This document shows positions 1 to 64,000 of a DNA stretch of 64,000 nucleotides, one piece after another. Made by a program: the position numbers and the translations under genes. This DNA comes from Phascolarctobacterium faecium DSM 14760. Lineage in GTDB: Bacteria > Bacillota > Negativicutes > Acidaminococcales > Acidaminococcaceae. The notes beneath the pieces were generated by a model. That model was given only the letters and a program-made list of their open reading frames with translations, made no database searches and was not told the DNA's origin. Numbering within the stretch: the stretch's first letter is position 1; each line of letters opens with the position of its first letter. The DNA lies in NCBI RefSeq assembly GCF_003269275.1, contig NZ_QLTS01000002.1, forward strand, positions 90,018 to 154,017, given 5' to 3'.

Positions 1-69
1 GTTTGCAGCATAGGCAGAAGCAGTTACGCCCAATGCCATTGCCATTGCAAGTACTAAAGATTTTTTCAT
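1..69 (-). CDS. SLH-domain porin, 5' end only (cut by window edge)
   Basis: This is the first 23 codons of a fourth porin of the local family. The ATG is at 67-69 and is preceded by a GGAGGAAAG-type ribosome-binding site. The encoded start (MKKSLVLAMAMALGVTASAY plus AAN) is the same signal peptide as in the porin at 462-1682, and the DNA of the two copies is nearly identical here. The rest of the gene lies off the left edge. It is expected to encode an SLH domain and barrel like its paralogs. That part is inference. Confidence 0.85.
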   Translation of the reverse strand, partial: MKKSLVLAMAMALGVTASAYAAN

Positions 70-142
70 GTTTCTTTCCTCCTCGGAAATTTATTAAGCC
101 AAGTTTTTCAGCTCATAACAATTTCCTAAGGAATGCGCCATA

Positions 143-162
143 CGAGTTACCTAGTTTCCTCT
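143..162 (-). promoter_or_regulatory. Conserved porin-leader element, copy 1
   Basis: On the minus strand this 20-mer reads AGAGGAAACTAGGTAACTCG. It lies in the 5' leader, 74 nt before the ATG at 69. GAG and CTC can close a stem, extended outward by CCGUA with UAUGG, around the loop GAAACUAGGUAA. The same element precedes all four porin genes in this window. Its function is unknown. Confidence 0.7.
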
Positions 163-216
163 ACGGCCATCCGCTTTTCAATTATTATAAACTTTAAAAA
201 CTATAAGCTTTAGTTT

Positions 217-245
217 ATTTTAGCGTGCGTTTCTAGTTTTTGCAA
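217..245 (-). promoter_or_regulatory. Promoter of porin copy 1
   Basis: Minus strand: -35 TTGCAA (240-245), 17-bp spacer, -10 TAAAAT (217-222). This gives a leader of about 140 nt. The arrangement matches the other porin promoters. Confidence 0.7.
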
Positions 246-398
246 TACTATTTTATATTTATTTAATTTAACTAAAAATCAGTAAATTCCACTTTTCTTT
301 TGCTTTTGATAATAATAAATCGCCTATATTTTAAAATCCATTTTTTCCGCTTTATGTATTCTCTTGAAAAAAATTTTCTTACTTGTTCCAAAGTATAC

Positions 399-426
399 AA
401 AAACGGCCGCATATGCGGCCGTTTTT
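399..426 (-). terminator. Intrinsic terminator of porin 462-1682
   Basis: Perfect palindrome AACGGCCGCATATGCGGCCGTT flanked by A and T runs. It lies 36 nt after the porin stop codon. Confidence 0.85.
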
Positions 427-461
427 AGTTCAGATTATTTAATTAACTGCAAAAATCTGTC

Positions 462-1682
462 TTAGAAAGTGATCGTCAGATCAGTCCACATGATTTTGTC
501 TTTATCACTGGTATCAAATTTAGATTTAGTATCATAGTAAGCAGCAGTTAAAACCATATTTTTAGCAACAGTATAATTTGCACCTACACCATAACCTTTA
601 AAACCTTGTCCGTCAAAGGTATTAGCATCAGTAGTATGAGCAATATAGGTTTGTCCGCCTAAATCATAATAGTTGGCAAACAGGCCCCAGGAACCTTTTT
701 TAGCCGCTTCCGCACCCTTGAAGGTCAACCCTACAGTCCAGCCGTCATCATCAAGGCCGTCAAGATCAACATCATGATAGCTCATATCGCCTTTAAGGTA
801 CATGGCATTCAAAGCAAAATCGCCAAACTCAGTACCAGCACCTACGAACCAGATTGCATTATCAAGTTTACTGTTTTTAGCTAAAATGTCTTTAAAGTTA
901 TAGTAACCTGCAGACGCGTTGAATTTACCGAAATCAGCAACTACAGCGCCGCCGGCATAGCTGCCGCCGGTAGTTCCGGAAACGCCCAGCTTATCGAGAT
1001 CGTCAGTTGCCTTACCAGCGGCACCAATGATCTTGATTTTATCGCCGTAAGAAACTTCCACGCCATCAGCACGATTATCATAGATATTACCGTCAGCAAA
1101 GAATGCATTGTAACGGCCGGCAGTTACATCCATACCGCCGAGTCGGCCTTCCAGATAGGCACGTTGGAAATCAGTGCTTTCGTCACCGGAATCAGTAGAC
1201 AGATCCTGCGTGTTCTGCAGCATACCGGTATATTTCCAGCCGTCATTGATCTGACCTGTGATCCAGATACGGGAACGCAAAGTGCTTTCATAATCGTTGG
1301 AAATGCTGCCTTTACCTTCATGGTTAGCATACAAAGCACGGAACTCACCTGTAATTTTAACATTATCAGATTTTTTCTCCAAAGCTGCAACACGTACGCC
1401 AAGGCTGTCCAGTTCGTCAGCAAATTCAGCTGCCAAACGATCTACGTTAGCGCCTTTGGCCATTGCTTTTGCTACTATTTGTGCCATTTCATAACGGGTC
1501 ATCAGGCGATCGCCACCAAAAGTGCCGTTGCCATAACCGTCAACGATACCAGCTGCCGCCAGCTTGTTTACGGAATCATACGCCCAATGGCCTGCCGGCA
1601 CATCGGAGAAGGGATTTGCAGCATAGGCAGAAGCAGTTACGCCCAATGCCATTGCCATTGCAAGTACTAAAGATTTTTTCAT
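462..1682 (-). CDS. SLH-domain outer-membrane porin (406 aa)
   Basis: Outer-membrane beta-barrel protein of the Negativicutes type, anchored to peptidoglycan. Residues 1-21 are a signal peptide ending AYA. Residues about 22-85 are one SLH domain (NPFSDVPAGHWAYDSVNKLA, then MTRYEMAQIVAK). Residues about 85-110 are a short coiled coil (ELDSLGVRVAALEKK). The rest is a strand-rich barrel ending WTDLTITF with a terminal Phe, as expected for BAM-dependent insertion. In this class the SLH domain is known to bind polyamine-modified peptidoglycan. The start is fixed by GAGGAGGAAAGAAAC before the ATG. It is monocistronic, with its own promoter, long leader and terminator. Its barrel is close to that of the porin at 3959-5185. 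The solute passed is unknown. Confidence 0.9.
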   Translation of the reverse strand: MKKSLVLAMAMALGVTASAYAANPFSDVPAGHWAYDSVNKLAAAGIVDGYGNGTFGGDRLMTRYEMAQIVAKAMAKGANVDRLAAEFADELDSLGVRVAALEKKSDNVKITGEFRALYANHEGKGSISNDYESTLRSRIWITGQINDGWKYTGMLQNTQDLSTDSGDESTDFQRAYLEGRLGGMDVTAGRYNAFFADGNIYDNRADGVEVSYGDKIKIIGAAGKATDDLDKLGVSGTTGGSYAGGAVVADFGKFNASAGYYNFKDILAKNSKLDNAIWFVGAGTEFGDFALNAMYLKGDMSYHDVDLDGLDDDGWTVGLTFKGAEAAKKGSWGLFANYYDLGGQTYIAHTTDANTFDGQGFKGYGVGANYTVAKNMVLTAAYYDTKSKFDTSDKDKIMWTDLTITF

Positions 1683-1760
1683 GTTTCTTTCCTCCTCGGA
1701 AATTTATTAAGCTTATAAAGACTTTGCGCTCAAATAAATAATTCCGAATCTCCTTTAGTG

Positions 1761-1780
1761 CGAGTTGCCTTGTTTCCTCT
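1761..1780 (-). promoter_or_regulatory. Conserved porin-leader element, copy 2
   Basis: Minus strand AGAGGAAACAAGGCAACTCG, 79 nt before the ATG at 1682. It differs from copy 1 only at two loop positions (T to A and T to C). The GAG/CTC closing pairs are kept. Confidence 0.7.
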
Positions 1781-1835
1781 ACTTACGGAAATCCATTTCA
1801 TTATTTTTTTGATCTAAAAGTATAAGCTTTTATAT

Positions 1836-1864
1836 ATTCTAAACACTGGCCTTCCTTTTTGCAA
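1836..1864 (-). promoter_or_regulatory. Promoter of porin 462-1682
   Basis: Minus strand: -35 TTGCAA (1859-1864), 17-bp spacer, -10 TAGAAT (1836-1841). Upstream of it, the 20-mer TTTAACTAAAAATCAGTAAA also occurs upstream of copy 1 (about 267-286), so the duplication between porins includes the promoter region. Confidence 0.75.
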
Positions 1865-2032
1865 GGTTAATTACTATTTATTTATTTTAACTAAAAATCA
1901 GTAAATTCATCATTTTATAAGCTTTTAATTATTTTTTCTGCCAATATCCTATAATTTTATTTTTTAAAATTGCATTATTACACCAAAAATTATTTTCGCC
2001 TATCCTATCTCTATTCTTATAAAATAAGGCCA

Positions 2033-2062
2033 TTGTATATAACAAATGAATTATGTTAGAAT
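2033..2062 (+). promoter_or_regulatory. Promoter of the basic exported protein gene
   Basis: -35 TTGTAT (2033-2038), 18-bp spacer, extended -10 TGTTAGAAT with the hexamer at 2057-2062. It faces away from the porin promoter at 1836-1864. Confidence 0.5.
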
Positions 2063-2094
2063 AAGTAAATTACGAATATAAAGGAGGTCCTAAA

Positions 2095-2487
2095 ATGAAA
2101 AAAACGCTACTTACAGCAGGTATCATCCTGGCAGCCTGCCTGCCTTCATTCAGCTCCGAAGCCTCAAATAATATTATTCCGACCCCCTCTCGAAACAGCT
2201 GTTATCAAAACGTCAGCAGTTATACGAACATAACCCTGGGCATGGCCGATAGGGAACGCAAAGAACAGGAAGCCTGGAACCGTGAAAAAAAACGGCGCGG
2301 CAAAGAATATGAATCCGACAAGCAAGAGCGCCGGGACCGTGAACGCTGGGAACGTCAGGAAGAGAAAAAACGCACAGAGGAAAACCGTCACCATAAAAAA
2401 GACAAAAAACGTAAGAATGACAGTGATTTTGAACGTCAGCGCAAATGGAAATTCGACCCTTCTCAATCGGGAGGAGAAGGTGACTGA
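2095..2487 (+). CDS. Small exported, highly charged protein (130 aa), function unknown
   Basis: I do not recognise a family. Residues 1-23 are a signal peptide (MKKTLLTAGIILAACLPSFS). The Cys in ILAACLP has no good lipobox, so it is probably not a lipoprotein. From residue about 50 to 120 the protein is almost entirely Lys, Arg, Glu, Asp and His (for example RERKEQEAWNREKKRRGKEY). This suggests a long charged helix or a disordered cell-envelope polyelectrolyte. AAAGGAGGT before the ATG supports the start. It is monocistronic, sits among outer-membrane genes and shares a bidirectional terminator with the next gene. A role in binding envelope polyanions is only a guess. Confidence 0.75.
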   Translation: MKKTLLTAGIILAACLPSFSSEASNNIIPTPSRNSCYQNVSSYTNITLGMADRERKEQEAWNREKKRRGKEYESDKQERRDRERWERQEEKKRTEENRHHKKDKKRKNDSDFERQRKWKFDPSQSGGEGD

Positions 2488-2501
2488 CAGCAGGAACCAA
2501 A

Positions 2502-2536
2502 AAAGGGGCAGCTGATCTATGATCAGCTGCCCCTTT
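2502..2536. terminator. Bidirectional terminator between convergent genes
   Basis: 16-bp perfect stem (AAAGGGGCAGCTGATC, loop TAT) flanked by A and T runs. It serves the plus gene ending at 2487 and the minus gene ending at 2548. Confidence 0.9.
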
Positions 2537-2547
2537 CAATAATAAGC

Positions 2548-3087
2548 CTATTTAAATTGGGTCACCTTTTTCAAATAACTGCGTACAGTCTTGGCAAATT
2601 CTTCGCTCTTCCAATCACTGCGTACAGTCAAAATCTCTTCAATTTCCATATCGTCAGAATACTTTTTAACATAATATCTGCCGGTAACTTTGTTCAAAAA
2701 TGCAAACTCACCGCTCATATCCAGCTTCAAAGTAGGCTCGCGACGGGGAAACAAAGCTTTGTCATCCAGTTTATCAAGCGACATGGCAATAACGATATCC
2801 GCACCGCTTTCACGGGCAATACGTTCCAGGTTGGCTTTACTGAAATCAGAAATATTCCTGCTGCCTACCGCCTTATCCACAACGTCCTCGGCAATCATAT
2901 CAAACTCAGGAAACTTAAACGTATCCATGATCTCTTCCATGTAAATCATACTTGCAGTAGTGTTATCTTCTACATGGTTAGCCAGCGGAACAACAGCCAA
3001 TTTTGCAGCTTCAGCCTTACCTGCTGCCGGCAGTACAAAACAAACAGCCAAAACAGCCATTAGTACAAAATTCATAATTTTTTTCAT
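2548..3087 (-). CDS. Exported protein, TolB-N/CsgG-like fold suspected (179 aa), paralog 1
   Basis: First of three paralogs in the porin cluster (others at 3288-3827 and 5512-6063). Residues 1-27 are a signal peptide ending AEA. The mature protein starts AKLAVVPLANHV. It continues with FKFPEFDMIAEDVV, then SGADIVIAMSLDKLD, and ends in a basic helix. The alternating strand-helix pattern beginning KLAVVPL and the ADIVIAM strand resemble the N-terminal domains of TolB- or CsgG-like envelope proteins. This is inference from pattern, not a search. AGAGGAGGC before the ATG supports the start. No function can be assigned. Position suggests a periplasmic or outer-membrane-associated role. Confidence 0.75.
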   Translation of the reverse strand: MKKIMNFVLMAVLAVCFVLPAAGKAEAAKLAVVPLANHVEDNTTASMIYMEEIMDTFKFPEFDMIAEDVVDKAVGSRNISDFSKANLERIARESGADIVIAMSLDKLDDKALFPRREPTLKLDMSGEFAFLNKVTGRYYVKKYSDDMEIEEILTVRSDWKSEEFAKTVRSYLKKVTQFK

Positions 3088-3232
3088 TAAAGAGCCTCCT
3101 CTATACCAGATTAGATGTCTACTCTGAACATCTTAGCACATTTTAACTGTAAAAAACAAGAGGAGATACAAATTTGCTTTTTTCACAAGAACCTTTGTTA
3201 AATTTTATTACGTTTCCTTTAAAAATATAAAT

Positions 3233-3277
3233 GATAAAAAATAACGTCAGCCTTAATGGCTGACGTTATTTTTTATC
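3233..3277 (-). terminator. Terminator of paralog 2
   Basis: 20-bp perfect inverted repeat (GATAAAAAATAACGTCAGCC, 5-nt loop) just after the stop of the gene at 3288-3827. Confidence 0.9.
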
Positions 3278-3287
3278 AAACTACAGG

Positions 3288-3827
3288 TTATTTTCCCGCA
3301 ACCTTTTTAAAGGCATTACGCACTACATTCTGCAATACTTCATGCTCCCAGTCACCGCGTACAGTAACGGCTTCCTCGATCGTTCTGGTGTCACGCAGGT
3401 CTTTATAATAATAAGCACCGGTAACAGTATTCAGCGAAGCAAATTTACCGCGCAGATCCATTTTCAAAGTTGCTTCTTTACGCTGCGGCATCCGCTTAGC
3501 ATCCAGTTTATCCAGCTGCATAGCCACTACAATGTCAGCGCCGGTAGCCTGAGCTACCTTCTCTAAAGCGGCTTTGCTGTAATCAGCAAGGCCATTTTCA
3601 CTGCCGATAGCTTCCAGCACTACATCCTCACCCAAAAGGTCAAATTCCGGATAACGGAACAGTGCCAAAGCTTCCTGCATGTAAATGGTACCGGCCAGTT
3701 CATCACCGGCAACATGATTAGCCAGCGGCACAACGGCTACTTTAGCCGCTTCAGCCTTACCGCCTAACGGCAGAGCAAAGCAAACCGTTACTAACGCCAA
3801 AAGCACATAATTAAAGAATTTTTTCAT
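3288..3827 (-). CDS. Exported protein, TolB-N/CsgG-like fold suspected (179 aa), paralog 2
   Basis: Same length and layout as the gene at 2548-3087: signal peptide ending AEA, then AKVAVVPLANHVAGDELAGT, FRYPEFDLLGEDVV, ATGADIVVAMQLDKLD, and a C-terminal strand-rich part (TLKMDLRGKFASLNTVTGAY). GAAGGAGGTAAATA before the ATG fixes the start. Its upstream region shares AAATGTG(C/T)TAAGAT with paralog 1, which suggests a common promoter inherited by duplication. It has its own terminator. Function unknown. Confidence 0.75.
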   Translation of the reverse strand: MKKFFNYVLLALVTVCFALPLGGKAEAAKVAVVPLANHVAGDELAGTIYMQEALALFRYPEFDLLGEDVVLEAIGSENGLADYSKAALEKVAQATGADIVVAMQLDKLDAKRMPQRKEATLKMDLRGKFASLNTVTGAYYYKDLRDTRTIEEAVTVRGDWEHEVLQNVVRNAFKKVAGK

Positions 3828-3903
3828 TATTTACCTCCTTCAGTAAAAAGCATCTGAAGATATCTTAACACATTTCCGAAAAATCAAAAACTGTTTTGTT
3901 GAA

Positions 3904-3931
3904 AAAAGCGGCTGCCTAAGCAGCCGCTTTT
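3904..3931 (-). terminator. Terminator of porin 3959-5185
   Basis: 12-bp stem AAAAGCGGCTGC, loop CTAA, with A/T flanks, 28 nt after the porin stop codon. Confidence 0.9.
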
Positions 3932-3958
3932 AAATTTACAGTATCTAATTCAGTTAAA

Positions 3959-5185
3959 TTAGAAAGTGAAGGTCAGGTCGGTCCAGATGATTTTGTCTTT
4001 GTCGCTGCTGTTCAATTTAGATTTAGTATCATAATAGGCAGCAGTAAAGACCATGTTTTTAGCAACAGTGTAGTTAGCACCTACGCCATAACCTTTAAAA
4101 CCTTCGCCGTCAAAGGTGTCTGCATCAGTAGTGTGTGCGATATAGGTTTGGCCACCCAAATCATAGTAGTTAGCAAACAGACCATAGGAACCAGCTTTGG
4201 CAGCCTCAGCGCCTTTCCAAGTCAAACCAACAGTGTAGCCATCATCATCAAGACCATCAAGGTCATGTCCTTGATAACTAGCATCACCTTTCAAATACAT
4301 TGCATTTAAACCAAAATCGCCGAAAGAAGTTCCAGCTCCTACAAACCAAATAGCATTGTCAATACCAGAATCTTTTTGCAGAATATCTTTAAAGTTATAG
4401 TAACCAGCAGTAGCATTTACAGCACCGAAATCAGCAGAAAGAGCGCCGCCTGCATAGTTACCACCAGTGGTTCCTTCAAGTACATATAATTTAGTAATTT
4501 CATCAGTTGCTTTACCAGCAGCCAAAGATAATTTTACTTTATCGCCATAGGAAAGTTCAACACCATCAGCACGGTTATCATAGATATTACCGTCAGCAAA
4601 GAATGCATTGTAACGACCAGCGGTAACAGCCATACCGCCTAATTTACCCTGTACATAAGCGCGTTGGAAATCAGTTTTTTCATCACCTGTATAGTCGCCT
4701 GCAAAATCCTGAATATTTTGGATCATACCGGTGTAAGACCAGTCATCGTTAACTTGTCCAGTGATCCAAATACGAGAACGTAAATCACCAACATAACTGT
4801 CAGCTACATTGCCTTTACCTTTTGAATCTGCGTAACGGAAACGAGCTTCACCAGTGATTTTTACGTTGTCAGATTTTTTCTCCAAAGCTGCAACGCGTAC
4901 GCCAAGGCTGTCCAGTTCGTCAGCAAATTCAGCTGCCAAACGGTCTACGTTTGCGCCTTTTGCCATTGCTTTTGCTACGATTTGTGCCATTTCGTAACGG
5001 GTCATCAGGCGATCGCCGCCGAAAGTGCCGTTGCCATAACCGTCAACGATACCAGCTGCTGCCAGTTTGTTTACGGAATCATATGCCCAATGACCTGCAG
5101 GTACATCGGAGAAAGGGTTTGCAGCATAGGCAGAAGCAGTTACGCCCAATGCCATTGCCATTGCTAATACTAAAGATTTTTTCAT
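3959..5185 (-). CDS. SLH-domain outer-membrane porin (408 aa)
   Basis: Same architecture as the porin at 462-1682: signal peptide, SLH domain, the coiled coil ELDSLGVRVAALEKKSDN and a barrel ending WTDLTFTF. Residues 1-112 are essentially identical to that paralog. Barrel segments near residues 190-205 and in the last third are also shared, while segments between them differ (for example TKLYVLEGTTGGNYAGG against DKLGVSGTTGGSYAGG). This points to recent duplication with patchy divergence, probably in surface loops. GAGGAGGAATAACA before the ATG fixes the start. It has its own promoter and terminator. Confidence 0.9.
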   Translation of the reverse strand: MKKSLVLAMAMALGVTASAYAANPFSDVPAGHWAYDSVNKLAAAGIVDGYGNGTFGGDRLMTRYEMAQIVAKAMAKGANVDRLAAEFADELDSLGVRVAALEKKSDNVKITGEARFRYADSKGKGNVADSYVGDLRSRIWITGQVNDDWSYTGMIQNIQDFAGDYTGDEKTDFQRAYVQGKLGGMAVTAGRYNAFFADGNIYDNRADGVELSYGDKVKLSLAAGKATDEITKLYVLEGTTGGNYAGGALSADFGAVNATAGYYNFKDILQKDSGIDNAIWFVGAGTSFGDFGLNAMYLKGDASYQGHDLDGLDDDGYTVGLTWKGAEAAKAGSYGLFANYYDLGGQTYIAHTTDADTFDGEGFKGYGVGANYTVAKNMVFTAAYYDTKSKLNSSDKDKIIWTDLTFTF

Positions 5186-5260
5186 TGTTATTCCTCCTCA
5201 GGAAATTATTAAGTTTATAATTTTGCTGTTTTAGAATAACTTCTTTAGCAAGCATTGCGG

Positions 5261-5280
5261 CGAGTTGCCTTGTTTCCTCT
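5261..5280 (-). promoter_or_regulatory. Conserved porin-leader element, copy 3
   Basis: Minus strand AGAGGAAACAAGGCAACTCG, 76 nt before the ATG at 5185. Outer flanks UUGC and GCAA can extend the GAG/CTC stem. They differ in sequence from the flanks of copy 1 but keep pairing. Confidence 0.7.
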
Positions 5281-5333
5281 GCAAATCCAACTATAGAGAT
5301 TATTCCTTAATCAACTGATTATAAACTTAATTT

Positions 5334-5362
5334 ACTTTACCGCGTTTTTACGATTTTGACAA
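5334..5362 (-). promoter_or_regulatory. Promoter of porin 3959-5185
   Basis: Minus strand: -35 TTGTCA (5357-5362), 17-bp spacer, -10 TAAAGT (5334-5339). Confidence 0.7.
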
Positions 5363-5470
5363 GTATTTTTTATTTTTATGCAGTAAAAATGTAATCTGAT
5401 TTTCTTTTCATCTTTTATTATGCAATTTTATAAATTATAATTATAAATCGAACTTATAAATATAATAATT

Positions 5471-5501
5471 AAAACCGGCAATCATAAAGATTGCCGGTTT
5501 T
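5471..5501 (-). terminator. Terminator of paralog 3
   Basis: 12-bp stem AAAACCGGCAAT with a 7-nt loop. It lies just after the stop of the gene at 5512-6063. Confidence 0.9.
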
Positions 5502-5511
5502 AGAAAAAATA

Positions 5512-6063
5512 TTAAAATTTAGCAACTTTTTTCAGTTCGCGAATCACATGGTTACGGAATTCATTGTGTTCATAATCAGTACGGGCGATAACAGGATATT
5601 CAACCAGTTCCTCATCGTTAATACGGTCTTTTGTGACCTTCCCGGTAATGCCGTTGACATACATGATACGGGCTTTGATTTTAAATTTATAATAATCTTC
5701 AATCATACCCATCTGCGGCTCCAGGCTCAGTTCATCCAAACTCATCATCAATGCCATATCAGCGCCTGTTTTAGCCATGATACGTTTGAGCATTGCTTCG
5801 TCAGGGCCATTTTTGCCAACAACAGCATAATTTTCTTCCTTCAAAGCTTTGTCAAGCACAGCATCATCAACCATATCAAATTCGGGGAATTTGAAATAAT
5901 CCATACATTCATTAAAGAAAACCTGACCGGAAAGCTCATCATCAGCTACATTATTCGCCAGCGGCAGAATAGCTATTTTAGCGGCTTCGGCTTTACCGAA
6001 AACGGGGACAGTAAAACCAATCACAACTAAAGCCAACAATAAATAGCGCAGAATATTTTTCAT
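5512..6063 (-). CDS. Exported protein, TolB-N/CsgG-like fold suspected (183 aa), paralog 3
   Basis: Divergent third paralog of the genes at 2548 and 3288. Signal peptide MKNILRYLLLALVVIGFTVP ending AEA, then AAKIAILPLANNVADDELSG, YFKFPEFDMVDDAVL, KTGADMALMMSLDELS, and a strand-rich C-terminal part (YVNGITGKVTKD). I chose ATG 6063 because AAGGAGGT lies 9 nt before it. A TTG at 6081 would sit on top of that ribosome-binding site. It is monocistronic between two porins. Function unknown; the recurrent pairing with porins suggests an envelope role. Confidence 0.75.
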   Translation of the reverse strand: MKNILRYLLLALVVIGFTVPVFGKAEAAKIAILPLANNVADDELSGQVFFNECMDYFKFPEFDMVDDAVLDKALKEENYAVVGKNGPDEAMLKRIMAKTGADMALMMSLDELSLEPQMGMIEDYYKFKIKARIMYVNGITGKVTKDRINDEELVEYPVIARTDYEHNEFRNHVIRELKKVAKF

Positions 6064-6205
6064 CGATATAACCTCCTTCAAATAACTATCAATTATAAGT
6101 TATTTTATCATAAAACAAACAAAAAAAATAGAGTCAAAGCAGATAATATGACAATTATTATAATAAAGTTTGAATGATACATTCAATGATTTTAATCCTA
6201 AGATA

Positions 6206-6234
6206 TAAAAAAGGGCGATCTTAAGATCGCCCTT
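6206..6234 (-). terminator. Terminator of porin 6256-7467
   Basis: Perfect palindrome AAGGGCGATCTTAAGATCGC plus CCTT, followed on the minus strand by a T run. Confidence 0.9.
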
Positions 6235-6255
6235 GAAGAAGCAGGTTCACTAAAA

Positions 6256-7467
6256 TTAGAAAGTGAAGACAACTTCAGACCAAATGGTCTTGTCATTTTT
6301 ATCAGTTTCTTTTGCATCAAAATCAGAGTACTCAACAGCTGCAACGATATTTTTAGCGAAAGCGTAGTTTACGCCCAGCATATAACCTTTGAAACCGCCT
6401 TCTTTATTGAAATCGTTAGCTAAATCGGTATTCATGCCATGATGAATATAAGTGCCAGCGCCCTGGTCATAGTATTTAGCATAAACGCCATAAGTACCAG
6501 CTTTAGCTGCTTTAGCGCCTTTATATGCCAAACCAATTACATAACCATCTTCATCAACAGACATAGTATTAACTTTATCTACATCAGATTTTAAATAAGT
6601 AGCATCAACTGTGAAGTCACCAAATTTGTAGTCAGCGCCTACATACCAGATTTTATCATCTTGGCCAAGTTTAACAACTTCGTCAGCTTTGACATAACCA
6701 GCGTTCAAGCCCAATTTGCCGATTTCGCCGCCCAAAGTAGCTGCCATGTATTTATCAGCTTTTTTACTATTATCTCCACTGGAGATTTTGCCATATTGGA
6801 AGCCGACTTTCAAATCTTTACCAAAACCAAGTTTTACAGCATCGGTACGATGGCTGAGGATATTGCCAACGCCCAAGCCCAATGCAGTGTTATTACGGCC
6901 AGCTTCTACTTTAACGCCACCGATACGGCCGGTAACGAATGCGCGTTGGAATTCAGTTTTCTCATCGCCTTCATCGTTGAGCAAATCTTGTTCGTTCTGC
7001 AACATGCCAACATATTTCCAGTCTTCGTTTATTTGGCCGTTGAGCCAGATACGAGAACGCAGAGTGCTAGTAGCATTAGTACCATTTAAGTTAGTATGTT
7101 TGTCATAAGATTGATACATAGCACGGATTTGAGCGTTGATTTTAACGTTGTCGGATTTTTTCTCCAAAGCTGCAACGCGAACACCAAGGCTGTCCAGTTC
7201 GTCAGCAAATTCAGCTGCCAAACGGTCTACGTTAGCGCCTTTTGCCATTGCTTTAGCTACGATTTGAGCCATTTCGTAACGGGTCATCAGACGATCGCCA
7301 CCGAAAGTGCCGTTGCCATAACCGTCAACGATATCAGCTGCTGCCAGTTTGTTTACGGAATCATATGCCCAATGACCTGCAGGTACATCGGAGAAGGGGT
7401 TTGCAGCATAGGCAGAAGCAGTTACACCCAAAGCCATAGCCATTGCTAATACTAAAGATTTTTTCAT
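6256..7467 (-). CDS. SLH-domain outer-membrane porin, divergent barrel (403 aa)
   Basis: The signal peptide, SLH domain and coiled coil (residues 1-110) match the other porins almost exactly; one change is AADIVDGYG for AAGIVDGYG. The barrel is clearly different (NAQIRAMYQSYDKHTNLNGT near residue 115, end WSEVVFTF). It shares only scattered strand motifs with the paralogs, such as STLRSRIWLNGQINEDWKY. ATG 7467 is chosen because GGAGGAAATAAC precedes it and it begins the family signal peptide. An in-frame extension to 7545 would run through the leader. A barrel this different on a conserved anchor suggests a different substrate or surface identity. Confidence 0.9.
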   Translation of the reverse strand: MKKSLVLAMAMALGVTASAYAANPFSDVPAGHWAYDSVNKLAAADIVDGYGNGTFGGDRLMTRYEMAQIVAKAMAKGANVDRLAAEFADELDSLGVRVAALEKKSDNVKINAQIRAMYQSYDKHTNLNGTNATSTLRSRIWLNGQINEDWKYVGMLQNEQDLLNDEGDEKTEFQRAFVTGRIGGVKVEAGRNNTALGLGVGNILSHRTDAVKLGFGKDLKVGFQYGKISSGDNSKKADKYMAATLGGEIGKLGLNAGYVKADEVVKLGQDDKIWYVGADYKFGDFTVDATYLKSDVDKVNTMSVDEDGYVIGLAYKGAKAAKAGTYGVYAKYYDQGAGTYIHHGMNTDLANDFNKEGGFKGYMLGVNYAFAKNIVAAVEYSDFDAKETDKNDKTIWSEVVFTF

Positions 7468-7546
7468 TGTTATTTCCTCCTTCGGAAATGTTTTATTTTT
7501 ATAAAACGTCCCGGAAAGGAATCTGTGCGCATCAGTTTGCTTCATG

Positions 7547-7566
7547 CGAGTTACCTAGTTTCCTCT
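7547..7566 (-). promoter_or_regulatory. Conserved porin-leader element, copy 4
   Basis: Minus strand AGAGGAAACTAGGTAACTCG, 80 nt before the ATG at 7467. An outer helix GUGCGC/GCGCAC, absent from the other copies, can enclose it. Confidence 0.7.
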
Positions 7567-7662
7567 ACTCGGCGCACTGCTTTGCTTCGATACTTTCCTC
7601 AACGCATTATAAACAGGTTAAAAAACAATTATTATCCTATATATAATTCATTGTTTGGACAT

Positions 7663-7691
7663 ATTTTACATTATTTTCAGAATTATTGCAA
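7663..7691 (-). promoter_or_regulatory. Promoter of porin 6256-7467
   Basis: Minus strand: -35 TTGCAA (7686-7691), 17-bp spacer, -10 TAAAAT (7663-7668), identical in form to copy 1. A TATAAT at 7606-7611 without a good -35 is an alternative that would place the start nearer the leader element. Confidence 0.6.
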
Positions 7692-8025
7692 GTTATTTTG
7701 TTAAAAATATAACTAATGATTGCATTTTTCTTTATTTTCGGATAATTCGCTGTTTTTACCAAAGCGTTGCCGCGTCCTGTTTGCCAACGAAAAATTATTT
7801 TTACAGGCTATGCTTTTATAAATTACTTATTTGCAGCTGTACTGCCGTATCTGCAGGCTATTTTCAACATATTTAAAAAGTTTTTAAATCTAATTGCTAC
7901 TGCTATTTTCCGCAGAAATAGGTTAAACTATAGATACAGAAACTTATCTGCACAGGGTGAATTTTTTAAACTTCTCCCGGGTAAATACCTGTACTAAAAA
8001 ACCTTTTAATAAGGAGGGATATTGT
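7692..8025. other. Intergenic region before the 2-oxoacid oxidoreductase
   Basis: About 330 AT-rich bases between divergent genes. AAGGAGGG at 8011-8018 is the ribosome-binding site of the next gene. I see no convincing promoter hexamer pair for the plus strand, no terminator and no credible small gene. Confidence 0.5.
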
Positions 8026-9771
8026 ATGAAAAAACAAGAATTATCGTGGAAGGCCGGCGGCCAGCAGGGCGAAGGCTTAGAGAGCCTGGGTGAGATTTTC
8101 GCCGCAGCTTTATGCTCTCTGGGCTATGACGTGTATGGTTACCGTCAGTTTTCGTCCCGGATCAAGGGCGGCCACACCAGCTATAAGCTGCGTATCGCCA
8201 ACCATCCGGTAGCTACGATCGCCAGCAGCTGCAATCTGCTGATCGCGATGGACCCGGACACACTAGAGGTGGATGCGCCTGAACTGACAGCCGAAGGCAT
8301 TTTAGTTACCGATACTGCCTGGCTGGAAGGTAAAAAGCCAAAGGTACGCACTGTTGCTCTATCCTGGAACGAACTGAGCAAAGCAGACGGTACAACACTG
8401 CCGAAAAACATTCTGGCTTTAGGCATCACCGCCGCTTTACTGGGCATCGATACTGCCAAACTGCTGCCGCTGCTGGAAAAACAATACGGCCGCAAAGGCG
8501 CCGAGGTCATGGAGACAAACCGCCTGGCGCTGGAAACAGGCTACGAATATATTAAAAATAATTATCATGATCTGCTGGCAGCCTTTACGATGCCGGAACT
8601 GGAAAATCCACAGCCGAAGCTGTTTATGTTGGGCAATGAAGCAGTAGCTCTGGGGGCTTTGACCTCGGGCGCCAAATTCATGTCGGCCTATCCGATAACT
8701 CCCTCTTCAGAAATTATGGAATATATGGTAAAATACGCACCTGCCGAAGGCGGCGTGATGCTGCAGACGGAAGACGAGATCTCGGCCTGCACGATGGCGA
8801 TCGGCGCAGCTTATGCCGGCGCCCGCGCTTTTACTGCGACAGCAGGCCCAGGCTTATCGCTGATGGCGGAAGCAATCGGCCTGGCGGAAATGACAGAGAC
8901 CCCGCTGGTCGTGATCGATACACAAAGAGGCGGCCCCAGTACCGGCCTGCCGACCAAGCATGAGCAGTCGGACCTGATGGCAGCGATCTATAATACACAC
9001 GGCGACACTGCCAAAATCGTTATTTCGCCTTCTTCTATAGAAGAATCTTTTTACGACACTTTTGAAGCCTTTAATCTGGCTGAAGAATATCAATGTCCGG
9101 TCATCGTGCTTTCTGACCTGCAGCTGTCTTTAGGCAAACAGTCCGTAACCAGCCTTGATTACGGCAAACTGCAGGTGCGGCGCGGCAAGCTGGTCAAGGA
9201 CGGATTGCCGGAAATCAAATCGCCGGAGTATTTTAAACGCTATGATCTGGAAGCAGAAGGCAGCATTTCCATGCGAGTCCTGCCGGGCACGCCAAACGGC
9301 ATCAGCCTCGGCACCGGGCTGGAGCATGATGAAGTTGGCCGGCCTTCCGAAAACAGGGCCATGCGTACAGCACAGTCCGATAAACGCCTGCGCAAGGTCC
9401 GCAGCGTTGTTGATACATTTGAAAGCCCGCTTTATGAAGACGCTCCCTATCCGCAAAGCGATCTGCTGATCATTGGTATGGCAGGCACCCGCGCCGTCAT
9501 CAGCGAAGTGGCTGAGGAGCTGCGCGAAAAAGGGCTGCGCGTCAATCATGTCCAGATTCGCCTGTTATCGCCATTCCCGGTCTGCGCTCTCAACCATTAT
9601 CTGCAGGAAGCGAAAAAAATCGTCGTCGTCGAGCACAATGCCACGGCACAGCTGGCACGGCTGATAAAAATGAATGTACCGCCCTGTCCGGAGCTGCATT
9701 CTATCTTAAAATACAACGGTGATATTTTCTATAAAGAAGAATTGCTGGCCAAATGCAAGGAGGTGCTGTAA
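8026..9771 (+). CDS. korA: 2-oxoacid:ferredoxin oxidoreductase, fused gamma-alpha subunit (581 aa)
   Basis: Subunit of a KorAB-type enzyme that oxidatively decarboxylates a 2-oxoacid (2-oxoglutarate or a related acid) to acyl-CoA while reducing ferredoxin. Residues 1-185 are the gamma domain (WKAGGQQGEGLESLGEIFAA, then RQFSSRIKGGHTSY). Residues about 205-430 are the pyrimidine-binding domain with YPITPSSEIMEYM and the TEDEISA motif. The C-terminal domain carries MAGTRAVISEVAEELREKGL. No ferredoxin-type Cys cluster is present in this chain. AAGGAGGGATATTGT before ATG 8026 sets the start. It is followed after 1 nt by the beta subunit, forming an operon. The exact oxoacid cannot be read from sequence; the symbol is a family-level assignment. 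Confidence 0.88.
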   Translation: MKKQELSWKAGGQQGEGLESLGEIFAAALCSLGYDVYGYRQFSSRIKGGHTSYKLRIANHPVATIASSCNLLIAMDPDTLEVDAPELTAEGILVTDTAWLEGKKPKVRTVALSWNELSKADGTTLPKNILALGITAALLGIDTAKLLPLLEKQYGRKGAEVMETNRLALETGYEYIKNNYHDLLAAFTMPELENPQPKLFMLGNEAVALGALTSGAKFMSAYPITPSSEIMEYMVKYAPAEGGVMLQTEDEISACTMAIGAAYAGARAFTATAGPGLSLMAEAIGLAEMTETPLVVIDTQRGGPSTGLPTKHEQSDLMAAIYNTHGDTAKIVISPSSIEESFYDTFEAFNLAEEYQCPVIVLSDLQLSLGKQSVTSLDYGKLQVRRGKLVKDGLPEIKSPEYFKRYDLEAEGSISMRVLPGTPNGISLGTGLEHDEVGRPSENRAMRTAQSDKRLRKVRSVVDTFESPLYEDAPYPQSDLLIIGMAGTRAVISEVAEELREKGLRVNHVQIRLLSPFPVCALNHYLQEAKKIVVVEHNATAQLARLIKMNVPPCPELHSILKYNGDIFYKEELLAKCKEVL

Positions 9772-9772
9772 G

Positions 9773-10633
9773 ATGTCGACTTTAGCTAGTTTTCAAAATC
9801 AGGTAAAACCCAACTGGTGTCCGGGCTGCGGTGATTACGCCGTTCAAATGGCTCTGCAGCAGGCAGCAGTAAAACTAAATCTGGAACCGCATCAGCTGGC
9901 ACTGGTTTCCGGCATTGGCTGCAGCGGCCGTATCGGCGGTTATCTATACGCCTACGGCATGCATACAACTCATGGCCGCGCTCTGCCTTTTGCCCAGGGC
10001 GTTAAGCTGGCAAACCCTGAATTGACCGTTATCGCCTGCGGCGGCGACGGCGACGGCTTTGCCATTGGCACAGCGCATACTATCCATGCTATGCGCCGCA
10101 ACGTCAATATCACTTATATCCTGATGGATAATCATGTCTATGGCCTTACCAAAGGTCAGACATCTCCCCGCAGTGATGTTGGCTTTAAAACCAAGACCAC
10201 GCCGACAGGCAATATCGAGACCCCGATCGCTGCTTTGGAACTGGCTTTAGCTTCCGGAGCAACTTTTGTAGCGCAGGGCTTTTCAGCCCAGCTGCCGCAG
10301 CTGGTAGATCTGATCGTCGCAGCCGTACGTCACGAGGGTTTTTCCTTCGTGAATGTGTTCAGCCCCTGCGTAACTTTTAACCATACCAATACTTATGAAT
10401 GGTTCCGCGAGCATCTGAGCGACGTCAAAGATATTGCCGGCTACGACCCGCATGATAAAGGTGCGGCCGCACGGCATATTATGGAAAAAGAAGGTATGCT
10501 GACCGGGCTGCTGTATGAAAACGACCGCGCTTCTTACGAACAGGCCAGCGGCCTTGCCGGTTTCAACACTATTAAAAACGTTGAAAAAATGCCGCAGGCA
10601 AACTTTAACAAACTGCTGGAAGGTTTTAAGTAA
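9773..10633 (+). CDS. korB: 2-oxoacid:ferredoxin oxidoreductase, beta subunit (286 aa)
   Basis: Thiamine-diphosphate-binding partner of the preceding subunit. PNWCPGCGDYAV near residue 13 and GIGCSGR near residue 49 carry the Cys residues typical of KorB for a 4Fe-4S cluster. GGDGDGFAIGTAHTIHAMRR is the TPP/Mg motif, and MDNHVYGLTKGQTSP is the conserved stretch after it. ATG 9773 lies 1 nt after the stop of the alpha gene, with AAGGAGGTG inside the upstream coding end. Length matches the family. The two genes end at a strong shared terminator. This makes a low-potential ferredoxin-linked enzyme typical of strict anaerobes. Confidence 0.9.
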   Translation: MSTLASFQNQVKPNWCPGCGDYAVQMALQQAAVKLNLEPHQLALVSGIGCSGRIGGYLYAYGMHTTHGRALPFAQGVKLANPELTVIACGGDGDGFAIGTAHTIHAMRRNVNITYILMDNHVYGLTKGQTSPRSDVGFKTKTTPTGNIETPIAALELALASGATFVAQGFSAQLPQLVDLIVAAVRHEGFSFVNVFSPCVTFNHTNTYEWFREHLSDVKDIAGYDPHDKGAAARHIMEKEGMLTGLLYENDRASYEQASGLAGFNTIKNVEKMPQANFNKLLEGFK

Positions 10634-10652
10634 AAAGAAAATAAGCAAAATA

Positions 10653-10683
10653 AAAAAATACCACCCAAAGGGTGGTATTTTTT
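10653..10683. terminator. Bidirectional terminator between korB and gltS
   Basis: 14-bp stem AAAAAATACCACCC with loop AAA, A and T runs on both sides, between convergent genes. Confidence 0.9.
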
Positions 10684-10695
10684 ATTAACAGCACT

Positions 10696-11889
10696 TTAAA
10701 ACATATTCAAAAACAGGGTAATAATAAAGGCATTGATAAAATCAATGAACAGACTGCCGACCAAAGGTACGATAAAATAAGCTTTAGGCGCCGGCCCGTA
10801 ACGTGCAACGATAGCATTCATATTAGCCATGGCATTAGGCGTGGCACCCATACCGAAGCCACAGCCGGCAGCGGTAATAACAGCGGCCTCATAATCGCGC
10901 CCCATTAAATTGAAAATAACAAAGCGGGCAAACAAAGCCATCATCGCCGTCTGCGCCAGCAGCATTACCACCAGCGGCAGTGCCAGTTCGCTGAGCTGCC
11001 ACAATTTCAGGCCCATCAGTGCCATTGAAAGGAAGATCGACAGCGACACGCTGCCCATAACGTCGATTTCTTTGGAAAAAACTTCGTACCTTCCGGTCAG
11101 GTCGGACAGGTTGCGAATAACAGCAGCCGCCAGCATCGCACCAATGTACGACGGGAAGGTAACACCAAAAGATGTTATCAGGCCTGTGATCCAGGAACCG
11201 ATACCCATTGCCACCAAAAGCTGACCGATGCCGAAAAGGAAATATTCTTTATCGACAGCATAAGCTTCCTTCCCGACAACAGGAGTTTTATGCACAGGCT
11301 CCTGCACACATTCAAAACAGAAAAGATTGTCTTTATCGATCAGATAACGGGCGATCGGCCCGCCGATAACGCTGCCCATAACCAGACCGAAGGTTGCCGC
11401 AGCAATAGCCACAGTCGCCGCCCCCTGCGCGCCCATCTGTTCGAGCAGAGGACCGAAGGAACCAGCCGTACCATGCCCGCCGACCATAGGGATCGAACCC
11501 GTCGCCATACCGATCAGCGGCCCCAAATTAAAAACAGAGGCCAGTCCGATACCAACAAGGTTCTGCAGAACGATAAGCACGGCGCAGACAGCTACCAGCT
11601 TCAAAACGCTGAGTCCGCCTTCTTTCAGCATACGCAAGCTGGCCGTATAACCAATGCTGGTAAAAAACATCGTCATAAAAAATCCCTGCAGCGATGTATC
11701 CAGCGTCAAATGCCAAAAGCCTCCGGTCGTCATGACAAGATTCAGCAGAGAAAACAGAACGCCGCCGATAACCGGAGCCGGGATACAGTACTGGTCAAAA
11801 ATATTGAACCTGCGTTTTAAACGCAGGCCAACATAGTATACAACTACTGCTACAGCAGTCATTTGGTACATATCCAAATCAATATTCAT
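10696..11889 (-). CDS. gltS: Sodium/glutamate symporter GltS (397 aa)
   Basis: Inner-membrane Na+:glutamate importer of the ESS family. About ten hydrophobic helices are arranged as an inverted repeat. The two re-entrant loops are represented by GSIPMVGGHGTAGSFGPL near residue 140 and GCGFGMGATPNAMANMNAI near residue 345. The N-terminus (MNIDLDMYQMTAVAVVVYYV) and length match the family. ATG 11889 follows AAGGATCGTGATACCTG. It lies 45 nt after trxB with no terminator between, so it may be co-transcribed with trxAB. Glutamate import suits a glutamate-fermenting relative. Confidence 0.92.
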   Translation of the reverse strand: MNIDLDMYQMTAVAVVVYYVGLRLKRRFNIFDQYCIPAPVIGGVLFSLLNLVMTTGGFWHLTLDTSLQGFFMTMFFTSIGYTASLRMLKEGGLSVLKLVAVCAVLIVLQNLVGIGLASVFNLGPLIGMATGSIPMVGGHGTAGSFGPLLEQMGAQGAATVAIAAATFGLVMGSVIGGPIARYLIDKDNLFCFECVQEPVHKTPVVGKEAYAVDKEYFLFGIGQLLVAMGIGSWITGLITSFGVTFPSYIGAMLAAAVIRNLSDLTGRYEVFSKEIDVMGSVSLSIFLSMALMGLKLWQLSELALPLVVMLLAQTAMMALFARFVIFNLMGRDYEAAVITAAGCGFGMGATPNAMANMNAIVARYGPAPKAYFIVPLVGSLFIDFINAFIITLFLNMF

Positions 11890-11934
11890 CAGGTATCACG
11901 ATCCTTAAAAAAGATTGTTCCACCCATTCGTCCA

Positions 11935-12864
11935 TCATAAAAGGTCAATGTAATCGCAAGCCGCCAGGGCAGCTTCCGTACCATCAGCGGCAGCCGTCGT
12001 CAGCTGGCGCACCTTTTTAACGCGGCCGTCGCCGGCAGCATAAATGCCGGGACAGGAAGTCGCACAATTTTCATCAGTTTTAATGTAACCATAAGCGTCC
12101 AGCTCAACCAAAGACGCGAAAGCTTTATTATCCGGAACATGGCCGATAGCGATAAAAACGGCATCGACATCCAGCGTCTGTTCCTCGCCGCTGACCTTAT
12201 TGCGGATGCCCAGCGACTCCAGCCGTTCAGAGCCATTGATTGCTGTTACTTCACTGTCAAGAATGAAAACAACGTTATCATGCTCCTGCAGCTTTTCCAG
12301 CAACCGTTTTTCGCCGCTGAAAGTATCGCTGCGATGGATGAGATAAACCTTTTTACTGGTAAAGCTCAATACCAGCGCATCATCGAGCGCTGTATTACCG
12401 CCGCCGACGACGGCCACGTTTTTATCTTTAAAAAAGGCTCCGTCACAGGTAGCGCAGTAGGAAACGCCGGAACCAATAAAACGGTCTTCATTTTCCAGTC
12501 CCAGCGGACGCACCCGCGCACCGGTCGCCAGAATCACTGCTTTTGCAAGCAGTTCGCCGCCATATTCAGTCTGTACGCCTTTATGGCTGCCGTAATCCTG
12601 CAGTCCGGTCACTTTATCGTAAACGATTTCCGCACCCATTTTGATAGCCTGATTATAAAGTGCTTCGGCAAATTCAAAGCCGGCAATGGATTCAAAGCCG
12701 GGGAAATTCTCTACATGCGAAGCATTGATGATCTGCCCGCCCTGCAAATACTGCTCGACCAGTTTAACAGATTTACCAGCACGAGCGGCATAGACTGCCG
12801 CCGTCAAACCCGCAGTACCTGCGCCGACGATCAAAACATCAGTCATAATTTGTTTTTCAGTCAT
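11935..12864 (-). CDS. trxB: Thioredoxin reductase (309 aa)
   Basis: FAD- and NADPH-dependent reductase that recycles thioredoxin. The FAD dinucleotide motif is VLIVGAGTAGLTAAVYAARA at the N-terminus, the redox-active disulfide is SYCATCDGAFF near residue 135, and the NADPH motif is VAVVGGGNTALDDA near residue 155. The C-terminal FAD motif is GIYAAGDGRVKKVRQL. The start is uncertain: ATG 12864 is used; ATG 12846 or TTG 12888 are possible, and the ribosome-binding site is weak. The gene follows trxA after 25 nt, so the enzyme and its substrate share a transcript. Confidence 0.92.
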   Translation of the reverse strand: MTEKQIMTDVLIVGAGTAGLTAAVYAARAGKSVKLVEQYLQGGQIINASHVENFPGFESIAGFEFAEALYNQAIKMGAEIVYDKVTGLQDYGSHKGVQTEYGGELLAKAVILATGARVRPLGLENEDRFIGSGVSYCATCDGAFFKDKNVAVVGGGNTALDDALVLSFTSKKVYLIHRSDTFSGEKRLLEKLQEHDNVVFILDSEVTAINGSERLESLGIRNKVSGEEQTLDVDAVFIAIGHVPDNKAFASLVELDAYGYIKTDENCATSCPGIYAAGDGRVKKVRQLTTAAADGTEAALAACDYIDLL

Positions 12865-12889
12865 AGTTTCACCGCTTCCCAGCCGCAAT

Positions 12890-13198
12890 TTATTTCAGCA
12901 TTGCCAAAATAGCCGGCTTCGGCTGTACGCCGACAGAACGTTTCACTTCCTTGCCGCCTTCAAACACGACCAGGGTAGGAATCGTTTCAACTTTATACTT
13001 TGCTGCCAGATCCTGATTGGCATCAACATCGATCTTGCAGACTTTCACATCAGTCAGTTCGCTGCCAAGCTGATCAATAACCGGTCCCAGCATACGGCAG
13101 GGGCCGCACCAGGATGCCCAAAAATCTACCAGGACTTTCCCTTCAGCCTGCATAACTTCTTTTTCGAAAGTTTCATTAGTAATATGTACAACTGCCAT
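12890..13198 (-). CDS. trxA: Thioredoxin (102 aa)
   Basis: Cytoplasmic disulfide reductase. The active site is VDFWASWCGPCRM near residue 31. The cis-Pro loop is VETIPTLVVFEGG, and the buried Asp is conserved in LVDFWA. Length is typical. ATG 13198 is preceded by AAAGGAGCGATTATT. It is the first gene of trxA-trxB(-gltS). Its promoter overlaps a Fur/PerR-like AT-rich half palindrome, described separately. Confidence 0.95.
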   Translation of the reverse strand: MAVVHITNETFEKEVMQAEGKVLVDFWASWCGPCRMLGPVIDQLGSELTDVKVCKIDVDANQDLAAKYKVETIPTLVVFEGGKEVKRSVGVQPKPAILAMLK

Positions 13199-13239
13199 AA
13201 TAATCGCTCCTTTTATCAATATATTTTATTTATATCTTA

Positions 13240-13268
13240 ATTTTAACCATTAATGATTATAATTGCAA
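13240..13268 (-). promoter_or_regulatory. Promoter of trxA-trxB with a PerR/Fur-like motif
   Basis: Minus strand: -35 TTGCAA (13263-13268), 17-bp spacer, -10 TAAAAT (13240-13245). The spacer and -35 contain ATTATAATCATTAAT, close to one side of a PerR/Fur box (TTATAATNATTATAA). Confidence 0.6.
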
Positions 13269-13332
13269 CAAATAATAATTACATTATCATTGTTAAAATA
13301 TCAATAAATTTTTTCTGATACGCCGGAAAACT

Positions 13333-13372
13333 AAAAGCACTTTACCTTTATATACCCGGCAAAGTGCTTTTA
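13333..13372 (-). terminator. Terminator of the diguanylate cyclase gene
   Basis: 11-bp stem AAAAGCACTTT / AAAGTGCTTTT with a loop of about 16 nt, just after the stop of the gene at 13376-14950. Confidence 0.75.
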
Positions 13373-13375
13373 TGG

Positions 13376-14950
13376 TCATTTGTGATATATTTTATACTGT
13401 TTCTTGCCGTTTCTTTTGGCTTCGTACAAGGCCGAGTCACTCTGACGTATCAGCAGGTCGACATCCGTAAGCGCATTACTGACGGCAATGCCGATGCTGG
13501 CTGACAGCACGGCGAACTTAGCATTGTCGGCAATCGTCTGCTGCAGACTGCTCAAAAATCTTTCTGCCAAAATTGCCAGCTCCGCATCTGTCTTCGAGCC
13601 TAAAACTACCGCTAAAAACTCGTCGCCGCCGACACGGGCAATAAATTCAGCTCCGAAGGTCTGCTTCAGCAGCTTGGCTACCATTACCAAAACCGTATCT
13701 CCGGCCTGATGTCCATATTCATCGTTGATCTTTTTAAAATTATCAAGGTCGATATAAAAAAGGTTGACATGCTTAGACATGATTTTATTACGCGTCATAT
13801 ATTCATAAAAATAACGGCGGTTATAAAGATCTGTCAGCTGGTCGGTGTTGGCACTGTAAATAATTTTCTTTTCCAGCAGCCGTTCAACGGTTACGTCGCG
13901 GCACATACACAGCATACCTACAGCCGTACCGAAAACATCAAAAATAGGCTTTTCGTAAATCTCCAGATTTTTTTCACGCCGACCGACAAGCACTTTTGCA
14001 TCGGCATAGCCTTTTGCATTGATCTCACTCATATCAGCTAAATTCTGCTGCTTCCACTGCTGATACTCCTGCCCGATCATAGCTTCTTTTCCTTCTGTAA
14101 AATACTGCGAGCAGATATCATTGGCATTGATGATCTTGCCGGCCTCGTTAGTCAGCAAAACCGCAAAAGGAAGATTACGCAGGATAACTTCCAGCTCCGC
14201 CCCCATATTTTCCAGATCAGTGACGTCGTGCGCGATGCCAACAGTGCCGATCAACTGCTCATTATCATCAAAAATCGGCGACTTGTAAGTCTTAAACTGC
14301 CGCATTCCATGCTTAGTTTTGACCTTTTCGTCGAAAATACAGGTTTTCTTTTCCTGCAGGACGATCTCTTCCGATTCCAGACAAATATACTCACCCTGCT
14401 CGTATTCTTCCTTTTTCATATCCCAGATATAATAATGGCCGCGGCCTTCAACATCTGCCTTGGTCTTACCAACGGCACGGCAAAAACTGTCATTGACCTT
14501 TAAATGCGCGCCGCGGATATCTTTAAACCAGATCAGGCTGGGAATACTGTTGATTCCGGTATCAAGATAACGCTGCGCCAGATGACAGTCTTTTATGATC
14601 TTGATATGTTCAAAAAGTCTGTGCAGCCTAAAAGCCACAAAAGCTTCAGTACATGGCCTGATCCAAAGATCTGTCAGCGACTGGTAAACAGCTGCATCCA
14701 GCTGCTCTGCAGTTTGCGGCTCAGCACAAAAAACTATTGCGGCATCCGGCTTAGAGTTTTTGACAAGCTCTGCCAAAACTGCTCCTGACAATTCACAGAC
14801 AATAACATCAGCAGTTTTAACAGCTGCGTCTGCCGACTGCCTTAAAAGCAGCTCGTGCTCAAAACCAGCCAGCGGTTCAAGAGCACTGACAGCATCATAT
14901 ATACGATTATCCTGGCTTAAAATCAATACCTGTAATTTATAATGGTACAC
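13376..14950 (-). CDS. PAS-PAS-GGDEF diguanylate cyclase (524 aa)
   Basis: Predicted soluble cyclic-di-GMP synthase. Residues about 1-105 look like a degenerate receiver-like domain (VLILSQDNRIYDAVSALEPL) without clear phospho-acceptor context. A PAS domain follows (SIPSLIWFKDIRGAHLKVND) with PAC region FKTYKSPIFDDNEQLIGTVG, then a second PAS (LPFAVLLTNEAGKIINANDI). The C-terminal GGDEF domain has DQLTDLYNRRYFYEY, YIDLDNFKKINDEYGH and an intact RVGGDEFLAV. There is no RxxD inhibitory site before GGDEF and no EAL domain. There are no membrane helices. It starts at a GTG (14950) after GGGTGTGAAAAC. Monocistronic. Confidence 0.88.
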   Translation of the reverse strand: MYHYKLQVLILSQDNRIYDAVSALEPLAGFEHELLLRQSADAAVKTADVIVCELSGAVLAELVKNSKPDAAIVFCAEPQTAEQLDAAVYQSLTDLWIRPCTEAFVAFRLHRLFEHIKIIKDCHLAQRYLDTGINSIPSLIWFKDIRGAHLKVNDSFCRAVGKTKADVEGRGHYYIWDMKKEEYEQGEYICLESEEIVLQEKKTCIFDEKVKTKHGMRQFKTYKSPIFDDNEQLIGTVGIAHDVTDLENMGAELEVILRNLPFAVLLTNEAGKIINANDICSQYFTEGKEAMIGQEYQQWKQQNLADMSEINAKGYADAKVLVGRREKNLEIYEKPIFDVFGTAVGMLCMCRDVTVERLLEKKIIYSANTDQLTDLYNRRYFYEYMTRNKIMSKHVNLFYIDLDNFKKINDEYGHQAGDTVLVMVAKLLKQTFGAEFIARVGGDEFLAVVLGSKTDAELAILAERFLSSLQQTIADNAKFAVLSASIGIAVSNALTDVDLLIRQSDSALYEAKRNGKKQYKIYHK

Positions 14951-15135
14951 GTTTTCACACCCAACTTTTTAATTCCCCATAAATTATTACACAAGCATAT
15001 TATTGAAATTCTTCTAACTATTTTATTTATATTACATCAAATTATATGCTATTAATTCTTTTTTGTCTACAGTTTCAGCAACATCAGCCTTCCTATGTTA
15101 TACTATTTTCAAGAAACCGAAAACCGAGGTCTATC

Positions 15136-15402
15136 ATGACAAATATCGCCACTCTTTTAGAAACTGCAATAGCACAAGCCCTGCCTGATAACTGGCAGCA
15201 GGAGCCGGAAACACATTTGCCCGCTCTGTCGCTGATCATCAGCAATATCCTGCTGCCCAACTGCTGCCAAATGTCGAATTTAAACAGCCTGGCAGCTTTG
15301 ATAGAAGAATCTGCTGTTTTAAAACAGCTGCCTGCTGCTTACAAAAATAAGCTGGCGCATACAGTTTATGATACTTTGGCACGCTTCAACGGCCTGGGCT
15401 GA
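15136..15402 (+). CDS. Small unknown protein (88 aa)
   Basis: I do not recognise this gene. It is predicted cytoplasmic, Leu- and Ala-rich and helical (MTNIATLLETAIAQALPDNW; later LAALIEESAVLKQLPAAYKN), with a Cys pair in LLPNCCQMSN. ATG 15136 follows CGAGGTCTATC, a modest ribosome-binding site. A -10-like TATACT at 15099-15104 lies upstream without a good -35. It is monocistronic between divergent neighbours and ends at a strong terminator, which supports a real gene. Confidence 0.55.
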   Translation: MTNIATLLETAIAQALPDNWQQEPETHLPALSLIISNILLPNCCQMSNLNSLAALIEESAVLKQLPAAYKNKLAHTVYDTLARFNGLG

Positions 15403-15441
15403 AAATAAAACCACCCGTAATAAACAGGGTGGTTTTATTTT
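15402..15441. terminator. Bidirectional terminator
   Basis: 15-bp stem AAAATAAAACCACCC with a 10-nt loop between the convergent genes ending at 15402 and 15462. The A/T parts of the stem double as T runs. Confidence 0.85.
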
Positions 15442-15461
15442 TTTATGTTTATTCTGCTGTT

Positions 15462-16355
15462 TCAGAAAACAGACTCCAACTGCAGATCCAGTTTCGGTGC
15501 TTTTACCCTTACAGTGATATTATCATTCACCAACTGGCTGATCTGAATATCGCAGGCAGCACTCAACAGTCTGTAGGCATCAGCAAAATCCAATTCTTTT
15601 TTCAGCATTAAAAATTCTACCATGTCATGCACTGCTGTTTGGATAGCTTCCTGAATATCAGCTCTGCTGGCCAGCGTATAAACAGCATCAGGAGTTTCAA
15701 GCATCGGACGCGCCAGCTTCCGGTCTTTGATAACTTCCACCTGCAGGCATACTCTGCCGGCTGTCTCTATTCCCGTCCCGCTCAGCTCGCCGTCACCCAT
15801 ACAGGCATGCAGATCGCCCAACGCCAAATTGGCACCGCTGACAAATACCGGCAAATACACTTTGGAGCCGACCTTAATGAGCTTGGTATCCATATTAGAA
15901 CCGTGATCACCTGGAACAGCGCAATGCACGCTGCCTTCCGCCGGAGCAACGCCAAGCACGCCGATCATCGGCGTTAACGGCAGTCTTATTTTTTCATTGA
16001 ATTCAGCAAAGCCATTTTTGATGGGAATTATTTTAGTGTGCGCTTCTGTGATTTTTTCACCCAGCACTCCCAAACCGGGAGATGTAACCATCACCCCCTG
16101 CTCAGCCAGCTGAATAGCCAGTACCTCAACGCAGAGAACGTCACCCGGTTCAGCCCCGCTCACAGCGATAGGACCCACAGAACAGTCCATAATGCTTATA
16201 TCGATATCAGGTCTTAAAACCGTTTCTGTTTTTATCTGCCCGCTATAACAATCATCGGTTTCGACCCAAAACGTTTCTCCGGGTTCCACAAAATATACCG
16301 GCTGATTAGCTTTACTGAAGTTAAAAACGACTTTATCTTTTGCAAAAATTTTCAT
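15462..16355 (-). CDS. Acetamidase/formamidase family amidase (297 aa)
   Basis: FmdA/AmdA-family hydrolase, predicted to release ammonia from short-chain amides. Family features: CYSGQIKTE near residue 38, the Pro/Gly-rich strand region (GAEPGDVLCVEVL), HCAVPGDHGSNMDTKLI near residue 145, LALGDLHACMGDGELSGTGI near residue 175 with the conserved His-Ala-x-Met-Gly-Asp-Gly-Glu, and a helical C-terminus. ATG 16355 is preferred because AAGGAG lies 9 nt upstream; an ATG at 16364 would abut it. The preceding permease ends 14 nt earlier in the same direction, so transporter and amidase are probably one operon. The substrate is not determined. Confidence 0.85.
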   Translation of the reverse strand: MKIFAKDKVVFNFSKANQPVYFVEPGETFWVETDDCYSGQIKTETVLRPDIDISIMDCSVGPIAVSGAEPGDVLCVEVLAIQLAEQGVMVTSPGLGVLGEKITEAHTKIIPIKNGFAEFNEKIRLPLTPMIGVLGVAPAEGSVHCAVPGDHGSNMDTKLIKVGSKVYLPVFVSGANLALGDLHACMGDGELSGTGIETAGRVCLQVEVIKDRKLARPMLETPDAVYTLASRADIQEAIQTAVHDMVEFLMLKKELDFADAYRLLSAACDIQISQLVNDNITVRVKAPKLDLQLESVF

Positions 16356-16368
16356 TTTCGTCATCTCC

Positions 16369-17589
16369 TTACCAGGCTGCAGGCAGCAGGCCAAACAACC
16401 CTAAAACAGCATACAAAGCAGCACCGCAGAATAAAACGATCATTGACCACTGCACCCAGGCAGACGCTATCCAGCCGCATTGCCATGAAGGTTCCATATC
16501 ACCTGTTTTCCTTGCCGAACGCAGCATCAAAACAGGAAGCACGGACATAATGACACCGCCGAACGTACCAGCCAGATAAATAGCGTCGACAAAGCTTACC
16601 AAGCCGCTATACGCCAAAATAAACGGAGGAATAACCACACATGCCAAAACAAACAGCCTGGTCTTAACATCGTCCTCCGATTTAAAATTAAACTTATCCA
16701 CGATGTTGGTAAGAAAACTGCCGGCAACTGCCCAATAGGAAGTCATCATCGCAGCAAGAGCAAATAGATTGGCCGTAAAAAAGGCCCATTCCCCCAAAGC
16801 CTTGCCCCAGGCAATAGTTGCTACCTGCGTTACATTTTCCGGCCCCGTCAAAGAAAGTACTGCCAGCGGCACCAAAGCCAGCAAAACCATCGTCAATGAC
16901 ATTCCCGTAACAATAGCCGGCGCCAGCTTCTGCTGATCATGTGCCAAACCTCTTGCCAGTTCAGGAACGGCATACTGAGCGATATAACAAAAGATCGCAA
17001 CATTGAAAACCGGTATCGCATAAGTCCAGTTTGTAAAAATCGCATTGGACAAATCAGAGTTCTCAGCTAAAAAAGATGCTGCTATGATCACCGCCAGCAA
17101 CGCCATCATTCCAAAGCTGATAACTTTCTCAGCTACGCCGGTCGCTTTCAGGCCAAACCAGACTACAATAACAGCCGGAACAGAAAAAAGCAAACTGCCG
17201 ATCTGTGTAGAAAGACCGAACATCTCGCTTAAAATCCTGCCGCTGCCATTAGTATAAGCAATCAGGCAGCCAATGGTATTTGCCGCCACTGAGATAAAGA
17301 CAAGCCAGGCTCCCAGCTCGCCCACATATTTTTTAGCAAGTCCCGGCAGCTGCATGACCTTTCTGGTCCTTAACGTAGTTTCAGCCACATACAGCATTGA
17401 CGCCGTCGTAAAAAATCCTGCTATGATCAGCCACAGCATCAATACCGGCCAGCCGGCTTTTCTGGCCGAATAGGCCAGTCCTAAAATGCCGGACCCGATG
17501 TTAGCGCCGACAATGATCATGGCAGCTTCCCAAAAGGTAAGTTTGTGGACCTTGAGCGCACCCTCAACAATATTATTTTCTGATTTCAC
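16369..17589 (-). CDS. Amino acid permease, HAAAP (Tyr/Trp/Ser permease) family (406 aa)
   Basis: Inner-membrane amino acid/proton symporter of the hydroxy and aromatic amino acid permease family. There are about 11 hydrophobic helices. The first re-entrant motif IIVGANIGSGILGLAYSARK near residue 22 is typical. Further features are NTIGCLIAYTNGSGRILSEM and the loop FCYIAQYAVPELARG. It starts at a GTG (17589) after GAGGGGGCGAAAATA. It is first in a two-gene unit with the amidase at 15462-16355. The pairing suggests uptake of an amide or amino-acid derivative that is then hydrolysed. This is inference. Confidence 0.85.
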   Translation of the reverse strand: MKSENNIVEGALKVHKLTFWEAAMIIVGANIGSGILGLAYSARKAGWPVLMLWLIIAGFFTTASMLYVAETTLRTRKVMQLPGLAKKYVGELGAWLVFISVAANTIGCLIAYTNGSGRILSEMFGLSTQIGSLLFSVPAVIVVWFGLKATGVAEKVISFGMMALLAVIIAASFLAENSDLSNAIFTNWTYAIPVFNVAIFCYIAQYAVPELARGLAHDQQKLAPAIVTGMSLTMVLLALVPLAVLSLTGPENVTQVATIAWGKALGEWAFFTANLFALAAMMTSYWAVAGSFLTNIVDKFNFKSEDDVKTRLFVLACVVIPPFILAYSGLVSFVDAIYLAGTFGGVIMSVLPVLMLRSARKTGDMEPSWQCGWIASAWVQWSMIVLFCGAALYAVLGLFGLLPAAW

Positions 17590-17770
17590 TATTTTCGCCC
17601 CCTCAAGCTTAACAAAGTTATGTTTTCATTGTATTACTAACTTCCAAATATTCAACTATTTCTTCATAAAAAGCCACTTTAAATTTTTTTCTATTCATTT
17701 TCTGATAAGTTTATTACACAGAAACAGCGTATTTAAACCAGAAAAACTTTTAAAACTTTATCCAGACATA

Positions 17771-17805
17771 GAAAAAGAGCCTTCGAGAAAAATCTCGAAG
17801 GCTCT
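17771..17805 (-). terminator. Terminator after tRNA-Ser(GCU)
   Basis: 13-bp stem AGAGCCTTCGAGA, loop AAAA, then a T run on the minus strand. Confidence 0.85.
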
Positions 17806-17819
17806 GAAACTTTTAATAG

Positions 17820-17910
17820 TGGCGGAGTGGGTGGGATTCGAACCCACGCACGAGTCACCCCGTCTAACGATTTAGCAAACCGTCCTCTTCAGCCACTTGA
17901 GTACCACTCC
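17820..17910 (-). tRNA. tRNA-Ser (anticodon GCU)
   Basis: Class II tRNA with long variable arm, 91 nt. Acceptor GGAGTGG/CCACTCC (17904-17910 and 17824-17830), anticodon loop TTTGCTAAA, T-loop GGTTCGAATCC, and encoded CCA at 17820-17822. Confidence 0.95.
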
Positions 17911-18010
17911 GTTTGACTTACTTGGATAGTATACACTATCCTGATATTTTTTTCAAGAGTACCAACGCAAATATTTATTACGAGGCCCCTACAACGCTGT
18001 TGTAAAAATA

Positions 18011-18098
18011 TGGCGGAGAGGGTGGGATTCGAACCCACGGAGGCTTGCACCTCGCTGGTTTTCAAGACCAGAGCCTTAAACCACTCGACCACCTCTCC
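18011..18098 (-). tRNA. tRNA-Ser (anticodon UGA)
   Basis: Class II tRNA, 88 nt. Acceptor GGAGAGG/CCTCTCC, anticodon loop CTTGAAA, T-loop GGTTCGAATCC, encoded CCA at 18011-18013. Confidence 0.95.
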
Positions 18099-18194
18099 GT
18101 GCTATTTTGATATTATACGGCAAATATGCCTTCTCGTCAAGTTCCAACAAATACCTCTTGAATGCCGTAGACTGCACAGCACACCCGAAAACAA

Positions 18195-18227
18195 AAACCG
18201 CCGTCAAAACCGACGGCGGTTTGTTTT
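18195..18227 (-). terminator. Terminator of the PFOR gene
   Basis: 11-bp stem AAACCGCCGTC / GACGGCGGTTT just after the PFOR stop, with A/T flanks. Confidence 0.85.
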
Positions 18228-18242
18228 TTATTACAGCAGGGC

Positions 18243-21200
18243 TTATGCTTTGCCAGCCAAACGTTTATAGTTATTCAAACGTTCTTTAGCATCCTGTTCA
18301 GTTTTGGCGAACAGTGCTTCAGCTGTTTCAGGATACTGTTTGAGCAGGGAAGAATAACGAACTTCGCCCAAAAGGAACTCTCTGAAATCAGCAGTAGGCT
18401 CTTTAGAATCCAATACGAAAGGATTCTCACCTTTTTCTTTCAAAGCAGGATTATAACGGTAGGTTGCCCAATAACCGCAGTCTACAGCAAGTTTAGCTTC
18501 CAGCTGGCTGCAGCCCATACCCGCTTTCAATCCGTGGTTGATACACGGAGCATAAGCAATGATAAGGGACGGTCCGTCATAAGCTTCCGCTTCTGCAATC
18601 GCCTTCAAAGTTTGATTCTTATCGGCACCCATAGAAATCTGGGCCACATAAACATAACCATAGCTCATGGCCATCATGCCCAGATCTTTTTTCTTGGTCT
18701 TTTTGCCGCTGGCAGCAAATTTGGCAATAGCTGCAGCCGGTGTGGCTTTGGACGATTGACCACCGGTATTTGAATAAACTTCGGTATCAAAAACCATAAC
18801 GTTAACGTTTTCACCCGAAGCCAGAACATGATCCAGACCGCCGTAACCGATGTCATAAGCCCAGCCGTCGCCGCCAAAGATCCAATGACTGCGTTTGACA
18901 AAGAATTGTTTTTCTTTATACAGAGCTGCGCATTTATCGCATTGGTCCTGATATTTTTCCAAAACGGCCGTCAATGCTTCCGCACGTTCACGAGTGCCTT
19001 CGCTGACGTCCATATTATCGAGCCAATCCTGCATTGCTGCTTTCAGATCAGCCGGAATCTCGGCAGCCAAAACTGCTTTTACCATTTCAGCAACACGCTC
19101 GCGGGATTGTTTTACACCCAGGTACATACCCAAACCATATTCGGCATTATCCTCAAAAAGAGAATTTGCCCAGCTGGGACCATGGCCTTTGCTGTTAGTA
19201 GTATACGGCATGGAAGGCGCACTGGCCCCCCAGATAGAGGAACAGCCCGTAGCGTTGGCGATCATCATGCGGTCACCAACAAGCTGTGTAACCAGTTTGG
19301 CATACGGAGTTTCGCCGCAGCCGGCACAGGCGCCGGAGAACTCAAGCAAGGGCTGTTCAAACTGAACGCCTTTGACAGTATTTTTGTTCATCGGATTAGG
19401 TTTGGCCGTAACCTGATGGGCAGTATAATCCCAATGAGCAGTTTTGGCCAATTGACTTTCCAGAGGTTTCATAACCAGAGCTTTTTCTTTAGCCGGGCAA
19501 ACCTGCGCGCAGTTGCCGCAGCCGGTGCAATCCAGCGGTGAAATAGCCATATGGAATTTAAGTTCTTTAGCTCCGATGGCATCTTTGTATTCCAGTCCCT
19601 GCGGAGCGTTGGCAGCTTCTGCTTCTGTCATCAGAACAGGACGGATGACTGCATGCGGGCAAACGAAGGAACATTGGTTGCACTGAATACATTTATCCAT
19701 TTGCCATTCCGGTACATTGATCGCGATACCGCGTTTTTCGTAAGCGGAAGTGCCGCTGGGGAAAGTACCGTCGACATTTTTATTAAAGGTGCTGACAGGC
19801 AGGTTATCGCCTTCCAGACGATTGACTGGAGTCAGTATATTATCGATAAATTCGTTGCCGGTAACTGCGATATTGGCGTCACCAGCAGCATCAGCCCAGG
19901 CTGCAGGTACATCGATCTTCACAATAGCATCTACACCGCGGTCGATAGCCGCATAGTTCATGTCAAGAATAGCCTGGCCTTTCAGTCCGTAGGAATGATC
20001 GACAGCTTCTTTCAGATACTTGACGGCATCAGCCAAAGGAATAATATCCGCCAGTTTGAAGAAGGCTGACTGCATGATCATATTGATACGTCCGCCCAAA
20101 CCGATTTCCTGAGCGATCTTCACCGCGTCGATAGTATAGAAATTAACAGCATTTTTAGCAATGTAGCGTTTGATATTGCCCGGCAGATGCGTTTCCAGCT
20201 CTTCCATAGACCAGTTGCAGTTCAAAAGGAAGGTACCGCCTTTTTTCAGGCCTGCGGTAACATCATATTTGTCTACATAAGACTGATTATGTACGGCTAC
20301 AAAGTCTGCAAAAGTGATCAGATACGGAGCGCGGATCGGCTCATGCCCGAAGCGCAGATGCGAGACAGTGATACCACCGGATTTTTTAGAATCGTAGGAG
20401 AAGTAACCCTGCGCATACATATCCGTATGGTCGCCGATAATCTTGATCGCGCTTTTGTTGGCGCCGACAGTGCCGTCACTGCCCAGGCCCCAGAATTTAC
20501 AGCTTTTGGTAGAGGCAGGAGTAGTATCCAGCGAGGTAGTTACCGCCAAAGAGGTATTGGTAACATCGTCAACGATGCCTACAGTGAAATTATTTTTCGG
20601 TTCTGCTGCAGTAAGATTTTCAAAAACCGCCAGCACTTCAGACGGAGTCAGCTCTTTACTGCCCAGGCCATAACGGCCGCCGATGATGAGCGGTGAAATC
20701 TCTGCTTCGTAGAAAGCGCCGCGCACATCCATGTATAACGGTTCGCCAAAGGAACCGGGTTCTTTGGTGCGGTCCATAACAGCAATACGTTTAACTGTTT
20801 TAGGAACAGCAGCCATAAAATGTTTGATCGAGAACGGACGATACAGATGCACAGCCAGAAGGCCGACCTTCCTGCCTTCAGCGTTGAGTTTTTCGACAAC
20901 AGTCTGGATCGTTTCGCAGGCACTGCCCATAGCGATGATGATTTCTTCCGCATCCGGAGCACCATAATAGTTGAACAGACCATATTTACGTCCAGTCAGC
21001 TTGTTGATCTCGTTCATATATTCTTCAACGATACCGGGCAAAGCTTCATAGTAAGAGTTTACAGCTTCACGGGTCTGGAAATAGATATCAGGATTTTGAG
21101 CAGTGCCGCGAACGACTGGATTATCGGGATTGAGCCCGCGATTACGGAAAGCAGTGACCGCATCATAATCGATCAGTTTAGCCAGATCATCATAAGCCAG

Positions 21201-21752
21201 AGTTTCTATTTTCTGAATTTCGTGGGAAGTACGGAAACCGTCAAAGAAGTTAATAAAAGGAACACGACCTTTGATAGCAGACAAATGAGCCACTGCCGAC
21301 AGATCCATAACTTCCTGTACTCCGCTTTCAGCAAGCAGCGCAAAACCTGTCTGGCGTGTAGCCATAACGTCCTGGTGGTCGCCGAAAATAGACAGTGAGC
21401 TGGCAGCTAAAGCACGGGCAGAAACATGGAACACGCCCGGCAGCAGTTCGCCTGCCATTTTGTACATATTAGGAATCATCAGAAGGAGACCTTGCGAAGC
21501 AGTGTAGGTTGTTGTTAAAGCACCGGACTGCAAAGAACCGTGTACGGCACCGGCAGCACCAGCTTCAGATTGCATTTCCAATACTTTTACAGTTTGACCA
21601 AAAACATTTTTCTGACCTTGAGCAGCCCATTCGTCTACAACTTCGGCCATGGTAGAGGACGGGGTAATAGGGTAGATAGCTGCGACATCGGTGAACGCAT
21701 AAGATATATACGCCGCTGCCGTATTACCGTCCATAGTTTTCATTTTTGTCAT
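18243..21752 (-). CDS. nifJ: Pyruvate:ferredoxin (flavodoxin) oxidoreductase (1169 aa)
   Basis: Single-chain PFOR: pyruvate + CoA to acetyl-CoA + CO2 with reduced ferredoxin. Domain I has YPITPSSTMAEVVDEWAAQG, and TYTASQGLLLMIPNMYK follows. The CoA and gamma-like domains are in the middle (FWGLGSDGTVGANKSAIKII). Two ferredoxin clusters are near residues 690-760 (CIQCNQCSFVCPHA and CTGCGNCAQVCPAKE). The TPP domain supplies further cluster Cys (SGACAGCGETPYAKL near residue 818) and GGDGWAYDIGYGGLDHVLAS. Length is as expected. ATG 21752 follows AAGGGGATCAA; ATG 21743 is also possible. It is monocistronic with a strong promoter, long leader and terminator, as for a central fermentative enzyme. 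Confidence 0.96.
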   Translation of the reverse strand: MTKMKTMDGNTAAAYISYAFTDVAAIYPITPSSTMAEVVDEWAAQGQKNVFGQTVKVLEMQSEAGAAGAVHGSLQSGALTTTYTASQGLLLMIPNMYKMAGELLPGVFHVSARALAASSLSIFGDHQDVMATRQTGFALLAESGVQEVMDLSAVAHLSAIKGRVPFINFFDGFRTSHEIQKIETLAYDDLAKLIDYDAVTAFRNRGLNPDNPVVRGTAQNPDIYFQTREAVNSYYEALPGIVEEYMNEINKLTGRKYGLFNYYGAPDAEEIIIAMGSACETIQTVVEKLNAEGRKVGLLAVHLYRPFSIKHFMAAVPKTVKRIAVMDRTKEPGSFGEPLYMDVRGAFYEAEISPLIIGGRYGLGSKELTPSEVLAVFENLTAAEPKNNFTVGIVDDVTNTSLAVTTSLDTTPASTKSCKFWGLGSDGTVGANKSAIKIIGDHTDMYAQGYFSYDSKKSGGITVSHLRFGHEPIRAPYLITFADFVAVHNQSYVDKYDVTAGLKKGGTFLLNCNWSMEELETHLPGNIKRYIAKNAVNFYTIDAVKIAQEIGLGGRINMIMQSAFFKLADIIPLADAVKYLKEAVDHSYGLKGQAILDMNYAAIDRGVDAIVKIDVPAAWADAAGDANIAVTGNEFIDNILTPVNRLEGDNLPVSTFNKNVDGTFPSGTSAYEKRGIAINVPEWQMDKCIQCNQCSFVCPHAVIRPVLMTEAEAANAPQGLEYKDAIGAKELKFHMAISPLDCTGCGNCAQVCPAKEKALVMKPLESQLAKTAHWDYTAHQVTAKPNPMNKNTVKGVQFEQPLLEFSGACAGCGETPYAKLVTQLVGDRMMIANATGCSSIWGASAPSMPYTTNSKGHGPSWANSLFEDNAEYGLGMYLGVKQSRERVAEMVKAVLAAEIPADLKAAMQDWLDNMDVSEGTRERAEALTAVLEKYQDQCDKCAALYKEKQFFVKRSHWIFGGDGWAYDIGYGGLDHVLASGENVNVMVFDTEVYSNTGGQSSKATPAAAIAKFAASGKKTKKKDLGMMAMSYGYVYVAQISMGADKNQTLKAIAEAEAYDGPSLIIAYAPCINHGLKAGMGCSQLEAKLAVDCGYWATYRYNPALKEKGENPFVLDSKEPTADFREFLLGEVRYSSLLKQYPETAEALFAKTEQDAKERLNNYKRLAGKA

Positions 21753-21791
21753 TTGATCCCCTTCTTTCTTTTAATTAGAGTACAAGATATG

Positions 21792-21812
21792 GGAACCGGC
21801 CTTATCGGTTCC
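21792..21812 (-). promoter_or_regulatory. Hairpin in the PFOR leader
   Basis: 7-bp inverted repeat GGAACCG / CGGTTCC with a 7-nt loop, in the transcribed leader of PFOR about 40 nt before the ATG. No T run follows, so it is not a terminator. Role unknown. Confidence 0.4.
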
Positions 21813-21868
21813 AGTGATACGCAAAATAAATGTGCGGCAAGACATAGTTCACCCTTGCTCACACAATT

Positions 21869-21897
21869 AGTATACACTATTTAATTACTTTTGTAAA
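21869..21897 (-). promoter_or_regulatory. Promoter of PFOR
   Basis: Minus strand: -35 TTTACA (21892-21897), 17-bp spacer, -10 TATACT (21869-21874). The leader is about 110 nt. Confidence 0.75.
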
Positions 21898-22003
21898 TTT
21901 CCTTCGCATGTATACATGTGAATATTATGCAAGTATTTTGTAAATTTTTAAAACTACTCAATTTATTGACAAATGCTATAATAATGCTACGGAGGTGTTG
22001 AAT

Positions 22004-22510
22004 TTGCAGACGATTGTTAACTACATTGCAAATGCTCTTCAAGCCCGTATTCCCAGGATTAAAATAGATACAGCCAATGACGCTGCCACAGCTCACTTGA
22101 CTATACCAAACAAACACGGCGGAAAACCTATCAACATCTTAGCCAAAGCTCACGCAGGCATCGTGGTCGTTTTTAATAAAACTCCACGACTTTTTGACCA
22201 GGATGCCAAAGGCATTGACAAGCTTGCCTTTGATATCAGCGAATATCTGAAAGGACGCAGTGTTTATCTTGATCTGCTGAAAAGTGACGGCAGTGACAGC
22301 GGCAAAGACTGTATCGCTAATTCTATCGAAGTACAGGCGGAAAACTTTACTATTCTGACAAATCTTATTACCCGCAAGGGGCTTTTAGACAGCACAGAAT
22401 TAGAAAAAGCTTTACAAGAGGGCGACATTGTACGGGTCAATTATTGGGACCCGCGCAAAAATTACGGCTATAGGCTTGACGGCGATCATCTCGCCAAAAT
22501 AGCCTTATGA
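22004..22510 (+). CDS. Unknown cytoplasmic protein (168 aa)
   Basis: I do not recognise a family. There is no signal peptide or membrane segment. The N-terminal part is helical then strand-rich (IDTANDAATAHLTIP, HAGIVVVFNKTPRLFD). The C-terminal part is LEKALQEGDIVRVNYWDPRK. The start is read as TTG 22004, 6 nt after GGAGGTG (21991-21997); a GTG inside that ribosome-binding site is unlikely. An extended -10 TGCTATAAT ends at 21982. A terminator follows at once, and codon use looks normal. Divergent from PFOR. Confidence 0.6.
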   Translation: MQTIVNYIANALQARIPRIKIDTANDAATAHLTIPNKHGGKPINILAKAHAGIVVVFNKTPRLFDQDAKGIDKLAFDISEYLKGRSVYLDLLKSDGSDSGKDCIANSIEVQAENFTILTNLITRKGLLDSTELEKALQEGDIVRVNYWDPRKNYGYRLDGDHLAKIAL

Positions 22511-22516
22511 CCAAAT

Positions 22517-22550
22517 AAAAGAAGAGCTGCTTTGGCAGCTCTTCTTTTAT
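22517..22550. terminator. Bidirectional terminator
   Basis: 14-bp stem AAAAGAAGAGCTGC, loop TTTG, T run on each strand, between genes ending at 22510 (plus) and 22570 (minus). Confidence 0.9.
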
Positions 22551-22569
22551 TTTTAACATCTGCTGATTT

Positions 22570-23775
22570 TCAGGCAACAAAGGAAGACAAGACAGAAGCC
22601 TTGGTGATAATACCACGGAATACTTTTTCTTCATCAACCACGGCCAGCGGAAAGGCAGCATTAGCTGCCAAAGGCACTATATCAGCAACGGGAGCGTCCA
22701 GATCGTTGACCTGGAGCACATCGCGTATGATCGCTTCGCTGAAAGTCTTTTTCCCGTCACGGACAGCCAAAGCTCCCTCCAGGGTAACGATACCGATGAA
22801 GTTCATATGATCTCCGACCACATAAGCGCTGGACACGCCGTTGGCGCGCATACTGGTAAGCGCCGTATTGGCACCGTCGCTGTCTTTAACGATACAGCTG
22901 GGCGTAGACATAATATTACGCACGCAAAAGACCTTACTGGTATTGACATTATGGATAAATTTCTTAACATAATCATCTGCAGGGTTTGCAAGCATCTGTT
23001 CCGGCGTATCGATCTGCACCATTCTGCCGTCGCGCAGGATACCTACTCTGTTACCAAGCTTAAAGGCTTCGTTGATATCATGGGTAATAAAAACAATTGT
23101 TTTACCCATGCGTTCCTGGATCCGCAGCAGCTCAAACTGCAGATCGTTTTTGACTAGAGGATCAAGCGCCGAAAAAGCTTCATCCATCAGAAGTATATCA
23201 GGATCATTAGCAAGCGCCCTGGCTATACCTACACGCTGTTTCATCCCGCCTGACAAGCTGCTGAGTTTTTCGTGCTCATAACCCGTCAGTCCGACCATAT
23301 TGATCATTTCCATAGCCTTATTTTCACGTTCTTCTTTGCCGACACCGCGTACTTCTAAGCCATAGGCCACGTTACCCAGTACATCGCGATGGCTCAAAAG
23401 CCCGCCGTTTTGAAAGACCATGGAAACCTTCGTACGCCTCAGCTCCTGCAACTGTTTTTCATTATATTTGGTAATGTCCTCACCATCGATCAGAATTTCG
23501 CCCTTTGTCGGCTTATGCAGCATATTAAGGCAGCGTACGATAGTTGATTTACCACTGCCTGATAAACCGATAAGTACAAAAAGCTCACCTCTTTTGACGC
23601 TGAAGGAAACATCGCTGATCGCAGCCATGATACCTGTCGTTTCCATAACGTCCATCCGGCTGGCTCCAAGCTCCAACAGCTTGAAGGCAGCTTTTCTTTC
23701 ATCCAGGAAGTCATAGGGACCAAACAATTTATATAAGTTTTTCACTTCTAAAACCGTATCTTTTTCCTGCATCAT
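22570..23775 (-). CDS. opuAA: Glycine betaine/proline ABC transporter ATPase with CBS domains (401 aa)
   Basis: Energy-coupling subunit of an OpuA/ProU-type osmoprotectant importer. Walker A is GLSGSGKSTIV near residue 72, with N-terminal LYKLFGPYDFLDERKAAF typical of ProV/OpuAA. The signature is LSGGMKQRVGIARAL and Walker B is ILLMDEAFSALDP. Residues about 280-400 hold two CBS repeats (IMSTPSCIVKDSDGANTALT, and IIRDVLQVNDLDAPVADIV), which in OpuA sense ionic strength or, in some homologs, c-di-AMP. ATG 23775 overlaps the permease stop by 4 nt, showing translational coupling. It is last in the binding protein-permease-ATPase operon. Confidence 0.93.
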   Translation of the reverse strand: MMQEKDTVLEVKNLYKLFGPYDFLDERKAAFKLLELGASRMDVMETTGIMAAISDVSFSVKRGELFVLIGLSGSGKSTIVRCLNMLHKPTKGEILIDGEDITKYNEKQLQELRRTKVSMVFQNGGLLSHRDVLGNVAYGLEVRGVGKEERENKAMEMINMVGLTGYEHEKLSSLSGGMKQRVGIARALANDPDILLMDEAFSALDPLVKNDLQFELLRIQERMGKTIVFITHDINEAFKLGNRVGILRDGRMVQIDTPEQMLANPADDYVKKFIHNVNTSKVFCVRNIMSTPSCIVKDSDGANTALTSMRANGVSSAYVVGDHMNFIGIVTLEGALAVRDGKKTFSEAIIRDVLQVNDLDAPVADIVPLAANAAFPLAVVDEEKVFRGIITKASVLSSFVA

Positions 23776-24629
23776 TTACCCTCCTTCTGCACCAGGCTCT
23801 GTGTCAGACGATCAATAATGATCGCAATAATAACAATGGCGAAACCGGCGATAATGCCGCGTCCGGATTCCATACGGTTAATAGCGATCAAAACTTCCAT
23901 ACCAAGTCCGTTCGCACCGATCATGGCACAGGTAACTACCATCGCCACCGCCATCATCATCGTCTGGTTGATACCGGTCATGATCGTTGGCAGCGCCTGA
24001 GGTATCTGCACCTTAAACAAAGTCTGCCAGCTGGAGGAACCAAACGAGCGGGAGGCCTCAACAACCTCCTGATCGACCTGGCGGATACCGTGACTGGTCA
24101 GCCTGATAACAGGCACCACAGCATAAACTACTGTTGCCAGAACCGCCGGCACCTTTCCTGGTCCCAGCAGCATAACTGCCGGTATCATATAAACAAAGGT
24201 CGGCATCGTCTGCATCGCGTCCAGTATCGGCCGCACGATCGTATCAGCGCCGCGTACCGCCGCCAGAGCGATCCCGATCGGCAAACCTATCAGCAATGAA
24301 AAAATTACTGCCGTGATCACGATAGCTAAAGTTTCATTCATCATATGCCAATACCCGCAGGCACCGATCATAAACAGCAGGCCGCCGTAAATGACACCGT
24401 TTCTGTAGCTGTTCATCAGTTTTTTTGTGGCAAAAACTACCAGCAGAATCATCAGCCACCAGGGAATCATATCCAGTGCGCCGTTGATGCCGTTAATAAA
24501 AATACTGAGCATCTTTTTGGCGGCAACAAAAACCTCGCCGTAATTAATATTGATATAACGTACAAATTCATCTATCGGTTCTGCTATATTCAGATTGATA
24601 TTAGGAAAATTCAACAAACAACTTGTCAT
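23772..24629 (-). CDS. opuAB: Glycine betaine ABC transporter permease (285 aa)
   Basis: Membrane subunit of the OpuA/ProW type. It has about six to seven hydrophobic helices and the EAA-type loop VVEASRSFGSSSWQTLFKVQ followed by IPQALPTIMTGINQ. It is preceded by PTFVYMIPAVMLLGPGKVPA, typical of ProW. The N-terminal IDEFVRYININYGEVFVAAK is also family-like. The start has AAGGGGGCGGGCGT upstream. It lies 12 nt after the binding-protein gene. There is no fused binding domain, so the transporter needs the separate lipoprotein. Confidence 0.93.
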   Translation of the reverse strand: MTSCLLNFPNINLNIAEPIDEFVRYININYGEVFVAAKKMLSIFINGINGALDMIPWWLMILLVVFATKKLMNSYRNGVIYGGLLFMIGACGYWHMMNETLAIVITAVIFSLLIGLPIGIALAAVRGADTIVRPILDAMQTMPTFVYMIPAVMLLGPGKVPAVLATVVYAVVPVIRLTSHGIRQVDQEVVEASRSFGSSSWQTLFKVQIPQALPTIMTGINQTMMMAVAMVVTCAMIGANGLGMEVLIAINRMESGRGIIAGFAIVIIAIIIDRLTQSLVQKEGK

Positions 24630-24641
24630 ACGCCCGCCCCC

Positions 24642-25631
24642 TTACTGTTCTTTTAACGCAGCCCGCATGGTCTGGGCCTTATCGGGCGGCAGCCATTGCG
24701 TAAGCAGATTATCATGTTTTTGTAAAAACCAACGGGCCGCCTGGTCATAAGTCGCCTTATTATCGGCAATATAAGCGAGAGCTTCCGCTGTTAAAGCACT
24801 GGAAGTATGATACTTTTTCAGGAACTCTGTAAACTCAGGCTGCCGTTTTGGAAAACGGCTGTTAGCCGATACCATGACAACTACTGATGGCGCAGCTGTT
24901 TCACCTGCTTCAAACCCGGCCTGATTATACGGCGCGTCTTCTAAAAGCACCAGATCCAGCTTGCCGCTGATCCAGGTCGGTTCCCAATTATAGCCAACGA
25001 TCGGCAAACCTTTTTCGTAAGCCGTTACAAAAGCTGTGCTTAAGGTCGCCTCGCTGCCTGGACGGAAATACACATAATTTTTATCCAGCCCGTAGTGCTT
25101 ATACTTTTTAAACATTACTTCATCGACCGCCCAACCGGGGATGGCTCCGTAAATACGCCCTTTGGAAGGATTTTCTTCATCCACAAAAAGTTTACTGTAG
25201 CGGGCCAGATCAGAAACCTTGTGCAGATCAGGCGCCATCGGCGCAATGCCACGCTGGGGATCACCTTCGATCACATAACGCGGTACATACAGGCCCTGTT
25301 TATTATCATCGAAGTTGATTCCCAGATCGACTATCCCACCAGCGGCTTTATCAGCCTGATAGGTAGCAACGTTATCCGTCCAGAGCTCCATATTTACGTC
25401 CACATCACCGCGCACCAGCGCCGCTTCCATAATCGGCGTCGAGCCGTTCATCGTTTCTACTTTTAAACCATAAGCCTTTTCTGCAATCAAACCGGCTACC
25501 GCGTTATGAAACTTCACACTGTCCCAGCCGGCATCAGAAAAAACTACCGTTTTTTCATTATTGCTGCCGCAGCCTGCCAGCAGGCCTACAAACAAAACCA
25601 TACCCAACAGCTGCAGTATTTTTTTCTTCAT
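24642..25631 (-). CDS. opuAC: Glycine betaine-binding lipoprotein (329 aa)
   Basis: Substrate-binding protein of the OpuAC/ProX class. Residues 1-21 form a lipoprotein signal (lipobox LLAGCGS), so the Cys is lipid-anchored. The mature part has TVVFSDAGWDSVKFHNAVAG near the N-terminus, MELWTDNVATY, and YNWEPTWISGKLDLVLLEDA, the last matching the Trp-rich binding region of the family. I use ATG 25631, with GGGGGGAG upstream, rather than the TTG one codon earlier. It is first gene of the operon and its promoter faces the BusR-like gene. The ligand, glycine betaine or a related quaternary amine, is inferred from family. Confidence 0.9.
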   Translation of the reverse strand: MKKKILQLLGMVLFVGLLAGCGSNNEKTVVFSDAGWDSVKFHNAVAGLIAEKAYGLKVETMNGSTPIMEAALVRGDVDVNMELWTDNVATYQADKAAGGIVDLGINFDDNKQGLYVPRYVIEGDPQRGIAPMAPDLHKVSDLARYSKLFVDEENPSKGRIYGAIPGWAVDEVMFKKYKHYGLDKNYVYFRPGSEATLSTAFVTAYEKGLPIVGYNWEPTWISGKLDLVLLEDAPYNQAGFEAGETAAPSVVVMVSANSRFPKRQPEFTEFLKKYHTSSALTAEALAYIADNKATYDQAARWFLQKHDNLLTQWLPPDKAQTMRAALKEQ

Positions 25632-25696
25632 CAAAACTCCCCCCTTTTCAATCCGACAACTTTATGTTATTATTGAGTTGCTTCTATCTGTTTTTT

Positions 25697-25741
25697 AGTT
25701 TAACTTACTTATAAAAGCTTGTCAATTTACTTTAATTACTT
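25697..25741 (-). promoter_or_regulatory. Promoter of the betaine transporter operon with repeated TTACTT
   Basis: Minus strand: -35 TTGACA (25720-25725), 17-bp spacer, -10 TAAACT (25697-25702). On the plus strand TTACTT occurs at 25705-25710, 25727-25732 and 25736-25741. The first two are 22 bp (two helical turns) apart across the promoter. They are candidate operator half-sites for the divergent regulator. Confidence 0.6.
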
Positions 25742-25824
25742 TTTTACACTGCGAAGATCTGCAGCTGTCAGTTAACAGTTTGTTTCGGAAAATCTCCGCA
25801 GCCGCCTGTCAGGCCACTTGTGGA

Positions 25825-25851
25825 GTCTGCTGCTGCGCCTTGCCAGCAGAC
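25825..25851 (+). other. Hairpin upstream of the BusR-like gene
   Basis: 8-bp inverted repeat GTCTGCTG / CAGCAGAC with an 11-nt loop, no T run. It may lie in the leader of the regulator. Role unknown. Confidence 0.35.
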
Positions 25852-25909
25852 AAATATAAATTTTAAGCCTGTTGATTTTTACTAAATTTTTACTGTAAAG
25901 GACTATACC

Positions 25910-26539
25910 ATGGCTAACAAACACAAAATAGCAGAACCAATCTATCAGAAGATCGCTATCGATATCGCTTCCAAGATAGCTGCCGGCAAATATAAGGCCG
26001 GCGAAAAAATTTACGGACGCTCCATGCTTGCAGCTCATTATGCCGTTTCTCCTGAAACGATCCGCCGCGCCATGTTCATGCTGCAGGATGTCGGCATCGT
26101 CGCCATTGAATCAGGCAGCGGCAGCACAGTGCTTTCGGCCGAACGGGCCTCACAGCTGGTAAGCCGTTTCCGCAATATTTCTACCATTACCGAACTGAAA
26201 AAAAATATCGAAACCTTATCAGAACAACAGAAAAAACAACAGGACGATATTTTAGATAATGTCCATCAGCTACTTGAATATATTGAAAAATTCCGTTTGG
26301 CATCACCTATCTTGCCTTATGAAGTAAAAATAACTCAAGACTGCCGTTTCCTGGGACAGATGATCTCGGAAATAAACTTCTGGCAAAGTACCGGTGTTAC
26401 CGTCGTCGCTATCCGCAAAGGCGAAGAGCTGATCGTTTCGCCGGGCCCCTACGCGCTTTTCGAAGCGGGGGACGTCTTCATCATGGTCGGACCTGAAGAC
26501 AGTCACAGCAAAGTACAGGATTATTTATACAAAGACTGA
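25910..26539 (+). CDS. busR: GntR-family regulator with RCK_C domain, BusR-like (209 aa)
   Basis: Predicted repressor of osmoprotectant uptake. Residues 1-75 are a GntR winged helix (IYQKIAIDIASKIAAGKYKA, then MLAAHYAVSPETIRRAMFML). Residues about 90-130 are a coiled coil (ITELKKNIETLSEQQKKQQD). Residues about 135-209 are an RCK_C/TrkA-C domain (VTVVAIRKGEELIVSPGPYA, then FEAGDVFIMVGPED). This order and length match BusR of lactic acid bacteria, which binds c-di-AMP and represses the betaine transporter BusA. The gene is divergent from a betaine transporter operon, which supports the assignment. AAAGGACTATACC precedes the ATG. Symbol assigned by architecture and context. Confidence 0.85.
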   Translation: MANKHKIAEPIYQKIAIDIASKIAAGKYKAGEKIYGRSMLAAHYAVSPETIRRAMFMLQDVGIVAIESGSGSTVLSAERASQLVSRFRNISTITELKKNIETLSEQQKKQQDDILDNVHQLLEYIEKFRLASPILPYEVKITQDCRFLGQMISEINFWQSTGVTVVAIRKGEELIVSPGPYALFEAGDVFIMVGPEDSHSKVQDYLYKD

Positions 26540-26541
26540 TA

Positions 26542-26575
26542 AAAAAGAGGACTTACATATGTAAGTCCTCTTTTT
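26542..26575. terminator. Bidirectional terminator between busR-like gene and thiC
   Basis: 34-nt perfect palindrome with core AAGAGGACTTACAT / ATGTAAGTCCTCTT and A/T runs at both ends. Confidence 0.9.
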
Positions 26576-26582
26576 ACGGTTA

Positions 26583-27884
26583 TTATTGTTTTTTCCTGTG
26601 CGCTTCCAAATATTGTCCCACGATCTTGACAGCGCAGTAATCGCCGCACATGGAACAAGCTTCATCCTCCGCCTTATTCTTCTTGTCGCGGTAAGCCTGC
26701 GCCTTCACCGGGTCGAGTGCCAGACGAATCTGTTCCGGCCAGTCAAGATTTTTACGTGCGACAGCCATTTCCCTGTCCCAGGCTATAGCCTGGGGCAGTC
26801 CCTTGGCAATATCGGCAGCATGAGCCGCGATCCTCGTTGCGATCACGCCTTCGCGTACATCGTCAATGTCAGGCAGCCCCAAATGTTCGGCCGGCGTTAC
26901 ATAACATAAAAAGTCAGCGCCGCTGACCGCGGCCAGAGTACCGCCAATGGCAGAAGTAATATGATCGTAACCAGGCGCTATATCAGTTACCAATGGCCCC
27001 AAAACATAAAAAGGCGCACCATGACATAAACGCTTCTGCAGCTGCATATTAGCTGCAATCTGATTATACGGAACATGTCCCGGTCCTTCAACCATTACCT
27101 GTACACCGCGCTGCCAGGCCCGCTGGGTCAATTCCCCCAAATTCAAAAGCTCCTGAATCTGAGCCCTGTCTGTAGCATCTGCCAGGCAGCCGGGCCGCAG
27201 TCCGTCACCTAAACTGATCGTTACATCATACTCCGCGCAGATGTCCAATATTTCATCATAATATTCATATAAAGGATTTTCACGATCATTATGCAGCATC
27301 CAGCCGGTAATAAAACTGCCGCCGCGGCTGACAACGTCCATAACGCGCCCTTCGCTGACAAGAGCGTGCAGAACCTGACGGTTGATACCGCAGTGGATCG
27401 TCATAAAATCAGCACCGTCGGCAGCCTGCTGACGAATAACTTCAAACAGGTCCTCTTTCGTCATTTCAACAACGGCACCGCGTTTTTTAATAGTTTCTAC
27501 TGTTGCCTGATAAATCGGTACCGTACCAACCATTACAGTGGATGCAGCAATGATAGCCTTACGTGAAGCGTCGATATTATCGCCTGTAGAAAGATCCATC
27601 ACAGAATCGGCCCCGGCATCAATAGCAGCGCGCAGCTTAGCCAGCTCAGGTTCAGGATCAGGATAAGCGCTGGAAGTACCGATATTGGCATTGACCTTGA
27701 CTGCCAAGCCCTGACCTACACCGCGCGGCACAAGATTTTTGTGGTTGATATTGCAGCAAACAGCTATTGTTCCTGCCGCTACACCAGTCCTGATGACCTC
27801 AGGCGCCAATTGTTCCTGCGCCGCTACCTGAAGCATCGCTTCTGTGATTATGCCCTGACGGGCCAACTGCATCTGTGTTGCCAT
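26583..27884 (-). CDS. thiC: Phosphomethylpyrimidine synthase ThiC (433 aa)
   Basis: Radical-SAM-like enzyme converting aminoimidazole ribotide to HMP-phosphate in thiamine synthesis. Features: the N-terminal MQLARQGIITEAMLQVAAQE, KVNANIGTSS near residue 63, CGINRQVLHAL, EGPGHVPYNQIAANM near residue 265, and the C-terminal cluster motif CSMCGDYCAVK (CX2CX3C) of the short anaerobic ThiC form. Length fits that form, which lacks the N-terminal extension of the longer ThiC enzymes. GAAGGGGGAG precedes ATG 27884. It is single-gene and controlled by a TPP riboswitch and terminator. No other thiamine genes are in the window. Confidence 0.96.
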   Translation of the reverse strand: MATQMQLARQGIITEAMLQVAAQEQLAPEVIRTGVAAGTIAVCCNINHKNLVPRGVGQGLAVKVNANIGTSSAYPDPEPELAKLRAAIDAGADSVMDLSTGDNIDASRKAIIAASTVMVGTVPIYQATVETIKKRGAVVEMTKEDLFEVIRQQAADGADFMTIHCGINRQVLHALVSEGRVMDVVSRGGSFITGWMLHNDRENPLYEYYDEILDICAEYDVTISLGDGLRPGCLADATDRAQIQELLNLGELTQRAWQRGVQVMVEGPGHVPYNQIAANMQLQKRLCHGAPFYVLGPLVTDIAPGYDHITSAIGGTLAAVSGADFLCYVTPAEHLGLPDIDDVREGVIATRIAAHAADIAKGLPQAIAWDREMAVARKNLDWPEQIRLALDPVKAQAYRDKKNKAEDEACSMCGDYCAVKIVGQYLEAHRKKQ

Positions 27885-27902
27885 TATTAAACTCCCCCTT
27901 CA

Positions 27903-27938
27903 AAATAAAAAGCCAATCTCCCACAGGAAATTGGCTTT
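27903..27938 (-). terminator. Riboswitch-controlled terminator before thiC
   Basis: 9-bp stem AAAGCCAAT / ATTGGCTTT followed on the minus strand by TTTTATTTT, between the TPP aptamer and the thiC ribosome-binding site. It is the expected off-state terminator. Confidence 0.85.
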
Positions 27939-27952
27939 GGCTCGCGCTTACG

Positions 27953-28035
27953 CCACTTCCCTACGCCGGCATTACCCGGAAATCAGGTTCTAAGGGTCGG
28001 CCTTGCGGCCTCTCAGCATAATGCGCCCCCAGTGG
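27953..28035 (-). ncRNA. TPP riboswitch (THI element)
   Basis: The minus strand contains the TPP aptamer signatures CTGAGAGG (the CUGAGA pyrimidine-sensing loop), ACCCTTAGAACCTGAT and CCGGGTAATGCCGGCGTAGG. P1 is closed by CCACT (28031-28035) and AGTGG (27953-27957). A terminator follows before thiC, so binding of thiamine diphosphate should stop transcription. Confidence 0.97.
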
Positions 28036-28057
28036 ATCGACTTATGATATTAAATTA

Positions 28058-28086
28058 ACTTTAGCATCTTTTGCCGGCAATAGCAA
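28058..28086 (-). promoter_or_regulatory. Promoter of thiC
   Basis: Minus strand: -35 TTGCTA (28081-28086), 17-bp spacer, -10 TAAAGT (28058-28063) with an upstream TGC extension. It ends shortly before the riboswitch. Confidence 0.6.
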
Positions 28087-28092
28087 GCAAAA

Positions 28093-30318
28093 TTAAATTT
28101 TATCACCCGGCTCATAAACATGATAACCGCCCTTGCCTCTTTCTTTTACAACATACGCGGCCACATCAGCCAAATGCACCAGCTTGTCAAAATCCCGGCC
28201 ATGCTCAGGGAAATAGCAAATGCCAATGCTGGCAGAAACAGTAACGCCATCATAGGCAGTATGCAGAATACGGCATAAATCCTCCGCCCTTTTGACTGTC
28301 GCCTCCGGCGAAAGCCCCGGTGCATAAATATAAAATTCATCACCGCCAAAACGGCCGATAATATCGTCGGAGCGGAAAAACTGCTGCAGCTTTGCTGCCA
28401 TTTCCTGTAAAACTTTATCGCCTGTCTGATGCCCTAAGGTATCGTTGACTGTTTTAAAATTATCCAGGTCAGTAAAGATAAAGCTGCCCGAACCGCTTTC
28501 TTTCAACAGCGGTTCCACCACAGTTTTAAAGCCGGCTTTATTATAAACTCCTGTCAGCTGATCGATACGGCTCATGTCCTGCAGCTTTTCTTTTTCAAGC
28601 ATTTCTGCATCAATATTATCCAGCTTGCCTACCAGGCGGATCACTGTATCTTTTTTGATGATGCAGTTAGCCCGGATCCTGAACCAGTGCTGCTCGCCAT
28701 TGGCATAACTGAGCAGCAGTTCTTCACTGTCGGAATGCTTCTCTGCAATAATTTTATGGATAAACGCACTGATAACGGCAATATTTTTATCGGGCTCCGA
28801 TTTTAACGGAGGCGCAGATTCAGAAGCAAGCTTACCAAAGGGTTCAAAGCCAAAAATCCTGCGATACAGAGGCGACCAGGCAATATGCTCCGGCAGCACG
28901 TCCACATCAAAAATTATTTCGTTGGAAGCCTGCACTAAAAGATCATAACGCTCCTTCTCAAGTTCCAGTTCCTGTATGATACGCTTTTGTTCACTGATAT
29001 CAACAATAACGCAGTACATTACCAGCATGCCGTCTTTATCTATCCCCACGCTGCCACGGATCAAAACAGGTATATAATGCCTGTTTTTATGCAGCAGGCG
29101 CATCTCCAAATCGATCTTATCATTAAGATGCCAGACACCATCCAGTAATGCCTGAAATTTAGGCGCATCCTCTTCATATATCAAATGCGCCCTCAAAAAC
29201 GAAGGTACGTTTTCCAATTCTTCCCTTGTATAACCAATCAATTTTAGAAATCCATCGTTAGCATAACGGATGCAGAAGCCGGCATCATTGACCAGTGTCA
29301 AAACGCCTCCGTTGATATTATCGGCAATCTGACGCAGTATTTCTTCCCTGTCTGCAATCTCACGGTGGGCCTCTTTATTTTCCAGCCATTTTTTTACGGC
29401 AAAAACACTCAGCAGCCATACAAAAAAGGCAATCCCTGCATTCAAAAAAATTATATTATTACCAACCCAGCCGCCTGCTTTGTCTACCTCTATGATGCAG
29501 CTGGCATTCGGCAGTTCGATATCATATTTCATTCCGCCTGTCATTGCCATTGCCGCATGGTCAGAAGCAGCAATCGTCAATTTGGCTCCGTTTTCTATCT
29601 TGTATAAATGATAACGATATTTCTGCCCCTGCAGTGCGGCAAAATTGATGTTCTGCAAAGCATATTTCGGACTTGCCGGATTCATATCCAAAGTCACAGC
29701 AACTAAGCCCCAGGGTGAACCGTCAGAATTTTTTACAGCGACCCTGCCCGTCAGTACCAGCTCATTATCCTGAATCCTTCTGAACGGTCCTTCGATCACC
29801 AACTCGCCCTGCTTGCGATACACTTTCCTGATAGCGTCATCCCGTTTCGGCTGGATCATCAGATTTTTTCCCAGGGCACTTTTATTGATTTCATAAGGAA
29901 AGCAATAGGAAATCACAGTTTTTTCAGGAATACCGTCCTGCAGCGGACCTTCTGCCATAGCCAAAGATACATTTGTGATCAAAGCCATATCGTCAAAGGC
30001 TGTACAGACATTGTTCATTCTCTGGATACCAAGCTCTGACATATTGCGAAAACCTTTTTCGTGTACGGCTATTTTTGTACCTTTGGCATCCAGCATACCC
30101 TGCTGGATCAGCTCACGTAGGACAAAAGCGTCATCATAAAGATCCATCAGTTCGTAGCGCGTCTGAGAGCCATAGCTTTCCGCCAGAAAAGCTGCTCTTT
30201 CACGGGTATACTTATAGGTATCGTTAATGCTGATATATGCAGCCAGAGCGCACAGCAACGCAGCTGCTGAAGTGAACAGCAATAAATATTTTATATTATA
30301 ACCACGTTTTTTATCCAT
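28093..30318 (-). CDS. Membrane sensor diguanylate cyclase, CHASE-PAS-PAS-GGDEF (741 aa)
   Basis: Predicted inner-membrane c-di-GMP synthase. Helix 1 is near residues 10-30 (YLLLFTSAAALLCALAAYIS) and helix 2 near 290-310 (IIFLNAGIAFFVWLLSVFAV). They flank an extracytoplasmic CHASE-type domain with NNVCTAFDDMALITNVSLAM and PWGLVAVTLDMNP. Two PAS domains follow (GGVLTLVNDAGFCIRYANDG; NEIIFDVDVLPEHIAWSPLY), each with a PAC-like tail. The GGDEF domain has TDLDNFKTVNDTLGH and an intact GRFGGDEFYIYA. RSDD before it forms an RxxD product-inhibition site. AAGGAGGCCGGGC precedes the ATG. Monocistronic; ligand unknown. Confidence 0.88.
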   Translation of the reverse strand: MDKKRGYNIKYLLLFTSAAALLCALAAYISINDTYKYTRERAAFLAESYGSQTRYELMDLYDDAFVLRELIQQGMLDAKGTKIAVHEKGFRNMSELGIQRMNNVCTAFDDMALITNVSLAMAEGPLQDGIPEKTVISYCFPYEINKSALGKNLMIQPKRDDAIRKVYRKQGELVIEGPFRRIQDNELVLTGRVAVKNSDGSPWGLVAVTLDMNPASPKYALQNINFAALQGQKYRYHLYKIENGAKLTIAASDHAAMAMTGGMKYDIELPNASCIIEVDKAGGWVGNNIIFLNAGIAFFVWLLSVFAVKKWLENKEAHREIADREEILRQIADNINGGVLTLVNDAGFCIRYANDGFLKLIGYTREELENVPSFLRAHLIYEEDAPKFQALLDGVWHLNDKIDLEMRLLHKNRHYIPVLIRGSVGIDKDGMLVMYCVIVDISEQKRIIQELELEKERYDLLVQASNEIIFDVDVLPEHIAWSPLYRRIFGFEPFGKLASESAPPLKSEPDKNIAVISAFIHKIIAEKHSDSEELLLSYANGEQHWFRIRANCIIKKDTVIRLVGKLDNIDAEMLEKEKLQDMSRIDQLTGVYNKAGFKTVVEPLLKESGSGSFIFTDLDNFKTVNDTLGHQTGDKVLQEMAAKLQQFFRSDDIIGRFGGDEFYIYAPGLSPEATVKRAEDLCRILHTAYDGVTVSASIGICYFPEHGRDFDKLVHLADVAAYVVKERGKGGYHVYEPGDKI

Positions 30319-30442
30319 GCCCGGCCTCCTTAATACCGATAATCCATTTTTATTTTATTATAGCTTATTTTCAATTATTAAACATCAAGTATTTTTATTA
30401 AATAAATATTAATACGCTTTCAGTATTGCTATTCTGCATAGT

Positions 30443-30478
30443 AAAAAGCCTGCCGACATAATATGCCGGCAGGCTTTA
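30443..30478 (-). terminator. Terminator of the encapsulin operon
   Basis: 11-bp stem AAAGCCTGCCG / CGGCAGGCTTT directly after the encapsulin stop, with A/T flanks. Confidence 0.85.
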
Positions 30479-30488
30479 AATTTTACGA

Positions 30489-31322
30489 TCAGCCAAAAAC
30501 CACTACTGCATCTTTGCATTTGATCCGCAGCAAAGCTGTTTCAAATACACGGAATTCGTGATTCAGCTTAGCAGAACCCATATAACCGGTAATAAGGTCC
30601 TGACCTATAACAAGATCCATATTCTGCGGTTCAGCGCAGACCAATACGGCTTTATTAAGACCTAACGCCGGAGTCATATATAATCCGCCGCCAACCAGGG
30701 TTTTGATGCGTTCGCTTTCCAGTAATCCGGTGCTGACCTGTAAACGCTGTAACTGTGCATATAGGTCAGGGCTGACTGCCAAAGCATAACGGCCTCTCAA
30801 ATTCTTGTCCGCAAAATGCTGCAGACCTTTAACAACATCGCTGAAAGCATTTTCATCTTTGCTCCAGTCGGATTTTTTTACTTTAAAAGCACCTTCTGCC
30901 GTAGCCAGGCCTTCATAACCGGCTTTCGGATTCCCTGCAAAAATCATCAGGTCTTCTTTCTGAGCGCAGGCATTTGCGGCAGCGCTGACCGCACCCAAAT
31001 CGATCGGCATACCGATCTGTCTGGCCTGTTCCATATCTCTCCAGGATAATACAAAATCACGATAGATCATTGGCAGCTCTTTAAAACTGCGGCCTGTAAC
31101 TTTTACAGCTTCCTCTTCCTCACCGAAGAAATCTACACTGCCTTTTTCAGCAGGAGTCAGCACATCTACATTCACACTTTGTGCACCGGCACCCAAAGGA
31201 CCGTAAATCTGTAGAAATTTACGTCCAACCAAAACATTTCTTGCCGCTTGGATTACGGCACTATCAATAGACTGCCATTGCTCGGCAGACAGATTAACAT
31301 CATCACGCATTAAAAATTCCAT
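30489..31322 (-). CDS. Family 1 encapsulin shell protein (277 aa)
   Basis: HK97-fold protein that self-assembles into a protein nanocompartment. Diagnostic parts: N-terminal MEFLMRDDVNLSAEQWQSID like other encapsulins and the linocin M18 group; ARNVLVGRKFLQIYGPLGAG; the E-loop region RSFKELPMIYRDFVLSWRDM; PKAGYEGLAT; and the C-terminal VIGQDLITGYMGSAKLNHEF and FRVFETALLRIKCKDAVVVF. Length suits a small T=1 shell, but size is not proven. ATG 31322 is chosen because AGGAGGT is 6 nt upstream and the N-terminus matches the family; ATG 31328 abuts the ribosome-binding site. It lies 11 nt after the ferritin-like cargo gene. Confidence 0.95.
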   Translation of the reverse strand: MEFLMRDDVNLSAEQWQSIDSAVIQAARNVLVGRKFLQIYGPLGAGAQSVNVDVLTPAEKGSVDFFGEEEEAVKVTGRSFKELPMIYRDFVLSWRDMEQARQIGMPIDLGAVSAAANACAQKEDLMIFAGNPKAGYEGLATAEGAFKVKKSDWSKDENAFSDVVKGLQHFADKNLRGRYALAVSPDLYAQLQRLQVSTGLLESERIKTLVGGGLYMTPALGLNKAVLVCAEPQNMDLVIGQDLITGYMGSAKLNHEFRVFETALLRIKCKDAVVVFG

Positions 31323-31333
31323 GACCATACCTC

Positions 31334-31711
31334 CTATTTATCCAGCAGGCTGCCTACGGTAGTCGCTTTATTGGTAACTTCCGTTTTGTCATCGGCAATC
31401 CCGGCAGCTTTCATACCAAGGCCTTCAAGCATTTCCTTAACTTCGCCTTCACCGGAAATGAAATGTTCTGCTTCAGCAGGATCAAGATAACGCAGCAAAG
31501 TCATCAACTCACCGACATGGGCTTTTTCTTCGTCACGAATATCGGAAATAACCATTTTTGCCACTTCGTCATCAGTAGCCTGTACATGGGCATCATACAA
31601 GTAAATAGCTTCCAGCTCACCTGCAATATCCAGACGTACGGCTTGGATCAATTCTTCTTTGGTTAACTTTCTGTTGACATTACCTTGAAACGGGTTTGCA
31701 AAATTTGGCAT
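31334..31711 (-). CDS. Encapsulated ferritin-like cargo protein, EncFtn (125 aa)
   Basis: Encapsulin cargo with a two-helix ferroxidase fold that assembles into rings with metal sites between subunits. Metal ligands are seen in ELEAIYLYDAHV near residue 29 and DIRDEEKAHVGELM near residue 58, in the order Glu...ExxH as in characterised EncFtn. The C-terminus, after a flexible stretch (DDKTEVTNKAT), ends TVGSLLDK, close to the cargo-loading peptide LTVGSLRG that docks inside the shell. ATG 31711 follows AAAGGTGG. It is first gene of the cargo-shell operon. Predicted role: oxidise ferrous iron and store it in the shell, lowering iron and peroxide stress. Confidence 0.93.
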   Translation of the reverse strand: MPNFANPFQGNVNRKLTKEELIQAVRLDIAGELEAIYLYDAHVQATDDEVAKMVISDIRDEEKAHVGELMTLLRYLDPAEAEHFISGEGEVKEMLEGLGMKAAGIADDKTEVTNKATTVGSLLDK

Positions 31712-31786
31712 TACTGCCACCACCTTTCAAAATTTTGATTTATTTGCAGTGTGTAATCGCAACAAATAAAAATTATCTTTTACTAT

Positions 31787-31815
31787 ATTGTAGCACTGAG
31801 AATTTAAAAAAGCAA
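31787..31815 (-). promoter_or_regulatory. Promoter of the encapsulin operon
   Basis: Minus strand: -35 TTGCTT (31810-31815), 17-bp spacer, extended -10 TGCTACAAT with the hexamer at 31787-31792. The leader is about 75 nt. I see no clear Fur or PerR box. Confidence 0.65.
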
Positions 31816-31967
31816 TTAACTTTTCGGCCCTAACCGCTGTTTTAAATTCTCCTTACAGTTTTATTATAACACCGCCACGTTTTTCTACAAGTCCACAACC
31901 TGTTTTCTGACAGCTATTTTACACTTTTAACTTATTTTTTTGTTAAGATAATCACTTAAAAAAACTA

Positions 31968-32001
31968 AAAAACGGCCTCATTTTAAAATGAGACCGTTTT
32001 T
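31968..32001 (-). terminator. Terminator of the DUF554 gene
   Basis: Stem AAACGGCCTCATTTT / AAAATGAGACCGTTT with one mismatch, A/T flanked, just after the stop at 32004. Confidence 0.8.
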
Positions 32002-32003
32002 AC

Positions 32004-32687
32004 TCAGGAAAAACATTTTAAAAGCAGTGTCCAAACTGCAGGAACAATAAGTGCCGGCAGCATATTCAAGGTCTTAAACTTTTTTAATTCTAAAATCGCA
32101 AACCCGGAGCTCATAATAAAAACTCCGCCGATAATCGAAATTTCTGTCATCAGCTCAGCTGTCAAAAATGGCGCCAGCCAACCGGCCAGCAGATAGATCG
32201 ACCCCTGCCAGCAAAACAGCACGACTCCTGCCAAGGCTATGCCGATGCCATATGCGGAAGCCAAAACCATCGAAGCTACAAAATCAAGCGTAGCATTAGT
32301 AAAAAGATAAGTGTTATTACCATACAGCGCGCTTTCTATCGGCCCCAGAATAGACAGGGTCCCGATACAGAAAAGCAGTATTGCCGTAGACAGCCCCTGA
32401 CCAAGGTCGGACCCGCCTTTGAACCGCCCTGCCAGACGCTGAAAGCGGCCGTCGATATCAAGCAAAGTACCGATAATGCTGCCCAGCGCCAGACTAAGAG
32501 TGAACAAGACGGGAAACCTGCTCTGCGGCATATTGCTGACTACTGCATTAGCTCCCAGAGCAACAGTAGCCAATCCCAACGCATCAAAGAGTGCTTTTTT
32601 GTAATTTTCTTTGATCCCCTGTCTGAACACACTGCCCAGCACGCTGCCGGCAATGATCGTGCTTGTATTGACGATAGTCCCCAGCAT
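32004..32687 (-). CDS. DUF554 family membrane protein (227 aa)
   Basis: Integral membrane protein of the DUF554 (YdfK/YqgA) family, of unknown function. The family start is present (MLGTIVNTSTIIAGSVLGSV). About six to seven helices include LFTLSLALGSIIGTLLDIDG, LLFCIGTLSILGPIESALYG and DFVASMVLASAYGIGIALAG. Length is typical. GGGGGAATGGATTA precedes ATG 32687. It lies 67 nt after mgtA on the same strand with no terminator visible between them, so read-through from the Mg-controlled transcript is possible. Transport has been suggested for the family but is not shown here. Confidence 0.85.
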   Translation of the reverse strand: MLGTIVNTSTIIAGSVLGSVFRQGIKENYKKALFDALGLATVALGANAVVSNMPQSRFPVLFTLSLALGSIIGTLLDIDGRFQRLAGRFKGGSDLGQGLSTAILLFCIGTLSILGPIESALYGNNTYLFTNATLDFVASMVLASAYGIGIALAGVVLFCWQGSIYLLAGWLAPFLTAELMTEISIIGGVFIMSSGFAILELKKFKTLNMLPALIVPAVWTLLLKCFS

Positions 32688-32754
32688 TAATCCATTCCCC
32701 CATTTATTACGCTTCGTATCTTTATATTATATGCGTTCCAGCGTCTATAAACAA

Positions 32755-35472
32755 CTATAGAAGTTCTCCATAGCGTTTGATATAAAGTTTTTTCATCATC
32801 GTAGCCAAAAGCATATATGCCAAAGTAATAGCGGCCAGCCAGCTAAAATATTCACCAGGCAGCGAAGCCAGCCCGATAGCATGTCCCACCGCTGTAAACG
32901 GTATCACTGTCAGCACTGCGATACCAATAAACGTAAGTAATGTCACAGGCGCTGAAGCGCGGCTCTGCAGGAAGGGAATCTTTGGCGTTCTGATCATATG
33001 GATAACCAGCGTCTGCGTCCACATTGATTCAACAAACCAACCAGCCTGAAAAACAGCGATATATAATGCCTGCTGGGCAGGATCACTCAGTTCGTGAAAC
33101 AAATGGCCGCCGACAACGGCCGGACAAATGATGAAATACATCAGTGCATAGGTCAAAATATCGAAAACAGAACTTGTAGGACCGATCCAAAGCATAAATT
33201 TGCTGACACTGGAAGCATCCCATTTTCTGGGCTTGGTCAAAAACTCTTTGTCCACATTATCCCAGGGAATCGCCGTACAGGAGATATCGTAAATCAGATT
33301 CAGCAAAATCAGATGTATCGACGCCATCGGCAGGAAGGGCAGAAAAGCACTGGCGATCAAAACCGAAAAAATATTACCAAAATTAGACGAAGCCGTCATC
33401 TTGATATATTTAATCATATTAGCATAGGTTTTACGGCCTTCAAGAATACCCTTTTCCAAAACCAGCAAATCTTTTTCCAGTAAAATTACATCCGCCGATT
33501 CCTTGGCAATATCCACGGCCGTATCGACAGAAATACCAACATCAGAGGCTTTCATGGCCGCCGCATCGTTGATGCCATCGCCGAGATAACCTACAGAATG
33601 TCCATTTTCACGCAGCAGGCGTACTACTCTGGCTTTCTGCGCCGGCGCCAATTTGGCAAAAACAGTGGTATACTCTGCCGCTGCCGCCAATTCTTCGTTG
33701 CTCATAGCTTCCACCTCAGAACCCAACAGCATTTTTTCTGCTGCAAGTCCTACATGACGGCAAACACATTTTGTGACCTTTTCATTGTCCCCTGTCAGTA
33801 TTTTCACGGCAACACCATGCTCCTGCAAAGCCCTGATCGCAGCTGCAGTCGTTTCTTTGGGCGGATCCAGAAAAGCCAGATAACCGATCAAAACCATTTC
33901 GTTCTCGTCTGCTATCGAAAAAGCTCCTATCGGCGAAGGATTGGTTTTCTGCGCTACGGCAATGACTCTCAAGCCATCGGCATTAAGCGCATCCACTTTT
34001 TCCATAACCAGCTTTTTCATAGAAGCCGTCAACGGCACTACACGCCCTGCATATTCGACAAAAGCCGAAATATTCAGCATTTCCTCTACGGCGCCCTTGG
34101 TGATCATTTGCGTTTTCCCATTCCGGTCTTCTACTACCACACTCATCCGGCGCCGTTCAAAATCAAAGGGCAGCTCATCTACCTTCTGGTAAAAATGTTC
34201 CAGATCGCCCAGCTGATCTTTGTTTTCTTCCTCTTCCAGTTTCGTCCTGCTGATAATGGCAATATCCATCAAATTTTTCAGACCCGTCTGATAATAACTG
34301 TTTAAAAAGGCATGCCGCAATACCCGCGGCGCTTCTTTGCCTTCAATATCCAGATGATATTCCAGTACAACCTTATCCTGCGTCAGCGTACCGGTCTTAT
34401 CAGTGCAGAGAATATCAATAGATCCAAGGTTCTGGATCGAATTTAAATTTTTGATAATAACTTTTTCTCTGGACATTGCGACTGCACCCTTAGCCAGACA
34501 GGTCGTCACAATCATCGGCAGCATTTCAGGTGTCAGCCCTACGGCCACGGAAATTGCAAACAAGGCCGCATTCATCCAGTCACCTTTGGTAAAGCCGTTG
34601 ATAAACAAAACTACCGGCACCATGACCAGCATAAAACGTATCAAAACCCAGGAAACAGAATTGACACCTTTTTCGAAGCTGGTTTTCGGAGGCTTGCTGT
34701 TCAGCGCCTTGGCCATTTCTCCCAAAAGCGTATCATTGCCCACTGCTACGGCAACTCCTACCGCTGTACCGCTGATGACATTACTGCCCATAAAGGCCAG
34801 ATTAGGTTCTTCTGTTATAGAAGCTGCCTGAACATCCAGGCAAAGATATTTCTCTACCGGTTCACTTTCACCGGTCAATGCCGACTGACTGACAAACAGA
34901 TCCCTGGCAAAAATAATACGGATATCAGCAGGTACCATATCGCCCGCCGATAAATGAACAAGATCACCGACGACGACTTCGTCCAGTGGTATCTCCTGCT
35001 GACCCGTTTCCATTCTTTCCACACAGGTCGTAGTTTCGATCATAGCCGATAATTTAGCCGCCGCATTACCACTTCTCGTTTCCTGCACAAAACGCAGGAT
35101 ACCGGAAATCATAACCATCGTCGTAATAATGATCACAGTCACGGCGTCTTCTTCACCCGGATCAGCCAGCCAGATATCTGTAAAAGCCGATACTGCCGCC
35201 AAAACAAACAAAATCGCTGTAAAAGGATTAATAAAAGCTTTGCAGATACGCGTGAACAGAGATTCTTTTTGTCCATGCGTCACAACATTATCGCCATACC
35301 GTTCACGAGCCTGCTCTACCATACCGGACGGCAATCCTTTGCCAGTCGTTCCCAAATACTTCAGAACTGTGTTCACGTCATGAGCTGCAGCAAAACGCAG
35401 TCTTTCATTGACCTTCTCACGATGCAGGATTTCCTGCGGGTTATTTTTTAAAAACAGTAATTTCTTTTTCAT
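32755..35472 (-). CDS. mgtA: Magnesium-translocating P-type ATPase MgtA (905 aa)
   Basis: P3B-type ATPase importing Mg2+ across the inner membrane. Family N-terminus with [35 protein letters not shown] is the actuator motif. The phosphorylation site is [16 protein letters not shown] near residue 362. [12 protein letters not shown] and [20 protein letters not shown] are the nucleotide and hinge motifs, and ten membrane helices are expected (for example [20 protein letters not shown]). Length is typical. AAGGAGGTAGAAAACA precedes the ATG. Expression is controlled by an upstream M-box riboswitch plus terminator, and a 32-codon ORF precedes it on the transcript. CorA is encoded elsewhere in the window. 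Confidence 0.96.
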
Positions 35473-35544
35473 TGTTTTCTACCTCCTTACGGTTTTACTG
35501 CATACTTTCAGGAAAGTAGGACACACAACGAAAAGACAAAGTAT

Positions 35545-35643
35545 TTATATGTAATTGTCGCGGAAGAACAGACGCCCTGACGGCAGACCGCTTCCTGGTT
35601 CTTCGCCTTTTGGTTTTATGCCCCTACTGCCTCCTGCGTCCAT
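35545..35643 (-). CDS. 32-codon upstream ORF in the mgtA leader, candidate leader peptide
   Basis: Not previously listed as a gene, to my knowledge. ATG 35641-35643 is preceded by GAGGTGAGAAG, a good ribosome-binding site. The peptide begins MDAGGSRGIKPKGEEPGSGL and ends SGRLFFRDNYI, hydrophilic with Gly and Pro, no signal or membrane segment. It lies between the M-box-controlled terminator (35708-35742) and mgtA (start 35472), so it is made only when the riboswitch is open. It could be a small regulatory protein or a leader ORF whose translation affects mgtA. It could also be chance, since only sequence and ribosome-binding site support it. Confidence 0.55.
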   Translation of the reverse strand: MDAGGSRGIKPKGEEPGSGLPSGRLFFRDNYI

Positions 35644-35707
35644 TCTTCTCACCTCACTTTTTTATAAAATATCTATAATCAAAATTCTGCGGCTGGCCGC
35701 GGCAAAT

Positions 35708-35746
35708 AAAAAAACCGCGTCAATGCTTAAACAAAGACGCGGCAAT
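35708..35746 (-). terminator. Riboswitch-controlled terminator before mgtA
   Basis: Stem CCGCGTC (35715-35721) / GACGCGG (35736-35742) followed on the minus strand by seven T (35708-35714). It lies downstream of the M-box and before the 32-codon ORF. Confidence 0.85.
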
Positions 35747-35764
35747 AAAACAAATTTACCTTAC

Positions 35765-35940
35765 AGTTCAATCAGAACCGGCCCTGTTCAAGCTTTAACT
35801 CCACAGGGCGGTGAAATTGCATTAGATTATGCCTTGTTGTCGACATAGCCTGTTCAAACCTGCTCATGGTGTCTCCACCACTCCGCGGCAGCAATCCATA
35901 TCCCTGTGGTAGCCTCACCTACCAGAATATCCAGCTCCTA
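35765..35940 (-). ncRNA. M-box (ykoK) magnesium riboswitch
   Basis: The minus strand has the M-box core GGTAGGTGAGGCTACC, then GGATATGGATTGCTGCCGC, then ATGTCGACAACAAGGCAT and GGAGTTAAAGCTTGAACAGG. These match the order of the B. subtilis ykoK leader. A terminator follows and then mgtA. Mg2+ binding should favour termination. The boundaries are approximate. Confidence 0.93.
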
Positions 35941-35941
35941 A

Positions 35942-35971
35942 ATTATATATTAGGCTATTTAAATTTGTCAA
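35942..35971 (-). promoter_or_regulatory. Promoter of the mgtA transcript
   Basis: Minus strand: -35 TTGACA (35966-35971), 18-bp spacer, -10 TATAAT (35942-35947), immediately upstream of the M-box. Confidence 0.8.
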
Positions 35972-35979
35972 TACTTTAT

Positions 35980-38775
35980 TCATTTACAAATCATATTTTC
36001 TTTATTCTGCAATAAACCGCGCAGTAAAAACAGAAACTGACGGGTATCGAACGGTTTGGCAACATGTGCATCCATGCCCTGTTCCAGTGACTGTTCCACA
36101 TCATTTTCCAGCACATCTGCCGTCATCGCTATTATAACAACCGAGATAGCATCCGGACGCGGCAATGCTCTGATAGCAGCAGCAGCCTGATAACCATTCA
36201 TCCTTGGCATTCTGATGTCCATCAAAACTGCGTCATAAGTAAACGGCTCTGCCTCGCAAAATAAATCGACCGCCTCTTCACCATCGCTCGCTGTAGCAAA
36301 TTCGGCCCCGACATTACGCAACAGCTCACAAACAATTTCCATATTTATTTCATTATCTTCTACTACCAGCAGTCTGTAACCATGCAGATTGATCTCATCA
36401 GTTACAAGCGTTTGCTGCAAAACAGAGGCCTTGGCAAGACGCAGATCAAACCAGAAGCGACTGCCGACCCCAAATGTACTGACAAGCTTGATCTCACTGC
36501 CCATCATATGAGCCAGCTTCTGCGAAATGGCCAGACCCAGTCCCGTTCCTCCATAAAAAGCATCTGTACTGCGTCCGCCCTGATTAAATGCCTCAAAAAT
36601 ACATTGTCTATTGCTTTCTTTTATACCGATTCCCTCATCTTCTAAGACAAACCGGACCAGCATGCTCTCATCATCCTGTTCAAGCATATCGCATTTTAAA
36701 ACAACTTTTTTATCTTTAGCTGTAAACTTTACTGCATTGGCTCCTAAATTTACCATGATCTGCTGCAGTCTTCTGCTGTCAGCGTACACAGAACAATCTG
36801 CAACATTTACCTTCCGCTGTAAAAGAACACCCTTTTTTTCTGCCAGCGGCTGCAGGATATCCAGGGTCGAAAAGATGATACTGTGCAGTGAAACTATCTG
36901 CGGCGTCAGCTGCAATTTGTCATTTTCTATTTTGGACATATCCAAAACATCATCTACTAATGCAGCCAGATGCCTGGACGCAGTATCGATCTTCTCCAAA
37001 CAATCTAATACGGGCTGGCTGTCAGCAGCGCGCAGCTTTGCAATATCGCTCATTCCGACAATCGCGTTAATCGGCGTGCGTATCTCATGCGACATCCGCG
37101 ACAGAAATTCGCTTTTAGCATTATGTGCGTATTCAGCAGCGCTTCTAGCCCGTTCCGCTGCAGCCAGTGCTTCAGCCAAACTATTATTAAACCTAGCCTG
37201 CTGGCGGTTTTTCAAAAATAGAAAAATACCCGTAAAACTCAAAGCCAATACCGCAAAAAATACTGTTCCGGCAACAAGAAAATTATTTTTAATAAATTCC
37301 CGCCAGTCCAATGCTCTGTGTTTAACGATGCTGTTATCTAAAATTATTTTATCCAGAGCACCTGCATCCAGCTTTTGGATTGATTTATTAAAAATACTCA
37401 ATACCTCCGGCGGACATTTTTTAGAAATGCCGAAACCTACAGGTATTTCCATACTTACCGTCATTACAGGCATCAGGCTGGCATATTTGCTCAGATACCT
37501 GTTAGTTGTCATCACAATAGAATTGCCCAGCATAATATCGGCCTCGCCGTTGACCACCATTTCCAGACAGCTTTCTAAAGTGTCGCCATCAACAATCTGC
37601 CACTGCGGGTATTTCTGCCTGATGTAATCTGCAGTGCCTATAAATGAAGTTTTCATAGCTACTTTTAAACGGCTGTTAAAATCAAAGCTTTCTCCGCGCC
37701 TACCCAAAATCAGATAATTTTCTTTTAGAAAGCTGTCTGTGTGCAGAAAATCGTATTGGGCCTCCAATTCTTTCGTCCAGACGATTCCGGAAATAACATC
37801 AGCTCTGCCGTCAGCCAGCAATTCCCACGACGAGGCCATATCAGGAGTGTAGGTCATTTCCATCGTTAAACCGCTGTTCTGAGCCAATAATTTCAGCACA
37901 TCCTGATAAGTGCCTTTATAAACGCCGTTTTTACCGTCCAGCCATTCCATCGGATAATTATCGGCATCACCGACAACACGCAGCGGTGCGGCTGTCTGGA
38001 TATAAGCAAGTTCCGCCCTGGTAAACCCCTTGGCCAACTTGTCGGCACGTCCGTAAAAATTCTCGTACAACACGGCAGTAAAATAAGGATTTTCCAGCGT
38101 TATCGCCCGCATCGCCTGATCCAGCTGCTCCATTAATGCCGTATTGTTTTTTCCCGTAATGATATACGCAGGCAGATAATCAAATTTAGCAACCAGCTTT
38201 TTATCTTCGTCAAGCACACAATTCCCACTCATAATAGCATCGATCTTACCGGCAGCCAATGCTTCATTGACTTCTGCACCACTGCTGTAATAAAATTTCT
38301 GAACGCTGATGCCTTTACTCCCCACAAACTTGTCAAAACATAAATTAAGATAGTTGCCTTTGATCATGCCTAATCGTTTACCCTGCAATGACTGATAATC
38401 CTGATATAAAATATCGCTGTTGGTACCGGACGTATAAATAGCAGCAAAATCTAAAATACAGTTCTGCCTGCTGAAAAGGAAATCCGCCGCCCGATGCTCG
38501 CTGTACTGGGCTGGAAAAGTAAAATCGGCTTCACCGTTTTTCACCCACTCCAGACACTGTTCCCACGAACCGCTTTTATATTCATAAGTCCAGCCGGTAT
38601 GTTCGGCAATTGCATCAAATAGAGCTACGCCATAACCTGCCAGCCGTCCGTCTTTGATACCGACAAAATTATCAATATCCGAATAGGCTATGCGTACTGT
38701 ATTAGAAGCACCTGCACTGTTGACTACCAGCAGAACAAACAGCATCAACACAGCAGTCAATATTCTTTTCAGCAT
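35980..38775 (-). CDS. BvgS-like hybrid sensor histidine kinase (931 aa)
   Basis: Signal peptide or anchor at residues 1-25 (MLKRILTAVLMLFVLLVVNS). Two tandem periplasmic SBP_bac_3 (venus flytrap) domains follow, about residues 27-260 (VRIAYSDIDNFVGIKDGRLA) and 270-495 (LRVVGDADNYPMEWLDGKNG). A membrane helix is near 515-535 (FLVAGTVFFAVLALSFTGIF). HisKA has FLSRMSHEIRTPINAIVGMS. HATPase has VNLGANAVKFTAKDKKVVL and GTGLGLAISQKLAHMMGSE. The C-terminal receiver has VVEDNEINMEIVCELLRNVG and the acceptor Asp in DAVLMDIRMPRMNG. No Hpt domain and no adjacent response regulator. ATG 38775 is used because GGGGAGGTATTTAGG precedes it; the longer reading lacks one. Confidence 0.9.
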   Translation of the reverse strand: MLKRILTAVLMLFVLLVVNSAGASNTVRIAYSDIDNFVGIKDGRLAGYGVALFDAIAEHTGWTYEYKSGSWEQCLEWVKNGEADFTFPAQYSEHRAADFLFSRQNCILDFAAIYTSGTNSDILYQDYQSLQGKRLGMIKGNYLNLCFDKFVGSKGISVQKFYYSSGAEVNEALAAGKIDAIMSGNCVLDEDKKLVAKFDYLPAYIITGKNNTALMEQLDQAMRAITLENPYFTAVLYENFYGRADKLAKGFTRAELAYIQTAAPLRVVGDADNYPMEWLDGKNGVYKGTYQDVLKLLAQNSGLTMEMTYTPDMASSWELLADGRADVISGIVWTKELEAQYDFLHTDSFLKENYLILGRRGESFDFNSRLKVAMKTSFIGTADYIRQKYPQWQIVDGDTLESCLEMVVNGEADIMLGNSIVMTTNRYLSKYASLMPVMTVSMEIPVGFGISKKCPPEVLSIFNKSIQKLDAGALDKIILDNSIVKHRALDWREFIKNNFLVAGTVFFAVLALSFTGIFLFLKNRQQARFNNSLAEALAAAERARSAAEYAHNAKSEFLSRMSHEIRTPINAIVGMSDIAKLRAADSQPVLDCLEKIDTASRHLAALVDDVLDMSKIENDKLQLTPQIVSLHSIIFSTLDILQPLAEKKGVLLQRKVNVADCSVYADSRRLQQIMVNLGANAVKFTAKDKKVVLKCDMLEQDDESMLVRFVLEDEGIGIKESNRQCIFEAFNQGGRSTDAFYGGTGLGLAISQKLAHMMGSEIKLVSTFGVGSRFWFDLRLAKASVLQQTLVTDEINLHGYRLLVVEDNEINMEIVCELLRNVGAEFATASDGEEAVDLFCEAEPFTYDAVLMDIRMPRMNGYQAAAAIRALPRPDAISVVIIAMTADVLENDVEQSLEQGMDAHVAKPFDTRQFLFLLRGLLQNKENMICK

Positions 38776-38958
38776 CCTAAATACCTCCCCAGCCAAAACA
38801 TCGAACAATATTATTCAAGTAAACATTTGCGTATAATAATAATTATATCACTTTTATTTGTTTATATAAATATTTATTATCTTTCAGACATTTATTATGA
38901 TCGAAGATAAAAAATAAAGGTCAACCAACTCCTGGCTGACCTCTGCTGCAAATCTTAT

Positions 38959-39339
38959 TTATTGTCTTAAATTTTCTTCCTCAAATTTTAAACATCTTTC
39001 CTCATAACCATCTATTTTCATATCTAACCGTTCCAGTACAGCCTGCATAGCTACTATCTTGTCGGCAAGCTGCTGTCTTTGCTCTACCAAAAGAGCTTTA
39101 CGGGCAGCAATCGTCTCCTTGCCCAAGCGGAACATCGCCACATATTCAATCAGCATTTCTACCGGAATACCAACACCGCGCATGCACTTAATAAATTCTA
39201 CCCAATTACAATCTTTTTCATCATAATCACGAATACCGCTGCTGCTGCGCTTGACCGGCGGTATCAGGCCAATTCGTTCATAATAACGCAGCGTATCAGC
39301 TGTCAAGCCAAACGTTTTACTGACTTCTGCAATCGTCAT
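38959..39339 (-). CDS. MerR-family transcriptional regulator (126 aa)
   Basis: DNA-distorting activator/repressor. The N-terminal winged helix is MTIAEVSKTFGLTADTLRYY followed by ERIGLIPPVKRSSSGIRDYD. The C-terminal dimer helix is LLVEQRQQLADKIVAMQAVL. There is no Cys-rich metal site; the single late Cys (EERCLKFEEE) is isolated. It resembles the group that responds to electrophiles or unknown signals. AGGAGGTGTTGCTCT precedes the ATG. Its own promoter has the 19-bp MerR spacer with a palindrome, so it is probably autoregulated. A second such promoter lies upstream of the acyltransferase and reductase genes. Confidence 0.9.
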   Translation of the reverse strand: MTIAEVSKTFGLTADTLRYYERIGLIPPVKRSSSGIRDYDEKDCNWVEFIKCMRGVGIPVEMLIEYVAMFRLGKETIAARKALLVEQRQQLADKIVAMQAVLERLDMKIDGYEERCLKFEEENLRQ

Positions 39340-39363
39340 AGAGCAACACCTCCTCCTGCGATT

Positions 39364-39394
39364 ATTTTAACACCTGGAGTCAACTCCAAGTCAA
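39364..39394 (-). promoter_or_regulatory. MerR-type promoter/operator of the merR gene
   Basis: Minus strand: -35 TTGACT (39389-39394), 19-bp spacer, -10 TAAAAT (39364-39369). The spacer holds the inverted repeat TGGAGT-N2-ACTCCA (39375-39388). The long spacer is the hallmark of MerR-activated promoters. Confidence 0.8.
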
Positions 39395-39426
39395 GCAATA
39401 ATTTATTTTTAAGATTATTTACGTTA

Positions 39427-40575
39427 TTACATACCAAACACTTTCACTGCTTCCTGCATATTTTGGATAACTGTAACTTTAAATGGACAGCGTTTCTCAC
39501 AAGCGCCGCATTTCACGCACTCCCCGGCATGATGCCGCAGCGCAGCATAATGTTCGCGTACTGTTTCAGGAACACTGTTCTGCGCTTTGGTAAGATTCAA
39601 AAATTTAGTTACTGCTGCCACATCTATTCCCTGCGGACAGGGAGCACAATGTCCGCAATACATGCAGTGTCCTTCCCAGCTGATTTTCGGTAAAGCGGCA
39701 AAAGCAGCCGCATAGTCCTTTTCAACATCAGCCGCCGTAGTATATTCAAGACATTTTTCCAGCTCGTCAACAGTATGCGCTCCCGACATCACCGCCGCTA
39801 CTCCGGGACGCGTCAAAGCATAGTGCAGACACTGATTAACAGTCAAAGCTTTTCCTGCCGGCGAAAGCTCTTCATCCAGCAAATCACCGCCGCCAAAAGC
39901 TTTCATTACGGTTATAGCGACACCCAGGCGGCTGCAGGTTTCATACAGCGCTTCCCGCTCCGGATCCATATTCACAAGCTGCCTGTCATAATTTTTCCCA
40001 TCCCAAAGCGCATAACAGTCTTCATTCGCCGGCTGCAGGTCATAGCAGGGATTAACGCTGAACATCAGTACATCGATCAAACCGCTTTGTACAGCCTGCA
40101 TAGCTGCGGCAGGATTATGGCTGCTCAAGCCGATATACCTGATTTTTCCCTGAGCCTGCATTTCTCTTGCATACGCCATTACCGGGCCACCAGCTACCGC
40201 TTCCCAATCTTCCAGAGAGTCCACATAATGGATCATCCCAATATCTATATAGTCCGTTGCCAGCCGTGTCAGCAGATCTTCAAAGCTCGCTTTCACTTCC
40301 CCGATCTCCCTGGTCCGCTTATACTGTCCCTCCTGCCAAACCGTACATAAATGTGCCTGTAAAACAAATTTACCGCGGCGGCCACGCAGCCATTTACCCA
40401 AACGGCTGCGCATTTCCGGCTGCGGCGCATACAAATCAATACAGTTGATGCCGCCTTGCTCTGCCGCATTCAGCAGTTGCTCTGTTAAGGCACCTTCGTT
40501 GGCAACAAAGCCTTCGCACCCTAATGCTATCACACTGACTTTAATACCTGTCCGTCCCAATTCACGATATTCCAT
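39427..40575 (-). CDS. Aldo/keto reductase-like protein with C-terminal 4Fe-4S motifs (382 aa)
   Basis: AKR TIM-barrel protein of the COG1453 group. It begins MEYRELGRTGIKVSVIALGC. The His of the tetrad is in YIDIGMIHYVDS. The canonical Tyr and Lys seem missing: after the Asp in CIDLYAPQPEMRSRLG there is no Tyr at the usual place, and the usual TK is replaced in KFVLQAHLC. The C-terminus carries CMYCGHCAPCPQGI and CVKCGACEKRCPFKV, suggesting two 4Fe-4S clusters. ATG 40575 follows AAGGAGTGTTGGAGT; the upstream extension has no ribosome-binding site. It lies 19 nt after the acyltransferase gene, and a MerR-type promoter heads the unit. Reaction unknown. Confidence 0.85.
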   Translation of the reverse strand: MEYRELGRTGIKVSVIALGCEGFVANEGALTEQLLNAAEQGGINCIDLYAPQPEMRSRLGKWLRGRRGKFVLQAHLCTVWQEGQYKRTREIGEVKASFEDLLTRLATDYIDIGMIHYVDSLEDWEAVAGGPVMAYAREMQAQGKIRYIGLSSHNPAAAMQAVQSGLIDVLMFSVNPCYDLQPANEDCYALWDGKNYDRQLVNMDPEREALYETCSRLGVAITVMKAFGGGDLLDEELSPAGKALTVNQCLHYALTRPGVAAVMSGAHTVDELEKCLEYTTAADVEKDYAAAFAALPKISWEGHCMYCGHCAPCPQGIDVAAVTKFLNLTKAQNSVPETVREHYAALRHHAGECVKCGACEKRCPFKVTVIQNMQEAVKVFGM

Positions 40576-40594
40576 ACTCCAACACTCCTTCTCC

Positions 40595-41359
40595 TTAAAG
40601 CAATACCTTACCACCCAAAATCAACGTCAGCAGCAAGTACAAAAGCGGCTGATGCAGTAGATAGACTGACAAAGACCTCCGTCCGCAAAAACTCAGACTG
40701 CGGCTGCCATAATCGAAGATCTGAGGAAACCCGCCCAGAGCTTCACAAAAACGCAGACAGTAATATCCTGCCAAATATAAAAAGAACCAGGGCACTAAAG
40801 AAAAATAATCACTGGAAACAAATCCTGCCTCTGTAAACCCTACATAAGTAGTGAATTTATTCAGATACAGCTGCTCCGGTATTTTGAAAAAATTCCAATC
40901 CTCAAAACCTAAATAACCGTCGTTGATATTGCGGGTCAGAAAAAATAACATACCACTTGCTGTAATGCCCCAGACAGGAGCCAGCCTGCACAGCTGCCGG
41001 TCAAGCAGCTCCAGCAGCAGCATACCTGACCCCAGAAAGAATAAAACGCCAAAGGTAACCGCCTGGTCCGGCACAAAAATGTGCGTTATAACCATCACCA
41101 GGACACTTCCACCAAAAACCTGCACAGCACGCCGTACAGCTCTTTTCCCCAAAGGCCAGCAAAAGCCTGATAGAAAAATAAAACGCCAGCAAATACTTTG
41201 CTGCCACCAATAACACAAACTGCTATGAAACCAGGGCAAATCCTGCTCAAATAAATACACCAGGTCCCAAAAAAAATGATAGACGATCATCTCCAATAAC
41301 AGCAGCCCTCGCAGACTGTCCAGCAAGGCGTATCTTTTTTCATTATTCAGCCCCCGCAT
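40595..41359 (-). CDS. DUF1624/HGSNAT-like membrane acyltransferase (254 aa)
   Basis: Integral membrane protein similar to the heparan-alpha-glucosaminide N-acetyltransferase domain (DUF1624). The N-terminus RYALLDSLRGLLLLEMIVYH has the conserved LDxLRG start and His of the family. About seven helices follow, including VTFGVLFFLGSGMLLLELLD and DYFSLVPWFFLYLAGYYCLR. The family-like C-terminal segment LSVYLLHQPLLYLLLTLIL is present. GAAGG lies upstream of ATG 41359. It is first in a unit with the Fe-S reductase-like gene under a 19-bp-spacer promoter. A role in acylating an envelope sugar is inferred only from family. Confidence 0.8.
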   Translation of the reverse strand: MRGLNNEKRYALLDSLRGLLLLEMIVYHFFWDLVYLFEQDLPWFHSSLCYWWQQSICWRFIFLSGFCWPLGKRAVRRAVQVFGGSVLVMVITHIFVPDQAVTFGVLFFLGSGMLLLELLDRQLCRLAPVWGITASGMLFFLTRNINDGYLGFEDWNFFKIPEQLYLNKFTTYVGFTEAGFVSSDYFSLVPWFFLYLAGYYCLRFCEALGGFPQIFDYGSRSLSFCGRRSLSVYLLHQPLLYLLLTLILGGKVLL

Positions 41360-41473
41360 AACAAACCTTCCCCCATATATACTTTAAAGCAGAAACTTTA
41401 GCTCTCTAATTTCACGTCGCTGTAATATTCTCTGCTATGGTAAAATAAACACCTATGCGTTCCTCTTTTATCA

Positions 41474-41504
41474 ATCATAACACTTAAAGCTCACTCCAAG
41501 TCAA
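41474..41504 (-). promoter_or_regulatory. MerR-type promoter of the acyltransferase-reductase unit
   Basis: Minus strand: -35 TTGACT (41499-41504), 19-bp spacer, -10 TATGAT (41474-41479). The start of the spacer (TTGACTTGGAGT) matches the merR promoter exactly for 12 bases; the other half-site is imperfect. Confidence 0.7.
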
Positions 41505-41616
41505 GATACAAATAAAAATTTTCCCTGTATCCTGCTTTAAATTGCTGTTGTTTTATTTTCCTCCAGTAATTTTAATATGAATATCCTCTAACCCTTCGTC
41601 CATCTTATCCCAACAA

Positions 41617-41646
41617 AAAACAGCAGGCCTTATAGGCCTGCTGTTT
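41617..41646 (-). terminator. Terminator of the QueD-like gene
   Basis: 13-bp stem AAAACAGCAGGCC, loop TATA, with A/T runs, 18 nt after the stop codon. Confidence 0.9.
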
Positions 41647-41663
41647 TCATTATTTCTATACTA

Positions 41664-42227
41664 TCATTTTTTATAGCCGCACTTCGGACAAACACCATTT
41701 TCATTCAAGGCAATACCACACAGCGGGCAACGATCAATTTGATTCTTGGTTGTGAACTCTGCCGAAGCAGTATTGACACCGCTGACAAAAGTTATTTTCG
41801 CAATATTGAGTTTGTCTTTAAGCAGATCATAAACGATCTTGATCATGCCCTCGACAGTCATAGTTTCTTTTGTAACCACAAGACGACAATCCGGGTATGC
41901 TGTTGCCAGCTCTGTCTTGAAAGCCGCGCCTTTCATCTGGTTCTGCGGAGCGCCATTACGGATACCCTGTTTTTCGTAAACATCAAGTACTGCCGGCAGT
42001 AGCGGATCATCTTCCCTCAAAATCAGTGCATGATCGAAGTTCTTTAAAACGTCCCAGGCAGTTTTTTGAATTTCATTACAGGGAAATACCATATTGACAC
42101 CTGGTTCGACAGAATCTTCCACCTCAATAGTCAGAATACCTGAATGTCCATGCAGATACTGTGCTTCACCTTTGAACCCATAAAATCTATGGGCATATTG
42201 CAGGTCTAATGTTGTAATACTTCTCAT
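41664..42227 (-). CDS. QueD/PTPS-like protein with C-terminal zinc ribbon, catalytic Cys absent (187 aa)
   Basis: Tunnelling-fold protein of the 6-pyruvoyl-tetrahydropterin synthase / QueD family. Zinc ligands are kept: His in YAHRF near residue 13 and both His in LHGHSG near residue 25. The Asp-His pair is in NFDHALIL and the Glu in VTKETMTVEG. The catalytic Cys, normally four residues before the first His of HGH, is Ala here (AQYLHGH). Residues about 165-187 add a rubredoxin-like zinc ribbon (RCPLCGIAL, CPKCGYKK), unusual for QueD. AGGAGGATAAAGAC precedes the ATG. Monocistronic with a strong promoter. It may have a different or non-enzymatic function. Confidence 0.8.
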   Translation of the reverse strand: MRSITTLDLQYAHRFYGFKGEAQYLHGHSGILTIEVEDSVEPGVNMVFPCNEIQKTAWDVLKNFDHALILREDDPLLPAVLDVYEKQGIRNGAPQNQMKGAAFKTELATAYPDCRLVVTKETMTVEGMIKIVYDLLKDKLNIAKITFVSGVNTASAEFTTKNQIDRCPLCGIALNENGVCPKCGYKK

Positions 42228-42336
42228 GTCTTTATCCTCCTATATTTTTATTTACGGGGTCAGCGCCCGAATACGCATTTGTTAATCGAAATATCCAAGT
42301 CTGTTATCTGCTGTTAATGATATTTTCTTTAGTATT

Positions 42337-42365
42337 AATATAATATTATTTTCTGTTTTTGTCAA
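42337..42365 (-). promoter_or_regulatory. Promoter of the QueD-like gene
   Basis: Minus strand: -35 TTGACA (42360-42365), 17-bp spacer, -10 TATATT (42337-42342). The leader is about 100 nt. I do not see a preQ1 aptamer in it. Confidence 0.75.
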
Positions 42366-42479
42366 TAACTTTTTAGTTTTTAATTCTATTAGAAAATTAA
42401 TATCCTTTATTGTTTCATATATTATACATTAATCTTAATTATTGCTCCAACAGTTCCTACCAGCCTCAAATAAAAAATA

Positions 42480-42565
42480 CACTCGCTAGCCCCTGAACTT
42501 TAATAGTTCAATAATCAGCAAGTGTAAAAAATAAAAGCTGCAGAATCTAACGATTCTACAGCTTT
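42480..42565 (-). terminator. Two hairpins ending the tRNA cluster
   Basis: The first, nearer the tRNAs, is AAAGCTGCAGAATC / GATTCTACAGCTTT (42533-42565, one mismatch) with a T-rich tail on the minus strand. The second (42480-42527) pairs CACTCGCT with AGCAAGTG and GAACT with AGTTC. Together they form a double terminator. Confidence 0.65.
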
Positions 42566-42575
42566 ATAATTTGAT

Positions 42576-42659
42576 TGGTGCGAGTGACAGGAGTCGAACC
42601 TGCACGCCGAAGGCGCTAGATCCTAAGTCTAGTGCGTCTGCCAGTTCCGCCACACTCGC
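42576..42659 (-). tRNA. tRNA-Leu (anticodon UAG)
   Basis: Class II tRNA. Acceptor GCGAGTG/CACTCGC, anticodon in GACTTAGGATC, T-loop GGTTCGACTCC, encoded CCA at 42576-42578. Confidence 0.95.
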
Positions 42660-42675
42660 AAACAGGCAAAAAAAA

Positions 42676-42751
42676 TGGTGATCCACCCGCGACTCGAACG
42701 CGGGACACCCTGATTAAAAGTCAGGTGCTCTACCGACTGAGCTAGTGGATC
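42676..42751 (-). tRNA. tRNA-Lys (anticodon UUU)
   Basis: 76 nt. Acceptor GATCCAC/GTGGATC, D-arm TAGCTCAG, anticodon in GACTTTTAATC, encoded CCA. Confidence 0.95.
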
Positions 42752-42755
42752 ACAT

Positions 42756-42831
42756 TGGCTGGGGCGGCTGGACTCGAACCAACGCATGCGGGAGTCAAAG
42801 TCCCGTGCCTTACCGACTTGGCTACGCCCCA
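42756..42831 (-). tRNA. tRNA-Gln (anticodon UUG)
   Basis: 76 nt. Acceptor TGGGGCG/CGCCCCA, anticodon in GGACTTTGACTCC, discriminator G, encoded CCA at 42756-42758. Confidence 0.95.
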
Positions 42832-42852
42832 AGGATAGAAACCGGATAATTA

Positions 42853-42929
42853 TGGGGTGACTGGAGGGGATCGAACCCTCGAGTAACGGAGCCACAATCC
42901 GCCGTGTTAACCGCTTCACCACAGCCACC
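42853..42929 (-). tRNA. tRNA-His (anticodon GUG)
   Basis: Acceptor GTGGCTG/CAGTCAC, anticodon in GGATTGTGGCTCC, and discriminator C facing an encoded extra G at 42929 (the G-1 of tRNA-His). CCA is encoded at 42853-42855. Confidence 0.95.
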
Positions 42930-43034
42930 AAATTGTCCAAACTTAATAGCTTGGCGACGAATGTTATTCTACCATAGCCACTAGTTTATGTCAATCTTTT
43001 TTATAAACTTTTTTACATTTTTTTGCAGGGATTA

Positions 43035-43415
43035 TTATTTGCAGACAGCGATTGCTTCTATTTCAACTTTAACACCTTTCGGCAGTCCCGCAACCTGTAC
43101 GCAGGAACGCGCAGGAGCGTTTTCAGCAAACTTTTCACCGTAAATGCTGTTAACAACGCCAAAATCTTCCATATCAGTCAAAAAAACAGTGGTTTTTACC
43201 ACATCGTCAAAAGTCAACCCTGCCTCAGACAATACGCCTTCCATATTTTTCAAGACTCTGATCGTCTGCGCTTCAATACCTTCATCTACTACTTCGCCTG
43301 TTTCAGGAATCAAAGCTATCTGACCTGACATATACAACATACCATTAGCCATAACAGCCTGAGAATAAGGCCCGATAGCAGCCGGTGCATTTTCAGTCTT
43401 AATAATTTTTTTCAT
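43035..43415 (-). CDS. ridA: RidA family 2-iminobutanoate/2-iminopropanoate deaminase (126 aa)
   Basis: Trimeric YjgF/RidA protein that hydrolyses reactive enamines and imines. It has the family start KIIKTENAPAAIGPYSQAVM, then MLYMSGQIALIPETGEVV and GLTFDDVVKTTVFLTDM. The substrate-binding Arg is in PARSCVQVAGLPKGVKVEIE with the final Glu-Ala-IAV. ATG 43415 follows GGAGGTAGATCAA. It is the last gene of the serine operon, 38 nt after sdaAA. 2-Aminoacrylate is the damaging intermediate of serine dehydration, so its place here fits a clean-up role. Confidence 0.93.
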   Translation of the reverse strand: MKKIIKTENAPAAIGPYSQAVMANGMLYMSGQIALIPETGEVVDEGIEAQTIRVLKNMEGVLSEAGLTFDDVVKTTVFLTDMEDFGVVNSIYGEKFAENAPARSCVQVAGLPKGVKVEIEAIAVCK

Positions 43416-43453
43416 TTGATCTACCTCCATTTAATACTTATCTAAAATATTTT

Positions 43454-44350
43454 TCAAATTTTACCATCAGCGGCAAAATAAGCCTGTGCCCAGGCCAGTG
43501 CAGTTGGTGTCTGTGCCAGTCCGCCTTCCGCCGTTTCCTTGAGCGTGCAGGGCAAACGATCGCCTACTGACTTCATCGCATCAATGGCTTCGTCTGCAGG
43601 GATAAAGCTTGTGATACCAGCCAGAGCCAATTCTGCTGCCAGCAACGCCTGTGCAGCGGCACCGCCGTTTCGTTTGATACACGGCACTTCTACCAGACCG
43701 GCAACAGGGTCACAAACAAGCCCCAGCATATTTTTGAATACTATCGCCACTGCATGTCCTACCTGTTCCGGAGTGCCTCCCAGCACATCTACAGCAGCAC
43801 CGGCCGCCATAGCCGCACCACTGCCGCATTCAGCCTGACAGCCGCCCATAGCGCCCGACAGTGAAGCGCGGCTGGCTATGACCATACCAATATTACCAGC
43901 CACTACCAAAGCTTCAGCCATTTGCCGTTCGTTCAAATTGTAATGCTGCTTCAATGCCAAAAGTACTCCCGGCAGAACGCCGCTGGCTCCGGCGGTAGGA
44001 GCGGCGACGATACGTCCCATCGCCGCATTGCATTCACCTACAGCCATGGCATAAGCCACAGCATCGTTAACGACACCGCCTAAAATATTTTTATAATTTT
44101 CAGACTGTCTGGCCTCCTGCAGCTTTTTAGCAGCACCACCAGTCAGGCCGCTGTGTGAACTTACCCCGGTCAGACCGAATGCTGCCGATTCTTCCATTAC
44201 CTGCAGCATTGTCTGCATCTGCTCTAATATAGCATCTTCACTCAGTTCAAGCTCTTCGCTGCTGAGCTTCAGCAGATAAGTATGTAACGGAACACCCTGA
44301 TCAGCTGCGGCCTCAATCCAGGTCCTTAAAGAAATTTTCTCGTTAATCAC
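43454..44350 (-). CDS. sdaAA: L-serine dehydratase, Fe-S dependent, alpha subunit (298 aa)
   Basis: Catalytic subunit: L-serine to pyruvate + NH3 using a labile 4Fe-4S cluster. Cluster Cys and family motifs: GRIVAAPTAGASGVLPGVLL near residue 125, GAMGGCQAECGSGAAMAAGA near residue 172, and GLVCDPVAGLVEVPCIKRNG near residue 220. The C-terminal ACT-like part is absent, as in two-subunit enzymes. I choose GTG 44350 with GAGGTG just upstream. A GTG at 44362 overlapping the sdaAB stop is the alternative but lacks a ribosome-binding site. It follows sdaAB closely. Confidence 0.93.
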   Translation of the reverse strand: MINEKISLRTWIEAAADQGVPLHTYLLKLSSEELELSEDAILEQMQTMLQVMEESAAFGLTGVSSHSGLTGGAAKKLQEARQSENYKNILGGVVNDAVAYAMAVGECNAAMGRIVAAPTAGASGVLPGVLLALKQHYNLNERQMAEALVVAGNIGMVIASRASLSGAMGGCQAECGSGAAMAAGAAVDVLGGTPEQVGHAVAIVFKNMLGLVCDPVAGLVEVPCIKRNGGAAAQALLAAELALAGITSFIPADEAIDAMKSVGDRLPCTLKETAEGGLAQTPTALAWAQAYFAADGKI

Positions 44351-44358
44351 GCTGCACC

Positions 44359-45024
44359 TCACAAAACATTACGGATGAACCGCACCGACTGCATAGGTTC
44401 CAAAGCAGCAACCAGATTGATTATCGGCTCCGGCACGACCTGGTCACATTCAATGACCATCGTTGCCAACCCGCCTTTATTCGCCCTGAAAACCCGCATA
44501 CCGGCAATATTGATACCGGCACTTGCCAAAGCGCTGCTGACCAGGGAAATAACACCAGGCTTATCCTTATGCAAGGTAAGGATCGCCGGCAGCTTACCGC
44601 TCAGTTCTACAGCCGCACCGTCAATAGAAGTTACCAGAACCTGTCCGCCGCCAATAGAAGAACCAATAACTTCGCATTTTCTGCCATCTGCAGCTGTCAA
44701 TTTAAAATAGACCGTATTGGGATGTGTCAGATCACCTAGATTGATCGTGGAAAATGCGTATTCCAAGCCCTGCTTCTGCGCAAAATCCATTGCCTGCGGA
44801 ATCCTGGCATCATCCGGCAGCCAGCCCATCAGTCCCGCAAGAAGCGCCATATCCGTGCCATGGCCGCGGTAAGTTTGAGCAAAGCTCCCATGCAAAGCAA
44901 TCTGCGCCTTTACCGGCCAGGCCCCCAGAATGCTGATCGCCAATAACGATAAACGTACGGCTCCAGCCGTATGCGAGCTGGACGGACCAATCATTACCGG
45001 TCCGATAACATCAAATATATTCAT
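44359..45024 (-). CDS. sdaAB: L-serine dehydratase, beta subunit (221 aa)
   Basis: Regulatory partner of SdaAA. Residues 1-135 are the dehydratase beta domain with NIFDVIGPVMIGPSSSHTAG, HGSFAQTYRGHGTDMALLAG and EVIGSSIGGGQVLVTSIDG. Residues about 148-221 are an ACT domain (PAILTLHKDKPGVISLVSSA). AGTGAGGTTATT precedes ATG 45024. It lies 30 nt after the HutP-like gene and overlaps or abuts sdaAA. The two subunits form the heteromeric enzyme of Gram-positive type. Confidence 0.93.
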   Translation of the reverse strand: MNIFDVIGPVMIGPSSSHTAGAVRLSLLAISILGAWPVKAQIALHGSFAQTYRGHGTDMALLAGLMGWLPDDARIPQAMDFAQKQGLEYAFSTINLGDLTHPNTVYFKLTAADGRKCEVIGSSIGGGQVLVTSIDGAAVELSGKLPAILTLHKDKPGVISLVSSALASAGINIAGMRVFRANKGGLATMVIECDQVVPEPIINLVAALEPMQSVRFIRNVL

Positions 45025-45054
45025 AATAACCTCACTGCTTTTACTATTGCGTCC

Positions 45055-45486
45055 TTATTCCACATTATCCAGCGAACGATGCGCCAGACCTACACACAAC
45101 TCATTGAGATTGAGCACGCCTACCGCCATATAAATAGCAACGCACAAATGCTCACCGCAGCGGGCAACACCGATCTTGCCGCCGACATTAAAGCCCAAAG
45201 CCTTGGTTTTCACCTGCTCTAAAGCCGCATGAGCAGCGCCTGCTACCGCACCGGCGCCAACATGCGTATCTGAAACCAGGCCCTGCCTCTGCGCTGCCAC
45301 TACAGCACGTTCAACAATCTTGACAATAGACGGAATAAATTCCCCGCCAAAATCGACCGCTGTCGAACGAATACCCTGTTCAGCCAGTTCCTGCTTGATT
45401 CTCTGCTCTTCGCTGCGTGAACCTGTAACAGCTATTTTCAGGGCCGCACGGCCGATTTCAATACTGGTGAGTTTGCTGTCGGTCAT
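45055..45486 (-). CDS. HutP-like RNA-binding antiterminator family protein (143 aa)
   Basis: HutP of Bacillus is a His- and Mg-dependent protein that binds NAG triplets in hut mRNA and prevents termination. This protein has a similar length and a similar second half: GAVAGAAHAALEQVKTKALG, GVARCGEHLCVAIYMAVGVL and ELCVGLAHRSL. Of the three metal-binding His of HutP, two seem kept (AAHAAL and GLAHRS), while the one four residues before the first is Ala. So the ligand may differ. It sits 4 nt after the symporter and before serine dehydratase, with no histidine genes nearby. A role in serine-operon antitermination is inferred. ATG 45486 follows GAGGCTTGATATT. Confidence 0.75.
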   Translation of the reverse strand: MTDSKLTSIEIGRAALKIAVTGSRSEEQRIKQELAEQGIRSTAVDFGGEFIPSIVKIVERAVVAAQRQGLVSDTHVGAGAVAGAAHAALEQVKTKALGFNVGGKIGVARCGEHLCVAIYMAVGVLNLNELCVGLAHRSLDNVE

Positions 45487-45490
45487 AATA

Positions 45491-46912
45491 TCAAGCCTCT
45501 TCCTCTACATATTCCGGTACTTTAATCGGAGTTTTATCAACAACTGCCACTATTAAAAAGGTTACAATACAAATAAGCCATTCAAAATAAATTACATGCT
45601 GCAGAACATGGAGCGCCGGTACAAATTCCCAGACCACCAGCCCTAAAAGTCCGACCAGCGTTGTATAAAAAGCACTGCTTCTGCGGCACAGCCCCGGCGC
45701 AAACACAGTAAATAAAAAGACACAGGTCAGAGCGGTAGTCATCGACAGACCGGCAATCATGGTCTTCAAAATACCTGCGGCATTGAAAGCAAACCATAAG
45801 GTTATCAAACCAACCCCGAAAATAGTCAGACGATTGACAGTGACAAATTTTTCATCGCTGACAGAAGGATTAATAAAACGTTTGTAAATATCCTGACTGA
45901 ACAAAGTGCCCGCCCCCAAAAGGATCGTGCAGGCAGTAGAAACATCGGCCGCCCACAAGGCAGCCAGCGTCGTTCCTGATGCCACCGGGTTCAGACTCAT
46001 AACGACTTTCGGCAGAGCCATAGTCGCCGTAATATCCGGGAAAGAAACCTTCGCTACAATGCCGAGCAGCGCGCATAAAAATCCGATCGGGAAAATCAAA
46101 ATGCCGCCTAAAAGAAAACCTTTACGGGCAGTTTTGGCATCACGGGCACCACAGGCAATCTGCACCGGTCCCTGTGCCGTGATCGCTTGTGTGACCATAA
46201 CTATGAACCAGCCGATAATGACCGCCATCGGTATACCAGCCAAAGGATCGAACCAATCCAGCGTCGGCGGCAGCTGAGCCGCAATATTCTCGATCCCGCC
46301 GGCATTATTGACAGCGGCAAAGCAGGAATACAGGACACCGACATAAATCAGACAAACGCTGACGATATTGGAAAGACCTGAGGACCACAGACCGCCGATC
46401 AGGGTGATGCCGATGAAAACAACGGCACTCATCATCATGCCGCCTTTAAAACTGAAAATGTCAGGCAGCAGTGAAGCCAGAATCGCCCCGCCCGCCAAAT
46501 ACTGCAGCGCCGTAATAACAGACATAATAATAACAAGACCGACCGCGCTGATGACACGACCTTTCGTATCATAGTATTTCTCAAAAAATTCCGGGATCGT
46601 AGAAATCTTCATCGCCCGCAGTTTCCCAGCGGCAACAAGCCCCATCACGACAGCCCCCGCTGCCCAGGCTGCATTATACCAGCCTGCCGCCATACCTACT
46701 TTAAAGGCATTTTCGGCAACGCCCACTGTAGAAGCCGCACCGACCGCAAGCCCCGTAATATTGACCGCGATCAGGCTGGCACTTAATTTACGCCCGGCAA
46801 ACAAATACTCCGTCGAGCCTTTATCAGCCCGCCTTTTAACATAAAAACTGATACCAAACAAAAGCGCGATATACACGCACACGATAATCAACTGAATAGA
46901 CAAATGCCACAC
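45491..46912 (-). CDS. Sodium:solute symporter, SSS family (473 aa)
   Basis: Inner-membrane Na+-coupled importer of the PutP/SSS family, about 13 helices. Family features: FYVKRRADKGSTEYLFAGRK after the first helix, NITGLAVGAASTVGVAENAF, GLWSSGLSNIVSVCLIYVGV, and LWAADVSTACTILLGAGTLF (Na2-site helix). It starts at GTG 46912 with AAAGGTAGT upstream. It is the first gene of the operon with the HutP-like protein, serine dehydratase and RidA, so serine or a similar amino acid is the likely substrate. That is inferred from context only. Confidence 0.88.
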   Translation of the reverse strand: MWHLSIQLIIVCVYIALLFGISFYVKRRADKGSTEYLFAGRKLSASLIAVNITGLAVGAASTVGVAENAFKVGMAAGWYNAAWAAGAVVMGLVAAGKLRAMKISTIPEFFEKYYDTKGRVISAVGLVIIMSVITALQYLAGGAILASLLPDIFSFKGGMMMSAVVFIGITLIGGLWSSGLSNIVSVCLIYVGVLYSCFAAVNNAGGIENIAAQLPPTLDWFDPLAGIPMAVIIGWFIVMVTQAITAQGPVQIACGARDAKTARKGFLLGGILIFPIGFLCALLGIVAKVSFPDITATMALPKVVMSLNPVASGTTLAALWAADVSTACTILLGAGTLFSQDIYKRFINPSVSDEKFVTVNRLTIFGVGLITLWFAFNAAGILKTMIAGLSMTTALTCVFLFTVFAPGLCRRSSAFYTTLVGLLGLVVWEFVPALHVLQHVIYFEWLICIVTFLIVAVVDKTPIKVPEYVEEEA

Positions 46913-47005
46913 TACCTTTCTACGCTGCTACATTGCTGCTTATTAAAACCACTCTGCGCCTCAGAAGGCGCCTGCTGCCATACTACCCTCCTACCCATCA
47001 AGTAT
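46913..47005 (-). promoter_or_regulatory. Leader of the serine operon, dense in NAG triplets
   Basis: On the minus strand the leader has 15 AG dinucleotides, each forming an NAG triplet, in about 87 nt (for example GGGTAGGAGGGTAGTATGGC, and AAGCAGCAATGTAGCAGCG near the start codon). A hairpin GCGCCT-TCTG-AGGCGC (46956-46971) is followed by GGTTTTAATAAG, a weak terminator-like tail. This is the type of RNA HutP binds. Confidence 0.5.
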
Positions 47006-47012
47006 GGATATA

Positions 47013-47041
47013 ATTATATCAATTTTCTTCTGCAAAGTGAA
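47013..47041 (-). promoter_or_regulatory. Promoter of the serine operon
   Basis: Minus strand: -35 TTCACT (47036-47041), 17-bp spacer, -10 TATAAT (47013-47018). Confidence 0.6.
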
Positions 47042-47223
47042 GTAAAACAGCTTTTTAAAACACTTTTTTACTTTCTTTAGCTCATTTACATTCGCTGGCT
47101 GCCTTGTAAAATTTTTTATACTTTGCTGTCGGCAACAAGGATTTTAGATTTTTATGTCGAATGTAAAAAAGATTACAGAAGATTTATTTATCTGAAATTC
47201 CCTGATAAGTGAGGCTTAAATTT

Positions 47224-47469
47224 ATGTATTCTTACAAAACCAGCGGCACCTGCTCTCAACAAATAAATTATGACATCGTTGACGGCAAGGTCCATAATGT
47301 TACTTTCGTCAACGGCTGCCCCGGCAATCTTAAAGCTATCGGTATCCTGGTAGAAGGACTTCCCGTCGAGGAAGTTGCCGCAAAACTGCGCGGCATTCAC
47401 TGCGGCAACCGCAGCACCTCCTGCGGCGACCAGCTGGCTCAGGCCCTGGAGCAGCATCTAAACAAATAA
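47224..47469 (+). CDS. TSCPD domain protein (81 aa)
   Basis: Small protein of the TIGR03905/TSCPD group, of unknown function. The domain also occurs at the C-terminus of some ribonucleotide reductases. Features are the N-terminal SYKTSGTCSQQINYDI, the central VNGCPGNLKAIGILVEGL and the C-terminal HCGNRSTSCGDQLAQAL. Four conserved Cys may bind a metal. ATG 47224 is chosen with AAGTGAGG upstream, rather than the GTG inside it. It lies 36 nt before corA in the same direction and may be co-transcribed. Confidence 0.85.
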   Translation: MYSYKTSGTCSQQINYDIVDGKVHNVTFVNGCPGNLKAIGILVEGLPVEEVAAKLRGIHCGNRSTSCGDQLAQALEQHLNK

Positions 47470-47505
47470 CAACATCGCAAATTCCAAGGAAAGGGGGCAC
47501 CTGCA

Positions 47506-48456
47506 ATGTATAAGATCCTCAAAAGTACACCAAACGGCATCGATGAGCTTGAGCTTGAACAATTAGAAAAGGGCTGCTGGATCGACATTGTCAGTCCCTC
47601 CCCTGAAGAACTGCATGAAATAGCCGCCGCTACTAAGATCCAGCTGGATTTTCTGACGGCCGCGCTTGACGAAGAAGAAAAATCGCGTATCGAAACCGAA
47701 GACGACCAGATCCTGATCCTGGTCGATATTCCTTTTTTACGCAGTAACAAAGACTACGACACACTGCCGCTCGGCATTATCATCGCTGAAGACTTTATTG
47801 TCACCGTCTGTCTGGAGCCTAACGCTGTTGTTGCTGACTTTTCTTCCTATAATCATCGTTTCTTCAGCACCTTCAAAAAAACGCGGTTCCTGTTCCAGAT
47901 CCTTTATAAATCAGCTACTTTATATCTAAAGTATATTCGTATCATCATCAAACGTACTGATGAACTGGAGCAGCATCTGCGTAAATCCATGGAAAACTCC
48001 GAGTTATTCAACCTGCTGGATCTTCAGAAGTCACTGACCTACTTTACTACTTCCCTGCGCAGCAATTATATCGTTACTGAAAAACTGCTGCGTCTGCGTT
48101 CTACAAATCAGTCAGGACATTTGATCAAGCTCTACGAAGAAGACGAAGACCTTTTGGAAGACGTCATCATTGAATATAAGCAGGCTATTGAAATGGTTGA
48201 AATGTACAGCCATATTCTTAACAGCATGATGGAAGTATTTGCCTCTATCATCAGTAATAACCTGAACTTAGTTATGAAGTTCCTGGCTTCTGTAACCATT
48301 ATTTTAGCTATCCCCACAACTATCGGCGGCTTATGGGGCATGAACGTTCCGGTGCCTCTGGAAGGTAACGAATTCGGTTTTGTCACCATCACTTCCATCG
48401 CCCTGCTGATTTCTGTAGGTACAGGCTACTGGTTGTGGAAACGCCGCATGTTCTAG
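47506..48456 (+). CDS. corA: CorA-family divalent metal transporter (316 aa)
   Basis: Pentameric channel for Mg2+ (or Co2+/Ni2+). The long N-terminal cytoplasmic funnel domain (residues 1-250) has GCWIDIVSPSPEELHEIAAA, DEEEKSRIETEDDQILILVD and ISNNLNLVMKFLASVTII. Two C-terminal helices flank the selectivity motif GLWGMNVPVP (GMN) near residue 280, and the basic tail is WKRRMF. Length is typical. AAGGGGGCACCTGCA precedes ATG 47506. A small unknown gene follows after 9 nt. A second Mg system, mgtA, is in the window. Confidence 0.93.
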   Translation: MYKILKSTPNGIDELELEQLEKGCWIDIVSPSPEELHEIAAATKIQLDFLTAALDEEEKSRIETEDDQILILVDIPFLRSNKDYDTLPLGIIIAEDFIVTVCLEPNAVVADFSSYNHRFFSTFKKTRFLFQILYKSATLYLKYIRIIIKRTDELEQHLRKSMENSELFNLLDLQKSLTYFTTSLRSNYIVTEKLLRLRSTNQSGHLIKLYEEDEDLLEDVIIEYKQAIEMVEMYSHILNSMMEVFASIISNNLNLVMKFLASVTIILAIPTTIGGLWGMNVPVPLEGNEFGFVTITSIALLISVGTGYWLWKRRMF

Positions 48457-48465
48457 GAGGATATT

Positions 48466-48696
48466 ATGTCAAAAATACTAGCAGAACAATTATTGGCCGG
48501 TATTATTCTCGGCGATAACGATAATCAGGAATATATTTATCTTCCAGGCGGAGAAGTAGGAAGCGATACTCCCTGCTGTGTCTTTGAAAGCAAGTCCGGA
48601 CGACAGGACCTGCCGCTGGATAAAGCCGTAGAACAGGCCAAGCGCCTGCATCTAAAACCCGTAGCGCATCCGGAAATGGGCCGGCGCTCATACTGA
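48466..48696 (+). CDS. Small unknown protein downstream of corA (76 aa)
   Basis: I do not recognise a family. It is soluble, with no signal or membrane segment. It begins MSKILAEQLLAGIILGDNDN, has a strand-like IYLPGGEVGSD, a Cys pair in TPCCVFES, and a helical LDKAVEQAKRLHLKPV. TAGGAGGATATT before the ATG and the 9-nt gap from corA suggest translation from the same mRNA. A terminator follows. Confidence 0.7.
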   Translation: MSKILAEQLLAGIILGDNDNQEYIYLPGGEVGSDTPCCVFESKSGRQDLPLDKAVEQAKRLHLKPVAHPEMGRRSY

Positions 48697-48710
48697 ACCT
48701 GAAGAAGAAG

Positions 48711-48743
48711 ACCCCGCTGCAATAATGCAGCGGGGTTATTTTT
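48711..48743 (+). terminator. Terminator of the corA operon
   Basis: 10-bp stem ACCCCGCTGC / GCAGCGGGGT with loop AATAAT, followed by TATTTTT. Confidence 0.9.
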
Positions 48744-48750
48744 ATGCTTT

Positions 48751-50382
48751 TTATTTTTTTACATAACGCTCCCAAAACTCGTCTTCAGGCAGCGGTCGGG
48801 CAAAATAATAACCCTGACCCAACTGGCAGCCCAGCTTTTGCAAAACCTTGAGCTGCTCTTCATTTTCAATGCCCTCAGCCAAAGTCAGCGTATCGCCAAA
48901 TTCACGGCACATAGAAACCGCCGCCTTAAACAAAATCTGCGTTTTAGGATTGTCTACGATACTGTCCGTAAGACTTTTGTCAAACTTTACCGTATCAAAA
49001 TGCACCTGTGACAATAATTCCAGATTAGAAAAGCTAGTACCGAAATCGTCCATGGAAATACTGAAGCCAGCCTCATGCATCCGTTTGATCAAATCCACAA
49101 GCAGCTCTTTTTCCAGCAAACCAAAGCTTTCCGTGATCTCCACATCTATCAGACATGGATCAATACCATATTTCTTACAGATAGCCACACTGTTTTTGAT
49201 TGTATCTTCCGCAATCAACGTTACCCGCGAAACATTTACAGACATCTTAAAAACTCTGCCGCCACGTTCACGCCAGTCTTTCAGCATCCGGCAGACTGTC
49301 TTCAGAACAAAGATGTCGATATAATTTATCAAACCATTTTCTTCGTAACCAGGAATAAAATTATCCGGCGCTATTATCACTCCCTGATCGTCGATTTTTC
49401 TGACCAGGGCCTCGGCACCTTCTATCAGACCTGTCTGCAGGTTTATTTTCGGCTGCAGGTAAACTTTGAACCTTCCTTCCGCGATCTCGGCCAACAGCCG
49501 GTGCGCGCTTTCTGCTTTATGATTATAATCGGCGGTCAGATTTTTATAGCCAAACGATTTTGTCGCTTCCATCACCGCATTTGCCTGAGATACTTTTTTA
49601 TAAATATCCCGGCAATTATCGCTCCATAAGCTGCCGACCGAGACCCTGAAATCTGTCTCTGCACTGAATTTAGCTTTCAGCGCCGCTACTTTTGCTTCAA
49701 AATCCGCTTTATCCATATTCAGCGCCAAACTGACAAACTCATCACTGCCGACACGAAATGAATTAACGCCAAAAACACTTTTGATAAGTGCTGCTATCCT
49801 GATCAGGACCCTGTCACCCGAATGATAGCCCTTGGTTGCATTGATATTGCGCAGCCCGTTGATATCCATATCGACAATACCTATCTGCCGTATTTTCTTA
49901 ATTTCTATATCCTTCAACAGACTGCTGTATTTCTCTCTATTATACAGTCCTGTAAGATTATCTACCCAACGGATCTGTTCCAATTTTTGATCCAGATATT
50001 TTTTCTGCTGTTCCAGTTCTTCTTCCTTAAAATTATATAGAATTTCAAAACGCAGACGACGCCCCATATAATTGAATAAAATACTCTTGACCTGTAAATA
50101 GCGCTGTACCGACGGCTGATATATTTCTTCCACAAACATGCGCTCTGTAGTCAGCAGATTATTCCGGCAGAACCTGCACTTGCTGTTCAGTCCCTGTAAA
50201 ACCGTATAACATTTTTTACCGCAGTAGCTGTCATCTTCATAAGCCAGCTGCAGCATGTCTTTCGCACTCTTATTCATATAAACAATTTCACAGGTATCAA
50301 CATCAATCAGATAGATCGCTCTTGCTGTTTCTGTACGCGCTATTTGAGGAAATTCGTCGAAGCCCATCATTTTCGAGCTCAT
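48751..50382 (-). CDS. PAS-GGDEF(degenerate)-EAL c-di-GMP phosphodiesterase (543 aa)
   Basis: Soluble c-di-GMP protein. Residues about 10-120 are a PAS-like domain with several Cys (CEIVYMNKSAKDMLQLAYED; CRFCRNN). The GGDEF domain at about 150-290 has DNLTGLYNREKYSSLL, but its signature is RVGSDEFVSL, Ser for the second Gly, so cyclase activity is doubtful. The EAL domain at about 300-543 keeps the key motifs: EGAEALVRKI, VSRVTL, DVEITESFG, MDDFGTSFSNLELL and KFDKSLTDSI. It is therefore probably a phosphodiesterase. ATG 50382 follows AAAGAGGTGCAGAA; an upstream ATG at 50466 lacks a ribosome-binding site. Monocistronic. Confidence 0.88.
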   Translation of the reverse strand: MSSKMMGFDEFPQIARTETARAIYLIDVDTCEIVYMNKSAKDMLQLAYEDDSYCGKKCYTVLQGLNSKCRFCRNNLLTTERMFVEEIYQPSVQRYLQVKSILFNYMGRRLRFEILYNFKEEELEQQKKYLDQKLEQIRWVDNLTGLYNREKYSSLLKDIEIKKIRQIGIVDMDINGLRNINATKGYHSGDRVLIRIAALIKSVFGVNSFRVGSDEFVSLALNMDKADFEAKVAALKAKFSAETDFRVSVGSLWSDNCRDIYKKVSQANAVMEATKSFGYKNLTADYNHKAESAHRLLAEIAEGRFKVYLQPKINLQTGLIEGAEALVRKIDDQGVIIAPDNFIPGYEENGLINYIDIFVLKTVCRMLKDWRERGGRVFKMSVNVSRVTLIAEDTIKNSVAICKKYGIDPCLIDVEITESFGLLEKELLVDLIKRMHEAGFSISMDDFGTSFSNLELLSQVHFDTVKFDKSLTDSIVDNPKTQILFKAAVSMCREFGDTLTLAEGIENEEQLKVLQKLGCQLGQGYYFARPLPEDEFWERYVKK

Positions 50383-50568
50383 TTCTGCACCTCTTTTATA
50401 AATATTCCCAGTCGCAACTTTTACTTTAGTTAAAAAAAGCTTCTTCAGGATATTTATTTTTAACATTTTTAAAAGTTTGCATTTTGTTTATCCATTTGTA
50501 TTATAACATCATTATAATATCTATTCAATATTTTTGGTTTTTTAGAATATTTTTATTCTTAAAACAAC

Positions 50569-50601
50569 AAAAGGCGCTGTGTAATTTATACACAACGCCT
50601 C
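50569..50601 (-). terminator. Terminator of the universal stress protein genes
   Basis: 12-bp stem AGGCGTTGTGTA / TACACAGCGCCT (one G-T wobble) on the minus strand, followed by TTTGTTGTTTT. Confidence 0.75.
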
Positions 50602-50612
50602 AAAGACCACTT

Positions 50613-51050
50613 TTATTTAATTACAATAACTGGCAGTTCGGATTCTTCGATCACCGTTTTACTGACACTGCTTTTTAAAAGCCCTTCCAGAGCTCCAAAG
50701 CCGCGGCTACCAATAACAATGCTGTCACAGTTTTCTCGACGGCTCAGCTTAATTATTTCTTCAGCTGCTCTACTGCCGATAGCCAGCAGATAATCGCAGG
50801 GGATTTCCTGTTTGTCCATTAAGTGCTTGGCAGCGCCCAGCACCTCATTGCCGATCTGCATCACCGGCCCATTGGCACTATAGACCAGTTCTTCTTCCAA
50901 AGGAGCACCGCCGACAGCTTTAATCCCCGGCTTAACGACCGTCAAAATAACCAGGTGTCCACCCGACAGCTTTGCCAGCGAAGCGGCATATTCCATGGCC
51001 CGCCAGGAATATTCAGTCCCGTCGATAGGTACGAGGATTTTTTTTAACAT
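50613..51050 (-). CDS. Universal stress protein, UspA family (145 aa)
   Basis: Rossmann-like UspA-type protein. It starts LKKILVPIDGTEYSWRAMEY. The ATP-binding loop is SIVIGSRGFGALEGLLKSSV followed by SKTVIEESELPVIVIK, close to the Gly-2x-Gly-9x-Gly-Ser/Thr pattern. ATG 51050 is chosen because AAGG lies 9 nt upstream and the length then equals that of the adjacent paralog. It follows the gene at 51092-51529 after 41 nt, and both are probably on one transcript. Confidence 0.9.
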   Translation of the reverse strand: MLKKILVPIDGTEYSWRAMEYAASLAKLSGGHLVILTVVKPGIKAVGGAPLEEELVYSANGPVMQIGNEVLGAAKHLMDKQEIPCDYLLAIGSRAAEEIIKLSRRENCDSIVIGSRGFGALEGLLKSSVSKTVIEESELPVIVIK

Positions 51051-51091
51051 ATTCATCATCCTTCATCAAAACTTTAAACACAGCTCCGCAA

Positions 51092-51529
51092 TTATTTTAC
51101 GATCAGTACCGGCACTGTTGCATACTGAGAAACCTTGGAACTGACGCTGCCCAGGAAAAATTCAGCAATGCCGCTGAGTCCGCGGCTGCCCAAAACGATC
51201 GCGTCGGCTTCCACTTTTTTGGACAAAGCGATGATCCGTTCCGACGGATGCCCTACTTCCATATCATATTCAACTTTATGCGGATAGGAGCCGACCATTT
51301 CTTTGGCCAGTTCCAAAACCTTATCACCGACTTTTTCCAATTCGCTGTTACCCTGATTAATCGTAGCATGGTCAAGCGGGACTGCCAAAAGAGCAGCATT
51401 ATTATAAGGCTGGATTACGTTCACTACCAAAATTTCACTCTCAAATTTTTTACCGATCTCCAACGCATTATTCAATGCGCGCCATGCGGTTTCGGAACCG
51501 TCTACAGGTACTAAGATTTTTTTAAACAT
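51092..51529 (-). CDS. Universal stress protein, UspA family (145 aa)
   Basis: Paralog of the next gene and of the one at 63226-63666. N-terminus MFKKILVPVDGSETAWRALN, and the nucleotide-binding region AIVLGSRGLSGIAEFFLGSV then SSKVSQYATVPVLIVK, which fits ATP-binding UspA. AGGAGGTGCGTATT precedes ATG 51529. It is first of two tandem stress-protein genes. The role, survival of stress or growth arrest, is known only from the family. Confidence 0.92.
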   Translation of the reverse strand: MFKKILVPVDGSETAWRALNNALEIGKKFESEILVVNVIQPYNNAALLAVPLDHATINQGNSELEKVGDKVLELAKEMVGSYPHKVEYDMEVGHPSERIIALSKKVEADAIVLGSRGLSGIAEFFLGSVSSKVSQYATVPVLIVK

Positions 51530-51643
51530 AATACGCACCTCCTGCTATCTTAACTGCTTTTAGAATATTCAAAATCAATAATAAGCTTATTGGTTTCACT
51601 GTTAATTTCTCTTTTTACAGCCTAAATTCCTGCTAAAGCAAAA

Positions 51644-51994
51644 TTATTTAACTTTATTTTTTTTCGCCTGATGCTTCAGGGATTTTTTACTTACTTTTTT
51701 GATCTCTGACGGTGCCGGAGCATCATCCATACTGCCGCCTTTACCAAAACGGTAATACAGCAGCATTAATCCTAAAAGCAGCATCGGCAGGCCGCCGATA
51801 ACATAACGGTATTCGGCCGGCGCAGTGATCGTCAGAAAATCATAACCAATGATCGCTATCGGCACAAGAATGATCTGCGAATAACGGCTTGCAGAACTCG
51901 TCGTCCCCATAAGACGGATCACCAGTCCGTAAGCCAGGAAGGCCACAGCAAAAGACACAAAAGACATAAAGCATAAGAAAATAAAAAATTCCAT
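51644..51994 (-). CDS. Small membrane protein with basic tail (116 aa), function unknown
   Basis: I do not recognise a family. It has three hydrophobic segments: residues 2-27 (FFIFLCFMSFVSFAVAFLAY), 40-57 (IILVPIAIIGYDFLTI) and 64-83 (YVIGGLPMLLLGLMLLYY). It ends in a Lys-rich cytoplasmic tail (VSKKSLKHQAKKNKVK). GAGGAGAGCTGTT precedes ATG 51994. It lies 15 nt after the permease at 52010 and so probably belongs to the ABC transporter operon. Confidence 0.75.
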   Translation of the reverse strand: MEFFIFLCFMSFVSFAVAFLAYGLVIRLMGTTSSASRYSQIILVPIAIIGYDFLTITAPAEYRYVIGGLPMLLLGLMLLYYRFGKGGSMDDAPAPSEIKKVSKKSLKHQAKKNKVK

Positions 51995-52009
51995 AACAGC
52001 TCTCCTCGT

Positions 52010-52939
52010 TTAACGTTCTTCCCTGTCATAAGGCTGCCCCAGCGCCTGAGGCGCTGCCAGACGGCCCCCTTTGCGGGCCAGAACCAAAATCAAAACCACT
52101 ATCGTAAAAATATATGGAAGCATATTCAAAATAAAAACAGACACGGGCAGGCCAATGACCTGCAAATGAAAGCCCAAAGCATCAATGCCGCCGAAAAGAT
52201 ACGAACCAAGCAGCGCACGCCAGGGATCCCACAGAGCAAAAATTACAAGTGCCACCGCGATCCAGCCGCGTCCGGCCGTCATATTTTCCAGCCAGCAGGG
52301 AGCATAAGCCAGCGACAAATACGCGCCGCCCAAACCGGCTAAAGCACCGCCCATGATCACATATAAATACCGCAGTCCAAAAACATTGACGCCTACAGCA
52401 TCTACAGCAGCCGGATTTTCTCCCAAAGCCCTCATAAACAGCCCTGCTCTTGTACGGTACAGATAAAAAGCAACAGCAGCCACTAAAATATAACTGCAGT
52501 AAACCAGCAGATCCTGCCTGAACAGTACCGGCCCCAGCACCGGGATCTCACTGAGCCCCGGTACAGCCAGCTTACTGAAAACAACAGTCGCCTGCTGCCC
52601 CACATAATCCAAACCCAGATAACCGGATAGACCCGTGCCAAACAAGGTCAGCGCCAAACCGCTGACGACCTGGTTTGCCCGCAGGGTGACAGTCAGAAAA
52701 GCGTGTATCAGCGCCATCAATGAACCTGCCAGCAGCGCCATCCCAACACCACTTAGAAGACTGCCCGTCTGCTGAGCGGCAATGAACCCGGCACAGGCAC
52801 CGACCAGCATCATCCCGTCCACACCCAGATTGGTAACACCAGCTCGCTCGGAAATCAGTTCACCCAGCGCAGCAAACAAAATAGGGGTACCGGCCGTAAT
52901 AGAGGCAGCTAAAATTGAAATGAGCAATGTCTCATTCAC
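52010..52939 (-). CDS. ABC transporter permease, nucleoside/BMP type (NupQ-like, 309 aa)
   Basis: Second membrane subunit of a purine-nucleoside-type (BMP family) importer. Family motifs are FAALGELISERAGVTNLGVD and GMMLVGACAGFIAAQ near the N-terminus. GENPAAVDAVGVNVFGLRYL and GGALAGLGGAYLSLAY follow in the central region. There are about eight to nine helices. GTG 52939 is used, 8 nt after AAGGAGG; the ATG at 52957 overlaps that ribosome-binding site. It overlaps the preceding permease by 8 nt. The gene order ATPase-permease-permease matches nupOPQ, without a binding protein. Confidence 0.88.
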   Translation of the reverse strand: MNETLLISILAASITAGTPILFAALGELISERAGVTNLGVDGMMLVGACAGFIAAQQTGSLLSGVGMALLAGSLMALIHAFLTVTLRANQVVSGLALTLFGTGLSGYLGLDYVGQQATVVFSKLAVPGLSEIPVLGPVLFRQDLLVYCSYILVAAVAFYLYRTRAGLFMRALGENPAAVDAVGVNVFGLRYLYVIMGGALAGLGGAYLSLAYAPCWLENMTAGRGWIAVALVIFALWDPWRALLGSYLFGGIDALGFHLQVIGLPVSVFILNMLPYIFTIVVLILVLARKGGRLAAPQALGQPYDREER

Positions 52940-54008
52940 TCTCTTCGCCTCCTTCATTTTTGATCAGGCGCAGCTGATAATTGGTAAAGATATCAGCGCC
53001 GACGACAAAGAATAAAATAGCTCCCTGCAGCATTGTTGCCACAGCCGAAGGAATCCCCAGTGTCTGCACCATAAACCCGCCGACATGGATAATCGCAAAC
53101 AAAAAAGCTACTACGATAATCGCTGCCGGATGCAGCCGCGCCAGCCAGGCCACAATAATTGCCGTATAACCATAACCGGGACTGATACCCGGCTGCAGCT
53201 TGCCAACGATGCCGCTGACTTCAATCATGCCGCCCATCCCGCAGACAGCACCGCTTAGCAGCATCACCAGCAAAACATTTCTGGGAATATTGATCCCGGC
53301 ATAACGGGCAGCCGTAGGATTGGAACCAATAACAAGTGTCTCGTAGCCCCAGCGGGAATCACGAAAAACTACTGCCAGAACTGCCGCTAAAACAAATACA
53401 ATAATGATACCGGCATGTACGCGCAGATCTCCGAAAGAGGGCAGCAAAGCCGACTCACTGAAGGCCGCTGTCAAAGGAAAATTCAAGCCCTTGGGATCAC
53501 GCCACGCACCATAGACCAGATAATTGACCCATAAAATTGCAATATAATTCATCATCAGCGTCGTAATCAGTTCGCTGACCAGCCACTTGGTTTTGAACCA
53601 CCCGGCTAAAAGTCCCCACATCCCGCCTGCCGCAGCTCCCAGCAGCAGCATGCCCGGCAGCATGATCATAGAAGGCAGGTCAGGATAAGTCAGCGGCAGC
53701 CAGCTGGCCGCACAGGCTCCCATATAAAACTGCCCTTCAGCGCCGATATTCCAGATCTGCATCCTGAAGGCAATGGCAATGCCTAATCCGCACATCGCCA
53801 GCGGTATCATTTTGACGATCGTTTCCGAAATACCATACTCAGAACCTAACGCACCGCTGAACATGGCATAATATACCTCAAAAGGATCGCGCCCCGTCAC
53901 TGCAAAAAAGATACCGCAGAAAACCAGAGCGGCGAAAGCTGCCACCACCGGCACCAGCGAGCGCATCAGCGGACTGGGTGCCAGACGTTTTTCCATTACC
54001 AGCTTCAT
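52932..54008 (-). CDS. ABC transporter permease, nucleoside/BMP type (NupP-like, 358 aa)
   Basis: First membrane subunit. Family features: ALGSEYGISETIVKMIPLAM, GLGIAIAFRMQIWNIGAEGQ then FYMGACAASW near residue 90, and PTAARYAGINIPRNVLLVML followed by SGAVCGMGGMIEVSGIVGKL near residue 240. There are about nine to ten helices. ATG 54008 overlaps the ATPase stop by 4 nt, so translation is coupled. Substrate class, nucleosides or similar, is inferred from family. Confidence 0.9.
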   Translation of the reverse strand: MKLVMEKRLAPSPLMRSLVPVVAAFAALVFCGIFFAVTGRDPFEVYYAMFSGALGSEYGISETIVKMIPLAMCGLGIAIAFRMQIWNIGAEGQFYMGACAASWLPLTYPDLPSMIMLPGMLLLGAAAGGMWGLLAGWFKTKWLVSELITTLMMNYIAILWVNYLVYGAWRDPKGLNFPLTAAFSESALLPSFGDLRVHAGIIIVFVLAAVLAVVFRDSRWGYETLVIGSNPTAARYAGINIPRNVLLVMLLSGAVCGMGGMIEVSGIVGKLQPGISPGYGYTAIIVAWLARLHPAAIIVVAFLFAIIHVGGFMVQTLGIPSAVATMLQGAILFFVVGADIFTNYQLRLIKNEGGEESE

Positions 54009-55528
54009 ACGCCCGCACCTCCCGCTTCGGTAATACCCGCCATCAAAGCACCGATTTTTTCTGTATCCATTTCGCTGACAGGGAATTCACCTAAAATCTG
54101 CCCGGCAAACATAACGCCTACACGATCAGCCAGCTTTGCGATTTCCTCCAGCTCTTCCGATACCAGAATGATCGCAGTCTGTTCTTCTTTCAGCTGCAGC
54201 AGCAGCTTGTGCACTGCTTCGATAGCACCTATATCCAAGCCGCGTACCGGGTACAGTACGATCATCAGCTTGGGTTTAGCGGCTATCTCGCGTCCCAGCA
54301 GCAGTTTTTGCAGATTGCCGCCGCTCATCATCTTCACCGGCTGGAAAATCGATCCCAGCTTCACATCAAAATCTTCTACGATACGTTTTGTCGCCGCTAT
54401 AGCAGCTTCACGCCGAATCCGCCAGCCTTTGGAAAATTTACCGTCATATTCTTTCAGGATCACGTTATTGACCGAATCCAGATTTGGCACCAGCCCCATA
54501 CCCAGACGATCCTCCGGCACATAACTGATACCTGCTTCGATCATTTCCTTCGGTTTTTTATTGGTAAGGTCCTGTCCGTAAAAAAATATTTTTCCGCCCA
54601 TCGCCGGCCGCAGTCCGGCAAGTACCTCAGCCAGCTCGCGCTGACCATTGCCCGATACTCCGGCGATACCATAAATTTCACCCGCTCTGACTGCAAGCCT
54701 GACATTGTTCAGTCCAACCGTATTCATATCATTGAGAGCTGAAACCTGCTCCAACTGCAGCACCACTTCACCGCAGTGCTCGCAGTTTTTTTCATAGGTA
54801 TTCAGCACCTCGCGGCCGATCATCATCTGCACCAGCTTGTCGCGACGCATATCTTCTTTTGCGGCGCTGCCGGTTACACAGCCGCCGCGCAAAACAGTTA
54901 CTCGGTCGGCCAGTTCCTCGACTTCGTTGAGTTTGTGGGAAATAAAAACTACCGCACAGCCGTCGTCTGCCATCTTTCTCAGATTGACGAACAGCTCGCG
55001 TGTCTCCTGCGGCGTCAGAACAGCCGTAGGCTCATCCAGGATCAGCACACGGCTGCGATGATAAAGCATCCGCAAGATCTCCACGCGCTGTTTTTCTCCC
55101 ACACCAAGCTGCCAGACATAGGCCCGCGGATCTACCTGCAGTCCATATTTCTCACCCAGACTTTCAATATCTGCTATGATCTGCTCCGGTTTCAGCAAAA
55201 AACCGCCTTTGCTCTGGCTCAGAACGATATTCTCAGCTACCGTAAAAGATTCGATCAGTTTAAAATGCTGATGTACCATCCCGATACCGCTGGCAATGGC
55301 GTCAGCAGGCGAAGCAAACTTTACTTCCTCCCCGCCAACCATGATACAGCCTTCTGTAGGCTTGTAAAGACCTGTAAGGATACTCATCAAAGTACTTTTA
55401 CCGCTGCCGTTTTCACCCAAGAGCGCATGTATCTCACCGGGGTACAATTCCAAATTTATTTTATTGTTGGCGATAACGCCAGGAAACCGTTTCGTTATCT
55501 GCCGCATACTGATAAGAGGCAAGGTCAT
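54005..55528 (-). CDS. ABC transporter ATPase, nucleoside/BMP type (NupO-like, 507 aa)
   Basis: Double-ATPase protein. First half: Walker A LLGENGSGKSTLMSILTGLY near residue 36, HQHFKLIESFTVAENI, and signature LGVGEKQRVEILRML with Walker B VLILDEPTAVLTP. Second half: GVSGNGQRELAEVLAGLRP, the PEDRLGMGLV motif and MSGGNLQKLLLGREIA. Its second Walker B is altered (LMIVLYPVRGLDIG, with no acidic residue), as in related transporters where only one site is fully active. CGGAGCAAAGTC precedes ATG 55528. It is first of three transporter genes and 24 nt after the FAD enzyme gene. Confidence 0.92.
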   Translation of the reverse strand: MTLPLISMRQITKRFPGVIANNKINLELYPGEIHALLGENGSGKSTLMSILTGLYKPTEGCIMVGGEEVKFASPADAIASGIGMVHQHFKLIESFTVAENIVLSQSKGGFLLKPEQIIADIESLGEKYGLQVDPRAYVWQLGVGEKQRVEILRMLYHRSRVLILDEPTAVLTPQETRELFVNLRKMADDGCAVVFISHKLNEVEELADRVTVLRGGCVTGSAAKEDMRRDKLVQMMIGREVLNTYEKNCEHCGEVVLQLEQVSALNDMNTVGLNNVRLAVRAGEIYGIAGVSGNGQRELAEVLAGLRPAMGGKIFFYGQDLTNKKPKEMIEAGISYVPEDRLGMGLVPNLDSVNNVILKEYDGKFSKGWRIRREAAIAATKRIVEDFDVKLGSIFQPVKMMSGGNLQKLLLGREIAAKPKLMIVLYPVRGLDIGAIEAVHKLLLQLKEEQTAIILVSEELEEIAKLADRVGVMFAGQILGEFPVSEMDTEKIGALMAGITEAGGAGV

Positions 55529-55552
55529 GACTTTGCTCCGTTCATCATAAAA

Positions 55553-56950
55553 TTAATCCGCTCCTCCGCATAGCTGCGCGCCGATCTGGCGGGCAACATA
55601 GACTCCGCTCGCACTGGCCTGTGACAACCCCCTCGTGATACCGGCACCGTCGCCGACGGCGAACAGGTTCGGGATCTTAGTTTCCAGCTTATCATCAAGT
55701 TCCAGACGCGTACTATAGAATTTTACCTCTACACCGTAAAGCAGGGTATCGGCATTAGCCATCCCCGGCGCCACCTTATCCAGCGCATAAATCATTTCGA
55801 TGATATTATCCAAATGGCGTTTAGGCAGCACCAGGCTCAAATCGCCGGGCGTAGCCGACAAGGTAGGCTTAGTAAAGCTTTTTTCCAGACGTCTTTCATT
55901 AGTACGCCGGCCTTTGATCAAATCGCCGAAACGCTGCAGCAGCACGCCGCCGCCCAGCATATTGGAAAAAGAAGCGATACGTTTGCCGTATTGATGCGGT
56001 TCAGTAAACGGTTCTGTAAATTTATTGCTGACCAGTAAAGCAAAATTCGTATTATGACTGTGCAGCTTGGGATCGCGGAAACTGTGCCCGTTGACTGTAA
56101 TGATGCCGTCAGTATTTTCGGCCACTACATAACCGTTGGGATTCATGCAGAAAGTACGGACCAGATCATTATACTGCCGTGTCCGGTAAACCAGCTTAGC
56201 TTCATAGACTTCGTCAGTAATGTGTTTAAAGACCTGCGCCGGCACCTCTACCCGCACGCCTACGTCGACCTGATTGTTAATAAAGGACAATCCCAGCCCG
56301 CGGCACTGTTCGGTAAACCATTCCGCACCGGCACGTCCGGGAGCAGCGATCAGATAATCACAGCGAATATCAGCTTTATCCTCACCGCGAACGCCCAGTT
56401 CAAAACCGTCACCGTGCCTCTTGATAGTTTCCACATGGGTATTACAGCGGATCTCCATTCGCTCAGCCAGATATTTATAAATATGCTCCATAATAATAAG
56501 GTTATTTTCAGTCCCCAGATGCCGGACCTTGGCGTTTAAAAGGTGCAGATCATGTCCCAGCGCCAGACCGCCGATAGTACTGTTCTTTGTGCTGAAATAT
56601 TCGCCGGGAGCGCCATGACGGCAATTAAGCTCATCAACATAATCAATCAGCTCGATTACAGTCTTTTCCGGAATATACTCGCTCAGCCAGCCGCCGAATT
56701 CAGTCGTAAAATTATACTTACCGTCTGAAAAAGCACCGGCACCGCCAAAACCGCGCATGATATCACAAGGAACACAACGCAGGCAATGATCCACTTTTTT
56801 TGCAGCCAGCGGACATTGACGCCGTTCGATTGGATTGCCTTCCTCCAGCATGATCAGACTGACCGTCGGATATTTCAGAGTAAATTCATAAGCTGCGAAA
56901 ACAGCCGCAGGGCCACCGCCGATAATCGCTACATCATAGTTCTCGTACAT
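55553..56950 (-). CDS. FAD-dependent dehydrogenase, COG2509-like (465 aa)
   Basis: Flavoprotein oxidoreductase of unknown substrate. The FAD dinucleotide motif is DVAIIGGGPAAVFAAYEFTL at the N-terminus. CPLAAKKVDHCLRCVPCDIM near residue 50 has four Cys that may bind a metal or cluster, followed by RGFGGAGAFSDGKYN, characteristic of this group. The C-terminal FAD motif is NLFAVGDGAGITRGLSQASA. Length and order match the family, which is often linked to tRNA or cofactor work but unproven. AAAGGTCCTTT-type Shine-Dalgarno sequence is weak (minus GGAGGTCCTTT before ATG). It lies upstream of the ABC genes and may share their transcript. Confidence 0.85.
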   Translation of the reverse strand: MYENYDVAIIGGGPAAVFAAYEFTLKYPTVSLIMLEEGNPIERRQCPLAAKKVDHCLRCVPCDIMRGFGGAGAFSDGKYNFTTEFGGWLSEYIPEKTVIELIDYVDELNCRHGAPGEYFSTKNSTIGGLALGHDLHLLNAKVRHLGTENNLIIMEHIYKYLAERMEIRCNTHVETIKRHGDGFELGVRGEDKADIRCDYLIAAPGRAGAEWFTEQCRGLGLSFINNQVDVGVRVEVPAQVFKHITDEVYEAKLVYRTRQYNDLVRTFCMNPNGYVVAENTDGIITVNGHSFRDPKLHSHNTNFALLVSNKFTEPFTEPHQYGKRIASFSNMLGGGVLLQRFGDLIKGRRTNERRLEKSFTKPTLSATPGDLSLVLPKRHLDNIIEMIYALDKVAPGMANADTLLYGVEVKFYSTRLELDDKLETKIPNLFAVGDGAGITRGLSQASASGVYVARQIGAQLCGGAD

Positions 56951-56977
56951 AAAGGACCTCCATTCATTATGGTTTGA

Positions 56978-57469
56978 TCACAAATCGTATTTTTTACTTT
57001 CATCACCCAGTGGTTCATCTTTTTTAGGGTCATTTTTAAAAAGCTCAATATTTTTCTTTGCTTCACGCAAAGCATCATCATACACAGTTTTAAACGGACT
57101 CAGGTCCGCCGGTTTACCGGCCTTCAGCCATTCGGTAACGACCCGTCCCAGCGCATAGGTAGTCCCTACAGCTACAGGTATCTGCAAGGGAGCAAACGGG
57201 ATCAGTGTCGTCAGCGTACTGCCTACAAAATAAGCTCCTAAAGAACTCAGCAGGCTTACGGCCGCCTTTTCTCCGATTTCTTCTTCATAAACACTGCCTA
57301 ATTTTATCACCAGATACACATCATTAGCAATCAGCGCCATTGTTCCAAGTAACGGAGCAACAACGATAACCCCGGCGCGGGCAGCAGCCCAGCGGCACAA
57401 AGTTTCAGCTTCCTCCTGACGCAGCCGGTCGTCAATGACAGTGACCTTAGTTTCCTGATTCATATCCAT
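56978..57469 (-). CDS. DUF697-like membrane-associated protein (163 aa)
   Basis: It resembles the DUF697 (YcjF-like) group. N-terminal EETLCRWAAARAGVI-like helix (seen as EAETLCRWAAARAGVIVVAP), membrane-like segment GVIVVAPLLGTMALIANDVY, then LGAYFVGSTLTTLIPFAPLQ and IPVAVGTTYALGRVVTEWLK. It ends in a charged tail (NDPKKDEPLGDESKKYDL). DUF697 proteins often accompany GTPases, but none is seen nearby. ATG 57469 is used with GGAGGG upstream; ATGs at 57475 and 57463 are alternatives. It follows the DUF190 gene after a terminator. Confidence 0.7.
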   Translation of the reverse strand: MDMNQETKVTVIDDRLRQEEAETLCRWAAARAGVIVVAPLLGTMALIANDVYLVIKLGSVYEEEIGEKAAVSLLSSLGAYFVGSTLTTLIPFAPLQIPVAVGTTYALGRVVTEWLKAGKPADLSPFKTVYDDALREAKKNIELFKNDPKKDEPLGDESKKYDL

Positions 57470-57568
57470 TTGCATACCCTCCTTCAGGCATAGTAAACCA
57501 CTTATTATTATTCGCAATCTTCCCGAAAAATCCTGCTAAGTCCTGCCGATAAATACGCTGTCGGGCAT

Positions 57569-57597
57569 AAAAAACCGCAGGCTGTAAAACCTGCGGC
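57569..57597 (-). terminator. Terminator of the DUF190 gene
   Basis: 7-bp stem CCGCAGG / CCTGCGG with an 8-nt loop, followed on the minus strand by TTTTTT. Confidence 0.8.
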
Positions 57598-57621
57598 CAA
57601 ATTTTTTTATAAGGGCAAAAC

Positions 57622-58008
57622 TTATTTTTCCAGCCCGTCAGCCTGACGTTTGGCAATCACCTGACGCATATAGTCAGTAACCAAAGCCGTACTTTCTTCA
57701 AACAACACCAGCGCATGCGTAGCCTTTTTCTCTAAAAACGGGATCAGCTTTTCCAAATTTTCTTTCTGATCGACGATCGTCACCAAAACAGGCAGGTTGG
57801 AAACACCGGTAAAAAGTGATACCGGACGACGGTCGATCCCACGCACTTCGGTCGCATAACCTTCGATACCTTTAATGACGGTAGCGCCGGCGATCTTTAA
57901 ACGGCGGGCTTCTTCAAGAATCGTTCTGTACAGGGGATCGTTGCCTACTATAACGTCCTCGCCCGTATAAATTTTAAGCATCCAGCATTTTTTGAATTCT
58001 GCCGTCAT
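57622..58008 (-). CDS. DUF190 family PII-like protein (128 aa)
   Basis: Small protein of the DUF190 family, with a ferredoxin-like PII-type fold, often encoded near CrcB fluoride channels or other transporters. Family features: LKIYTGEDVIVGNDPLYRTI, ARRLKIAGATVIKGIEGYAT and LPVLVTIVDQKENLEKLIPF. ATG 58008 follows AAGGTGTGAGTTAT. No crcB is present here, so its partner is unclear. The gene has its own terminator and is divergent from the PucR-type regulator. Confidence 0.85.
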   Translation of the reverse strand: MTAEFKKCWMLKIYTGEDVIVGNDPLYRTILEEARRLKIAGATVIKGIEGYATEVRGIDRRPVSLFTGVSNLPVLVTIVDQKENLEKLIPFLEKKATHALVLFEESTALVTDYMRQVIAKRQADGLEK

Positions 58009-58223
58009 ATAACTCACACCTTCCCATAAATTATTATTTTTCTTGTTACTTTAATTATAGCACGCAGTTTCTGAAAATTCATGTTTTAGAGTATAAATAA
58101 TGATAAATAATTTTTGTAACACTAGCTACACTTTATTCGGCCGCTTAAAATTCCTGCTGCCTAGTATTGGAATTTGATATAATAAAATAAGCATTTGACT
58201 ATTCGACCACAAGGAGGCCTACC

Positions 58224-59420
58224 ATGTCTGTTACCTGTCAGGATCTATTGACTTTAAAATATTTTGAACGTATCAAGCTGGTTGCCGGGCCAAACGGCCT
58301 GGACCGTACGGTCACCTGGCCCTACGTAGGACAGACTTCAACTGTCTCGCAATGGGTACACGGCGGCGAGCTGCTGTTTATTACCGGCATTGTGCACAGC
58401 GCCGATAAACTTAAGGATCTCATTTTAGAATGTATCCAGAAAAAATTAGCCGGTCTTGTAATCTTGGTCGGCAATGAATATATCAACTCTATTCCAGAAG
58501 AACTGCTGGCCCAGGCCGACGCAGCCGATTTCCCGCTTTTTGAAATGCCCTGGGACGTAAAGCTGATTGATGTAACGCGCGAAATAACCGACCTGATAAT
58601 GCGTGATAAATTTGAAATCAAAAAGTCAAAAAACTTTCTGGGCCGCCTGCTTTTTGCTTCCGATGTTGATTACCGGCAAATGCTTGATACGGCGATCATC
58701 AACGATATCCACTTACTGGAATATAAATTTATTGCTGTTTTTAACGTCAGTCACCCCGCTGATGAAATCATGACAGATGCAGGCCATGACAGTCTTGAAG
58801 ATAAACTGCAGCATTCTGTCGATAGTCTTTGTAAAGAGAAACAGCTGCCGGTCACCACATTGGTCTACGGCAATAATGTGATCTGCCTTGCCAGCGCGCC
58901 TACACAGGAAAAAGCAGCTGAGGCGGCAGCTTATCTGGAAACTGTCTGCGGTCTTTTAAGCCAGCTCTACAGCGGCAACAACCTTTACCTCAGCTTTGGC
59001 CGTCCTTACGCCGATGTCGAACAGATCAAAATCAGTTATCAGGAAGCGCAGAAAGCGCTGCTGCTCTGGAAAAAGATGGGACGCAGCAATCACATTGTCT
59101 ACTATTCCCAGCTTGGTTTATACCGACTGCTGTTTAAAATCGATGATAAAGAAGAAATCCGCGAATACTATCACTATAATCTCGGTGTGCTCCTGCAGCA
59201 TGACAGCAAAAATAATTCGGAGCTTCTGGAAACGCTGCGTCAGTACTTATACTGCAACGGCAATCTTGTTAAAACATCACAGGCACTGTTTATTCACCGT
59301 AATACACTTTTATACCGTCTTAACCAGATCCGTGATCTGCTGGGGCGCGATATCGACGATGCCCTGGTACGACTTGAGCTGCTGAGCAGCATCGTCGCCA
59401 AAGACTACCTGGAAGAATAG
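58224..59420 (+). CDS. PucR-family transcriptional regulator (398 aa)
   Basis: Regulator of purine or related N-compound use. The N-terminal PucR domain at about residues 6-120 has SVTCQDLLTLKYFERIKLVA, VSQWVHGGELLFITGIV and FPLFEMPWDVKLIDVTREI. The middle GGDEF-like CdaR region includes VKTSQ-upstream segments LSFGRPYADVEQIKISYQEA. The C-terminal HTH_30 has LLETLRQYLYCNGNLVKTSQ followed by ALFIHRNTLLYRLNQIRDLL. AAGGAGGCCTACC precedes ATG 58224. It lies next to an amidohydrolase/creatininase locus that it probably controls. The ligand is unknown. Confidence 0.88.
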   Translation: MSVTCQDLLTLKYFERIKLVAGPNGLDRTVTWPYVGQTSTVSQWVHGGELLFITGIVHSADKLKDLILECIQKKLAGLVILVGNEYINSIPEELLAQADAADFPLFEMPWDVKLIDVTREITDLIMRDKFEIKKSKNFLGRLLFASDVDYRQMLDTAIINDIHLLEYKFIAVFNVSHPADEIMTDAGHDSLEDKLQHSVDSLCKEKQLPVTTLVYGNNVICLASAPTQEKAAEAAAYLETVCGLLSQLYSGNNLYLSFGRPYADVEQIKISYQEAQKALLLWKKMGRSNHIVYYSQLGLYRLLFKIDDKEEIREYYHYNLGVLLQHDSKNNSELLETLRQYLYCNGNLVKTSQALFIHRNTLLYRLNQIRDLLGRDIDDALVRLELLSSIVAKDYLEE

Positions 59421-59422
59421 CA

Positions 59423-59460
59423 AAAGACCAGACCCTCAAGCAGCGGTCCGGTCCTTTACT
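59423..59460 (+). terminator. Terminator-like hairpin after pucR-type gene
   Basis: Imperfect stem AAAGACCAGACC / GGTCCGGTCCTT followed by TACTGTTGTTTTATTT. Weaker than most terminators in the window. Confidence 0.5.
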
Positions 59461-59503
59461 GTTGTTTTATTTACAGGAGGATTTGTAGGTTTACTCAAAT
59501 TTA

Positions 59504-60436
59504 TCAGCCTTCCGGAACGGTAACTGCCTCTTCCGGAGGCTTTTTTTGTTTTGCCAGTGACAGTGTAACTACGCCCGTCATAATCAGGGCACAGGCAACG
59601 ATCTTGATCGTAGTCACTGTTTCTCCCAAAAGCAGTACGCCGCAGATAATGCTGGTAATAGGCTCGAAGGTAGTCAAAATAGCGGCAGTAGAAGCACCGA
59701 CATGCTTGATGCCTATCTGCAGAAGCGAGAGGGCTACCACCGTACACAGCAATGCAAACACAGTGGAAATAAACCAGGCCTGCGGCGTCAGAGTCGTCAA
59801 AGTCAATTCACCTGTTCCTATGCCAAAGATCCCCATAGCGATCGAAGACATCAGTGCTACATAAAAAGAAATTTTAAAAACAGGCTGATTTTTCAAACCG
59901 CTTTTATCCATATAAATGATATAAAAAGCATACGTAACGCCGGAAGCGACCGCTAAAAACAGCCCCAGAAAAGTCCCGCCGCTGAAACCAGCGCTCATAT
60001 CCACACCCAAAAAAAAGCAGGCAATCCCGGCAGTAGCGATCAGCAGAGCAATAAATTTCTGCAGTCCCAGCCGTTCTTTATAAAAAAGTACGCAGCCGAT
60101 AGTCACAAAAACAGGATAAATAAAGTGGATCGTTGTTGCTACGCCTACGTCGATCAATGAAAAGGCAATAAACAACATCAGCGTAGTCACAGCATTACCG
60201 ATACCGCCTAAAATAGTCAGGCTCCACAATTCTTTGGCGCTGACCTGTAAAGATATGCCCTGATACCAAAGAATCGCCAAAAGCACCGGTAAGCTCAAAA
60301 AATTACGCAAAAAGGTCAGGGTCACCGGATTGCTGCCAGCCTCGCCATAGGTCATCGGCCCTAGAGTAAAGGCAAACCCGAAGGTAACAGCCGACAGCAT
60401 CGTCAGTAAAATACCCCTGGTACTTGTATTAGCCAT
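59504..60436 (-). CDS. EamA/DMT family transporter (310 aa)
   Basis: Inner-membrane drug/metabolite transporter-type protein with ten helices in two EamA repeats. Repeat 1 starts ILLTMLSAVTFGFAFTLGPM and includes VGVATTIHFIYPVFVTIG. Repeat 2 includes GTFLGLFLAVASGVTYAFYI and the typical STAAILTTFEPITSIICGVL followed by LLGETVTTIKIVACALIMTG. AAAGGAGAATTATC precedes ATG 60436. It lies 58 nt after creatininase on the same strand with a hairpin between. It may export or import a product of that pathway. Substrate unknown. Confidence 0.88.
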   Translation of the reverse strand: MANTSTRGILLTMLSAVTFGFAFTLGPMTYGEAGSNPVTLTFLRNFLSLPVLLAILWYQGISLQVSAKELWSLTILGGIGNAVTTLMLFIAFSLIDVGVATTIHFIYPVFVTIGCVLFYKERLGLQKFIALLIATAGIACFFLGVDMSAGFSGGTFLGLFLAVASGVTYAFYIIYMDKSGLKNQPVFKISFYVALMSSIAMGIFGIGTGELTLTTLTPQAWFISTVFALLCTVVALSLLQIGIKHVGASTAAILTTFEPITSIICGVLLLGETVTTIKIVACALIMTGVVTLSLAKQKKPPEEAVTVPEG

Positions 60437-60458
60437 GATAATTCTCCTTTATGGAAGA

Positions 60459-60483
60459 CAAAGCGGCAGATCCGCCGCTTTGT
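60459..60483 (-). terminator. Hairpin between creatininase and the EamA gene
   Basis: 10-bp stem ACAAAGCGGC / GCCGCTTTGT, loop 5-6 nt, without a long T run on the minus strand. It may attenuate rather than stop transcription, or stabilise mRNA ends. Confidence 0.5.
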
Positions 60484-60494
60484 CTAAACCGGAA

Positions 60495-61244
60495 TTAAAA
60501 TTCTTTATCGCAGATTTTGACCAATTCATCTAAAACACTGTCAATGATCAGCTGTCCGCGGGCAGCTGAAGAAGAACGCGCCGGAGCAAGTACGCCGGTA
60601 GGCGGAACCGCATCTTTAGGCACAGGATAGATATGATACGGACAGGGAGTCGCTCCCTGGGTATCTACCATTCTTTCTTCATGCACCAATTCAGGGGCGA
60701 AAGCCATCATCAGAGAGGTTTCCGTAACAGCTGCGTGCTCAAAAGCCCAGCCCGGGAACGGTACTTCGTCAAACACTTTATCGATGATCTCTGCCGGCAT
60801 CGGGTCCCACCAGTTAGCGATCAAAATCTTGGCCTGTTCTCCATATTTTTGAGCTATCAGGTCGACTGCTTCGCAGACAAAAGCTTCATTTTCAAAGTGA
60901 CAGCTAAGCACCATGATTTTTTTCACGCCGTCTTTAATAAGCTCTTCCAGAACATCATAGGTCAAACGGACAAGAGTATCACCGTTCAAATCAACAGTTC
61001 CCGGGAACAGGGGGCCGCCGCCGGAAAGAGGTTTAGATTTATAACCATAGTTGATTGCCGGCGCTACCATACCGCCAACACGCTGCGCCAGTCTTTCGGC
61101 AAAGCCGTTAGCCAGAACCGTATCTACACACAGCGGCAGATGGGGGCCATGCTGTTCGCAGGCGCCGATAGGCAGAATAGTGATCGCTCCTTCGTCGATT
61201 TTCGCTTTAAATTCCATCCAGGTCATTTCGTTCATTCTGATCAT
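60495..61244 (-). CDS. Creatininase family protein (249 aa)
   Basis: Metal-dependent amidohydrolase of the creatininase/ArfB group. Metal and catalytic residues: GACEQHGPHLPLCVDTVLAN near residue 27 (Glu, His, Asp), GDTLVRLTYDVLEELIKDGV, LSCHFENEAF near residue 118 and FEHAAVTETSLMMAFAP near residue 168 (with the Glu). Length is typical. AAAGGAGCGATAAATC precedes the ATG. It is divergent from the deaminase at 61652 and next to a PucR regulator. Known family substrates include creatinine and amide-bond-containing cyclic compounds; the substrate here is not proven. Confidence 0.88.
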   Translation of the reverse strand: MIRMNEMTWMEFKAKIDEGAITILPIGACEQHGPHLPLCVDTVLANGFAERLAQRVGGMVAPAINYGYKSKPLSGGGPLFPGTVDLNGDTLVRLTYDVLEELIKDGVKKIMVLSCHFENEAFVCEAVDLIAQKYGEQAKILIANWWDPMPAEIIDKVFDEVPFPGWAFEHAAVTETSLMMAFAPELVHEERMVDTQGATPCPYHIYPVPKDAVPPTGVLAPARSSSAARGQLIIDSVLDELVKICDKEF

Positions 61245-61651
61245 GATTTATCGCTCCTTTAATATCCATATTTTAATGTCGTTTACCTGCATTTTTCCTT
61301 GTTGCTTTGTTCTTTTAAGAAAGAAAGTTGTGAGGACCTGCGGCAGTGCCGCATTTAATTAGGAACTTACTTGACTAAGAGTTTTCGTCCTGTCCCCGGG
61401 CCGTTTATTTTTGTGCAGCAGCTAGCTTTACTGTGCTTTCAGTATACCCCCGCTTCAGCCTTGTACACAACGTACAAAAAGGCCAAAAACATTCCAGCCT
61501 GCAAGTGCATTTTTTGCACAAGTCAGTACTGCTCTTTTTGTATCATTCATACAGTGCTTTTTATATTTCGACTTGCTATACTGATTGCGACAAGAGTTTT
61601 CGTTACGAAGCTCCTCCGCCACAACATTAAGTTTGTAAAGGAGACTTTATA
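61245..61651. promoter_or_regulatory. Divergent intergenic region with repeats between creatininase and deaminase genes
   Basis: About 400 bp. A 12-base direct repeat AAGAGTTTTCGT occurs at 61377-61388 and 61592-61603. Inverted repeats are TTGTAC-N5-GTACAA (61461-61477) and GTGCA-N5-TGCAC (61505-61519). A small hairpin TGCGGC-AGT-GCCGCA lies at 61339-61353. An extended -10 TGCTATACT (hexamer 61577-61582) points to the deaminase. No gene is seen. The repeats are candidate regulator sites. Confidence 0.55.
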
Positions 61652-62914
61652 ATGAAAAGCATATTATTCACCAACGCCAAATTAAAAGGTCAGAACGGCC
61701 TGCAGGACATTTATATAACTGATGGTAAATTTAAAGAGATAGGCCCCGGTCTTGCCGCAAAAGTAACAGCTGAGAAGGTCGTAGATCTTGAAGGCAAACT
61801 CGCCGTACCGCCTTATGTCGATCCCCACATTCATCTTGATTACGTTTTCACTGCACTTAATCCGGCGGCAGCCAACAAAACCGGTTCTTTATTTGAAGGC
61901 ATCCAGCGCTGGTCTGAAACAAAAGGCAGGCTGACCAAAGAAGAAATCAAAGAACGCGCCCGTCAGGCCATGAAACAGGAGATCCTTACCGGCGTGCAAT
62001 ATATCCGCACCCATGTCGACGTGACTGATCCCAAGCTTACAGCCCTGCGGGCCATGCTGGAGCTGCGCGAAGAAGTCAAAGATACCTGCACCCTGCAGAT
62101 CATCGCCTTCCCGCAGGAAGGGATGTATGCTTATCAGGGCGGTGATAAATTAGTTGAAGAAGCTCTCACTATGGGCGCTGACCTGGTCGGAGCCATCCCT
62201 CATTTTGAATATACACGTGAAGACGGCGTTAAAAGCGTCCAGAAAGCTTTCGAACTGGCAGTAAAATACGACAAAATGGTCGATATCCACTGCGATGAAA
62301 CTGACGACGACCAGTCCCGCTTTATCGAAGTCCTGGCCGCCGAAGCACTGCGCAGCGGCATCGCCGAAAAAGCCACTGCCAGCCATACCTGTGCCATGCA
62401 TTCTTACAACAATGCCTATACTTATAAGCTGTTCAAATTACTGGGGCTTTCCAAAGTCAATTTTATTTCCTGCCCTACCGAAAACATCCATCTGCAGGGA
62501 CGTTTTGACAACTACCCCAAACGCCGCGGCCTGACGCGTGTCAAGGAATTGAACGAAGCCGGCATCAACGTCTGCTTTGCCCAGGATTCCATGAGCGATC
62601 CCTGGTATCCTGTCGGCAACGGTAATCTGATGAATATTCTTGACGCAGGTATACACATCGCGCAAATGATGAGTATCGAAGAAATCAGCAACTCCCTCGA
62701 CCTGATTACAGTCAACGGCGCCCGCACCCTGAATATTCTCGATCAATACGGTATCGAAGCCGGCAAACCGGCCAACTTTATCGTTCTCAATGCCAAAGGC
62801 GAATTTGAAGCAGTCTGCAATCGCGTTTCCGTTGCCTGTTCCGTCCGCGACGGCGAATTTCTTTTTGAACGTGCCCCCGAAGTTATTACTACAACCAACG
62901 GGCTCTTAAAATAA
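61652..62914 (+). CDS. Cytosine/creatinine deaminase family amidohydrolase (420 aa)
   Basis: TIM-barrel metal-dependent deaminase of the CodA class. Metal ligands: DPHIHLDYVF near residue 56 (HxH), DIHCDETDDDQSRFIEVLAA near residue 210 and SHTCAMHSY near residue 246, with the Asp in CFAQDSMSDPWYPVGNGN near residue 308. CodA deaminates cytosine; close homologs act on creatinine, giving N-methylhydantoin. With creatininase opposite, a creatinine or similar N-heterocycle substrate is plausible. AAAGGAGACTTTATA precedes ATG 61652. Monocistronic with a terminator after it. Confidence 0.9.
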   Translation: MKSILFTNAKLKGQNGLQDIYITDGKFKEIGPGLAAKVTAEKVVDLEGKLAVPPYVDPHIHLDYVFTALNPAAANKTGSLFEGIQRWSETKGRLTKEEIKERARQAMKQEILTGVQYIRTHVDVTDPKLTALRAMLELREEVKDTCTLQIIAFPQEGMYAYQGGDKLVEEALTMGADLVGAIPHFEYTREDGVKSVQKAFELAVKYDKMVDIHCDETDDDQSRFIEVLAAEALRSGIAEKATASHTCAMHSYNNAYTYKLFKLLGLSKVNFISCPTENIHLQGRFDNYPKRRGLTRVKELNEAGINVCFAQDSMSDPWYPVGNGNLMNILDAGIHIAQMMSIEEISNSLDLITVNGARTLNILDQYGIEAGKPANFIVLNAKGEFEAVCNRVSVACSVRDGEFLFERAPEVITTTNGLLK

Positions 62915-62940
62915 TATTCCCGGCCCCTTAACAAATAACA

Positions 62941-62979
62941 AAAAGCACTGCCGTTATTAAATACGTCAGTGCTTTTTTA
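62941..62979 (+). terminator. Terminator of the deaminase gene
   Basis: Stem AAAAGCACTG / CAGTGCTTTT extended by one mismatch, loop about 14 nt, ending in TTTTTT, 27 nt after the stop. Confidence 0.85.
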
Positions 62980-63225
62980 TCTGCAGAAAGAAACCTGAAA
63001 ACCAGCATTTTCTGTAATATTTTTCGCAAAAATTTTACTGGTTTCAACAGCTCACGCAGCAGGATTTTTGATCCGTTTGTAGAAGTAAGTATATACAAAA
63101 AGAAAACAAGATGTCATCTGAAAATCATCTAAATTTTAACCTGACTTTTGCGGAGTGTTACCACTACCGCCTGTAACATTTCCGATCTGATCTATAGGCG
63201 CGGATGTTTTAAGGAGGGATTTACC
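62980..63225 (+). other. Upstream region of the third universal stress protein
   Basis: Contains a possible promoter TTGATC (63068-63073), 16-bp spacer, TATATA (63090-63095), and a leader of about 125 nt. AAGGAGGG (63211-63218) is the ribosome-binding site. I see no other gene or structure. Confidence 0.45.
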
Positions 63226-63666
63226 ATGATGAAAAAGATTCTTGTACCGTTCGATGGTTCCGAAACTGCGCTGCGTGCACTGGAGTTTGCAGCCGGCATC
63301 GGCAAACCGTTTGGCAGCGAAATTATGGTAGTCAATGTTATTGTACCTTACGACTACACTAAAGTTCCGCCAAGAAAACCTAAAAATGCTATTGAAGAAG
63401 CTGAAATGGCAGCCAAAGAACCGGATCCGACTCCGCTTGATATCGCTAAAGGTATTTTGGATAAGCTGGGCTGCACTACCGCATCCTATCGTCTGATCGT
63501 TGATATCGACCCGGCTGAGAGGATTTTGGAATATGCCAAAACTGCCGAAGCTGATATGATCGTGCTCGGCAACAGAGGTATGGGCATGCTGGCCGAACTG
63601 CTGATGGGCAGCGTGAGCATGAAGATTTCGCAATATGCAGAATGCCCCGTAGTGATCGTAAAATGA
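63226..63666 (+). CDS. Universal stress protein, UspA family (146 aa)
   Basis: Third UspA-type protein of the window. N-terminus MKKILVPFDGSETALRALEF. The middle insert PPRKPKNAIEEAEMAAKEPD is longer and more charged than in the paralogs at 50613 and 51092. The nucleotide loop is MIVLGNRGMGMLAELLMGSV then SMKISQYAECPVVIVK, which fits ATP-binding UspA. ATG 63226 follows AAGGAGGGATTTACC; the next ATG (63229) is possible. Monocistronic with a terminator. Confidence 0.92.
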   Translation: MMKKILVPFDGSETALRALEFAAGIGKPFGSEIMVVNVIVPYDYTKVPPRKPKNAIEEAEMAAKEPDPTPLDIAKGILDKLGCTTASYRLIVDIDPAERILEYAKTAEADMIVLGNRGMGMLAELLMGSVSMKISQYAECPVVIVK

Positions 63667-63716
63667 TCAGTTAATATACATATTCCCGTCTTGTGAAGGC
63701 GGTAATCCCTTGGAAA

Positions 63717-63758
63717 CGGCCCCTTACCCGCTGGAGGTAAGGGGCCGAAGTGTTTTTC
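63717..63758. terminator. Terminator after the universal stress protein, shared with larE
   Basis: 12-bp stem CGGCCCCTTACC / GGTAAGGGGCCG with a 7-nt loop, then TGTTTTT on the plus strand. Confidence 0.85.
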
Positions 63759-63762
63759 AGAA

Positions 63763-64000
63763 TCACTTATCTGTCAATGTATCATTCATACTGCCGCTGC
63801 GAAACCCTTCCAGATCTAAACTTACATACAGGAACCCCGCCTTCCTTAAAGCTTCCACGATCTTCCGGCGCAGCTGCGGCTGCGCAATTTTTTCAATAAC
63901 GGACTCAGCAACTTCAATGCGCGCCAATTTGCCGTGACAGCGTACACGCATTTCGGCAAAACCAAGATCCAGCAAAATCTGCTCTGCTGCTTCTATCATC
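63763..64000 (-). CDS. larE: LarE, 3' end only (cut by window edge)
   Basis: The visible 79 residues match the C-terminus of LarE, the ATP-dependent sacrificial sulfur transferase that makes the nickel-pincer cofactor of lactate racemase and related enzymes. Features: MRVRCHGKLARIEVAES, LRRKIVEALRKAGFLYVSLD and LEGFRSGSMNDTLTDK, the last holding the family end FRYVTLDLxGYRSGSMN. The reading frame stays open to the edge; the Met at 63997-63999 is internal. Other lar genes are off the window. Confidence 0.88.
   Translation of the reverse strand, partial: MIEAAEQILLDLGFAEMRVRCHGKLARIEVAESVIEKIAQPQLRRKIVEALRKAGFLYVSLDLEGFRSGSMNDTLTDK

Follow-up and report, generated by a model that had tools for sequence, protein, structure and literature searches.

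A predicted Yfr2-like hairpin in the leaders of outer-membrane porin mRNAs

Four SLH porin genes of Phascolarctobacterium faecium DSM 14760, all lying at one end of the 64,000-nucleotide stretch analysed here (hereafter the window), carry a nearly constant 20-nt sequence between the putative promoter and the start codon, raising the question of whether this element is a structured RNA that controls porin synthesis, as the original prediction proposed, or merely a residue of the duplication of these loci. The features concerned are as follows.

143..162, minus strand: copy 1, hairpin tip (closing stem, 12-nt loop, bulge); exact match, 35.3 bits with model R2
110..193, minus strand: copy 1, predicted long hairpin; minimum-energy fold -30.2 kcal/mol, z -4.95
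217..245, minus strand: putative promoter of copy 1 (TTGCAA-17-TAAAAT), from a consensus scan only
1..69, minus strand: start of the SLH porin gene served by copy 1, which runs off the window; an assembly gap follows
1761..1780, minus strand: copy 2, hairpin tip; exact match, R2 44.0 bits
1730..1812, minus strand: copy 2, predicted long hairpin; fold -22.2 kcal/mol, z -4.09
1836..1864, minus strand: putative promoter of copy 2, from a consensus scan only
462..1682, minus strand: SLH porin gene of copy 2 (406 aa); SLH domain PF00395, E=8.6e-14
5261..5280, minus strand: copy 3, hairpin tip; exact match, R2 33.0 bits
5225..5315, minus strand: copy 3, predicted long hairpin; fold -23.7 kcal/mol, z -2.94
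5334..5362, minus strand: putative promoter of copy 3, from a consensus scan only
3959..5185, minus strand: SLH porin gene of copy 3 (408 aa), its N-terminus near-identical to that of the copy 2 porin
7547..7566, minus strand: copy 4, hairpin tip; exact match, R2 33.2 bits
7525..7577, minus strand: copy 4, GUGCGC/GCGCAC arms around the tip; the long stem is not predicted with confidence (fold z 0.05)
7663..7691, minus strand: putative promoter of copy 4, from a consensus scan only
6256..7467, minus strand: SLH porin gene of copy 4

All four 20-mers were confirmed as exact matches, whereas no other site in the 64 kb matched with up to 3 mismatches and shuffled sequences gave 0.02 sites on average. 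In addition, a search of the whole window with R2 and all filters off recovered the four sites (33-44 bits) and nothing else above 10 bits. The distance from the 3' end of the element to the A of the ATG (69, 1682, 5185, and 7467) is 74, 79, 76, and 80 nt, respectively. The putative promoters end their -10 box 55, 56, 54, and 97 nt before the element (217, 1836, 5334, and 7663), in agreement with the predicted spacing of about 55 nt in three cases, although the number of promoter-like sites in the region (27) was not above that in shuffles (21.3, sd 4.8). Copies 1-3 were predicted to fold as one long hairpin with the 12-nt loop at the tip, and the flanking pairs CCGUA/UAUGG (copy 1) and UUGC/GCAA (copy 3) were present in the minimum-energy folds. 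Copy 4, however, did not do so in its minimum-energy fold; its GUGCGC/GCGCAC arms (7572-7577 / 7525-7530) exist but enclose a large internal loop.

To test whether the element occurs beyond this locus, related genomes were searched for the pattern, which was found in 20 of 61 relatives (47 sites against 0 for the reversed control), and every site with enough downstream sequence preceded an SLH porin. Model R1, built only from leaders, matched 187 of 301 genomes of the same class (64 of 97 genera), about 45-100 nt before SLH-porin start codons. Not every SLH porin has the element, as about 35 of 47 in 12 genomes carried it and about a quarter lacked a recognisable copy. Moreover, the element is not restricted to SLH porins, because it also precedes a TonB receptor, a non-SLH secreted protein, and, in other classes of the phylum, SLH porins and other (putative) barrels. 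Outside the class, 23 hits preceded signal-peptide genes, of which 8 encode SLH porins and several others match porin families. Several of the remaining downstream proteins have no family match and their barrel nature is inferred; structure prediction for two of them was uninformative owing to a lack of related sequences (pLDDT 27.5 and 35.2), and a search of solved structures gave nothing. In contrast, the Bacteroidota control yielded hits in 10 of 198 genomes, all ten inside reading frames and none before an outer-membrane gene, and a Nitrospirota hit also lay inside reading frames and is taken as chance.

Comparison of these leaders revealed that the essence of the element is a 12-nt loop, GAAACNNGGNNA, on a 3-bp stem, usually with a 1-nt 3' bulge, followed by a long imperfect stem. 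The covariation score was 0.381 against 0.134 for shuffled and at most 0.128 for slid alignments, and with 90 sequences the stem below the bulge still covaried strongly (0.343 against 0.127±0.012 shuffled), including one pair with C-G in 40 and U-A in 37. Loop-only searches found the closing stems GAG/CUC, GUG/CAC, and AAG/CUU, three compensating types, with 3 of 3 pairs formed in 102 of 110 class sites. Furthermore, the tip was apical in 79 of 90 minimum-energy folds against 24% with shuffled flanks (median flank z -2.3). These results support the original interpretation of an RNA element with an invariant loop and covarying stems. A DNA operator downstream of the promoter, or a residue of recent duplication and gene conversion, might be suggested by the recently duplicated porin copies and their similar leaders, but compensatory stem changes are not expected of an operator, the loop persists with unrelated flanks in dozens of genera, and the same tip is found in transcribed Yfr2 RNAs; this alternative is thus largely refuted, albeit without a tree-aware covariation test. 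A conserved upstream reading frame was also considered, but the variable loop positions fall in more than one codon position and the window variant contains TAA.

Interestingly, the element does have a known relative, which the original prediction missed: it is the hairpin of Rfam Cyano-1 (RF01701), the Yfr2 small RNAs thought to be cyanobacterial. Both share the 12-nt loop GAAAC(A/C)..GG..A, a 3-bp closing stem, a 1-nt bulge on the 3' side (missing in some divergent leader copies), a 3-bp helix, internal loops, and a long variable stem interrupted at position 4 from the loop (PMC2662882), and both occur in several copies per genome. Recognition was reciprocal. The Cyano-1 model hit the leaders at E down to 2.5e-5 per genome, although the best score was 38.8 bits and 0 of 301 genomes exceeded the gathering cut-off (41 bits), whereas R1 retrieved Yfr2, with 21 of 24 hits in 69 Cyanobacteriota genomes lying at Cyano-1 matches above gathering, plus one SLH-porin leader in a different class of Cyanobacteriota. 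In genomes with both R1 hits and cyanobacterial SLH porin (OprB) genes, the two were not adjacent. Different from Yfr2, the closing stem is mostly GAG/CUC instead of GUG/CAC, and the sites examined in the class lie in cis before outer-membrane protein genes rather than as free-standing small RNAs at unconserved loci. The single-stranded 5' motif of Yfr2 that pairs with Yfr1 was likewise not detected, since the best matches to TGTGTGAGGAG were like those of shuffled leaders; the kinship therefore covers the hairpin only and could be convergence on one reader.

As for how the element might act, no leader matched any Rfam family over the gathering score, including the known riboswitch and ribosomal-protein leader families of Rfam 15. 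A U-tract directly after the stem, as in intrinsic termination, was present in 2 of 79 leaders, and the Shine-Dalgarno site, although seemingly sequestered in some leaders, was no more paired than in shuffles (mean unpaired 0.47 against 0.42), so neither attenuation nor Shine-Dalgarno sequestration was supported. An invariant loop on covarying stems before a functional group of genes might also indicate a very small metabolite or ion riboswitch, but this appears very unlikely given the lack of such an expression platform, a size smaller than nearly all known aptamers, and the poor fit with free-standing sRNAs bearing the same tip.

A target site for a base-pairing sRNA that seizes the exposed loop is also doubtful. 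Outer-membrane protein mRNAs are classic sRNA targets (e.g., of MicA, RybB, and MicF), and in cyanobacteria Yfr1 controls porins (PMC6778093, PMC6974561), one signal coordinating many such mRNAs. Here, however, the common signal is a structured cis element in each mRNA and not complementarity to one sRNA, the pattern of invariant and free bases in GAAACNNGGNNA is poor for continuous pairing, Yfr1 pairs with the 5' tail of Yfr2 and not with this loop, and the sRNA would have to keep the same seed across phyla. Alternatively, the hairpin could be a passive stabiliser protecting abundant porin mRNAs from 5'-end-dependent decay, as the ompA 5' stem-loop probably does in E. coli, a functional analogy only, since the ompA leader seems to have no element shared across genes and no conserved loop of this kind. 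This possibility is consistent with the long, little-conserved stems, their position near the 5' end in three of the four window copies if the putative promoters are right, the absence of systematic involvement of the Shine-Dalgarno site, and the reported high stability of Yfr2 (PMC6778093). Nevertheless, it is considered unlikely, because a passive stem needs no fixed 12-nt loop, yet eight of the twelve loop bases are invariant in 90 sequences and the same loop occurs in another phylum.

Taken together, it is inferred, with a probability of roughly 0.6, that the 20-mer is the tip of a cis-acting RNA hairpin near the 5' end of mRNAs for outer-membrane proteins, and that the rod-like stem presents the loop to a conserved trans-acting factor, most likely an RNA-binding protein, which controls the turnover or translation of these mRNAs as a group, the loop serving as a shared address tag. 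Within this reading, the RNA element and its structural kinship to Yfr2 are held with high confidence, whereas a dedicated protein reader, for which no candidate was identified, is about as likely as not. The transcription start, the fold in cells, and the direction of control are likewise inferred, and the promoter distances in a simple consensus scan varied broadly between leaders, so that a hairpin exactly at the 5' end of the transcript is not established. In cyanobacteria, the same tip sits on free sRNAs that also carry the Yfr1-pairing tail, so there it may act as a decoy for the same factor. It is noteworthy that in Nostoc the predicted targets of Yfr1, the partner of Yfr2, include porins and TonB transporters (PMC6974561). 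More speculatively, and rather less likely than not, the element could be the cis half of an ancient post-transcriptional regulon for outer-membrane proteins in double-membraned Terrabacteria, with one loop and one conserved reader already present before Firmicutes and Cyanobacteria diverged, in which case the Yfr2 sRNAs would be porin leaders that became detached and now act in trans as decoys for that reader.

Little seems to be described about how double-membraned Firmicutes regulate the OmpM porins, which both tether and permeabilise their outer membrane (PMC10628300, where no leader or mRNA control is mentioned). The presence of the hairpin before outer-membrane protein genes across many distantly related members of this group points to a widespread and apparently undescribed RNA control of the outer membrane, and a shared RNA tag on these mRNAs gives a direct handle on its reader. 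It also gives a fresh route to the function of the Yfr2 loop, which is conserved in cyanobacteria but without a known binding partner in the papers consulted, and extends that RNA shape beyond cyanobacteria. If the reader is shared, it bears on whether the outer membrane and its control are ancestral in these phyla.

The four 20-mers are exact and unique in the window (chance expectation 0.02), and lie on the coding strand 74, 79, 76, and 80 nt before the start codons of four SLH porin genes. Folding analysis revealed that copies 1-3 form predicted long hairpins with the 12-nt loop at the tip (z -4.95, -4.09, and -2.94), whereas copy 4 does not in its minimum-energy fold. A covariance model search found only these four sites in the 64 kb. 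It is also noteworthy that, just left of the window (about 89.8-90.0 kb of the contig), the porin gene served by copy 1 runs into a run of N (assembly gap) after its signal peptide and a second porin start follows, so the copy-1 gene is not complete in this assembly. Other features detected in the window were as follows:
2548-3087, 3288-3827, and 5512-6063, minus strand: three paralogous secreted proteins of about 180 aa (signal peptide, AKLAVVPLANHV-like motif), interleaved with the porin genes and of unknown function
35776-35933, minus strand: M-box (magnesium) riboswitch, over the Rfam cut-off
27941-28040, minus strand: TPP riboswitch, over the Rfam cut-off

Within the class, here called Negativicutes from the SLH (OmpM-type) porins, in agreement with the original prediction, the exact pattern with free positions was identified in 20 of 61 relatives at 47 sites, against none for the reversed pattern. 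Wherever enough sequence was available, the site was on the coding strand about 45 to 100 nt before an SLH porin. One element, however, was followed by the middle of a porin gene instead of its start, while a second element 1.1 kb away preceded a normal start, indicating recombination or an assembly artefact. A model built from 41 leaders (R1) gave hits in 187 of 301 genomes and 64 of 97 genera at E<=0.01, and nearly all of the 40 hits retrieved from several families preceded SLH porins. Interestingly, two further places found with the Cyano-1 model differed, one preceding a 309-aa non-SLH secreted protein that resembles a barrel by visual inspection only, and the other preceding a TonB-dependent receptor. 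In addition, SLH genes were compared with element positions in 12 genomes, including six without an R1 hit, and the leaders lacking a hit were read with search filters off, revealing that about 35 of 47 porin genes have the element. Several of the copies found in this way were divergent, with an AAG/CUU closing stem or the loop GAAACGUGGAUA, whereas some minor SLH porin paralogues had an unrelated leader, and those in two genomes shared another leader type ending in AGGAGTGTG before the start codon.

In 90 distinct sequences of the class, the loop reads GAAACNNGGNNA, closed by 3 bp and followed in most by one unpaired base on the 3' side and a further 3-4 bp. The covariation score was 0.343, against 0.127 (sd 0.012) in shuffles and at most 0.122 when the strands were slid, and one pair was C-G in 40 sequences and U-A in 37. 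Moreover, searching the loci for the loop alone, without regard to the stem, gave fully paired closing stems in 102 of 110 sites (GAG/CUC 93, GUG/CAC 5, and AAG/CUU 4). Although the covariation count is not tree-aware, the size of the effect, the slid control, and the appearance of three stem types make a chance or duplication reading unlikely. The tip was apical in 79 of 90 minimum-energy folds, against 24% when the flanks were shuffled, and the flanking stems were more stable than shuffles (median z -2.3).

Rfam does not annotate the leaders, but sub-threshold matches to Cyano-1 (RF01701), a cyanobacterial family that comprises the Yfr2 RNAs, fell exactly on the element. Over 61 genomes, the Cyano-1 model picked the leaders at E down to 2.5e-5 per genome, including leaders that the exact pattern had missed, and its alignment showed the same loop, closing stem, bulge, and stem, while over 301 genomes no match passed the curated cut-off. 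In the other direction, R1 was run over 69 Cyanobacteriota genomes, where 21 of 24 hits coincided with Cyano-1 matches above gathering (four of these were read from overlapping loci), two of the weakest coincided with nothing, and one was a leader. The genome with this leader belongs to a different small class of that phylum (18 genomes), and there the hairpin GAG-GAAACUCGGAAA-CUC lies roughly 100 nt before a protein with an SLH domain (PF00395, E=2.2e-9), followed, after a sequence gap, by what looks like coiled-coil and barrel sequence. A contig filed as a Rhodobiaceae MAG (PAAM01000015.1) also carried a Prochlorococcus-type Yfr2, which is probably contamination. The original Cyano-1 report lists Cyanobacteria and marine samples only (PMC2864571), and none of the papers searched mentions Yfr2 together with Firmicutes.

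A second model (R2, built from 90 leaders) gave hits in 32 of 200 genomes of the same phylum. Of 29 new loci read, 25 lie before genes with signal peptides and porin-like products, and two of these are in the same class. Of the 23 outside the class, 8 encode SLH porins and 15 encode other secreted proteins, several matching Porin_4 or related families and several with no family match, whereas the remaining four loci are probably chance. As a control, 198 Bacteroidota genomes gave 10 hits, all inside reading frames and none before an outer-membrane gene, indicating that the E-values are optimistic by about five-fold, but the gene context separates true from false. In cyanobacteria, the copies are not next to OprB porins.

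With respect to mechanism, the leaders do not sequester the Shine-Dalgarno site more than shuffles and have no terminator tail, and a classic expression platform is therefore absent. What is conserved is the loop, presented on a stem whose sequence is free, which is the signature of a binding site. Considering that the same loop is kept on outer-membrane protein mRNAs in one group and on abundant free sRNAs in another, a conserved reader, probably a protein, that acts on stability or translation is favored, although the reader, the direction of control, and the 5' end of the transcript are inferences. In cyanobacteria, Yfr2 sequesters Yfr1 through its 5' tail, and validated or predicted targets of Yfr1 include porins and TonB transporters (PMC6778093, PMC6974561). 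This tail is missing here, so what the two groups share is the loop and the link to the outer membrane. The element is not assigned to Cyano-1, since the tests of the score cut-off, the 5' motif, and the free-standing nature came out against membership, and the shared tip may reflect either homology or convergence on one reader. In summary, the finding is real and more general than the original prediction of an RNA element controlling porin synthesis: a covarying cis RNA hairpin on outer-membrane protein mRNAs, with a tip shared with Yfr2.
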